Shown in pieces: positions 1 to 30,605 of a DNA stretch of 30,605 nucleotides. Source of the DNA: a virus; IMG/VR virus record IMGVR_UViG_3300028030_000044, positions 1 to 30,605 of that record; one strand, 5' to 3'. How positions within the stretch are numbered: the first letter of the stretch is position 1; every line of letters starts with the position of its first letter. Position numbers and translations under genes: made by a program. The notes beneath the pieces were generated by a model. The model had not been told where the DNA came from. It saw nothing but the letters and a program-made list of their open reading frames with translations, and ran no database searches.

Positions 1-728
1 GGGTTAATCCAGATGGGTCGCTTACGCGCAATAATGACCAGATGTATGGCCCGGGCGGCCCCGGGTCATCCAGCTCCAGCGCAGCGTCTTCGGGCACCAA
101 GGGTAAAAAGGCCAAACCGTATGATGACGGGGGCCATGTCACACCGTCGAGGCCCCTCGGCGCGTCTGACCCATGGCTCGGTGCCCCAGGTGGCGGCGGC
201 GGGGATGGTGGCGCACTGCCAAAAGGCAGGTCCGGTGTTTGTGACAAGGTGAGCCCCCGCAACACCGCTCAATGGTGGGCGTGCATGGTCAAAGGTGCCG
301 CTGGAGCGGGCGATCTGTGGAAGCGGTTGGCGCGCAACGGCGGGTCTTCGGTTTCCGGGGGCGCTGGGGCAGGCGCCGGTGCGAGTGCGCATAAAGTGTT
401 TCATGCGGGCGGCGTGGTGGGGCATACGCCTGCGCCGACCCGGTTCGCGGTCCCTGACTTGTCGGCCATGAGGTTCCATTCCGGCGGGATGCCGGGTTTG
501 CGGGCGGATGAAGTTCAGGCTATTCTGCAAAAAGGCGAAGAAGTCCTGCCACGTAATGATCCTCGGAACGCGGCCAACGGCGGCGGCGCGCAAGGAGTCA
601 AGATCGTGAACACTTTCGACGCGCAGAGTTTCCTGTCCGAGGCGTTGTCAAGCGCCGACGGGGAAGAAGCGATTATCAATGCGGTTCGCGCCAACTCGGG
701 CGCGATTCGGGAAGCCCTGGAGGGGTAA
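1..728 (+). CDS. Tail tape measure protein, C-terminal part (partial)
   Basis: The reading frame is open from base 3, so the start lies upstream of the window. The visible 241 residues are a Gly/Ser/Ala-rich linker followed by a compact end. The motif ILQKGEEVLPRNDPRN near residue 185 of the visible part, then IINAVRANSGAIREALEG at the very end, are features I recognise from the C-termini of siphovirus tape measure proteins, where a 'GE.VL.R' segment precedes a short helix. The protein would run inside the tail tube, set tail length and pass out during DNA injection. The stop is two bases from the next start, and the downstream genes are tail-tip genes, which is the normal order after a tape measure. 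Most of the helical body is outside the window, so total length is unknown. Confidence 0.75.
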   Translation, partial: VNPDGSLTRNNDQMYGPGGPGSSSSSAASSGTKGKKAKPYDDGGHVTPSRPLGASDPWLGAPGGGGGDGGALPKGRSGVCDKVSPRNTAQWWACMVKGAAGAGDLWKRLARNGGSSVSGGAGAGAGASAHKVFHAGGVVGHTPAPTRFAVPDLSAMRFHSGGMPGLRADEVQAILQKGEEVLPRNDPRNAANGGGAQGVKIVNTFDAQSFLSEALSSADGEEAIINAVRANSGAIREALEG

Positions 729-730
729 GA

Positions 731-1723
731 ATGGCTTATGTGAATGGGTCCGAGACGGGTATTGATGCTCTTTTCTCCCGGCTGACTACCGAGCTGACCA
801 CGAACGGCGCTTTGGTGGCCGCGTCGCAGGCGTGGGTCCAGCAGTGGAATGTGGGCGACCAATATGTTTTTGAGGGTCCTGGGACGGCTGGCACTGATCA
901 CATTTACATTGGTCTCGAAAAGATCAAAGACACCGGATCGAATATCTACGAGATCAGGGTTTATGGCCTGAAAGGGTATAATTCTGCGGCCACCACGATG
1001 GCGGAGCATGTCGGTGTGTCTCCGGCCTACGTGAAGATGCTCACGTCGGACTCCGCCATGAATTATTGGCTGGTCATGTCAGGCCGCCGCTTCGTGATGG
1101 TGGTTAAGGTCTCCACATATTACGAGGCGCTCTATGGCGGGTTTTTCCTGCCGTTTGTCACACCGGCAGAGTATCCGTATCCGCTCTTTATCGGCGGCGC
1201 GGGCGGACCAGTCCTCGACAGCAGCAACGATCCGACAAAATGGAATGACGCGACGTGGGCGCACCGCCTTTTCACGGATTCGATGTATGACACCAGCGGG
1301 TCCAAGGAGGCATCGCCTTCGGCGCGGTTCTTGCCCTCGACCGGGGTGTGGGATACGGTGAATCACCACGAGGACGGCCCCGAGACGAATATCTTTTTCC
1401 CAACAGTTCATGGGAGAAATTTGGAGCCTTCCACGGCTAGCGGTGATCTGGAATGGTGGGATGACACTACCGGCAAGCCGTGGAGCCACATGGTCGTGGA
1501 AAAGAGCCGGACCTGCCTGGGCGGCGGGTATCCGGCCACGCCGATGTCGCTGGTGAAGCGCGACGCGGTGGCCACCTACGGGGATTTGGATGGGGTTTTC
1601 CGAGTTCCGGCGAATGGCTTGTCGGCCGAGGCTGCGATCACGATTGACGGCGATCCGGCCATTGTGTTTCCGAATGTCTGGCGCCAAGACGCCCGCGACA
1701 TGTGGGCTTTGAAAACGATATAA
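731..1723 (+). CDS. Tail-tip structural protein (uncharacterised phage family)
   Basis: This 330-residue protein follows the tape measure after two bases, with the Shine-Dalgarno GGAGGGG five bases ahead of ATG. The central part is aromatic and Gly-rich (YYEALYGGFFLPF, then PAEYPYPLFIGG, about residues 130-160). I associate this pattern with structural proteins between tape measure and hub genes in Mu-like and lambda-like siphoviruses of Proteobacteria, but no enzymatic motif is visible. No signal peptide or membrane segment is present. Its place between the tape measure and the DUF2163 gene supports a tail-tip or baseplate role. The exact function is not known. The next gene also begins MAY and may be structurally related, but I see no convincing alignment. 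Confidence 0.6.
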   Translation: MAYVNGSETGIDALFSRLTTELTTNGALVAASQAWVQQWNVGDQYVFEGPGTAGTDHIYIGLEKIKDTGSNIYEIRVYGLKGYNSAATTMAEHVGVSPAYVKMLTSDSAMNYWLVMSGRRFVMVVKVSTYYEALYGGFFLPFVTPAEYPYPLFIGGAGGPVLDSSNDPTKWNDATWAHRLFTDSMYDTSGSKEASPSARFLPSTGVWDTVNHHEDGPETNIFFPTVHGRNLEPSTASGDLEWWDDTTGKPWSHMVVEKSRTCLGGGYPATPMSLVKRDAVATYGDLDGVFRVPANGLSAEAAITIDGDPAIVFPNVWRQDARDMWALKTI

Positions 1724-1733
1724 GGAGGGGCCT

Positions 1734-2822
1734 ATGGCCTACACCGCATATGCGCTGACGAATATTGAGGATGTGCCGGCCAAGATCGTGGATTTCATCA
1801 CGAACAACATGGCCAGTTGGTCTGCTGCGACGGGGGCTGCCGGTCCGAATGGCGAGACAACCGCTACCATGACGTATCCGGCGGGCACGAACAGTCCGTC
1901 GCGCACGTTCAAAGTCATGGCGCTTAATGGGACTACCGAAGGGTCGTCGCCAGATTACGCTTTTAACAACTACGCGTGGTTCAGCTTTGACGGGGGGAAC
2001 CCGGTGAGCAATGAATGTCGGGTTCACGCTCCGGTTCACGCCACGGGATCCGGATCTTCGGACGCGACGCCCCGGAATGCCACGCAATTGCACATGTTCG
2101 GGCATTCAGCTGCATCTGGTGACGCCACGTTTATCGCCGGGGCCATTGAGTTCTCGGCGCAACATTTCCGGCACTTCTATCTGGGACGCATCGAACGGCA
2201 TGGAAACTATGGCGACGGCATTGTCATGTCAGGCTCGAACGTCGGGGATTACAAGCCAAGTTACCAGTCCGCGCGGACATGGGAAAACGAACTCATGCGG
2301 CATCTCTTCGGGGGCATCTTTCCAGACGAAACGAACCCCTCGATGTGGGGGCCGGGCCATTGTGGCGGGCTGTTGATTGATCACGTCGATGATGCGACGC
2401 GGTTTCGGGAGTTTTTCATGAAGCGTTCGAGCGGGTATTATGACTCCAAGGATCTGGACAAGATCGGGTCTGGGACCGAAGTTTTCGGCGGGCTGAATGA
2501 CGGGTGCGTCGACGGGCTTTTGAAAGCGGGGTTTGCCCCACTCACGAACGCAAACATCCTGGCGACGTTCGAGATTTTCTCGAACAACGACACGGGGTCG
2601 AACGGGCGTTTTTATCGGCCCATGGGACATCCCATCGGAGTGCGCGGCGTCAACATGACGAATCTCACCCCCGGCCAGGCGGTCGTGGTGGGGACGGATA
2701 CGTGGCGGGTTTTCCCCTCGGCGAAGATGAACCTGTTGACGGATGAAATGGATTACACCACGTCCAATTACTACGCGGACAATGAGAATACTGGTCCCTT
2801 TGGTATCGCCTACAAGGAATAA
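1734..2822 (+). CDS. Tail-tip structural protein (uncharacterised)
   Basis: This 362-residue protein starts ten bases after the previous stop, behind AAGGAGG. It is rich in Gly, Asn, Ser and aromatics, as expected of a beta-rich virion protein. It shows no catalytic motif, signal peptide or transmembrane stretch. A middle segment (HFRHFYLGRIERHGNYGDG, about residues 140-160) occupies a place similar to the YYEALYGG segment of the preceding gene, which hints at a shared fold but is not proof. It lies in the fixed block between the tape measure and hub genes, so a tail-tip component is the best guess. Confidence 0.55.
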   Translation: MAYTAYALTNIEDVPAKIVDFITNNMASWSAATGAAGPNGETTATMTYPAGTNSPSRTFKVMALNGTTEGSSPDYAFNNYAWFSFDGGNPVSNECRVHAPVHATGSGSSDATPRNATQLHMFGHSAASGDATFIAGAIEFSAQHFRHFYLGRIERHGNYGDGIVMSGSNVGDYKPSYQSARTWENELMRHLFGGIFPDETNPSMWGPGHCGGLLIDHVDDATRFREFFMKRSSGYYDSKDLDKIGSGTEVFGGLNDGCVDGLLKAGFAPLTNANILATFEIFSNNDTGSNGRFYRPMGHPIGVRGVNMTNLTPGQAVVVGTDTWRVFPSAKMNLLTDEMDYTTSNYYADNENTGPFGIAYKE

Positions 2823-2825
2823 TGG

Positions 2826-4511
2826 ATGCCCCGGATTTACGAAAATCGAGAGGTCACGCACCGCGCTGGCGCGCCGGGGGTCACGCTGTCCGCGCCAGGG
2901 CCGCAGGTCAAGCTTCTTGATGAAGTTCGGATCGCCGGGTGCGCGGCGACACCATCGGTGCCGATGGTGTCGCCGTCATGGGCGTTCTCCGGCAACGGGT
3001 GCCGGATGCACTCCTATTTCGACATCTTCTACAATACCTATCATATCACGCCGCTGGCTATTGATCTGGGCACACTGACCGGGGAGACGCAGATCCCGCT
3101 GTCGATCTGGTCGGCGTATCTCACGCCACACACCCTGAACAGCATTAGCATTGTGAATGACACGGGCATTTCGGTTGATCTGGCCACGCCGAAGACTTTT
3201 GCGGGACTTGAGAGCGTGGATACGCACATAACCGTGTCACTGGAAGGCCCGCCGGCCATTGACGCCCATGTGCTGTTCTCCTTTGACAACGGCACGCCTT
3301 CGGTGGCCGTCATGGGGCTTCGGGTGGTGCTGCTGGAAGTTCCGCCGAACTGGGTTCAGTCCGTGACGGATCGGTTGGAATACCGGACGGACATCTTCAA
3401 GGCGCGCGACGGACACGAACAGCGGCGGGCGCTTCGGAAGTATCCGCGCCGCACGATGCGGATGCGGATTCTGGCGATAAAATCCCGCCAACACTATTTC
3501 CTGCGCACGCTGGCCAAAAAATTCGACTTGACGCTGGTCATCCCTGATTATGTCCGGCACGTGCTTACGGCCGCGCCGGTGGCGGCGGCGGACACTACGG
3601 TTGTTTTGGATGTGGCGCCGGAATGGGCTTTGCCCGGGGCGCTGGTGGTTCTTATAGCGCCGGACAAGACGATGCAGTCCGGTGTGCTGGACGCCATGGA
3701 TTCCGGCACTAAGACCGCCACGCTGCACTCGCCTATCGGCAAGGATTTCCCGGCCGGGTCCAAGTTCGCCCTCGGGCTTCCCGGCAAGTTGGCGCGGCAG
3801 ACCCCATTGTCGCCTCGGACGGGCACTGTTCTGGAAGCCACGCTGTCTCTGGCCGTCAACCCCGGTGGGATTAAATGGTGGCCGCGCGCATGGGCGTCGG
3901 AGTTTGATGGGCGCAAGGTGCTGGATGTCAACCCGAATTGGCGCGATACACCGGGCATCCGGTTCCAGACCTTCCGGGAAGATCTGGATTTCGGGCAGGG
4001 CCGGATAAAATCCAACACGCCGGTTGCGTATCCAGAGCGGTTGTTCTCCGCGACATGGACCGAGATCGGCATGGCGAAAGCCAAGGCGCTGGAAGACTTC
4101 TTCGTGGTCCATCGGGGCGCGGATAAGTCGTTCTGGCTGCCGTCCTTCGTGCAGGACTTCATGCCCATGGAAGGGCTGACTGCCGGGCAGCATTTGCTCA
4201 GGATCAAGGGGCAGGAGTTTTATTCGGATTATGTGGACAGCCCCGTGCATAAGGCGCTTCGGATCCGGCTTGCCAATGGCACCTACGTCTTGCAAAAGAT
4301 TACCAGCCTCGTGACGGTGAGCGATCCTGCGGGGGATGATACGCACATCGTTGTCAACGATCCATGGGCAAACGATGTTGCCTTGGCGGACATCGTGACC
4401 TGCCAGTGGCTGTATCTGGCCCGGTTCGCGGGGGATGTGTTCGACATGTCATGGCCGGTCAGGGGTGTTGGCCAGGCCAAGCTGTCATTTTATGCTCTGG
4501 AGGCAGATTGA
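2826..4511 (+). CDS. Large tail-tip/hub-associated protein
   Basis: This is a 561-residue protein with start ATG preceded by AAGGA. The N-terminal 170 residues look beta-rich. A segment near residues 185-205 (YRTDIFKARDGHEQRRALR) resembles the 'G.EQR.AL' motif seen in several phage tail hub proteins. The C-terminal 100 residues include FWLPSFVQDF and end in SFYALEAD. There is no protease or hydrolase signature. The stop codon shares its last base with the start of the DUF2163 gene, which indicates translational coupling. Family membership is inferred from context and the EQR segment. I cannot assign it to a named Pfam family from sequence alone. Confidence 0.6.
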   Translation: MPRIYENREVTHRAGAPGVTLSAPGPQVKLLDEVRIAGCAATPSVPMVSPSWAFSGNGCRMHSYFDIFYNTYHITPLAIDLGTLTGETQIPLSIWSAYLTPHTLNSISIVNDTGISVDLATPKTFAGLESVDTHITVSLEGPPAIDAHVLFSFDNGTPSVAVMGLRVVLLEVPPNWVQSVTDRLEYRTDIFKARDGHEQRRALRKYPRRTMRMRILAIKSRQHYFLRTLAKKFDLTLVIPDYVRHVLTAAPVAAADTTVVLDVAPEWALPGALVVLIAPDKTMQSGVLDAMDSGTKTATLHSPIGKDFPAGSKFALGLPGKLARQTPLSPRTGTVLEATLSLAVNPGGIKWWPRAWASEFDGRKVLDVNPNWRDTPGIRFQTFREDLDFGQGRIKSNTPVAYPERLFSATWTEIGMAKAKALEDFFVVHRGADKSFWLPSFVQDFMPMEGLTAGQHLLRIKGQEFYSDYVDSPVHKALRIRLANGTYVLQKITSLVTVSDPAGDDTHIVVNDPWANDVALADIVTCQWLYLARFAGDVFDMSWPVRGVGQAKLSFYALEAD

Positions 4512-5335
4512 TGTCCTACGATGGTGTGGAATCCAGTCGGCAAGACGGCCTGCCGATAACGCTGTTCCGGTTCGAGATCGGTTCGACGGTCTACTGCTAT
4601 ACCACGGCGGAGGATTCAGTGGACCATGGCGGATTGACCTATCTGCCAATCCCGATCAAATATGACCGGATCGTCGCCAATGTAGGGTCAGACCGCCGCA
4701 GGACCAATGTGAGTATGCACTTCAAAGAGGATTTTGCCCGTCTGTTCTTCGGCCCGCATCCGGTGTTCTGGGCGATTACACTCACCATCGGAGAAGGCCA
4801 CCTTGGGGAATCCGAGTTCATCGAAAGGTTCCATGGCTACATGTCGGGTGCGGTGTTCGCCAAGAATGTGTTTACGGCGTCGTTTGACACCAAGCAGGTT
4901 GAGGCTGCCCGCCCAGGGCTGCGGAGAGTCTATCAGCAGACTTGCCCACACGTCCTTTATGGGGACGCTTGTCAGGCGTCGCGGCCGTCTTTCACGGTTA
5001 CGGCTTCGGTGGCGGGCATCTCAGGGGCGGATGTGACGCTCTCGGCGGGCTGGAACATCCCGCATGACAAGGACCGCTACCTCTACGGGGAACTCCTGTG
5101 GTCGATGCAGCACGGGGTGGCCCGAGCCTCCATTCTTGCCGTGGATGGCGCGCAGGACAGATTGACTTTGAGCGTCGTCCCCGAAGGGCTCACGGTAGGG
5201 GCCAGCGTGACGCTTTCATTGGGCTGTGATAAGGTCTACGGGACATGCCGGGACGTATTCAGCAACCTGCCGCACTTCGGCGGCACGATAACCGAGCCGA
5301 TTGCGAACGGAATGCCTTTTGGAGGGCCATCGTAA
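4511..5335 (+). CDS. DUF2163-like tail assembly protein
   Basis: I chose the ATG at 4511, which overlaps the previous TGA by one base, although the frame stays open further upstream. The resulting 274-residue protein opens with a beta-rich region (LFRFEIGSTVYCYTTAED, then GLTYLPIPIKYDRI) and has a Cys-rich second half, with CPHVLYGDAC near residue 150 and LGCDKVYGTCRDVFSNLPHFGG near residue 240. The paired 'Y.TC...F.N...FGG' ending is typical of the DUF2163/BR0599 phage family, found between tail-tip genes and the cell-wall peptidase or hub in siphoviruses and gene transfer agents. It probably helps build the hub at the tail tip. No NlpC/P60 gene follows directly. The only such hydrolase in the window lies at 12583. 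Confidence 0.8.
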   Translation: MSYDGVESSRQDGLPITLFRFEIGSTVYCYTTAEDSVDHGGLTYLPIPIKYDRIVANVGSDRRRTNVSMHFKEDFARLFFGPHPVFWAITLTIGEGHLGESEFIERFHGYMSGAVFAKNVFTASFDTKQVEAARPGLRRVYQQTCPHVLYGDACQASRPSFTVTASVAGISGADVTLSAGWNIPHDKDRYLYGELLWSMQHGVARASILAVDGAQDRLTLSVVPEGLTVGASVTLSLGCDKVYGTCRDVFSNLPHFGGTITEPIANGMPFGGPS

Positions 5336-5556
5336 TGGAATTTGCGCCGACAGGATTTGTATCGAGCGCCGCGCGCGGATGCTCCGGGAAGCCCAAGCCT
5401 GCGTCAAACTTGCCATCATGGGCGGTGACGAAGACCGGATCGGGGAATGAATCTGGAAAGCCGACTCTGGTGGTCTTCGGGACGGTCACTGTCAAGAACC
5501 CGGCCGTGCTGTGGTATGGTAGAGAGACAATGGAGCCCCGGAGGGTTTGCAAATGA
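5335..5556 (+). CDS. Small protein resembling the N-terminus of tail hub proteins
   Basis: This 73-residue protein has its ATG overlapping the previous TAA by one base. Its C-terminal half, KPTLVVFGTVTVKNPAVLWYG, resembles the 'P.P.VFGT..I..PNV.WYGD' opening that I associate with large tail hub proteins. The next gene starts in the -1 frame and lacks that opening. Together the two look like a hub protein divided into two translated pieces. The junction is an ATGA overlap with a strong GGAGGG Shine-Dalgarno inside this gene, so separate, coupled translation is more likely than an error. The alternative is a frameshift in the sequence or in the ribosome's reading. Confidence 0.6.
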   Translation: MEFAPTGFVSSAARGCSGKPKPASNLPSWAVTKTGSGNESGKPTLVVFGTVTVKNPAVLWYGRETMEPRRVCK

Positions 5557-7931
5557 TTTGCGGCGTTGGGAGCTGGCGCGCGCGGTCGAAAGCCTGCGCC
5601 GGGGTCATCAAATATGAATACAAGATGTCGGCGCATTTCGGGGTGTGCTTTGGCCCTGTCACGTTCCGAATGCTGTGGGTAAATCAGCATCTGGTGTGGG
5701 CTGAAACGCTTGAACGTCTGGCGTCCCAGGGGTTCCCGGGGCTCACGGGTGGGTCCAGCTCGGGAACGGGCACGTCTGGCGCCATAACTGCCGACGAAAC
5801 TGTCTATTTTGATCTCCCGGCGCTGTTTGGCGACAACGGCGGCGTGAAGGGGGAGGTCGAGTTCTACGTGGGCACGCTCGGCCAGCAGATGTCAGCGCGA
5901 CTGGCCAGCACGGCGTATGGGGGCACGCCGGCAACGCTTCCCGGCATGGGCGGAATCGCCATGATGTTCTTTTATGATTTTGTCTGGAGGTCTTACGACA
6001 AGCAGGAGAGGCCCAAGGACATGTCCATGGGCGTGCAGGTGACATACGTTCCACAGCAGCTTGATCCCGCCAGCGCAACGATTCCCGGGCAGGGGGTTGT
6101 CCGGTATGTGGTTGACCGCAGCACGGGGAACACGGTGGAAAACTCGACGGTGGTGGACATCGCGGCCCCGCCGAACGCCAACCCGGCGCATGTGCTTTAT
6201 GAATTGCTGCGAGATCCGGATTACGGGCTTGGCGTTCCGGCGCAGTATATCGACACGGCCAGTTTCACGTCCGCCGCCAGCACGCTGGCATCCGAAGAGT
6301 TCGGGATCTCATTCGTGTGGGCGCGGCAAAAGAAAATAGAAGACCTGATCAAGGACATCATCGACCACATCCAGGGTATCATGATCGTCAATCCCGACAC
6401 GGGAAAATGGAAGCTCCGGCTCTTGCGAGACGACTACACGTCCGACGATCCGGCTATCCGGACCATCACGCCTTCGGTGGCCGTCATGCTGAAATATGCC
6501 TGCAAGGCGTGCATGTCCACGCTGAACGCGGTCACGGTTCAGTGGACAGACCCAGCCACTGAGTCGCTGAAAACCGTGCAGGCACAGGACATGGCCGCCA
6601 TTTATTCCCTGGGACAAGTTGTCGCAGACACGCGGACCTACTACATGGTCCGGGATTCATTCCTGGCGTGGAAATTGGCACTTCGGGATCTCCGGCAGGC
6701 CGGATACAATCAGCGGCTGGCGGACATGCAGCTCGACCGGAGTTTTTGGGGACTGGAACCGGGCGATCTGGTGCGCCTGAACTGGCCGGAGTATGAGACG
6801 GGCAATATCATCATGCGCGTCACGTCGATTGACTACGGCGCGCCGGGGAAGATGCCGATCAGCGTCACGCTGGCCGAAGACATTTACAGTCTGTCGATTC
6901 CAACCGCCATCGCGCTGCCGTATGCGGCATGGGATGCCACGCTCACGGATCCGACCCCGCTTGGTCAGACTGTTATCATGACTGCGCCATACGCGCTGGT
7001 GTCGAACGAACAAGACATTCACCCCGAGGCGTGGATGGTCATCATGGCGCGGGATAGTGCCCCGGACTGTTCAGGGTTTTCGGTGGCCGTGGAAGCGACG
7101 GACGGCGCAGGTAACACGGTGTGGACCGAAGAGGCTGCGCTGCCACTCACGGATAAAGGCACCCTCGGGCAAGCGCTTGCTGTGGAGTGGGAGACGACTA
7201 TCGCCGTTGACGACCTCATTTCATCCTTCGCCGGAGCGTATGGTCCGGAAACGGGGAACATGATCATCATTGGCAGCAGTGAAGATGCACATGAAATCGC
7301 GATCATCGAATCCTACGATAGCGTTGCGGACACTGTGACGCTGCTCCGAGGGGCTTTCGACACGCTGCCTTCGGCGTGGAGCATTGGCGAGTCCGTCTGG
7401 ACGTGGAACCAGCATATCCTGCCGGTGGACCCGGTGGCGCACGATGAAGGGGCTGCCTTCAATGTCAAACTGCTCACGCGGACGGGGCTGGGCGTCCTTG
7501 ACGCCGCTTCGGCCCCCACCATACCAGTAACGCCTTCCGCTCGCGCCAATGCGCCGCTACGGCCCGCCAACATGGCTTTGGATGGGACTGCGTGGCCAAA
7601 CACAGCCAGCCATTCTGGCGGGTCGGATGTCACCGTAACGTGGGCCAATCGAAACCGGATCGACGAAGACGGAGTGGCGGTTCGCTGGGACGGGGCAACC
7701 AAGGCTCCGGAAACGGATCAGAAAACCCGGATCGAAGTTCTGGACTCCAGCAATGCGGTTCTGGCCACGCACATCGCGCCGGAAGGGGATACGACTTTTG
7801 ATATTCCGATAGCGGATTTTGGCACGGTTCCCGTGTCCCGGAAGGTGCGGCTTACGGCGGTCCGGGATGAACCCGCCGGGGGCACTTCCGATTCGTGGAA
7901 ATCCGTGATACAAGACATCGACCTCACTTGA
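5553..7931 (+). CDS. Tail tip/hub protein (host specificity, J-like position)
   Basis: This is a 792-residue protein. I chose ATG 5553 because it forms ATGA with the upstream stop and has GGAGGG eight bases upstream; a TTG two codons earlier is less likely. The region about 40-200 (FGPVTFRMLWVNQHLVWAET, LFGDNGGVKGEVEFYVGT, NPAHVLYELLRDPDYGLGVPAQYID) matches the N-terminal hub region of lambda J-like and GTA hub-like proteins. 'NPA...YELL.DP.YGLG' is a widely recurring motif in that group. The C-terminal 200 residues look like beta-sandwich (fibronectin-like) repeats. The protein should close the tail tube and carry or bind the fibre. Its own receptor-binding part seems short, and the separate fibre at 10420 probably gives specificity. 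Confidence 0.8.
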   Translation: MICGVGSWRARSKACAGVIKYEYKMSAHFGVCFGPVTFRMLWVNQHLVWAETLERLASQGFPGLTGGSSSGTGTSGAITADETVYFDLPALFGDNGGVKGEVEFYVGTLGQQMSARLASTAYGGTPATLPGMGGIAMMFFYDFVWRSYDKQERPKDMSMGVQVTYVPQQLDPASATIPGQGVVRYVVDRSTGNTVENSTVVDIAAPPNANPAHVLYELLRDPDYGLGVPAQYIDTASFTSAASTLASEEFGISFVWARQKKIEDLIKDIIDHIQGIMIVNPDTGKWKLRLLRDDYTSDDPAIRTITPSVAVMLKYACKACMSTLNAVTVQWTDPATESLKTVQAQDMAAIYSLGQVVADTRTYYMVRDSFLAWKLALRDLRQAGYNQRLADMQLDRSFWGLEPGDLVRLNWPEYETGNIIMRVTSIDYGAPGKMPISVTLAEDIYSLSIPTAIALPYAAWDATLTDPTPLGQTVIMTAPYALVSNEQDIHPEAWMVIMARDSAPDCSGFSVAVEATDGAGNTVWTEEAALPLTDKGTLGQALAVEWETTIAVDDLISSFAGAYGPETGNMIIIGSSEDAHEIAIIESYDSVADTVTLLRGAFDTLPSAWSIGESVWTWNQHILPVDPVAHDEGAAFNVKLLTRTGLGVLDAASAPTIPVTPSARANAPLRPANMALDGTAWPNTASHSGGSDVTVTWANRNRIDEDGVAVRWDGATKAPETDQKTRIEVLDSSNAVLATHIAPEGDTTFDIPIADFGTVPVSRKVRLTAVRDEPAGGTSDSWKSVIQDIDLT

Positions 7932-7943
7932 TGGAGCCCCCTC

Positions 7944-9167
7944 ATGGACTTTCCGGCACTCTATAAAGGCATTGCGGATCTCCGCCGGCACGCCCGGGCT
8001 GAAGGCTATCCCGCCCCGGCGCGGCTTACCCGAAAGCGCAAAGCGTCGATTCGCGCCATCGTATCGGCGGCTCAGGACGCGGCGGTGACACGTGCCGACG
8101 TCATGGCGGCGTTTCTTGCCACCGATATTTGGGAGACTGCGGGCCGGATTGTCCCTGTCTATGAAACGCTGGCCCGCAATGCCGCTTCGGCCTCCCGGCG
8201 GCTTGAAGCCGCGTGGCGGAAGGGCCGGCTGCGCGGGGTGAAGCACAAATATTGGACCCGGGATGCCAATGGCGACTACTGGATCGGGCGTGGCATGGTG
8301 CAGCTTACGCACCGCTCGAATTTCGCGGGACCGGCCCGTGCGGCGTGCCGGAAGCAATTTGGGATCGACATCCTCGACGACCCCGAGGCGGTTATGCGTC
8401 CAGATGTCGCAGCGTTCATCCTCGTTCAGGGGATGCTGCGCGGATGGTTCACGCGACATCGGCTCACGCGGTATTACGATTCGCGCCGCGCATTGGACTA
8501 CAAATCCGCGCGCAAGACCGTCAACCCGCGAGACCGTCACAGTTTTGAGCCTTTCAAGCGCCTTGCGGAGCGCCTGGAGCGCACGCTGCGCGCCGCCGGT
8601 ATGGATGGGCCAAGACCCGCCATTTCGCAGCGGGCGGGTTCCAGCGAGCGCTTGCGTCGCATTCAGACGCGGCTGAAAGAACTCGGCTACCATGAAGTCG
8701 GCACCGTGGATGGCATCCTCGGGCCGCGCACCATGGCGGCGGTGCTGGCCTTCAAGAACGAACATGGGCTGCCGCTCACTACGGAAATCGGAGATAACCT
8801 GCTGGTGGCGCTTGAAGCCGCCAGCCCGCGCCAATCCGCGCCTGCCCGCGCTAATGCCACGGCGGCAGACCTCGCCCAGATGGGCAGCACGGACATCGCC
8901 CGCGCCAATACGGGGATGCAGACTGGGGCGTTGGTGGCGGGCGGGGCGGGTATTGTTGGCGCGGCCAAAGAAGTGCTTCCGATCATCAAAGATCAGTCGG
9001 GAACGATGGGCGACGCTATCCGGCTGGCCGGGGAGTTCGCCACATTCATCGAGACGCATTCACTGGTGTTCGCAGGCACGGCAGGCGTGGTTATTGCGTG
9101 GGCGGCCTGGCGTGCCCGGCGCAATCGCGTCATCAAGCACCGGACAGGGGAATACCTATCACGATGA
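7944..9167 (+). CDS. Endolysin: GH19-type lysozyme with peptidoglycan-binding domain and C-terminal membrane segment
   Basis: The protein has 407 residues. Residues 50-130 carry the GH19-like catalytic region: ETAGRIVPVYETLA (Glu64 and Glu74) and GRGMVQLTHRSNF (115-127), which fit chitinase-class phage lysozymes. The residue before ETA is Trp63, where I would expect His. Residues 235-290 form a PG_binding_1 domain (RIQTRLKELGY, GTVDGILGPRTMAAVLAF). Residues 373-389 (LVFAGTAGVVIAWAAWR) form a likely transmembrane helix followed by a basic tail, unusual for a soluble endolysin. It would cut the murein glycan strand during lysis. It is followed by spanins in ATGA overlap, forming a lysis cassette. 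Confidence 0.85.
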   Translation: MDFPALYKGIADLRRHARAEGYPAPARLTRKRKASIRAIVSAAQDAAVTRADVMAAFLATDIWETAGRIVPVYETLARNAASASRRLEAAWRKGRLRGVKHKYWTRDANGDYWIGRGMVQLTHRSNFAGPARAACRKQFGIDILDDPEAVMRPDVAAFILVQGMLRGWFTRHRLTRYYDSRRALDYKSARKTVNPRDRHSFEPFKRLAERLERTLRAAGMDGPRPAISQRAGSSERLRRIQTRLKELGYHEVGTVDGILGPRTMAAVLAFKNEHGLPLTTEIGDNLLVALEAASPRQSAPARANATAADLAQMGSTDIARANTGMQTGALVAGGAGIVGAAKEVLPIIKDQSGTMGDAIRLAGEFATFIETHSLVFAGTAGVVIAWAAWRARRNRVIKHRTGEYLSR

Positions 9168-9523
9168 TACCTTTTTTCGGAATACTGCGGGTAGGGCTGT
9201 CGTTCCTCCGGAACCCTTTGGTCTTGATGGCCTTGGGGCTTGCGGCAATGCAGGGCTATGGGGTATATAAATCCCATCAAGGCGCCAAGCGCGCCGAGGC
9301 TGATTGCAATGCGCATTGGGAAGCCAATCTGGCAGCGGCGCATGAAGCCGAATCCGCGAGACTGCGGAAGGCGTTGCGAGCCGCCTTGGAGCGGCAGAAA
9401 GACGCGGACAAGCGGATGGCCGAACTTCGAGCCGTGGCCGCCAAGCTAAAGGAGGGCTTTTCGGATGCGAAGGATTGCAACCTTGATCCTGCTGTCATTG
9501 ACCGCTTGCGCCGGATCAAATAG
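9164..9523 (+). CDS. Inner-membrane spanin (Rz-like)
   Basis: I chose the ATG at 9164, which forms ATGA with the endolysin stop, giving 119 residues. Residues 11-35 are a single hydrophobic segment (NPLVLMALGLAAMQGYGVY). A charged coiled coil follows (about 40-100, Ala/Glu/Arg/Lys heptads), and the end is CNLDPAVIDRLRRIK. This N-anchored, periplasmic coiled-coil layout with a short C-terminal 'D..V...L.RI' motif is that of i-spanins, which join an outer-membrane lipoprotein to destroy the outer membrane of Gram-negative hosts. The out-of-frame lipoprotein gene starting inside its 3' end supports the assignment strongly. Confidence 0.88.
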   Translation: MIPFFGILRVGLSFLRNPLVLMALGLAAMQGYGVYKSHQGAKRAEADCNAHWEANLAAAHEAESARLRKALRAALERQKDADKRMAELRAVAAKLKEGFSDAKDCNLDPAVIDRLRRIK

Positions 9524-9707
9524 CCCCGGCATTTTCTGCGACCGTCCGATACCGCCGGCCACACTCACCGAAGATTGCGCAATACCGGACATCGACAGAT
9601 CAGCGCGGCGCGCGCTGGTCGATCATCGAGTTGCATTGGCGGAATGCGCAGCCCGGCACCACCAGCTTGCCCGCTGGGCAAAAGACGCGGCGGGAGAACA
9701 GAAATGA
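9465..9707 (+). CDS. Outer-membrane spanin lipoprotein (Rz1-like)
   Basis: This is an 80-residue protein starting within the Rz-like gene in another frame, with AAGGAGGG about 12 bases upstream. The N-terminus MRRIATLILLSLTACAG is a signal peptide with lipobox L12-T13-A14-C15, so the mature protein would be a lipoprotein on Cys15. The mature part is short, with Pro early (DRPIPPATL) and two further Cys. This overlapping arrangement is that of Rz/Rz1 pairs. It would pair with the upstream coiled-coil protein across the periplasm to fuse the membranes in the last step of lysis. Its end overlaps the next gene as ATGA. Confidence 0.88.
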   Translation: MRRIATLILLSLTACAGSNSPGIFCDRPIPPATLTEDCAIPDIDRSARRALVDHRVALAECAARHHQLARWAKDAAGEQK

Positions 9708-10066
9708 GCCAGATTAACATGGTTGATGGGGCGTGGCACTTGGACAAACGGGTAAATCTGGCGACGATCATCGCGTTCGCCACTGCGGTCCTAGGAGTGG
9801 TCGCATGGCTGAACGCCACCAGAACCGATGTCGCCACCAATGCGCGGTCGATTCAAGACCTCGGGCGCATAATCGAGGTCAACCACAATGCCATTGAGGG
9901 CCTTCGCGCCAAAGATGGGGCTTCGAGAGAGCGCTTGGCGCGCGTGGAGAAGTCGATAGAATCAACCAATGAGCTCCTACAGCGCATTCTGGTATCTATC
10001 GACCGGCTTAATGACCGCATGAACCGGTCAAATCAGGCGCACGGGCTGCAAGGGGGGTCGAAATGA
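9704..10066 (+). CDS. Membrane-anchored coiled-coil protein (holin candidate)
   Basis: I chose ATG 9704 (ATGA overlap with the Rz1-like gene), giving 120 residues. Residues 19-37 (NLATIIAFATAVLGVVAWL) form one transmembrane helix. Residues 45-105 are a hydrophilic coiled coil (SIQDLGRIIEVNHNAIEGL, then VEKSIESTNELLQRILVSI). No other protein in the lysis cassette has the size and single strong helix of a holin, so this is the best holin candidate by position. A single N-proximal helix with a long coiled coil also occurs in small phage membrane proteins of unknown role, so the assignment is tentative. Confidence 0.5.
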   Translation: MSQINMVDGAWHLDKRVNLATIIAFATAVLGVVAWLNATRTDVATNARSIQDLGRIIEVNHNAIEGLRAKDGASRERLARVEKSIESTNELLQRILVSIDRLNDRMNRSNQAHGLQGGSK

Positions 10067-10416
10067 CCGATCATATCGGCTTTGCGGAAGTCACGGGAAA
10101 CGGCGAGTATGCGTTCTCGCAGCAGGTCATTTTCGTGGATCCTTCGGTGTGGTGGGGCGCCACGGGGAACGCCAAGCTGCGGGTCCGGTTTGAAGTGGAC
10201 GCCGGAGACGGAACGATCATCCAATCGTGGCCGGAGAACGCCGGGAGCCTAGGCGACTTGACTGCGGTGGATCCGGCGCACCCGAAGCGGTCCGGTCAGT
10301 TTTACGGCGAGATGCACCGGATCGTCATCGAGGTCCGTGATTTCGATGTCCCGTTTGTGCTGCGCGTTGCGTCGCGCGGCATCCCCGGGACACGGAACCT
10401 CCTCTATCAAGGATAA
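10063..10416 (+). CDS. Uncharacterised 117-residue phage protein
   Basis: I do not recognise the family. The start overlaps the preceding stop as ATGA. The sequence is beta-rich, with alternating hydrophobic and polar residues and many Gly, Trp and Phe (DPSVWWGATGNAKLRVRFEV, VPFVLRVASRGIPGT). There is no signal peptide, membrane helix or Cys pair. It lies between the lysis cassette and the fibre gene and ends three bases before the fibre start. A small virion or fibre-associated domain is plausible, but only by position. Confidence 0.6.
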   Translation: MTDHIGFAEVTGNGEYAFSQQVIFVDPSVWWGATGNAKLRVRFEVDAGDGTIIQSWPENAGSLGDLTAVDPAHPKRSGQFYGEMHRIVIEVRDFDVPFVLRVASRGIPGTRNLLYQG

Positions 10417-10419
10417 GAC

Positions 10420-11886
10420 ATGCCGTATATGGGCGACATCCATTCAGGTATCCCCGGGGGTTCGGCCGGGGCTTCTGGAATCAAGGCCGTGGAGACGATC
10501 CCGGATCGTGATGCGTTGAAGCCCGCCCTGGCTGATCGGGAAATGGTGCTTGTCCGGGATGCGTCGGCGGATCCGCTGGTAGATTCCGGCGCGGCAATTT
10601 ACATCTACAACGCCGCGACAGATGACTTCACCAAGGTTTCAGAAACGGAAAGCACGGATATTGTTCATGCCTGGAACCTCATTCTGGGCAAGCCAACGTC
10701 TACGCCAGCTCAAATTGACGCGGCCGTAGCGGCTTCCCATTCGCATCCGAACAAACCCGTCCTCGATAAATTCGCGGAATCCGGACAATACGTGCCCAAG
10801 TATAACGGGCTGGAAATCATCCGCAGCACAGCCGATTCGATGGTGATTTACGTCGCCCCGGATGCTGGTTCCGCGCACCCCGGAGATTGGGGCGAGCATG
10901 GCAGCGAAGGTATTCTGTCGGCCTATTACGAGACAACGAAATACCTCGCCCAGGCCGGGAAAATATTGGAGATCGTGGCGCGTGACGGGACGTTCTCTTT
11001 CAAGGATCCTATGATATTCAATCACCCGCAGAATGTGTCCGTCCGTTTGCGCGCGGAGCATGGCGCGGCGCTCCCAAAGATAGATGATTATTCGACGCAT
11101 GATATAGCGCACGACCAAGACCTGCTGCGCGGTGCGTATCCAACTCGGTTCACGTTTGAAGGGTGGACGGCTATAGATGTGTCATATGGCGCGTCCGCGT
11201 GGATCGAAAATATCCTCTATGAGAGCATCGCGGGTAAAAAAACTGCTATCCGTGCCCGGTATGGCGGGCAGGTCAGGGCGGGCAGAATCAGCACGATCAA
11301 TGCCTATTCTGGGTATTATGCCAACGACGCCGCGCAGATTTATGGGTATTGGGGCGGGCACCACATCGCTGACCACGGGTATTTGTCCACGGCGATTGAC
11401 GGTGCATCGATCGCTGTGAGCGGCTATAAAGATGACACGGTGGCCGGGCTGTATCTCAATCATGGGATATACGCTGTGCGCGGCGGCAATCTGACCGTAA
11501 AAAACAGTTCATCGGATGCCGTATACTTTAGGCACATTTTTGGTGACGTTGTGAATTGCCAGAATGAGTCGCAAGTATACGCGCTTGGTGTGGATGTTGC
11601 AGGCTGCAGGTATGCTGCATATTCTACTATGAATTCCGAAGTGTATGCGAGCGATTTCAAGGTCCGGGAGAATAGCTCTCTCGCATATACTTATAATAAT
11701 TCGTGCCTTTACGCGCGCGGATGGGACATTCCGCCAGACACGGAACCGGACCTCAAAAGGCGCTTTTATGCGCACGGAAATTCATGGAATGTGGTGGATA
11801 AAAACAGTTTCACGGGGGGCTCCATCGTATTGAGCCCCGTGGCGGATACGGAAGGCAATATGGGGGCGTGGAACCGGCTGCTATGA
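10420..11886 (+). CDS. Tail fibre / receptor-binding protein
   Basis: The protein has 488 residues and a start preceded by AAGGA. The N-terminal 100 residues (ETIPDRDALKPAL, VLVRDASADPLVDSGAAIYIY, then SHSHPNKPVLDKF) match the attachment-domain pattern common in phage tail fibres: an 'RDAL' turn, a value strip ending IYIYN, and an 'SHSH.NK..LD' collar. Residues 150-450 show repeating short strands with Gly/Asn turns (GGQVRAGRISTI, GIYAVRGGNLTVKNSSSDAVYF), consistent with a right-handed beta-helix and perhaps a polysaccharide-binding or cleaving surface. It probably determines host range. The next gene overlaps its stop and is a chaperone candidate. Confidence 0.78.
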   Translation: MPYMGDIHSGIPGGSAGASGIKAVETIPDRDALKPALADREMVLVRDASADPLVDSGAAIYIYNAATDDFTKVSETESTDIVHAWNLILGKPTSTPAQIDAAVAASHSHPNKPVLDKFAESGQYVPKYNGLEIIRSTADSMVIYVAPDAGSAHPGDWGEHGSEGILSAYYETTKYLAQAGKILEIVARDGTFSFKDPMIFNHPQNVSVRLRAEHGAALPKIDDYSTHDIAHDQDLLRGAYPTRFTFEGWTAIDVSYGASAWIENILYESIAGKKTAIRARYGGQVRAGRISTINAYSGYYANDAAQIYGYWGGHHIADHGYLSTAIDGASIAVSGYKDDTVAGLYLNHGIYAVRGGNLTVKNSSSDAVYFRHIFGDVVNCQNESQVYALGVDVAGCRYAAYSTMNSEVYASDFKVRENSSLAYTYNNSCLYARGWDIPPDTEPDLKRRFYAHGNSWNVVDKNSFTGGSIVLSPVADTEGNMGAWNRLL

Positions 11887-12590
11887 GGCATTTTCTTGAC
11901 GATATGGGGCTGGTGATGGCCAGCTATTCCGACGATCTGGAACTCCCGGCGCGGGCAACAGACGGGCTGGCCGAAGTGTGGCTGCCGGACGGCATTCCGC
12001 TGGTGCCGGTTTATGAAGATTTTGCCGGCCTGCCGGACCCAACGCCGCCGATTGACGACTCGGCGGACCCGCTTGACCCCGCCGATCTCATCCCTGGGAC
12101 GCCAGAGCCGCAAGTGGTGGGATACAGGATTCCCGATCTGGACGCAGCGACGGCCCGGATCGTAGCCGCGACGACAATCGACCGCCTCTATGATTGGGCG
12201 TTGAAAACAATTGCTGGCCGCGCCACGCCGATTGAGATGGCTACGTGGACGCCGAAGCGCCAACTGGTCGAAGACTTGAACGGAGAAGACCCGGTGCGTG
12301 CGGCGTCCGCGCAATCCGCGCTGGCCGCTATGGTCCCCGACAATGAAGCTACGGCGAACGGGCTGGCCAGCGAGGCGGACAAGGCGCTCTTCATGGCCTC
12401 AAAAATCGCCCCCAAAGCGCAAGCATATGCAGCCGCCATGGCAGCATCGGAAAGCGCGTTACGGGAGGCCCGGGTGTCTCTGGCGGCCATTCCAGACGAT
12501 CCCGATGCGCTTATGGCGTTTGCTGACGCGGTTCGCGCCGCCGCGCCTGTCAGACTGGCGTCATTCATGGAAGGGATGACGGGTGGCTGA
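11883..12590 (+). CDS. Fibre-associated protein, possible fibre assembly chaperone
   Basis: The start is ATG 11883, forming ATGA with the fibre stop, and the product has 235 residues. The first 110 residues are acidic and Pro/Asp-rich (DPTPPIDDSADPLDPADL). The remainder is Ala-rich and helical (AKALFMASKI-like stretches, ESALREARVSLAAI). No domain is recognised with confidence. Fibre genes of siphoviruses and myoviruses are usually followed by an assembly chaperone that is itself helical and Ala-rich, so this is the likeliest role, inferred from position. Confidence 0.5.
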   Translation: MRHFLDDMGLVMASYSDDLELPARATDGLAEVWLPDGIPLVPVYEDFAGLPDPTPPIDDSADPLDPADLIPGTPEPQVVGYRIPDLDAATARIVAATTIDRLYDWALKTIAGRATPIEMATWTPKRQLVEDLNGEDPVRAASAQSALAAMVPDNEATANGLASEADKALFMASKIAPKAQAYAAAMAASESALREARVSLAAIPDDPDALMAFADAVRAAAPVRLASFMEGMTGG

Positions 12591-13008
12591 TCAGCGATTC
12601 ATAACGCTGGCCTTCTATAAGGGCCGAGGGCGATTTTGGGATTGGGTCGTCCGCCTTGCGACCCTCTCGAAGTATTCGCACGTCGAGCTGGTCTTTCCAA
12701 GCGGTCAATGGGTGTCGAGCAGCGCCCGGGATGGTGGGGTTCGAGCAAAACGGATTCACGCCAAGCCCGGCCATTGGGATTATATCGCGTTGCCGCCCAG
12801 CCCGGCGCTGGTGGCGGCATATGGGCAAGTCCCGTTCGGCGCGAAATACGATTGGCTCGGCGCGTTCTGCACCGTGCTATGCCCATTTCGGGCCGAGAAA
12901 CGGAAGCGCTGGTTCTGCTCGGAGCTCGCAGCGCATCTTGTTGGCGCGCCAAAGCCATGGCGAATGACCCCGGCGCGCCTGCATCGGTGGGCAAAAACGC
13001 AATTTTAG
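12583..13008 (+). CDS. Permuted NlpC/P60-like (YiiX/YebB-type) hydrolase
   Basis: The start is GTG 12583, overlapping the preceding gene by eight bases, and the product has 141 residues. The motif YSHVELVF places a candidate catalytic His at 33. WFCSELAAH places a candidate nucleophilic Cys at 112. His before Cys is the circularly permuted order of the YiiX-like branch of the NlpC/P60 superfamily. In phages such proteins act as cell-wall amidases or peptidases, or in tail-tip penetration. Here it sits at the end of the late operon after the fibre genes rather than next to DUF2163. Its stop overlaps the stop of the convergent minus-strand gene by four bases, with no terminator visible between. 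Confidence 0.7.
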   Translation: MADQRFITLAFYKGRGRFWDWVVRLATLSKYSHVELVFPSGQWVSSSARDGGVRAKRIHAKPGHWDYIALPPSPALVAAYGQVPFGAKYDWLGAFCTVLCPFRAEKRKRWFCSELAAHLVGAPKPWRMTPARLHRWAKTQF

Positions 13009-13253
13009 CGCCACTGGCGCTCTTGGATCTGCTCCAGAGTCTTGCGGAGATCACTTTCATTTTCTTCGATAAGAGTGTTTATGGCGGATTGCCGATCCGC
13101 TGCGCGCTCTCCGAACTCGTTGAAAAGCCGCATGGCTTCCTCTCCGTCCTTGAAGATTTCATCCTGCCGCGCCTTGGCCCACTCCCTGACAGACTCTGAG
13201 GCAGCTTTGAGCCCTTCGGCTACGCCTTCCGGGGCTTTTGATTCCTTGGTCAT
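13005..13253 (-). CDS. Small acidic helical protein, unknown function
   Basis: I chose the ATG at 13253 because GAGGAGAC lies just upstream and the upstream stop ends two bases before it; a GTG at 13280 inside the GcrA-like gene is possible. The 82 residues are almost wholly helical and charged (SVREWAKARQDEIF, NTLIEENESDLRKTLEQIQERQ), consistent with a coiled coil. No family is recognised. It is the last gene of the minus-strand operon and is coupled to the GcrA-like gene, so a role linked to it is possible. Confidence 0.6.
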   Translation of the reverse strand: MTKESKAPEGVAEGLKAASESVREWAKARQDEIFKDGEEAMRLFNEFGERAADRQSAINTLIEENESDLRKTLEQIQERQWR

Positions 13254-13254
13254 T

Positions 13255-13833
13255 CTAGTCTCCTCGGTTCGAGATTTCACGATTTGCGGCCCGCCGGGCC
13301 TTCTTCAGGTTTTGCGCCCTCACAAGAGTCCGCGTGTTGTCGTAAACAGCGTCCGAATGGTGTTCGCACCACGAACTCCCGGGATATTCTGTAGGCGCCC
13401 CGCAATACCGGATTGGGCGCTCAGACCCCGAGATAATATATCGGCATTTATGAAAGCCGTAGTCCAGGTCCTCCAGCGTGATCCCGCCGGGACGGACTTC
13501 CATGCCGTGTATTCTTGGGTCGGGCGCTGCCTTGGCTTTGGCTTTGGCTTCGGCGCGGGCTTTGGCTTTTTTCGCCCGGGATTCTGCTGCCGCAATTGCC
13601 TGTTTGGTTTTGCGATTATTACCAACGACTCTGTTGGCTGCGTCGGGGTTTTCCGCGTCGACCATGCGTTTCAGTTTCCCGGCCACGGCGTTGCGGGATA
13701 GCCCGATGGCCCTGCCGGCGTCGGAATATGATCCGCCGGAATGCAGCACACGCAGCATGGTTTCCACCATGGAATCTGTCCACTTGGCGCATGTGTGGGA
13801 GCGCCCGTAGCGGGACCGGCGGGAGTATGTCAC
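13255..13833 (-). CDS. GcrA-like cell-cycle transcription regulator
   Basis: The start is GTG 13833 (GTGA overlap with the methylase gene), giving 192 residues. The N-terminus has a helix-turn-helix of the GcrA type: WTDSMVETMLRVL (18-30) then GLSRNAVAGKLKRM (44-57), where GcrA has 'W....V..L..LW' and 'TRNAVIGKVHRL'. A long Lys/Ala linker (about 72-103) separates a C-terminal Cys/His cluster, C130, C144, C156 and H158-H159 within CRYI..., RYCGAP and WCEHH, which corresponds to the 'C.W....FCG...YC..H' end of GcrA. In Caulobacter GcrA works with sigma70 at GANTC-methylated promoters. A phage copy could redirect the host RNA polymerase. This is one of the strongest host clues in the window. Confidence 0.82.
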   Translation of the reverse strand: MTYSRRSRYGRSHTCAKWTDSMVETMLRVLHSGGSYSDAGRAIGLSRNAVAGKLKRMVDAENPDAANRVVGNNRKTKQAIAAAESRAKKAKARAEAKAKAKAAPDPRIHGMEVRPGGITLEDLDYGFHKCRYIISGSERPIRYCGAPTEYPGSSWCEHHSDAVYDNTRTLVRAQNLKKARRAANREISNRGD

Positions 13834-14426
13834 AGCACACCCCCCAAATCTGTTGCGGTTATCCCGGACTGCCGGATAAGATCATCGGGCAGTTCATCCC
13901 CCCACACGGCCCAGCCGGGGAAGGGACGGCGCGCGAAGAGCTCGACATACGGCCCGGGCACAAGACGCTGAATGCGCCGATGGATTTCTTCCGGTTTCCG
14001 GCTATGCTCCATGCGGGGCGCCATGGCTACTTGCTTCACGTTGCGGGCTATCCGTTTTGGCCGTCCCTTTGTCCCGAGCAGCACGAACTCCGCGTTCTGG
14101 CGGGTCCAGAACCCCATCCCGGTGAACGGAGTCTCCCCGTCCCTGTTCACTTTGATCCACGTGAAGGCCATGGATTTATAGGTGAAGCCCCAAGCCTTCA
14201 TGACCTCGAATGCGTCCGGGAGCATGGCGCCCGTCGCCCACAAGAACAGAGCGCAATCCTTGTCTGCCATGTCGGCCACGGGCAGGGCGCAAATATCCTT
14301 TGTCGGCATCGTGCTATAGTGATTTGACGCGCTCCGTCCAGTCCCTTTCGAGGAGCGGACGCGGAAGTCCCACGGCGGGTCCGCGAGAATTGCGCCATAT
14401 TTGCCCGGGGGGAATGGAATATTCAT
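13830..14426 (-). CDS. MT-A70 family DNA N6-adenine methyltransferase
   Basis: I chose ATG 14426, which forms ATGA with the previous gene and has GGAGGGG upstream; the 198-residue product starts MNIPFPPGKYGAILADPPW. The catalytic DPPW is at 16-19, as expected for the MT-A70 family. Later motifs (LFLWATGAMLPDAFEVMKAWGF, FWTRQNAEFVLLGTKG, KPEEIHRRIQRLVPGPYVELFAR) complete the MT-A70-like fold used by many phage adenine methylases. The likely reaction is SAM-dependent methylation of adenine in DNA. The target site cannot be read from sequence. It lies between the DnaA-domain-IV gene and the GcrA-like gene. Confidence 0.88.
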   Translation of the reverse strand: MNIPFPPGKYGAILADPPWDFRVRSSKGTGRSASNHYSTMPTKDICALPVADMADKDCALFLWATGAMLPDAFEVMKAWGFTYKSMAFTWIKVNRDGETPFTGMGFWTRQNAEFVLLGTKGRPKRIARNVKQVAMAPRMEHSRKPEEIHRRIQRLVPGPYVELFARRPFPGWAVWGDELPDDLIRQSGITATDLGGVL

Positions 14427-15007
14427 GCTGCGCCCCTCCGATGCCGGTTCGCCAGCCACATTCTGAACTCCTCTTGCCGCCCGAGGTCGTAGGCGATTCC
14501 AAGGGCGATTTCACGACCTTCTGGCCGCCGCCACAAAGTGTTGACGGCGTGCAGGATCGTTGTGTGGTGCCGCTTGTAGGCTTTGGCGAGCCTCATGGAG
14601 CTGATACGCAGCGGAGATAGCGCATAGGCCAGCGCCCACGCGGCCCGGCGCGCTTCGACCACCGCTGGAACTCGGCCCATGCCATAGAGATCCTTTTTTG
14701 ATATGCCGGTCTTCTTCGCCACAAGATCCGCGAAGGCGTCTATGCTGGCGGCGGCGGGCGTGGTCCGGCCATTCAGAACAACGAGCCGCCCGCCGCTGGT
14801 CGGCATCCGCCAAAGTGCGATCAGGACCTCGGTGCCCATTTCACCCCGTTCCATCTTGGCCATGTCGTGCTGCAAGCACAACACCGCCGCTTCAAGATGC
14901 CGGATCTTCGACTGTGCGGAAGTTATGGCACGTTGGCTTTCGGAAGCGGCCAGCCATTTCCGCGCCATCTGGCGCTGCCGCCGGTCAGGCTCAAGCATTC
15001 GGTTCAT
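14423..15007 (-). CDS. Protein with DnaA domain IV (DnaA-box-binding) fold
   Basis: I chose ATG 15007 (ATGA overlap, GGGAGGAC upstream), giving 194 residues. Residues 1-60 are helical and charged. Residues 91-158 align with the C-terminal DNA-binding domain of DnaA: FADLVAKKTGISKKDLYG, then VEARRAAWALAYAL, and the signature RHHTTILHA (146-154), which in DnaA reads DHTTVLHA. No AAA+ ATPase motifs (Walker A or B) are present. It could bind DnaA boxes or a phage origin, or compete with host DnaA. The first His of RHHTT replaces the usual Asp, which may change base specificity. A related truncated form occurs in some other alphaproteobacterial elements, as I recall, but this is not checked. Confidence 0.8.
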   Translation of the reverse strand: MNRMLEPDRRQRQMARKWLAASESQRAITSAQSKIRHLEAAVLCLQHDMAKMERGEMGTEVLIALWRMPTSGGRLVVLNGRTTPAAASIDAFADLVAKKTGISKKDLYGMGRVPAVVEARRAAWALAYALSPLRISSMRLAKAYKRHHTTILHAVNTLWRRPEGREIALGIAYDLGRQEEFRMWLANRHRRGAA

Positions 15008-15309
15008 GTGTAGTCCTCCCACCAGCGGTCTTTTATGAGGGCCTCGCTGTCTTTCCGGCGCAGCAGGTATGTCCGGGCCTGCGGACGCGACTCGCGTCTC
15101 CTGCCCCTGTTTCCGGCTGCTGGGGGCGCAAAAGAGAGCCATGCCATACCCGCCGCCAGTCCGAGAAGCGCAAAAGTCACGCTGAACGCCACCCATGCCT
15201 GGCTGTCGAACCGTCCGTCCGGTCCGGTAGCCAGCAAAGCCATGACGGTTCCGGTGGACCCGGCGGCGAAGGACAAGACCAGCGCAAGAAATAGTTGGAA
15301 AATCCTCAC
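15004..15309 (-). CDS. Small membrane protein with two transmembrane helices
   Basis: The start is GTG 15309 (GTGA overlap with the GapR-like gene), with GGAGGAC upstream. The product has 101 residues. Two hydrophobic segments lie at about 4-26 ([20 protein letters not shown]) and 39-61 ([21 protein letters not shown]). A basic tail follows ([19 protein letters not shown]). No family is recognised. It is nested between regulators and a methylase rather than with the lysis genes, so it is not a clear holin. A role in superinfection exclusion or membrane anchoring is possible but unsupported. Confidence 0.65.
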
Positions 15310-15590
15310 AGCAAGTCCTCCGATTCCGTGGCATTGGCCGAGGGGACCATGCCGAGCGCGTGCATATACAGATCGAGGATGGCTTGTTCCTCTTCCACCT
15401 CTTCCCGGTCGCGTTTTCGCTGGGCGATCAGCTTGCGCAGCACCTTGACCTCGAAGCCTTGCCCCTTTGCTTCCGCATAGACCTCCTTGATGTCAGCGGC
15501 GATGGCCGCTTTTTCCTCTTCCAGATTTTCGATACGTTCGACCACTTTCGCCAGCGCGGGGGCGATATTGCTTATTCGGGACTCAGTCAT
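15306..15590 (-). CDS. gapR: GapR/DUF2312 family nucleoid-associated protein
   Basis: The protein has 94 residues. The core [42 protein letters not shown] and [13 protein letters not shown] are almost the textbook DUF2312 signature, in the usual order and at near-usual length. In Caulobacter, GapR binds overtwisted DNA ahead of replication and transcription forks and affects chromosome replication and the cell cycle; related proteins are common in Alphaproteobacteria. Here it is coupled by ATGA-type junctions to both neighbours and stands two genes upstream of the DnaA-domain-IV gene. A phage copy may aid phage DNA topology or interfere with the host protein. Confidence 0.9.
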
Positions 15591-17026
15591 GATGTTTCCT
15601 TCTGTTTGCGAGCTTCATTTTCTTCGGCCACAGTCAGCGGCCCAAGGAACCGGCGCAGCCGGATCGGGATTTTCCACCGCGCGGCCACGTGATGCTGCCG
15701 AACGGCCAGGTCGAATCTGGAAGGAATTACCGGAATCCCGAGGGCTTTGGCCAGATGCAATTCCGCTTGCACACCTTCCGAGGCTTCGCTGCCAATCTCG
15801 GTCAGATGAACTACATCGGCGTGATCGGTGATCCAATTGATGTTGTCCCGCATGATGCGGCGCAGATTGTAGCAGTCCGGAAGCCGTTCGGGATCCCCCT
15901 CTGGAGACATGGCGTCGGCGGCCGGAACGTCCGGCCAGAGTTTCCGTCCGATACGCGCGGGATTGAAGATCGTGGTCCGCTGGCTCGGAGCCGGCACGGC
16001 ATTGCCCATCCACTCAAGCGCGAGCATCTCGGGGAAATTGAAATCCCGAATCTTTGACATCGGACTGGCCAGGTATGCGCGTTTCCAGGGTTCCGGCGAG
16101 CGCGCCGGCCCGGAAGGATACACGCTGTCCCACGCGCCCGGGTCCGGAGCAGCATATTCGAGCCAGATCCGCCGGAACACTGACGACCATTTGGGGTCCA
16201 GCATGTTGTCTGCCAAATCGTGGATCTCACGCAGCAGCTTTTCCGGGGCGGTGTTGTAGGGCAGGCTCAAGATGTAGCCGATCTTATTCCTGACGCCAGC
16301 AGGAAACTTCAATTCCTCGCGAAAGTCCCCCTGCGCGTAAAACATGGCGCGGAGTATCGAGTGGGTCCGCTGGACGGATTCCACAAAACAGTCCGCGTAG
16401 GGGGCGATCCGTCTTGAGGGTCCGGGGTTGCCATACGCTGCGGACAGGCGCAGTGCGGCCCTGGAGATGCGTTCTGCGTCCTGCTTGGACACGCCGGAAT
16501 CTTCCGCCACTCTGGCGGGTCTTCTGCTGAAATCCGGGTTTCGCCGTCCGGGCCGGTCTTTGGCCCAGCGAGCGTGTTTCTGCTCGAATTGCTGGTAAGC
16601 AGCATCGGCGTCAGCTTCCGCCTCTAGGTCCATCTTGGCGGCAGGGCACGCTTCGGAGGCGCTTTTTCCATCCTGCGCCTTCGTGTGGGCTTCCAGCCAT
16701 TTCGGGAGATCACCTTTTACAGGCCGGTCGTCTTCCAGCGTGCCATGCACTTCGGCGTCGAGAATGATGCAGGCGCACGCCATGGCGTGTCCCAGGTGGT
16801 GCATTCCGGAGTCGCTGGCAAGGTCTTCGCCATCCCACCACGCCATCCAGTGCCGCATGGCGGCGTTGTAATAGATCTTTGCGGATACCGAAGCGCCCCG
16901 GTAGTTCATGGCGCCGTATTTACGGGCGCCATCCGCCATGGCGCTGCCGAGCGTGAAGATTGCCACGGGGGGAACGGCGTCAAGAGAAGGCTTTTTGACA
17001 CCAAATTTTTTCTTCGGATCGGTCAT
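15587..17026 (-). CDS. dATP/dGTP diphosphohydrolase-like protein fused to a nucleoside deoxyribosyltransferase-like domain
   Basis: I chose ATG 17026 (ATGA overlap with the upstream gene), giving 479 residues. Residues 1-100 ([58 protein letters not shown]) match the N-terminal domain of the dATP/dGTP diphosphohydrolase family (formerly DUF5664), a MazG-like nucleotide hydrolase. The middle 100-310 is not recognised. Residues 315-430 ([51 protein letters not shown]) resemble the DUF4406/nucleoside 2-deoxyribosyltransferase fold. This fusion suggests handling of deoxynucleotides, for example pool adjustment or base modification. Catalytic residues of both halves were not verified. Confidence 0.7.
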
Positions 17027-17574
17027 GACTTTTCTTTCTCCAATGGCAGATTGTAAACCGCGAGGCGGCGGAGCGGCATTCTGGAGCCTCCGGCGCTGGT
17101 GGCTTTGAGATGAACGGGAGGCTGGCGGCCCAGCAGCGCTGCTATGTCCAGCCCCGGGCCTGTTCCGGTCCGGAACGGGTAGTGCAGCACGGCCAGCCGG
17201 ACGGCATGGGGATGGAGTCGCTTTACGGCCTTGAAGATCTTCGGCCACTCTTCCCGTTCCGCAAAAATCAAAACGCCATTCGACCCGCGCAGGTCTGCGT
17301 GCTTGGCGGCAATGGCCAAAGCTTCATCCCATTTGGGCGCGTTTATAAGCCGCATTCCGATGCGTCCATGCCGCAACTTCGTGTCGCGCACGACGTAGGG
17401 CCGGCGGCGCATCATGATGGGGTGCGCCGCCCATGCGCGGGCCGATATAGCTACGGCGCGCTGGCGCCATCCCGTGAAGGATTCATTGGTCCATTGAACG
17501 TGGTTGAAATCTTCCGGGGAGATGGTGTTCCCCATGGCGTCAACCGCGCAGGCGAATGTGTAGATGGTCTTCAT
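17023..17574 (-). CDS. Uncharacterised 183-residue protein
   Basis: I do not recognise this protein. ATG 17574 has CCTGAGG seven bases upstream. The sequence is basic and Arg-rich, with an N-terminal MKTIYTFACAVDAMGN and a middle segment (LRGSNGVLIFAEREEWPKIFKAVKRLHP) that could be an alpha/beta core. No catalytic signature is seen. It is the first gene after the inverted repeat at 17631 and is coupled to the diphosphohydrolase fusion by an ATGA overlap, so an accessory role in nucleotide metabolism is possible. Confidence 0.6.
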   Translation of the reverse strand: MKTIYTFACAVDAMGNTISPEDFNHVQWTNESFTGWRQRAVAISARAWAAHPIMMRRRPYVVRDTKLRHGRIGMRLINAPKWDEALAIAAKHADLRGSNGVLIFAEREEWPKIFKAVKRLHPHAVRLAVLHYPFRTGTGPGLDIAALLGRQPPVHLKATSAGGSRMPLRRLAVYNLPLEKEKS

Positions 17575-17630
17575 TCGGGGCCTCAGGTGTTGTCGGTGCC
17601 CGTATTAATGCACGAGCCGTTTTCGGCGTC

Positions 17631-17673
17631 AAGCAAAGAAAAACTTTGCCCCGCCATTAGTTTTTCTTTGCTT
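17631..17673. repeat. Perfect 15-base inverted repeat with 13-base loop
   Basis: Arms AAGCAAAGAAAAACT (17631-17645) and AGTTTTTCTTTGCTT (17659-17673) are exactly complementary. The loop is 17646-17658. The right arm contains the stop codon of the minus-strand gene at 17657. The stem is AT-rich, unlike the GC-rich terminators elsewhere in the window. On the minus strand the second arm reads AGTTTTTCTTTGCTT, so it could still act as a weak intrinsic terminator or an attenuator within the operon, or as a protein binding site. Confidence 0.8.
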
Positions 17674-17908
17674 CGTCGAATGTCCAATTCAAGGCTTTGA
17701 TCCTGGCCTTCAGGTCTTCGATTTGGCGCCGCTTGGCGGCGATCCGGGCGGATGCAGCCCCCATCCTCCCGGAGATCGCGTAATGGTTATCGGTCATGGA
17801 CGCGGAAAGATCCGCGCTTTCCAGAAACGCCAAGTCCCGCTCTGCGATGGTAAGGTTCGCTCGCAAGACTCCGAGCTCAGCCTCTGTCTCTTTCAGGTTC
17901 GTCTCCAC
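17657..17908 (-). CDS. Small coiled-coil protein, unknown function
   Basis: The product has 83 residues, is highly charged and helical, with heptad-like spacing (LKETEAELGVLRANLTIAERDLAFL, and AAKRRQIEDLKARIKAL). The start appears to be GTG 17908, inside the end of the cytosine methylase gene (32-base overlap), with GAAAGGAAA upstream. A shorter start is possible at the internal Met in SMTDNHY. Its stop lies inside the 15-base inverted repeat. No family is recognised. Confidence 0.6.
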   Translation of the reverse strand: METNLKETEAELGVLRANLTIAERDLAFLESADLSASMTDNHYAISGRMGAASARIAAKRRQIEDLKARIKALNWTFDEAKKN

Positions 17909-19052
17909 TGTTTTTCCTTTCTATCTGCTGGATTCGTGTCCCAAGCCGCCGCATGGCGTTGACGGCCATGCTATTCCCCAACGCCTTGTAGCGCGGCGTA
18001 TCACACGCCATGCGGCCTCGATACGGAACGAGGGTCCAATCATCTGGAAATCCTTGCAGGCGCTCCGCTTCGCGCGGCGTGATCCTTCGGATGGCTCGTT
18101 CGATCAAAGCGGCTTGATACCCCTGTCCGATCTTGCCGCCCCCACAGGTTAGTGCCCCTGACACCCCCTCGGATAGCCGGACTTCGGCTCGTTCACTCTC
18201 ATGCACGGAATAAACTGCCATATCTTGCGGGGGCCCGCTGTTGAGAGTTCCCGCCGTGTTTCCGTAAGTGCAGGGGGTCTGCCGGGCGTTGAAACAGACG
18301 GGGATGAACATCGGCATTCCCGATCGGACGTGCTGGTTTTCCAGTCCCTGTTTTTTAGCAAAACAGGCTTGGAGCGTCCCCGTGACGTTCTGGATTAACG
18401 TATCATAAGTTATCTGGCCGTATTCTCCAGAGCTTCCCGCAGATGAGGGGGCATGTCCATGCGGTTGCGTGCGGTGCGGCGGAGGATCCCCCGGCAGGCT
18501 CGCGCGGTCAAATAATACTTGCGCGGCACACTGGCAGCGGGCTCCAGAATATCCAACAAGGAACACACGCCGGCGTCGCTGGGGGACGGCGCGCGGAAAG
18601 CCGTCCACTCGGATGTATTGAGCGTCCAGCACTCGCCACGCCAAAGCATACCCGAGTTTTTCCAGCGCCCCGATAATGGCTGAAAAAGCCCGTCCTCTGT
18701 CCGCTGACAACGCTCCGGGGACATTTTCCCACAAGACCCATTTTGGGCGGTAGCGCTCGACGATCTGCATGTAGACAAGGGCCAGGTTTCCTCGGGCGTC
18801 GGCGAGCCCGAGCCGGTTTCCGGCAACAGAAAAAGACTGACACGGCGATCCGCCGACGACAAGGTCAACATCGAGGTCAGGCCACTCGCGAAAATCATTT
18901 GCGTCTCCAAGGTTCGGGACATCTGGAAAGTGGTGCGACAATACCGCACAAGGGAAAGGTTCGATTTCCGAAAAAGCTACCGGCGTGAATCCAAGCGGTT
19001 CCCACGCAACCGAAGCGGCTTCGATGCCAGAGAATAGCGACAGATACTTCAT
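17877..19052 (-). CDS. DNA (cytosine-5) methyltransferase
   Basis: The protein has 391 residues and all the main C5-methylase motifs in order: SLFSGIEAASVAW (SAM site, about 5-17), GGSPCQSFSVAGNR (catalytic Cys71), WENVPG (108-113), QRRRRVFLVG (158-167), and near the C-terminus GNSMAV (359-364). The variable target-recognition region lies between about 170 and 320. It methylates C5 of cytosine in DNA, most likely to protect phage DNA from host restriction or mark it. No cognate endonuclease is beside it, so it is a solitary methylase. The start forms an ATGA overlap with the adenine methylase gene. The target site cannot be told from sequence. Confidence 0.93.
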   Translation of the reverse strand: MKYLSLFSGIEAASVAWEPLGFTPVAFSEIEPFPCAVLSHHFPDVPNLGDANDFREWPDLDVDLVVGGSPCQSFSVAGNRLGLADARGNLALVYMQIVERYRPKWVLWENVPGALSADRGRAFSAIIGALEKLGYALAWRVLDAQYIRVDGFPRAVPQRRRRVFLVGYSGARCQCAAQVLFDRASLPGDPPPHRTQPHGHAPSSAGSSGEYGQITYDTLIQNVTGTLQACFAKKQGLENQHVRSGMPMFIPVCFNARQTPCTYGNTAGTLNSGPPQDMAVYSVHESERAEVRLSEGVSGALTCGGGKIGQGYQAALIERAIRRITPREAERLQGFPDDWTLVPYRGRMACDTPRYKALGNSMAVNAMRRLGTRIQQIERKNSGDEPERDRG

Positions 19053-19933
19053 GCCAATTCTCCCAGCACGGTTGAGTGCCGTGAGAATGCCAGCAGTTCT
19101 TTTTTGACCTCGGCTTTCCCGGAGCGCATGGCAATGCGCGCCGTAGTAACCCCCGCGCGCCGGAAAGGGGCCGCAGGCACGTCTTCATAGGACACCATGG
19201 CAGGTATGCCCTGATTCTCGGCAAGCCAGCGCAGCAGGCGTTTCTGGCTATGTGCGGACCACTTGTAAAGCCGCTGCCCGGCAGCAGGGTATGGCGGGTC
19301 GAGATACACGGCGGCGTTGTCCGGGACTGTCAATGAATAGAAATCCCGGACTTGCGTCTGGACGCGGCCCCGGAAGGTCATGATCCGCTCGATGCGTGCG
19401 ACCAACGTATCAGGATACCACATGCTTTCGAGTCCGCGATTGTTATATCCGGACTTCCGCAGGCCCTTTCCAAAATCCAAAATTCCAGACGCGGCAAACC
19501 GGTTTTGCACCAGGACGGCAAACGCATAATTGGCAGGCGTGGTGTCGCGCAGGGCCAGCGCCTGCTGGACCGCGCCGGGGTCTGGCGTGAAATTCCGGAT
19601 ATACCGGATCACCTGCCTAACATGGCCGGTAGGGTCTTCAAGCAGCGTGCGCCAGAATTGAATGACGCGTGAGTCCAGATCAAGAAGAAACAGCCGGGCA
19701 ATGGCGCGGCGGTGCATGAGATAGAGCCCCACGGCAGCGCCGCCCGCAAAGCCTTCCACCAGTATCCGGCGTCCATGCGTGGCAGCCCACGCCTCGGCCA
19801 CTTCCGCCAGCCATACCTTCCCGCCGGGGTATCGCAGCGGCGTAACCATGTGGTCCTTGGCCGCTTGCTTCGGTGTTTCTTGCCGGGCCTCAAGGACTTC
19901 TCGAAGGGGGCTTTCAAACAGTGCCATAGTCAT
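19049..19933 (-). CDS. D12-class (Dam-like) DNA N6-adenine methyltransferase
   Basis: The protein has 294 residues. The SAM motif TPLRYPGGK (31-39), the GFAGGAAVGL loop (61-70) and the catalytic VYLDPPYPAAG with DPPY at 212-215 are typical of the D12/Dam group. ATG 19933 has AGGAG eight bases upstream; MALFES two codons on is an alternative start. It is coupled to the C5-methylase gene. It does not resemble the beta-class CcrM layout, so it is not an obvious GANTC methylase. Dam-like phage enzymes often methylate GATC, but the target here is unknown. Confidence 0.9.
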   Translation of the reverse strand: MTMALFESPLREVLEARQETPKQAAKDHMVTPLRYPGGKVWLAEVAEAWAATHGRRILVEGFAGGAAVGLYLMHRRAIARLFLLDLDSRVIQFWRTLLEDPTGHVRQVIRYIRNFTPDPGAVQQALALRDTTPANYAFAVLVQNRFAASGILDFGKGLRKSGYNNRGLESMWYPDTLVARIERIMTFRGRVQTQVRDFYSLTVPDNAAVYLDPPYPAAGQRLYKWSAHSQKRLLRWLAENQGIPAMVSYEDVPAAPFRRAGVTTARIAMRSGKAEVKKELLAFSRHSTVLGELA

Positions 19934-19943
19934 CGGTCAGCTC

Positions 19944-20471
19944 CTAGAACGGGATGTTCGTGCAACGCCGGATGGTCGTGCTTTCCGGGAAGTTTAGCCG
20001 GGCGAACTCCCGGAACTCCTGCTTGGCGGCTGCGTCCCATGCACGGGCAGCGTCTTCGGCGGACTCGAACATACCGAGGCTCTTGCCGAGCAGCCTGGCC
20101 TGCCAGCGGGATCCGTGTCGGCGGACGCCATGAAATCCGCAGGCGTTCCGGAAGGTTCGGTTCTGGGCGTTTTCCGACAGGGTGCATACTCGCAGATTTT
20201 CTCGCCGGTTGTCCAGGCCGTCCCCATTCACATGGTCCACCACGTAGCCCCGAGGCGGCTTTACGATGGCCCGGTGCATATAGAGCTCCTTCCGTTGACC
20301 GGATTTCGTTTTTACGGTCTTCTTGGCGTAGAAGTTTCCGGCAGCGCCCTGCGAAGCGCGCCAGAGTCCGAGTCCGGTGAGCCATGAATAATCCTGCGCT
20401 GATACCAACGCGTGCCGGCAGCCATTTGAGTCGAGGGGGATGCGTGCAGTCATAGTGAGCATACCCGGCAC
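19944..20471 (-). CDS. HNH endonuclease with AP2 DNA-binding domain
   Basis: Up to 175 residues. Residues 64-105 carry an HNH_3-type site (YMHRAIV with His66, VVDHVNGDGLDNRRENLRVCT with His80 and Asn88). Residues 112-161 form an AP2-like domain (GFHGVRRHGSRWQARLLGKSLG, FESAEDAARAWDAAA). This is the layout of free-standing homing endonucleases common in phages. GTG 20471 has GGAGGGGG six bases upstream; ATG 20453, which forms ATGA with the PAPS-reductase-like stop, would remove six residues. It sits between two genes without an obvious intron, so it is likely an intergenic homing gene. Confidence 0.85.
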   Translation of the reverse strand: MPGMLTMTARIPLDSNGCRHALVSAQDYSWLTGLGLWRASQGAAGNFYAKKTVKTKSGQRKELYMHRAIVKPPRGYVVDHVNGDGLDNRRENLRVCTLSENAQNRTFRNACGFHGVRRHGSRWQARLLGKSLGMFESAEDAARAWDAAAKQEFREFARLNFPESTTIRRCTNIPF

Positions 20472-21181
20472 TTCGGACCCCCTCCATACGCTCTCGGAAC
20501 TCGCCCTTTCTCAAACTCCTTGCGTAAATCGCGCAGGGAAGCAGGCCATGTATCTCTCGACGGACTCCGAAATGTGTATTGCTTTCTGCGGGTTCTTGAT
20601 ATGCGCTCTTCTTGGTCTTCGGCATCGGCGTATATGTCGGGGTGTTTTTCCCACAGTCTATGCCATTCACCAAGCCGTTGCGCGTAGCATCTGGCGCAAT
20701 CCGTCCTTTCGGGGATGCAGACGCCCCGTTTGTCCAGATAGGCCACGACCTCTTTTATACCCCACCCCCACTCGCGCAACGGGAAACGCAGTGTGGTATC
20801 CGCCATTTCATTCTCGGAGAATACCATACCGGGCCGGGTTTCTTCATCCGCTCGGAGGCCGACATAGGAAATACACGGCTCCTGCTCCGCAAGCCATGCG
20901 TAAAACGGCTCTAGTTTGATAACGCGCGTGCAGAACCGGGAACGGTGATTTGGGAGCATTTGGAAATGCTCAATAGTGTCTCGCAAGGTAGGCGCGGGGA
21001 GGCGCGTCAACGGCGTCTCCAGAAGTCCCTCAAGACGGTTCCAGTGGGCAACCATGTCGGGGAGCTCATCTCCTGTCGGGGTGATAACAAACTTATAGTC
21101 TCTCGGCTCTGTTTCAATGAGCCGAAGCGCCATTGCAGTGCTGTCTTTTCCCCCGGAAAGGGCCACAACGTGCTTGGTCAT
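20450..21181 (-). CDS. Phosphoadenosine phosphosulfate reductase-like (PP-loop) protein
   Basis: I chose ATG 21181 (ATGA overlap), giving 243 residues that open MTKHVVALSGGKDSTAMAL. SGGKDS at 9-14 is the PP-loop that binds ATP or PAPS. The body has HFQMLPNHRSRFCTRVIKLEPF, as in the PAPS reductase family, and Cys pairs CARC and, at the very end, CRVC, which could bind a metal or cluster. Phage members of this family are common, but their substrate is rarely known. Roles suggested for relatives include sulphur transfer to nucleic acids. Nothing here proves sulphate reduction, and no DndA/E partners are seen. Confidence 0.8.
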   Translation of the reverse strand: MTKHVVALSGGKDSTAMALRLIETEPRDYKFVITPTGDELPDMVAHWNRLEGLLETPLTRLPAPTLRDTIEHFQMLPNHRSRFCTRVIKLEPFYAWLAEQEPCISYVGLRADEETRPGMVFSENEMADTTLRFPLREWGWGIKEVVAYLDKRGVCIPERTDCARCYAQRLGEWHRLWEKHPDIYADAEDQEERISRTRRKQYTFRSPSRDTWPASLRDLRKEFEKGRVPRAYGGGPKCRVCSL

Positions 21182-21456
21182 GGCAGGCCCCTCAACATTT
21201 CGATCAGACGTTCCGCTTCTTTCGCTGGAAAGCGCGCCTTTATAGCCGCCATAAGGGCGCAGCGGGTGGCGTCCATGACTTCCGTGCTGCGCCATTCATC
21301 CCACTCCCACAGGGCGATGTCACGCGCTTCCAGGGCTTCCATGAGGCGGTCTATGTCAGTCGTAGTGCCGTGCGCTTCCACTATTGCTGCGCCGCCAGCG
21401 TCAATTTCGAGAATCGAGGCGCTCTTGCGGGTGTATTTGAGAGGGGGAACGGGCAT
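21178..21456 (-). CDS. Small helical protein, paralogue of its neighbour
   Basis: This is a 92-residue protein of unknown function. Its segment DIDRLMEALEARDIALWEWDEW aligns without gaps with DALDALQDALAARKAALDEWTEW in the protein encoded just upstream in the operon (21456-21707), so the two are tandem paralogues. The start overlaps the neighbour's TAA as TAATG. The first 30 residues are beta-like and differ from the neighbour. It is coupled to the PAPS-reductase-like gene. Confidence 0.65.
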   Translation of the reverse strand: MPVPPLKYTRKSASILEIDAGGAAIVEAHGTTTDIDRLMEALEARDIALWEWDEWRSTEVMDATRCALMAAIKARFPAKEAERLIEMLRGLP

Positions 21457-21707
21457 TATTTCAACTCCCGCATATTGTCACGCAGGGTGATCAGAAAATC
21501 TCTGATCTCCCGGGCGGATGTTTCTGCCCATTCTGTCCATTCGTCCAGCGCCGCCTTACGGGCCGCCAAGGCGTCTTGCAGGGCGTCCAGAGCGTCGGGA
21601 TCACCATATGCGACCACGTCGGTTTTCTGGCCAGTGGAAAGGCGGAGACGCCTTCTGGCTTCCCGGAAAATACGAAGCGGCGGGACTTTCGGGTCGGGGA
21701 AGGACAT
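21456..21707 (-). CDS. Small helical protein, paralogue of its neighbour
   Basis: This is an 83-residue protein with start ATG at 21707. It resembles the following gene in the Ala/Trp-rich central helix described there and carries a basic N-terminal part (IFREARRRLRLSTGQK). No family is recognised. It begins a few bases after the end of the dCMP deaminase gene. The function is unknown, but the duplicated architecture suggests that two diverged copies act together, for example as a heterodimer. Confidence 0.65.
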   Translation of the reverse strand: MSFPDPKVPPLRIFREARRRLRLSTGQKTDVVAYGDPDALDALQDALAARKAALDEWTEWAETSAREIRDFLITLRDNMRELK

Positions 21708-21713
21708 TGGCTT

Positions 21714-22211
21714 TCAGTCTCCCAGATCTTCCACAAGCCGTGCCGCCACGCCGGATTCGGCAAACAGGGTGAGGCCCGCCATTATGCTATCTTCCCAGCG
21801 CGTCGGGACCGCAGGCATGACCACAACCGTTGAAATCCCGGACTGAACGATGTGCTTGGCGCAATCATGGCAAGGCGCGATGGGCCAAACATAGAGCGTC
21901 ATGCCGGACAGATTACGCTCATGCGCATTCAGAATGGCGTTCATTTCGGCGTGGACTGCGGCAACGTATTTGGCTTTCCGTTCTTCCAAACGGGCGTCGT
22001 CTCGGATGTTTCTTGGGAATCCGTTGTAGCCAACAGACGCGATGGTTTTGTCGGGCCGGACAATGACGGCCCCACATTGGGTAGAAGGGTCTTTTGACCA
22101 TCCAGCAATAAGCCGGGCCAGTTTCATGAAGCGCTGGTCCCATTGAGACGTGGTGACTCGCATTTCCTCTCCGGCTTTTTCCGGCCAGCTTTTTGATTCT
22201 AGATTTTTCAT
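21714..22211 (-). CDS. Deoxycytidylate (dCMP) deaminase-like protein
   Basis: This is a 165-residue protein with the zinc-binding, catalytic motifs of the deaminase superfamily: HAE at 87-89 (YVAAVHAEMNAI) and PCHDC at 113-117 (APCHDCAKHIVQSG). DPSTQCGAVIV and GYNGFPRN are as in dCMP deaminases, which make dUMP for dTTP synthesis. ATG 22211 is part of the AAAGGAAAAGCGGAAAATG cassette. ATG 22163 has GGAGAGG directly upstream and would give a 149-residue protein, so the true start is uncertain. Together with the diphosphohydrolase fusion it points to phage control of the dNTP pool. Confidence 0.88.
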   Translation of the reverse strand: MKNLESKSWPEKAGEEMRVTTSQWDQRFMKLARLIAGWSKDPSTQCGAVIVRPDKTIASVGYNGFPRNIRDDARLEERKAKYVAAVHAEMNAILNAHERNLSGMTLYVWPIAPCHDCAKHIVQSGISTVVVMPAVPTRWEDSIMAGLTLFAESGVAARLVEDLGD

Positions 22212-22359
22212 TTTCCGCTTTTCCTTTCTCGCTTTTCGTTTTCGGCTTTTTGGTTTTTCGGATTTGAAGCCGGGATTTTGATTGCCGGTTTTTCAGGATT
22301 CAATTCGTCAAATCCGGCCATTTCCACATAGACGCTTTGCGGTAAAACGCCTCCGGTGG
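22206..22359. repeat. 154-base direct repeat, copy A
   Basis: Bases 22206-22359 match 22712-22865 with only three differences (22329, 22343 and 22353), an offset of 506 bases. Copy A forms the 3' end of the gene at 22208-22717 and includes its stop, the overlapping ATG of the dCMP deaminase and the ribosome-binding cassette. Such high identity means recent duplication or gene conversion. Confidence 0.92.
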
Positions 22360-22717
22360 CCAGCGGCGGGACGGTCAGCGGAAGGCCGAGCCGCGTCATG
22401 GCCAGTTTGGCGGGAACGGGAGCCAGAACATACTCGGCGGATTGTGGGGTGATGTAAAACCCGATCTGCACACTGCCCCCTTGTGGGTATTCCATCAGGC
22501 AGTTTGGCAGGATTATCTCTATATGGTGGATGCCCGGCCACGACCGGAACCACGGCCAATCCGGGGCTTCCTTCACGCAGCTGGTAAACTGCCAGCAGCG
22601 GTCACAGAACGGAGTCACATGGAGCCGCTTTTCTCTGGCGCCAACGGGGATTTGCCGGTCCCGGCACTCTTCCCGCCCGGCGGCGGTTTGGATGCTTTTG
22701 ATGTTAGTGGATTTCAT
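22208..22717 (-). CDS. Uncharacterised 169-residue protein
   Basis: No family is recognised. It starts at ATG 22717, in the cassette AAAGGAAAAGCGGAAAATG provided by the repeat copy upstream. The N-terminal half has CDRCWQFTSC, a possible metal-binding Cys cluster, and aromatic-rich segments (PDWPWFRSWPGIHHIEIIL). The C-terminal 51 residues end in a Lys/Glu/Asn-rich tail (NQKAENEKRERKSGK) and are the part duplicated at 22712-22865. The stop overlaps the dCMP deaminase start. Confidence 0.65.
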   Translation of the reverse strand: MKSTNIKSIQTAAGREECRDRQIPVGAREKRLHVTPFCDRCWQFTSCVKEAPDWPWFRSWPGIHHIEIILPNCLMEYPQGGSVQIGFYITPQSAEYVLAPVPAKLAMTRLGLPLTVPPLATGGVLPQSVYVEMAGFDELNPEKPAIKIPASNPKNQKAENEKRERKSGK

Positions 22718-22865
22718 TTTCCGCTTTTCCTTTCTCGCTTTTCGTTTTCGGCTTTTTGGTTTTTCGGATTTGAAGCCGGGATTTTGATTGCCGGTTTTTC
22801 AGGATTCAATTCGTCAAATCCGGCCATTTCCACACAGACGCTTTGCGGGAAAACGCCTTCGGTGG
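22712..22865. repeat. 154-base direct repeat, copy B
   Basis: This is the second copy of 22206-22359. Its right end (22865) falls directly next to the stop codon (22866-22868) of the gene at 22866-23180, and its left end supplies the ribosome-binding site and start codon of the gene at 22208-22717. The best explanation is a former tandem duplication of a roughly 506-base unit, of which the upstream copy lost all but its 3' end. Confidence 0.92.
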
Positions 22866-22926
22866 TTAGTGGCCCCGTATAATTTCCGTGCGCATGATCT
22901 CTGTGCGTTGTATTTGCATGACGCAC
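22714..22926 (-). pseudogene. Remnant of a duplicated gene (C-terminal fragment)
   Basis: The open frame of 70 codons ends in the same 51 residues as the 169-residue neighbour (one or two changes), but its first 20 residues are unrelated and come from the overlapping end of the gene at 22866-23180 in another frame. I read it as what is left of a duplicated copy after loss of its 5' part. A real short protein starting at 22926 cannot be excluded, since the frame is intact. Confidence 0.55.
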
Positions 22927-23180
22927 ATTTTAAGTAACGACATGTCGCCCCCATGCGCCCGAATCATTCCAAGGACACTCCGTGCGGCATTTTCCGTCAT
23001 GTATTTCCCGATCCGGTCGTAGTTATCCATATGCGTGTATGGGACCCGGATCTCTCCGGCGGGTGTTATTGTAAAATCGGAAACGAGGAAATGATAGTAT
23101 GGCGCGTCTGCTGGGGATGATTCATCCAGCACGGCTATTGCCCATGCAACGACTTGCATCTGTGCCTCCTGCGGTGTCAA
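22866..23180 (-). CDS. Uncharacterised 104-residue protein, first gene of the operon
   Basis: I do not recognise the family. The start ATG 23180 has GCAGGAGG upstream (spacing about seven). The sequence is mixed alpha/beta, with VVAWAIAVLDE near the N-terminus and a Met-rich end (MIRAHGGDMSLLKMCVMQ). It is the first gene after the promoter at 23383-23412 and a roughly 195-base leader. Its 3' end touches the boundary of the 154-base duplication. Confidence 0.6.
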   Translation of the reverse strand: MTPQEAQMQVVAWAIAVLDESSPADAPYYHFLVSDFTITPAGEIRVPYTHMDNYDRIGKYMTENAARSVLGMIRAHGGDMSLLKMCVMQIQRTEIMRTEIIRGH

Positions 23181-23291
23181 TATAGTCGGGTGCGCTTCTC
23201 GCGAAGGCCCTCCGTGTTGTCGGTTCCGAGGGTCTTAGCATGTAGCGAGATTTAGCACAATACCTTTTTTGCTTGAAGCCAAGAAGAAGAA

Positions 23292-23332
23292 GCCCCGCGC
23301 TATGGTGTGGCACTATCACCACGGCGCGGGGC
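23292..23332 (-). promoter_or_regulatory. Leader hairpin, possible attenuator
   Basis: Arms GCCCCGCGC (23292-23300) and GCGCGGGGC (23324-23332) pair perfectly. Inside the loop TGGTG (23303-23307) and CACCA (23317-23321) pair again. On the minus strand the stem is followed by TTCTTCTTCTT. It lies about 110 bases before the first gene and downstream of the promoter at 23383-23412, so in the leader it may terminate, attenuate or stabilise the transcript. Confidence 0.55.
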
Positions 23333-23382
23333 CGCTCCCCCACTCGTGCTTCCGAGCAGACAGCGTGTCTTGATAATCAACA

Positions 23383-23412
23383 ATACTACGCCCGGCGATC
23401 CGCGCATGTCAA
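23383..23412 (-). promoter_or_regulatory. Sigma70-type promoter of the minus-strand operon
   Basis: On the minus strand TTGACA (23412-23407) is followed after 18 bases by TAGTAT (23388-23383). The -35 is a perfect match and the -10 matches four of six positions. It points leftwards towards the gene at 22866-23180 and stands just downstream of a minus-strand terminator (23425-23447), the expected place for the start of a new transcription unit. Confidence 0.65.
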
Positions 23413-23424
23413 GCGGGAAAGAAA

Positions 23425-23447
23425 AAGCCCGGCGCAAGGCCGGGCTT
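23425..23447 (-). terminator. Intrinsic terminator (minus strand)
   Basis: AAGCCCGGC (23425-23433), loop of five bases, then GCCGGGCTT (23439-23447). On the minus strand the stem runs into TTTTTCTTT. It would stop transcripts arriving from the right before the next promoter. Its loop sequence is the reverse complement of the loop of the hairpin at 23955-23975. Confidence 0.75.
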
Positions 23448-23532
23448 GAAGTCTACCGGGAGGCGTCAAACATGAGTTTCGACCTGCCCAAGCTACGCGC
23501 CGTGCAGCGGCATGTCAAGCCTTTGTTTCCAG

Positions 23533-23690
23533 ATTCCCAACGGGGCCGGCAATGCGGGCTTTCAAATTCCCAACGGGGCCGGCAATGCGGGTCCTCAAAT
23601 TCCCAACGAGGTTCGCAATGCGGCCGGGCCATGAGTCCCAATGGGGTCCGCAATGCGGCCGCCGCGTATAGACGGTTCCGGCAATGCGAA
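23533..23690. repeat. 33-base tandem repeat family, locus 1
   Basis: Units start at 23533, 23566, 23599 and 23634 (steps 33, 33, 35) and share the cores CCCAAC/TGGGG and GCAATGCGG; a partial fifth unit ends at 23690. The last 57 bases match 27040-27096 with six differences. The period is a multiple of three, so open frames occur on both strands (11-residue repeats such as NSQRGRQCGS), but there is no start with a ribosome-binding site, and I do not call a gene. Role unknown: protein-binding sites, origin, partition and packaging are candidates. Confidence 0.85.
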
Positions 23691-23792
23691 CCCAGGCACG
23701 CGCCAGCTTTACCATGGCGGGTCCGTCTGGATGATCGAAGGTTTTTGCGGATTTGATTTGTGACAGGCCGGGGAGCGGTGTGTCTGGCGAAT

Positions 23793-23876
23793 GACGCTAT
23801 GTTCCAGCGTCCTGGCGGGTGACGCTATGCTCCAGCGTCCTGGCGGGTGACGCCATGTTCCAGCGTCATGGCGAGA
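23793..23876. repeat. Three tandem 28-base repeats, each a hairpin
   Basis: Units at 23793-23820, 23821-23848 and 23849-23876. Each contains GACGCT, a seven-base loop, then AGCGTC (the third has one mismatch in the stem). They stand just left of the bidirectional terminator. The short sequences GTGTCT and AGACAC flank the block. They could be RNA stem-loops at the end of a transcript or an array of binding sites. Confidence 0.85.
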
Positions 23877-23880
23877 CACG

Positions 23881-23910
23881 AAAAGGCCGCCCCGGCAAGG
23901 GCGGCCTTTT
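23881..23910. terminator. Bidirectional intrinsic terminator
   Basis: AAAAGGCCGCCC, loop CGGCAA, GGGCGGCCTTTT: a perfect 12-base stem with A-runs and T-runs on either side, so it should work on both strands. It closes the minus-strand operon that ends at 23995, as a back-up to the hairpin at 23955-23975. Confidence 0.8.
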
Positions 23911-23954
23911 CACAACGCCCATGGATTATCAGATGCGGCGAGCGGAGTCAAGAA

Positions 23955-23975
23955 AGCCCGGCCTTGCGCCGGGCT
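23955..23975 (-). terminator. Intrinsic terminator (minus strand)
   Basis: AGCCCGGC, loop CTTGC, GCCGGGCT. On the minus strand it is followed by TTCTTGAC. It lies 20 bases after the stop of the last gene of the right-hand minus operon. Stem and loop are the mirror counterpart of the terminator at 23425-23447. Confidence 0.7.
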
Positions 23976-23994
23976 CCCATGGATTGTTGCGGCG

Positions 23995-24111
23995 CTACAG
24001 TATCGGGATCAATAGCGCCAGGGTCAAGGCGGCAACTACGGCGGTTTCCCAGCCATGCCACAGCCACGCTGCCAGCGCTCCCGTGGCGAGAATTGCGACG
24101 GCCCGGCTCAT
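23995..24111 (-). CDS. Small membrane protein
   Basis: I chose ATG 24111, which forms ATGA with the stop of the gene upstream; ATG 24117 (two codons more) is also possible. The 38-residue product is almost wholly hydrophobic: AVAILATGALAAWLW and TAVVAALTLALLIPIL, two short membrane-spanning stretches separated by HGWE. No family is recognised. It is the last gene of its operon and is followed by a terminator. A holin-like or small inner-membrane role is conceivable, but it lies far from the lysis cassette. Confidence 0.55.
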   Translation of the reverse strand: MSRAVAILATGALAAWLWHGWETAVVAALTLALLIPIL

Positions 24112-24467
24112 GCGCATGGGCGAATGTTGTTCTGCGCCAGCCAATCCGCATACCATGGCGCAGACACTTCGCACCATCCGTGCGCTTTCAATTCTGCAGA
24201 TGATATTTCACCATCTGCCCATTGGCGGGCGATGCGCAGCATTCTGGCGCAATCCGCGCCATCAAAATCGTCCCGATCAAGAACCAGGCCGTATAAATGC
24301 CCGCCGTCCCATGCGTCTTCGGCTATGTCGACACCCAGGCGCCGCACCTTTCCAGCGCAAATTTCAGCGTTTACCTCATGGCGTTCATCCTTTCCGTGAA
24401 TAGGAGTATACTGGAGCATCCGGCCCTCAATCTCCGCCCATTCCCTTGTGATAGTTATCTTTTTCAC
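24108..24467 (-). CDS. Uncharacterised 119-residue protein
   Basis: The start is GTG 24467 in the leader GGAGACTGAAAAAGTG. The protein is acidic (VDIAEDAWDGGHLYGLVLDRDDFDGADCARM) and opens with a basic beta-like strand (KKITITREWAEIEGRM). No family is recognised. It is coupled to the small membrane protein gene downstream. Confidence 0.55.
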   Translation of the reverse strand: MKKITITREWAEIEGRMLQYTPIHGKDERHEVNAEICAGKVRRLGVDIAEDAWDGGHLYGLVLDRDDFDGADCARMLRIARQWADGEISSAELKAHGWCEVSAPWYADWLAQNNIRPCA

Positions 24468-24471
24468 TTTT

Positions 24472-24801
24472 TCAGTCTCCTGTTTTGATTATTCGTTTGG
24501 CCGCGTGTTGCATGGGGAGCGGGATAAGCTCCGGCGGAAAGGGCTTGCGCGTCCGCACATCGCTGGCGTTCAACCATGCTAGCTGACCGGGGGCATACGC
24601 TACCGCACTGCGCGCCGCCGCCATGGGGCTATACCGGTAATGGCTCACGTCCCGGCCGGTGCGCCGCCCGTCGATATAGACCGCCCGTCCGCCGGACTTA
24701 ACGGACCAGTCTCGCGCCCCCACGATCACGGTCACGTCCGCGCCGCCGGGCGATTCAACCCGCAGGGCGAAATGCCGGACAGGGAAATGATGGATAATCA
24801 T
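24472..24801 (-). CDS. Uncharacterised 109-residue protein
   Basis: The start is ATG 24801, overlapping the previous stop as ATGA. The sequence is basic and beta-rich (HFPVRHFALRVES, GADVTVIVGARDWSV, SGGRAVYIDGRRTGRD), with a more helical C-terminus (PMQHAAKRIIKTGD). No family is recognised. It lies in the small-gene operon controlled from the CtrA-box region. Confidence 0.55.
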   Translation of the reverse strand: MIIHHFPVRHFALRVESPGGADVTVIVGARDWSVKSGGRAVYIDGRRTGRDVSHYRYSPMAAARSAVAYAPGQLAWLNASDVRTRKPFPPELIPLPMQHAAKRIIKTGD

Positions 24802-25580
24802 GCCGCTTGCTCCTTTTCACCCAGCCATTCCTTGACCGCTTCGCGGCCTGCTTCGGATTCGAATCCGTCGCGGAATGCGCTCATCGCGGAGTCGATGTAA
24901 TTGTCACTCACATCCTCGAACGCCTCGCGGACTTCACCCTCCATTTCCTCAATCCACTCTTTCAGATCGTCCGCCAGATCGTCCAGGGCTTTGCCGCGTG
25001 GCACCTGCTGCAGGGCGAAAAGCTGGCGGCGGAGCTCTATCAATTTGTCCGCCTTGCGCGCCGCCACCGCGCCGCGCTGCCTCAGCTCATCATACGTGCG
25101 CGCTTCTTCGGCGTCCTCGCGAGCCATATCATCCCCGGCGCGCACACACTTGTCACGCTCTTCATCATCCCCGAACATGTCACGTCCGCCATAGAACGGG
25201 CGCGACAAGTCAATGACAACATATCTGCCATTGGCCTCGACGTATCCGGGGAAATAAAGGGCGTCCCCGGAGTCCTTCCACCACCGCCCGGCCATCTGGA
25301 AGGCCGCGCCGGTATAGGTTTCGTCATAGAATGCGTCATAGAATGCGTTGGCATACCAGCCGGTGCCGTCTTTGTGAATGTCACGGATCATGGGGTGGCC
25401 CTTCGGCAGGAGAATGAGCTCCGTCCCAGGCGTGCGTCCGATCTTGTCTTGTGGGTGCATCCACCACGCGCGGCCGTCCCAAAGACCGGGGCGCTTCTTC
25501 CCGCTTTTTTCCCACGCTTGCGAAGCGGTGTATCCCCGGCGGCGATACCAGTCATAGCTTTTCGTTTCGTGCGTTTTCAT
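24798..25580 (-). CDS. Uncharacterised 260-residue acidic protein
   Basis: The leader GGGAGACTGAAAAATG precedes the start at 25580. The N-terminal 130 residues are aromatic-rich and possibly beta (YDWYRRRGYTASQAWEKSG, GWYANAFYDAFYDE). The C-terminal half is strongly charged and helical (LADDLKEWIEEMEGEVREAFEDV). No motif of a known enzyme is seen. Its long acidic helices suggest a DNA mimic or a protein-interaction role, which is a guess from composition. Confidence 0.6.
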   Translation of the reverse strand: MKTHETKSYDWYRRRGYTASQAWEKSGKKRPGLWDGRAWWMHPQDKIGRTPGTELILLPKGHPMIRDIHKDGTGWYANAFYDAFYDETYTGAAFQMAGRWWKDSGDALYFPGYVEANGRYVVIDLSRPFYGGRDMFGDDEERDKCVRAGDDMAREDAEEARTYDELRQRGAVAARKADKLIELRRQLFALQQVPRGKALDDLADDLKEWIEEMEGEVREAFEDVSDNYIDSAMSAFRDGFESEAGREAVKEWLGEKEQAA

Positions 25581-25583
25581 TTT

Positions 25584-25862
25584 TCAGTCTCCCGTTTCCA
25601 TTCTGCGAATTTCCTTTTTGAACCCTTTCACCGGGACGGTTTTCGCTCCCAGGAGCTCCGCGAGCTCCCGGCACCGCGCCCGCTCCCGCGCCGTGTGCGG
25701 CTTGCGGCTGATTTTAAGCGCCGTGGAGAGCGATTCCTCGCCCGGCGTGCCCTCCCCATACCACGCGGCAAGAGTCTCGCCCCGCAAGGCGCTATAAGCC
25801 ACAGCTTGCCCCCTTCGCGCGCCGGTCTTGATGATCCGGCAAAGGATGATCGGCTTTTTCAT
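25584..25862 (-). CDS. Uncharacterised basic 92-residue protein
   Basis: The start ATG 25862 stands in the cassette AAAGGAAATTCGGAAAATG and overlaps the previous stop as ATGA. The protein is basic (ARERARCRELAELLG, VKGFKKEIRRMETGD). The N-terminus (IILCRIIKTGARRGQAVAYSAL) is mixed alpha/beta. A nucleic-acid-binding role is possible from charge alone. No family is recognised. Confidence 0.55.
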   Translation of the reverse strand: MKKPIILCRIIKTGARRGQAVAYSALRGETLAAWYGEGTPGEESLSTALKISRKPHTARERARCRELAELLGAKTVPVKGFKKEIRRMETGD

Positions 25863-26143
25863 TTTCCGAATTTCCTTTCAATGATTTCAGTCTCCTGAAT
25901 CTCCGGCCCGTCTGTGACCTCGAAATTCGTGTCCGTCTTGAGATTCACCAATTCCAGCCCGAACGGCATGGGCGTCTCCCCCATCCATGCCGCCAGCGCC
26001 GCCGCGTCCTGGCGGCCAGCATCCGCCAGCACGGCGGCGTCACCCCGAAGAGTCAACTCATGCCAGTGCGCCTCGACGGTGAGCAGGGTCAGCTTTACCG
26101 TTATCCGTTTTCCGTTTTCGCTTTTCGATTCCGGCTTTTTCAT
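25859..26143 (-). CDS. Uncharacterised 94-residue protein
   Basis: I chose ATG 26143 because it carries the AAAGGAAAAGCGGAAAATG cassette; an in-frame ATG at 26200, forming ATGA with the upstream stop, would add 19 residues with a repeated opening (MKTPESNLEKGK, MKKPESKSENGK). The core is beta-rich (ITVKLTLLTVEAHWHELTL) followed by Ala-rich helix. No family is recognised. Confidence 0.55.
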   Translation of the reverse strand: MKKPESKSENGKRITVKLTLLTVEAHWHELTLRGDAAVLADAGRQDAAALAAWMGETPMPFGLELVNLKTDTNFEVTDGPEIQETEIIERKFGK

Positions 26144-26196
26144 TTTCCGCTTTTCCTTTTTCGCTTTTCCTTTTTCAAGATTCGATTCCGGCGTTT

Positions 26197-26856
26197 TCAT
26201 TCGCCGGATTTCATTTCGTCAATGTCCGCCACGGCGGCTCGCGGCACCGGCCTGAGAATCTCCAGGACGCGCTCCAAGGCGTGCAGCCCGGCGAGGCCGT
26301 GCATCGCCATGAAGTCCTGCGCCGCGTATTTGACGGCGGCGGCCCATGGCGCGGTGAAGGGGCGGTTTTCCGCCGCGTCTCGCGTGTCCATGGCCAGTGC
26401 AATGGCGTTCATCAAACAAAGCGCGTCCCTCAAGTATTCCCGCGTGGATTCCGTGGCGTCTGAACGCACCAGATGCTGCGTGGCCCATATCGCCATATTC
26501 AGCTCATTGCGCGCCTCATGCACGCGGACAGGCGCGCCCTCAAACACGGTCAGCACAGCGGCCACGTAGCGCGCGGCGGATTCGAGAGGGGTCTTGGCCC
26601 TGTCCGCGCCCTCTGTGCGCCAGACTTCGGCCCAAACTTTGTCCATCACATCGGGGCAGTCTGTGCAATTTTCGTAATGTTTTTGCCAGTCCATGCCGTC
26701 CGGCACTTCATCCGCCAGCTGCTGCGCCAGCGAGTCGGCGATGGTGTCCACCGCCATGAGATAGGGCTGCGCGTGTGCCGCAGGCAACGGACAGCCCAGC
26801 TGGTTTTCCGGGTCCAGGACCGCAGTCACATAGGTTCTCGCGTCGTCAACAATCAT
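26197..26856 (-). CDS. Uncharacterised 219-residue helical protein, first gene of the operon
   Basis: The start ATG 26856 follows GGGAGAC; the product is helical and acidic, with Ala-rich segments and a Cys pair (HYENCTDCPDVMD, about residues 60-72). No family is recognised. It is the first gene behind the leftward CtrA-box promoter (26892-26923), about 30 bases from the predicted transcription start. Its placement suggests an early or cell-cycle-timed function. Confidence 0.6.
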   Translation of the reverse strand: MIVDDARTYVTAVLDPENQLGCPLPAAHAQPYLMAVDTIADSLAQQLADEVPDGMDWQKHYENCTDCPDVMDKVWAEVWRTEGADRAKTPLESAARYVAAVLTVFEGAPVRVHEARNELNMAIWATQHLVRSDATESTREYLRDALCLMNAIALAMDTRDAAENRPFTAPWAAAVKYAAQDFMAMHGLAGLHALERVLEILRPVPRAAVADIDEMKSGE

Positions 26857-26891
26857 CTCTTTGTCTCCCTGTTGAGGTATTCGCTTTCGGC

Positions 26892-26923
26892 TTTATGCCA
26901 TATAGGTCTTAACAAATAGTTAA
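26892..26923 (-). promoter_or_regulatory. Leftward promoter with CtrA-type box
   Basis: On the minus strand TTAA-CTATTTG-TTAA (26923-26909) is followed after 11 bases by CATAAA (26897-26892). The box is a perfect TTAA-N7-TTAA, the consensus I know for CtrA in Caulobacter. The seven-base spacer is identical to that of the rightward promoter, so the two promoters are inverted copies. Confidence 0.75.
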
Positions 26924-27002
26924 TAATTTTACCAACATTTTATCCATTTTTGATTTTCTCTATCGGGCATGGCGCGGCGCGGCCCGGCGTGGCGTGGTCT
27001 GG

Positions 27003-27096
27003 AGTCCCAATGGCGTCCCCAATGCGGCCGCCGCCGAAGAGTCCCAATGGGCTCCGCAATGCGGCCGCCTTATATAGACAGTCCCGGCAATGCGAA
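27003..27096. repeat. 33-base repeat family, locus 2
   Basis: Units begin at 27003 (AGTCCCAATGG) and 27040, with the cores CCCAATGG and CAATGCGGCCGCC, followed by TATAGAC and GGCAATGCG. Bases 27040-27096 match 23634-23690 with six differences. The two loci flank the small-gene minus operon on either side. Confidence 0.85.
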
Positions 27097-27171
27097 GCGC
27101 CCGGCGCGAGGTTTTGCACGCACCCATGGCGCGCCGCACTGGCGCGTTTTTCCGCCATCCGTTTTCCGGCG

Positions 27172-27361
27172 TTAACCATGTTCGTTTACCATATTCTTTT
27201 ACCCAACGTTAACCATGCGGACGCGACGCGTTAACCATGTCCGTTAACCCAATGTTAACCATACGGAATCCTGCTACGGATTCCGGCAATGGCATTTGCG
27301 GCGCGTCCTGGCGCGATTGTCAAGCGAATTACCGCGACATGCTTAACCCGATATTAACCAT
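27172..27361 (+). promoter_or_regulatory. Array of CtrA half-sites and full sites
   Basis: TTAACCAT occurs exactly at 27172, 27209, 27231, 27255 and 27354, all on the plus strand, with variants TTTACCAT (27185), TTAACCCA (27244) and TTAACCCG (27343). Pairs at 27244-27258 and 27343-27357 form perfect TTAA-N7-TTAA. TTTA-N7-TTAA occurs at 27198-27212. The spacing between starts is repeatedly 11 or 13 bases, about one DNA turn, which favours cooperative binding on one face. Confidence 0.8.
27264..27285. repeat. 8-base inverted repeat carrying two GANTC sites
   Basis: CGGAATCC (27264-27271) and GGATTCCG (27278-27285) are complementary with a six-base loop. Each arm contains a GANTC methylation site (GAATC and GATTC). 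It stands between two groups of CtrA sites. Confidence 0.75.
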
Positions 27362-27381
27362 GTTTCCAGCTTGCGCGCGTG

Positions 27382-27414
27382 TTAACTATTTGTTAATAAT
27401 TCTATATGTATAAA
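27382..27414 (+). promoter_or_regulatory. Rightward promoter with CtrA-type box
   Basis: TTAA-CTATTTG-TTAA (27382-27396) then, after 12 bases, TATAAA (27409-27414), preceded by TG as in an extended -10. The box overlaps the -35 position, as at CtrA-activated promoters. Predicted transcription starts near 27421, with an 80-base leader before the gene at 27501 that holds three GANTC sites (27434, 27464, 27490). Confidence 0.75.
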
Positions 27415-27500
27415 TCCAATAGTGAATAGACGCGAGTCAATCGCGCGAGCCGCCGTTCTGGCGGAATCTCAAACTACAACAGGACACAGGAGTCAAAATC

Positions 27501-29270
27501 ATGAAAACAGTTTTTTCAAACGCCGAATTGGCGCACGTATGGGCGCATCAGGGGCAGGAATACGGGCGCAACGCGCGCGAATCTCTCCATTTCAGCGGGC
27601 CGGAGCTTTTCAGTTATCGGACTCTCATTGGAATGTTGCATGGGGGGCGCGCCTATCTGACAGATACCACTTATTCAATCACCACCACGTCGCACATGGG
27701 CGACTCGCGCCAGGCTGTGTCGCACATGCCGCAAGTCTATGTGCCCGATCTGCACAACCTGTTGCGCGATCCGGAAAAATGGGCGCGCGAAAATTGTGAT
27801 TATGCCCTGGACCTGGCGGGCGGCGCGACGGGGAAATTGGCCGTCAAATCGCTGATTCAGGCATGGGCGCGCACAAACAAACAATGGCGCGATCTGGTCA
27901 ATATCGCCCGCCGCGCCCGCGCGGATCGGAGCGCGGCGGTCAGGGCGGCGCGGCGGCGCGAATTTGATAAAATCCGCGCCGAATTGGCCGAATTGACGTC
28001 CAGTGCGGACGCCGATTTTGCCCCTCGCGATGCTCTGGCGCTCACTGTCCGGGAATGGAACCGTGCGCGCCCGTATTGGCGGCGCGGGCGCATGAATTGG
28101 CTTGACCTGCAATATGAGGCGGAAAAGCTGGCGGAAAGGGAGATGTCTGCTACGAGTCGCGCGCGTGGACTCCGGGCAAAGGCGCGCCGCCTGATCCGCG
28201 AGGGATATGCGCCCGCCCGGCGCTACTCGGACTCCTTTGCGCGCCGTGTCAATGGGGCGATCCGCGAAATGGATCAGATTGCGCGCCGCCGCGCCCGCGC
28301 CTTTGAGGCCGTGGCGCGCTATGCACGTTACGCGCAATATTGCGATACCATGCGCGCCTGGCGCGCCGCGCCGCGATCATGGACACTGAAGGACCTGGAT
28401 TTTTCGCGCCTGGCCGATCTTGAACGCAAATTGCGCACGGCGCGCATGGGCGGCGCACGCAACGCATGGCGCATCCTGGAGGTTCGAGAGGGAATCCGGC
28501 GCGCCTATGACGCCGCCGAATATTACGAATATGAGGCCATGCGCGCGGCGCACCATGTTGAAGGCATGGCCGCCATTGATCCGGATTCATTGCGCTATGG
28601 CGCTACTACGCCGGGCGGAGTTATGGCGGCCGCGCATGGCGCGGAATGGCGTCTGACTCGCCTGGAGACATGGCCGGATGGATTGATTCCGTGCTGGATT
28701 GATCCTGCCATTGTAGCGCGCGCCCGCGCCGTATGGGACAAGGCGGCGGCGCTTGCCCGCCGGGCGCGCATGGCGGAAAAAGCGCAAGAAGCCATGCGTG
28801 ACGCCGAATACAGGGCGGCGCAAGAGATCGCCCGCATTGAGCGCCTTATGCGGCATGAGGCATTTGCCGCCGCATATCCCGATTGGCAGGCATGGGCGGC
28901 GGGATACGCGCGCGACGAGTCATTGGCGCATGATTGCGCGTATGTCGCGCGTGATCTGCCTGGCGCGCGCGATGGAGTCTACGCCGTCTATGCGCGCGGA
29001 AATGAGGTCATCACGTCCGGCGGCGCGCACGCGCCTTTGAAAGCCGCTGTCATGGCATGGCGCAAGGCCGAATGGTGCGCCGATAATAGCCGCGAATGGC
29101 GGCGCAATGGCGAGAGACTCAAGGCTGGATTCTATGAGATTGACCATATTTCCGCCGATGGAACTATCCGCGCCGGATGTCATTTGATCCCGCTCCATGC
29201 CATGCGCACCCTGGCAGATCACCTGAGCTTGACGCGCGGCGCGCCCGCACCGAATAGCGCCGCCGCCTGA
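27501..29270 (+). CDS. Large uncharacterised phage protein (589 residues)
   Basis: The start ATG has GGAGTCAAAATC upstream. The N-terminus (MKTVFSNAELAHVWAHQGQEYGRN, then GPELFSYRTLIGML) resembles the opening of a widespread but unnamed phage protein family, which I recall only from its sequence pattern and cannot verify here. The rest is extremely Arg/Ala-rich (DRSAAVRAARRREFDKI, ARGLRAKARRLIREG) with long predicted helices. The coding sequence is dense in GCGC words and Arg codons CGC, unlike the left arm. The function is unknown. It is the first gene after the CtrA-box promoter, so it may be expressed in a cell-cycle-dependent way. Confidence 0.7.
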   Translation: MKTVFSNAELAHVWAHQGQEYGRNARESLHFSGPELFSYRTLIGMLHGGRAYLTDTTYSITTTSHMGDSRQAVSHMPQVYVPDLHNLLRDPEKWARENCDYALDLAGGATGKLAVKSLIQAWARTNKQWRDLVNIARRARADRSAAVRAARRREFDKIRAELAELTSSADADFAPRDALALTVREWNRARPYWRRGRMNWLDLQYEAEKLAEREMSATSRARGLRAKARRLIREGYAPARRYSDSFARRVNGAIREMDQIARRRARAFEAVARYARYAQYCDTMRAWRAAPRSWTLKDLDFSRLADLERKLRTARMGGARNAWRILEVREGIRRAYDAAEYYEYEAMRAAHHVEGMAAIDPDSLRYGATTPGGVMAAAHGAEWRLTRLETWPDGLIPCWIDPAIVARARAVWDKAAALARRARMAEKAQEAMRDAEYRAAQEIARIERLMRHEAFAAAYPDWQAWAAGYARDESLAHDCAYVARDLPGARDGVYAVYARGNEVITSGGAHAPLKAAVMAWRKAEWCADNSREWRRNGERLKAGFYEIDHISADGTIRAGCHLIPLHAMRTLADHLSLTRGAPAPNSAAA

Positions 29271-29333
29271 TTCCCCAGTCCCATAAGCGGCGCAATCCCG
29301 CCGCGCCCGGCGGAGTCAGAACCGGGCGCGGCA

Positions 29334-29365
29334 TTAACGGTTTATTAGGATTTTGGCGCTATAAC
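29334..29365 (+). promoter_or_regulatory. Promoter with near-perfect CtrA-type box
   Basis: TTAA-CGGTTTA-TTAG (29334-29348), 11 bases, then TATAAC (29360-29365), followed directly by GGAGTC. The element shares its order and spacing with 29780-29811. It leads to the gene at 29398, whose start is reached after a second GGAGTC at 29386-29391. Confidence 0.65.
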
Positions 29366-29397
29366 GGAGTCAGGATCAATCAAAAGGAGTCACTATC

Positions 29398-29712
29398 ATG
29401 TTTTTTGTTCTGGAAAATGAACGCGGATTTTGTAATACGGCGCGCGCTACGGCGTGGGAAACGCGCGAGGCGGCGGAAAATTACGCCGCCGATCTGAGCC
29501 GGAAATACGAAATCACGCGCGACACGCGGCGGGTAACATTGCATTTGCGCTATTGGATTCCTGACAAAAATCGAATCAATAAACCACGCCCCTCCATGCG
29601 CGATGAAGCCTGGCGTATCGTCAATCACGGTAATGTCGCCGTGCCTGAATATATAGGCGAAATCATGGTTAGCGACTCACCAACCCATCAGCGCCTCTAT
29701 AGCGGCAAATAA
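29398..29712 (+). CDS. Uncharacterised 104-residue protein
   Basis: The start ATG 29398 has GGAGTCACTATC upstream. The protein opens with MFFVLENERGFCNTARATA and contains a Thr/Arg-rich beta part (DTRRVTLHLRYWIPD). It has no recognised domain. Codon use favours CGC and GCG, like its neighbours. Function unknown. Confidence 0.65.
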   Translation: MFFVLENERGFCNTARATAWETREAAENYAADLSRKYEITRDTRRVTLHLRYWIPDKNRINKPRPSMRDEAWRIVNHGNVAVPEYIGEIMVSDSPTHQRLYSGK

Positions 29713-29779
29713 TAGCGCTCCGCCAGACTCGCCGCGCCTGTCCGGAGTCCTGTCCGGCGGCGCGGCATTTTTTCCGGCG

Positions 29780-29811
29780 TTAACGATTCTTTAACGTTTC
29801 ACGCGTATAAC
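29780..29811 (+). promoter_or_regulatory. Promoter with perfect CtrA-type box containing a GANTC site
   Basis: TTAA-CGATTCT-TTAA (29780-29794), 11 bases, then TATAAC (29806-29811) and GGAGTCAGG. The box is perfect, and its seven-base spacer carries GATTC, a site for GANTC methylation. It leads to the gene at 29847 behind a second GGGAGTC. Confidence 0.72.
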
Positions 29812-29846
29812 GGAGTCAGGATAAATCAAACACGGGAGTCAAAATC

Positions 29847-30131
29847 ATGAACAATCGTCTTGCAACAGCTGCAAACACGCTGAAAAATCGCGCGCACGTG
29901 TTTAATCGCGTGTCCGCACTGCCGGAAAAAGAGCACCTCGCAATCTATGGCGCGTGCGAATCCATCCGCCTTGCGGCCATGGACGCGGACAGAGAATCCA
30001 ACGTGAATCGGATTGTTTCCGCCCTGGACGTGATCCGCGCCCATATGTGCGCGCCGCATGTTGCGCGCGTCATGGCGGCGGCCGCGGACGTGTTGAATTG
30101 CGTCATGTATGAGATGGAATCCGCCGCATGA
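29847..30131 (+). CDS. Uncharacterised 94-residue helical protein
   Basis: The start ATG 29847 has GGGAGTCAAAATC upstream. Predicted helical throughout (KNRAHVFNRVSALPEKEHL, RESNVNRIVSALDVIRAHM). There are several Ala-rich stretches and no recognised motif. Coupled by ATGA to a 52-residue gene. Function unknown. Confidence 0.65.
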   Translation: MNNRLATAANTLKNRAHVFNRVSALPEKEHLAIYGACESIRLAAMDADRESNVNRIVSALDVIRAHMCAPHVARVMAAAADVLNCVMYEMESAA

Positions 30132-30286
30132 ACGCCGCGCCGGACATTTGCGGCGCGGCCGTTCTGGCGGCGCTAACATTCATGGCGCGTGAGATCGCAA
30201 AAATCGAATGGTTCGGCCGATTGAATCTCGCTCAGTATGACGCGCGCACATTTGACTCCATCATGGATAACTACATGCCAGATTGA
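30128..30286 (+). CDS. Uncharacterised 52-residue protein
   Basis: The ATG at 30128 overlaps the previous stop as ATGA, and the frame ends in TGA at 30284-30286. The product begins MNAAPDICGAAVLAALTFMA and has a Tyr/Asp-rich end (QYDARTFDSIMDNYMPD). The coupling and the same GCG-rich codon use as the neighbours argue that it is a real small gene. No family is recognised. Confidence 0.6.
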   Translation: MNAAPDICGAAVLAALTFMAREIAKIEWFGRLNLAQYDARTFDSIMDNYMPD

Positions 30287-30312
30287 TTGACTCCCTGTCT
30301 GGCGTGACAGGA

Positions 30313-30343
30313 CGCACGGCCGCCGGACATGGCGCGCCGTGCG
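30313..30343 (+). terminator. Possible terminator
   Basis: CGCACGGC (30313-30320) pairs with GCCGTGCG (30336-30343) over a 15-base loop. It is followed by TTTCTATG, a weak T-run, and lies 27 bases after the last stop codon. Confidence 0.4.
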
Positions 30344-30371
30344 TTTCTATGTCCGCCCCATGGCATGGTCT

Positions 30372-30522
30372 GGCATGGCCTCATGGCCTCATGGCCCCAT
30401 GGCCCCATGGCCTCACAGCCTCATGGCTTCATGGCCCCTGGCCTGACTGCCCATGTCCTCATGGCCCCAGTGCCCCATGGCCTCATGGCCCCAGTGCCCC
30501 ATGGCCTCATGGCCTCACAGCC
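30372..30522. repeat. Degenerate octamer tandem repeat (GGCCYCAT)
   Basis: About 18 units of eight bases, consensus GGCCTCAT or GGCCCCAT, with single-base variants such as CTCACAGC and CCCAGTGC. The open frame across it is low-complexity (PHGLMAP, MASQPHG) and has no support as a gene. Beyond it (30523-30605) I see only a TATAGT and a small CGCCG/CGGCG hairpin near 30582. Confidence 0.8.
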
Positions 30523-30605
30523 GCGCCTTTCAGCCTTTCCCTTTCACTCGCTATAGTGTGCTACTGTGGAGCATCCCCAGACGCCGGATATACGGCGCTT
30601 CGGGT

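Follow-up and report, generated by a model that had tools for sequence, protein, structure and literature searches.

The divergent intergenic gap near one end of a 30.6-kb IMG/VR virus record (the window, i.e., the whole stretch of DNA that was analysed) is likely a regulatory region read by CtrA of the host, which would activate four phage promoters in step with the cell cycle. CtrA arrays in alphaproteobacterial phages were described in 2022 together with EMSA and lacZ data, and CtrA was found to bind and regulate promoters of three other phages (Mascolo et al., PMC9437464); control of this kind is therefore known, and the phage studied here is probably a new case of it. Infection by Jorvik requires host CtrA (PMC10589892).

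The sequences TTAA-N7-TTAA and TTAACCAT, which an earlier note on this DNA took for CtrA sites, correspond to the full site and the half-site published for CtrA, respectively (PMC3692519; PMC6180460). All five perfect full sites and all five half-sites that it had reported are present (Table 1), the half-sites exclusively on the + strand, and no perfect full site was found in the window outside this arm. The claim that chance would produce less than one full site per 30 kb also held, with 0.11 expected and five observed in the window. None of 100 dinucleotide shuffles of the window reached five matches to the full-site consensus, and none reached five half-sites (0.41 expected). When the gap alone, which is richer in AT than the window, was shuffled (26857–27500), its four full sites compared with a mean of 0.027 and a maximum of two in 10,000 shuffles, and its five half-sites with a mean of 0.034. 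Five TTAA pairs in the window were separated by seven bases, while every other spacer up to 56 bases occurred at most three times, and each of the other A/T tetramer dyads with a seven-base spacer was found at most twice. Two one-mismatch sites had been missed: TTAACGGTTTATTAG at 29334–29348, which has the same promoter layout as the perfect sites, and another at 27198–27212. At up to one mismatch the window contains seven sites, all intergenic, five of them within one gap. The normalised positional entropy (H) of these seven sites is 0.66, as calculated with a consensus instead of the published matrix and for a contig that is a fragment. Low positional entropy genomes (LPEGs) were defined by H < 0.75, more than five CtrA sites, and a complete genome; in LPEG phages, CtrA sites are mostly intergenic and are located in a gap or a terminal repeat (Mascolo 2022, PMC9437464).

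Table 1. Features of the divergent gap, the adjoining transcription units, and selected genes of the leftward block (window coordinates).
Feature	Position	Strand	Comment
DnaA domain IV-type HTH protein, leftward block	14423..15334	-	true start probably inside called ORF
GapR homologue, leftward block	15306..15590	-	PF10073, E=1.7e-29
First gene of leftward block, 219 aa	26197..26856	-	
Divergent intergenic gap with array	26857..27500	.	644 bp, 51.6% GC
Predicted -10 CATAAA, leftward promoter	26892..26897	-	11 bases after site 26909-26923
Full CtrA-type site TTAACTATTTGTTAA	26909..26923	-	-35 position, leftward promoter
TTAACCAT half-site	27172..27179	+	kept in relative G001
39-nt repeat, copy 1 (three half-site-like units)	27183..27221	+	contains near-full site 27198-27212, TTAACCAT at 27209
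39-nt repeat, copy 2 (82%)	27229..27267	+	contains TTAACCAT at 27231 and 27255, full site 27244-27258
Full CtrA-type site	27343..27357	+	upstream of rightward promoter, overlaps TTAACCAT at 27354
Full CtrA-type site	27382..27396	+	-35 position, rightward promoter; inverted copy of 26909-26923
Predicted -10 TATAAA, rightward promoter	27409..27414	+	12 bases after site 27382-27396
589-aa gene, C-terminal part phrog_7247	27501..29270	+	common to DELTA_7, phiCbK gp008
One-mismatch CtrA-type site TTAACGGTTTATTAG	29334..29348	+	11 bases before TATAAC at 29360-29365
104-aa ORF	29398..29712	+	behind 29334 promoter
Full CtrA-type site	29780..29794	+	11 bases before TATAAC at 29806-29811
94-aa ORF	29847..30131	+	behind 29780 promoter

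The two outermost sites of the gap had been described as inverted copies, each placed shortly before a −10 element, and this is the case: both are the 15-mer TTAACTATTTGTTAA, followed on its own strand by CATAAA or TATAAA. The module TTAA-N7-TTA(A/G)-N11/12-(T/C)ATAA(A/C) has exactly four matches (26923 on the − strand; 27382, 29334, and 29780 on the + strand), compared with a Markov expectation of 0.0002, which somewhat overstates the surprise, because the pattern was fixed after the sites had been seen. The module heads four transcription units, the one at 29334 being absent from the earlier note. Hexamers of the form (T/C)ATAA(A/C) occur only four times in the three intergenic stretches (~900 bp, both strands), in each case at the module offset. 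With transcription starts predicted 6–7 bases after the predicted −10 elements, the first base of each site lies at −38 or −39, which places a full site (with one mismatch in one of the four) in the −35 region of every promoter. No TTAA overlaps any of the four predicted −10 elements, i.e., the layout typical of CtrA-repressed promoters is absent. No canonical σ70 (TTGACA) promoter for these units was found in the arm; a σ70 scan of the whole arm produced a single match (27399–27426, − strand), fewer than the shuffle mean of 2.8.

Further phages with the module were sought by scanning the collection for TTAA-N7-TTAA-N10-13-TATAANNGAGTC. The nine matches, about the number expected by chance, all came from unrelated contigs of high AT content, some of which were near-identical to one another, and were rejected. 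All three rightward genes share GGAGTCA(A/C)(A/T)ATCATG at their start regions (27489–27503, 29386–29400, and 29835–29849), and AGGAGTCAAAATCATG is identical in the relative G001 (see below) before the homologue of the 589-aa gene. The Shine-Dalgarno sequence in the shared start regions overlaps a GANTC (CcrM) site; GANTC sites are not avoided (141 compared with 111 expected).

In Caulobacter, full CtrA sites near −35 activate transcription and half-sites over −10 repress it, and the CtrA site of ctrA P2 is at −39 (PMC4287350). Since none of the four phage promoters has a TTGACA-type −35 element, phosphorylated CtrA probably stands in for it and recruits RNA polymerase, acting from one site (5′ end at ca. 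−38/−39) at each of the promoters of the leftward block, the 589-aa gene, and the two units that follow. The inner full sites and TTAACCAT half-sites, which lie nearer the rightward promoter, would probably be bound cooperatively and affect mainly that promoter, delaying or sharpening its response, as do the upstream sites at Caulobacter pilA, where extra CtrA sites repress, delay, and sensitise (PMC11264516). The pilA promoter likewise combines one CtrA site at −35 with further upstream CtrA sites; unlike the promoters of the window, it serves a host gene, and its upstream sites are degenerate and have six-base spacers. The phage genes would fire at high CtrA~P, at the late stage of the host cell cycle at which pili and flagella are produced. 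For this phage we infer that CtrA binds and that it activates rather than represses, and the same applies to the timing and to the role given to the inner array.

The sign of the regulation cannot be taken for granted, since CtrA represses DELTA_120 of Brevundimonas phage vB_BsubS-Delta (PMC9437464), which has a similarly placed array. If CtrA mainly repressed here as well, the array would coat the gap, and the divergent promoters would be off at high CtrA~P (in the swarmer cell) and released upon CtrA clearance, a scheme already proposed for Delta; a repressive complex could assemble on the dense inner sites, and it is by repression that extra upstream sites act at pilA. We consider this unlikely, because the promoter-proximal sites of all four promoters are at −38/−39, a position that activates in Caulobacter, and not over −10, and because the promoters at 29334 and 29780 have one site each and no array.

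One relative was found in IMG/VR, IMGVR_UViG_3300028400_000029 (G001, 26 kb), which shares synteny with most of the window (30–90% protein identity). It was found through proteins other than the 589-aa and 219-aa ones, which as sole queries retrieved nothing from IMG/VR. Both divergent promoters of G001 have a CtrA-type site, TTAATAAATTGTTAA-N11-TAGCAA and TTAATCATTTGTTAG-N11-TATCTG, with weak −10 hexamers, and a GGCGTTAACCAT-N4-GTTTACCA element is kept in the gap. The inner half-sites are largely different, a turnover matching the one reported for phiCbK terminal repeats (Mascolo et al., PMC9437464). TTAA columns are 75% identical between the window and G001, compared with 54% for the remainder (circular-shift P about 0.03), which points with moderate strength to their conservation. 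The gap DNA had no blastn match among deposited phages. Examined for conserved RNA, the gap matched nothing in Rfam and showed no unusual folding, and when its reading frames were compared with those of G001, no clean signal of a small conserved coding ORF emerged. The gap also contains two 31-nt direct repeats (27002–27032 and 27039–27069; GAGTCCCAATG...CAATGCGGCCGCC) that are 90% identical and have related counterparts in the gap of G001; these repeats are perhaps sites of another regulator or part of an origin.

The leftward block begins with the 219-aa gene and includes nucleotide metabolism genes and two DNA methyltransferases, followed by the GapR homologue and the DnaA-domain-IV-like protein; the rightward arm has the 589-aa gene followed by two small ORFs. 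The GapR homologue suggests an alphaproteobacterial and hence probably CtrA-bearing host, and we consider such a host likely. Caulobacter was the only match to the GapR family among 14 control genomes, the phage GapR as query retrieved 65 genome loci, all of them with alphaproteobacterial or Pseudomonadota names, and GapR relatives were found in 127 phage records, most of these phages being recorded from alphaproteobacteria. The latter number contrasts with a 2025 paper on Erythrobacter phages, where R34L1 and R34L2 (Casjensviridae) carry GapR and their protein is called the first in a phage (PMC12185513). No prophage or isolate relative that would name the host was found. The DnaA domain IV-type protein adjoins GapR and is 39% identical to its G001 relative. 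A possible homology to GafA, a CtrA-controlled gene-transfer-agent activator with a DnaA-like domain, gained no support from a tblastn search, which returned no relative among phages.

The reading of the earlier note, control of both divergent promoters by host CtrA, is well supported by the motifs, the activating position, GapR, and the sites kept in G001. The sites might instead serve a phage-encoded regulator, either a CtrA-like protein or a repressor, with host CtrA uninvolved or competing. Roseophage RDJL-Phi1 encodes a CtrA homologue without a receiver domain (PMC6363796), and repeated-operator arrays are typical of repressors. The window has the marks of a fragment (tail and metabolism genes are present; no terminase, portal, or capsid genes were found in it), so a regulator gene may sit elsewhere. 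Nevertheless, CtrA-like and repressor domains were absent among the annotated window proteins scanned, and the motif, the spacer, and the −35 placement match host CtrA, making a phage regulator very improbable. Still less probable, in our estimate, is that the array belongs to a replication origin at which CtrA sites gate initiation, as at Caulobacter Cori. In favour of an origin are the conserved direct repeats in the gap and the phage genes for GapR and a DnaA-domain-IV-like protein. Against it, every promoter-proximal site is paired with a −10 element at a fixed distance, two of these sites are outside the gap, and no conserved DnaA-box cluster was seen in the gap by eye.

The best-scoring tail relatives that were looked up belong mostly to Casjensviridae, at about 25–32% identity. 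The consecutive tail genes at 2826–4511 and 4364–5335 overlap as called by ~150 bases in different frames; the second perhaps starts further in, although G001 is similar across the overlap. A low-complexity repeat of CATGGCC-type units (30360–30520) lies near the contig end.

The proposed control by host CtrA can be compared with what is known of other phages. The closest are the LPEG phages with CtrA arrays, above all Delta. As in the window, most full and half sites of Delta cluster where a leftward block and a rightward arm diverge, a phrog_7247-type gene (DELTA_7) is located just downstream of this gap, and homologous tail genes follow the same order. The Delta sites are denser, however, and none was seen 11–12 bases from a good −10; the promoter tested in Delta is repressed, whereas the window has four promoters with one site each at −38/−39. 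Many small genes of phiCbK-like Caulobacter phages (Dolichocephalovirinae) are preceded by a site, 10–11 bases, and a −10-like element; the phrog_7247-type gene gp008 is among them, and CtrA activates the phiCbK-group promoters gp005 and gp018 (PMC9437464). Unlike those of the window, these sites are in terminal repeats of a far larger, unrelated genome, and the −10 element is CTAGGGT-like, not TATAA. Sphingomonas phage vB_StuS_MMDA13, compared by its description and assigned to a different phage cluster, has a divergent gap of ~1 kb in which 12-bp repeats, each with TTAACCAT at its end, overlap CtrA sites (PMC9437464). Among control phages of the same broad group, no full site was found in phiAxp-2, AchV4, Phobos, or AhaSv, and in related Casjensviridae of non-alphaproteobacterial hosts the homologous gap is free of sites (host labels are as deposited, e.g., ‘Synechococcus’ for S-ESS1).

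DELTA_7 and its Brevundimonas relatives, phiCbK gp008, and ORF_8 of Erythrobacter phage R16L all have the domain that forms the C-terminal part of the 589-aa protein (phrog_7247); it also occurs in other terminal-repeat genes of phiCbK-like phages. In phiCbK, GTAACCTTTTGTTAA is found 90 bp upstream of the gp008 start and is followed by CTAGGGT. In Erythrobacter phages vB_EliS-R16L and R22L, a 557-aa homologue, matching at both end domains, immediately follows a divergent gap that contains 10 TTAA, two TTAACCAT, and one near-full site. Their array differs from that of the window in resembling the TTAACCTTAATAA string of Delta and in having no perfect full site, and ~160 N stand in the gap. TTAA counts for the gap that precedes the homologous gene were 11 in the window, 6 in G001, 10 in R16L, and 27 in Leszy, compared with 0 in AhaSv, 3 in phiAxp-2, and 1 in S-ESS1 (1.3 kb upstream). 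RBC57 has ten near-sites in 8.2 kb, compared with 0.5 expected. Rhizobium phage RHEph01 has the phrog_7247 gene and no sites, and the link is therefore not universal.

An apparently unreported TTAA-rich, Delta-like array lies at 2170–2300 of the Erythrobacter phage record PQ394075.1, in a divergent gap that also has a run of GTCGTCACAGAGGGG repeats, and ~160 N stand just beside the array in the deposited record; the Erythrobacter phage paper mentions neither CtrA nor Delta-like gap units (PMC12185513). The 589-aa protein also has a widespread N-terminal domain, which was rejected as the link to CtrA, most relatives of this domain being in AT-rich contigs without an array. A single-sequence AlphaFold model of the C-terminal domain had a mean pLDDT of 50, too low for use.

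Mascolo et al. treat the lineages with arrays as independent, mention neither gp008 nor DELTA_7 in the main text, and assign no function there to the genes tested (PMC9437464). In the strongest reading, the phrog_7247 family would have come to lie behind host-CtrA promoters in at least four alphaproteobacterial phage lineages (window/G001, Delta-like, phiCbK-like, and R16L-like), the same gap being site-free in Casjensviridae recorded from other hosts. The family might then supply the effector or decision factor shared by CtrA-timed infections, and the arrays would be at least partly related in origin; we regard this as possible, though doubtful. The association may have arisen by recruitment on several occasions or by the transfer of a module, or may simply mean that the gene tends to adjoin the main promoter region.

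With these results, control by host CtrA probably extends to a new lineage of uncultivated phages. The promoter grammar is unusually clean, with the same 15-mer at both divergent promoters, the same −10 distance, and four promoters in all, so that activation and repression could be told apart directly in Caulobacter by means of short DNA fragments. The occurrence of a phrog_7247-type gene beside CtrA sites is a previously unreported link between the cases, and its presence next to the arrays of several lineages makes this gene a concrete candidate for a CtrA-timed phage gene.

Follow-up and report, generated by a model that had tools for sequence, protein, structure and literature searches.

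Genome fragment and gene layout

The IMG/VR virus record IMGVR_UViG_3300028030_000044 was analyzed in full; the window referred to below is this whole stretch of DNA (30,605 bases, GC 59.5%). In the left third of the contig, the plus strand carries the end of a tape-measure gene, cut off at the left end, and then tail genes. These are followed by a leftward block encoding a DnaA-domain protein, nucleotide metabolism and two DNA methyltransferases, and a 644-bp gap separates this block from rightward genes that are uncharacterised. The 30.6-kb contig showed no head or terminase genes and its tape-measure gene is truncated, so the record probably represents a genome fragment. Coordinates of the features discussed are collected in Table 1, and ORFs are named by their start positions.

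Within the leftward block, a 303-aa protein (14426-15334, minus strand) has a C-terminal DnaA domain IV (PF08299, 1.8e-9; partial TIGR00362), and its AAA+ part had no match. Judged from this domain, the phage protein could bind DnaA boxes. The two methyltransferase genes adjoin each other (17880-19933, minus strand) and are of the C5-cytosine type (PF00145) and the D12-class N6-adenine type (PF02086). No relatives of the ORF 27501, 29398 and 29847 products turned up in protein searches. The 104-aa product had no PHROG and no Pfam match above the cut-off, and no similarity was found when it was compared with the 94-aa product.

Table 1. Features of the divergent gap, its flanking promoters and the two promoter-leader modules
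Feature	Position	Strand	Remarks
219-aa ORF	26197..26856	-	First of leftward block; uncharacterised
Gap between divergent blocks	26857..27500	.	4 full CtrA boxes, 11 TTAA, 5 TTAACCAT
Leftward promoter, -10-like CATAAA	26892..26897	-	11 bases after box; weak, 4/6
Leftward promoter, CtrA-type box TTAACTATTTGTTAA	26909..26923	-	Counterpart in relative G001: TTAATCATTTGTTAG
CtrA array without -10s	27172..27361	+	Partly kept in G001
Array, TTAACCAT copies	27172, 27209, 27231, 27255, 27354	+	
Array, boxes	27244-27258, 27343-27357 (full); 27198-27212 (1 mismatch)	+	
Rightward promoter, CtrA-type box TTAACTATTTGTTAA	27382..27396	+	Counterpart in G001: TTAATAAATTGTTAA
Rightward promoter, -10 hexamer TATAAA	27409..27414	+	12 bases after box; 5/6
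589-aa ORF	27501..29270	+	C-terminal domain PHROG 7247
Hairpin, 11-bp G+C stem, 11-nt loop with GGAGTC	29300..29332	+	-26.6 kcal/mol, z -2.62
Module 1, CtrA-type box TTAACGGTTTATTAG	29334-29348	+	Second half is TTAG
Module 1, -10 hexamer TATAAC	29360-29365	+	11 bases 3' of box
Module 1, GGAGTCAGGAT	29366-29376	+	Putative discriminator and initial transcribed region; holds GANTC; same in both modules
Module 1, GGAGTC, Shine-Dalgarno of ORF 29398	29386-29391	+	AATCAAA run before; ATCATG after
104-aa ORF	29398..29712	+	Uncharacterised; presumably driven by module 1
Hairpin followed by TTTTTT	29731..29773	+	-28.4 kcal/mol, z -2.54; 5' of module 2
Module 2, CtrA-type box TTAACGATTCTTTAA	29780-29794	+	Pattern search
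Module 2, -10 hexamer TATAAC	29806-29811	+	11 bases 3' of box
Module 2, GGAGTCAGGAT	29812-29822	+	Putative discriminator and initial transcribed region; same as module 1
Module 2, GGAGTC, Shine-Dalgarno of ORF 29847	29835-29840	+	AATCAAA run before; ATCATG after
94-aa ORF	29847..30131	+	Uncharacterised; presumably driven by module 2

Two promoter-leader modules

A first-pass annotation of this DNA had described two modules of like order and spacing ahead of the start codons at 29398 and 29847, and both were found exactly as described. Their 56-nt cores are 75% identical without gaps, and their leaders differ in length by 3 nt (20 bases from GGAGTC to GGAGTC in module 1 versus 23 in module 2). 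The search of the remaining genome that the annotation had proposed returned exact matches to TTAA-N7-TTAR-N11-TATAAC only at 29334 and 29780; the reversed control had none in the contig. When 2 mismatches were allowed, three matches were obtained, the additional one being at 26892 on the minus strand, versus 0.03 expected in shuffles. Neither module had a sigma-70 promoter pair with a -35 resembling TTGACA in a consensus scan. By the position of its -10, module 1 would be transcribed from about A29372.

A second GGAGTC had been listed in the repeated module. Its presence and position were borne out, and it proved to be a Shine-Dalgarno sequence and no promoter element. It lies about 6-7 nt from the ATG, and GGAGTCA(A/C)(A/T)ATCATG precedes ORFs 27501, 29398 and 29847 and none of the other genes listed; the same GGAGTC context is found in a relative (G001, see below) ahead of its copy of ORF 27501. 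A regulatory repeat was considered for this copy and rejected, since it is the ribosome site. The first GGAGTC is directly 3' of the -10, would sit in the discriminator and contains a GANTC (CcrM-type) site. The leaders were also examined for RNA structure, which was rejected because their fold energies were no different from those of shuffles, and no family was found in the Rfam search.

Upstream of both boxes lie strong G+C hairpins, so that the repeated unit comprises a hairpin, CtrA box, -10, leader, ribosome site and small gene. The hairpin ahead of module 1, located between ORF 27501 and the module, is terminator-like and has no clear T run. That ahead of module 2 resembles an intrinsic terminator by the T run read from the sequence; the consensus terminator scan did not list it. 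No hairpin-box-leader module was detected in the other sequences searched, and the full module pattern with GGAG had 0 matches in viral contigs. A search of viral contigs for TATAACGGAGTCAGGAT yielded two chance matches only, one within an unrelated coding region (L003) and the other on an AT-rich contig, immediately 5' of a start codon (L004), neither with a CtrA box ahead. No relative reaches the modules, so both are known from a single genome.

The stretches containing the modules (29271-29397 and 29713-29846) are also rich in GANTC, with 8 sites in 261 bp versus about 1 expected (3 and 5 copies versus about 0.5 expected in each). One of these sites is inside the CtrA box at 29780. In GcrA/CcrM-dependent promoters, a GANTC methylation site matters for activity. 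The modules might therefore respond to two host signals, with CtrA~P acting at the box and the CcrM methylation state being sensed through the GANTC directly 3' of the -10 (TATAACGGAGTC), a dual reading that we regard as unlikely. If true, a promoter would fire only with the right replication or methylation state of its DNA plus a CtrA-active cell.

Distribution of CtrA-type boxes

Full TTAA-N7-TTAA boxes are strongly enriched in the contig. Five were found versus 0.08 expected in dinucleotide shuffles, a number reached in 0 of 500, even though TTAA alone is rarer than expected (27 versus 50). The enrichment is specific to N7: this spacing accounts for five TTAA pairs, and every other spacing from 0 to 24 gives at most one. 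When a single mismatch was allowed, there were seven boxes (five full and two with one mismatch), all non-coding and all within 26857-27500, 29271-29397 and 29713-29846, i.e., 3% of the contig.

CtrA-site-rich phages of low positional entropy (LPEG phages) have been defined by more than 5 sites and a normalised entropy below 0.75 (PMC9437464); their hosts are alphaproteobacteria that have CtrA, and pilus- or flagellum-dependent infection is typical of them and not required (Mascolo 2022). Normalised positional entropy of the seven sites was 0.66 versus 0.975 at random positions and thus below the published 0.75, with the qualification that our value comes from a simplified site definition (at most one mismatch) instead of the published matrix and from an incomplete genome. 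The same script gave 0.58 for phage Delta and 0.83 for MMDA13 (5 sites), and found only 2 sites in a betaproteobacterial control phage. More than 5 sites, low entropy and confinement of sites to intergenic stretches are LPEG features found here.

The divergent gap concentrates most of these elements. Its own shuffles are expected to contain 0.02 full boxes and 0.02 copies of TTAACCAT, which is the second known CtrA motif (PMC6180460); the numbers observed were reached in 0 of 5000 shuffles. Besides the promoter boxes, the gap contains a further two full boxes along with five TTAACCAT copies, so the regulon would be larger than the first-pass annotation stated. DnaA boxes were considered and rejected for the gap, in which none was found with up to one mismatch; none was found in the modules either.

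Promoter geometry

At 26892 and 27382, a box-to-minus-10 distance of 11-12 had been claimed, and we indeed observed N11 (CATAAA) and N12 (TATAAA), respectively, the -10 at 26892 being weak. Together with the modules, the -10s of the four promoter boxes are TATAAC, TATAAC, TATAAA and CATAAA at N11, N11, N12 and N11. When agreement with TATAAT is added up across the four boxes, it has a sharp maximum at offset 11. None of 20,000 shuffles agreed as well at offsets 11-12, a test that is partly post hoc because the four boxes were picked for their -10s. If the hexamer is taken as the -10, each box would span about -38 to -24, with its 5' base at about -38. The promoter boxes would thus overlap the -35 region, with a -10 downstream and a good -35 hexamer absent. 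In Caulobacter, full CtrA sites with the 5' base near -35 activate (ctrA P2 at -39), and half-sites over the -10 repress (PMC4287350).

The proposal that four promoters of one architecture form a regulon within the phage is supported by the spacing, the non-coding location, the activating position, a match to phage PhiCbK (see below) and, for two of the four promoters, by the relative G001. In our best reading of the sequence, the CtrA-type boxes common to these promoters would define such a regulon.

Conservation in a diverged relative

The tail protein search identified a sole relative, G001 (IMGVR_UViG_3300028400_000029, 26 kb), with about 66-70% DNA identity; most of its length is about 62-77% identical. 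It extends to window position 27685 and ends before both modules. Both gap-flanking promoters have counterparts in G001, in which the leftward box is followed by TATCTG and the rightward box by TAGCAA, each a weak -10 at N11. Between them, GGCGTTAACCAT-NNNN-TGTTTACCA and TTAACCCGGCGTTTACC occur at sites equivalent to the window array. These boxes and half-sites suggest that regulation of the gap was kept in the diverged relative and that individual sites turned over.

The first 61 residues of ORF 27501 (27501-27683) are 90% identical in G001, versus 75% for the tail protein. Used as a query, these N-terminal residues recovered five more contigs that are not close relatives (L025 to L029); the related domains in L025, L026 and L028 are in AT-rich contigs resembling phages of other bacteria. 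TTAA pairs showed no N7 preference in any of the five contigs, which therefore serve as negative controls.

Comparison with known CtrA-regulated phages and promoters

Concentration of CtrA boxes in phage gaps and control of phage promoters by these boxes were published in 2022 as part of "lytic deferment" (PMC9437464). What is new here is an uncultured phage that adds a repeated promoter-leader module.

The closest precedent for the single-box promoters is PhiCbK, in which gp005 and gp018 fragments bind CtrA and need CtrA for expression (PMC9437464). We extracted the direct terminal repeat of PhiCbK, in which these fragments hold TTAACGGTTTGTTAA at 2594, with CAGGGT after it at N11, and at 8835, with TAGGGT at N12. 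A third box (9900) lies 5' of gp020 and is followed by TATGGT at N11. These putative -10s are a reading made in our analysis. The module 1 box has 2 differences from the gp005/gp018 box. As in the window, PhiCbK has a single full box with a -10-like hexamer 11-12 bases on, small uncharacterised genes downstream, and some units set apart by predicted terminators. However, PhiCbK is unrelated and much larger (216 kb), its boxes are in a 10-kb terminal repeat, and it has G-rich -10s without the GGAGTCAGGAT leader.

The gap itself resembles those of Delta-like phages, which are likewise large, separate divergent gene blocks and are dense in CtrA sites. One gene in each of five Delta-like Brevundimonas phages and in one Caulobacter phage matched the C-terminal domain of ORF 27501, so that the annotated phages with this domain have Brevundimonas or Caulobacter hosts. 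In all five Brevundimonas phages, the domain gene is between the gap and terminase, and their gaps have 4-6 full CtrA boxes each. In addition, tail proteins are distantly related to those of Delta (four) and MMDA13 (five), with order kept. The position of the shared domain gene, the gap boxes and the tail order suggest that the window seems to have a layout in common with Delta-like phages and MMDA13. In contrast to the four promoter boxes here, the boxes of Delta-like phages contain G+C-rich spacers and lack a -10 at activating distance, and in Delta CtrA represses DELTA_120, which lies beside a dense array (PMC9437464). Sphingomonas phage vB_StuS_MMDA13 likewise has a gap of about 1.2 kb between divergent blocks, with a repeat, TGCGTTAACCAT, of the same motif as the TTAACCAT repeats (PMC7472734, PMC9437464). 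Unlike the window, it has a single full box, at 48763, and lacks a repeated promoter-leader module placed at a -10.

Among host promoters, Caulobacter ctrA P2 and pilA have a full site at -35 to -39 (PMC4287350, PMC11264516), and pilA has extra upstream CtrA sites that delay or restrain firing (PMC11264516). These promoters belong to host chromosomal genes, whereas the sites described here are in a phage. Based on phages that share the ORF 27501 domain and layout, the host is probably an alphaproteobacterium; the genome collection searched contained no relative and no matching host genome.

Proposed mechanism and alternatives

We consider it likely that host CtrA~P activates the four promoters and thereby directs expression to CtrA-active cells. 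Phosphorylated CtrA would bind TTAA-N7-TTAA at about -38 to -24, where a -35 hexamer is absent, and recruit host sigma-70 RNA polymerase to the -10 located 11-12 bases downstream. Each module would then produce a leader of about 26-29 nt (assuming a start 7 bases downstream of the -10) with a GGAGTC ribosome site, and one small gene, the transcription units being kept apart by the hairpins, and each of the two gap-flanking promoters would transcribe one of the divergent gene blocks. The array inside the gap probably modulates or delays firing, like the pilA upstream sites, or may repress as in Delta. Phage expression would thereby follow the activity of CtrA through the host cycle (lytic deferment). 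With at least four promoters carrying CtrA boxes, some phage genes are very likely timed by the host cell cycle.

Direction of control could differ at some sites, because those of Delta repress. The rival reading that the sites repress, or chiefly titrate host CtrA as an array disturbing the host cycle, has the precedent of DELTA_120 and is consistent with the array, which has no -10 at activating distance. It is nevertheless unlikely: in contrast to those of Delta, four boxes here have a -10 at activating distance, titration would be expected to involve more than seven boxes and some half-sites, and a decoy would not predict boxes at scattered single-gene promoters. Slightly less probable still is that TTAA-N7-TTAA is the operator of a repressor or activator encoded by the phage itself, and not a site of host CtrA. 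Several contig proteins are uncharacterised, such a regulator could lie out of view in an incomplete contig, and TTAACTATTTGTTAA, present at both divergent promoters, forms an inverted repeat as well. However, a Pfam search of 20 ORFs revealed no OmpR-type or repressor-type regulator, and the sole clear DNA-binding domain, DnaA domain IV, has no DnaA box to bind in the gap or modules. Moreover, TTAACC-N5-TTAACC and TTAACG-N5-TTAACG are direct repeats, as CtrA predicts, and the 8-mer TTAACCAT was already known as a CtrA motif (PMC6180460).

The likeness of the modules could also reflect recent duplication or chance in A+T-rich intergenic DNA, without CtrA function, and identity of GGAGTCAGGAT in both, which is more than a promoter requires, and the presence of only two copies, with 0 in viral contigs, are compatible with this. 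Such an origin is highly improbable, given that the ORFs behind the modules are unrelated, that box halves, spacing and -10 were kept between modules while intervening bases diverged, that shuffles of the gap with its A+T content held do not yield the boxes, and that AT-rich contigs with the ORF 27501 N-terminal domain show no N7 preference.

Activation by host CtrA, our preferred reading, would extend the short list of phage groups that time genes via host CtrA by an uncultured lineage and one relative of it. The phage also joins traits of separate phages, i.e., the gap array of Delta and MMDA13 and the single-box promoters of PhiCbK. With both traits in one phage, it becomes testable whether boxes at promoter distance activate while gap arrays delay or repress.

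Additional repeats

Several other repeats were detected. An iteron-like repeat of 33-37 nt, CCCAAYGRGGYCCGCAATGCGGCC, forms two clusters (23527-23690 and 26997-27096), the latter inside the CtrA gap, and G001 has counterparts of both; the clusters might serve as an origin or be bound by a phage protein. A 28-nt tandem repeat, CTGGCGGGTGACGCTATGTTCCAGCGTC, is present in three copies at 23784-23873, and about 18 tandem copies of CATGGCCT occupy 30374-30517, near the right end of the contig.
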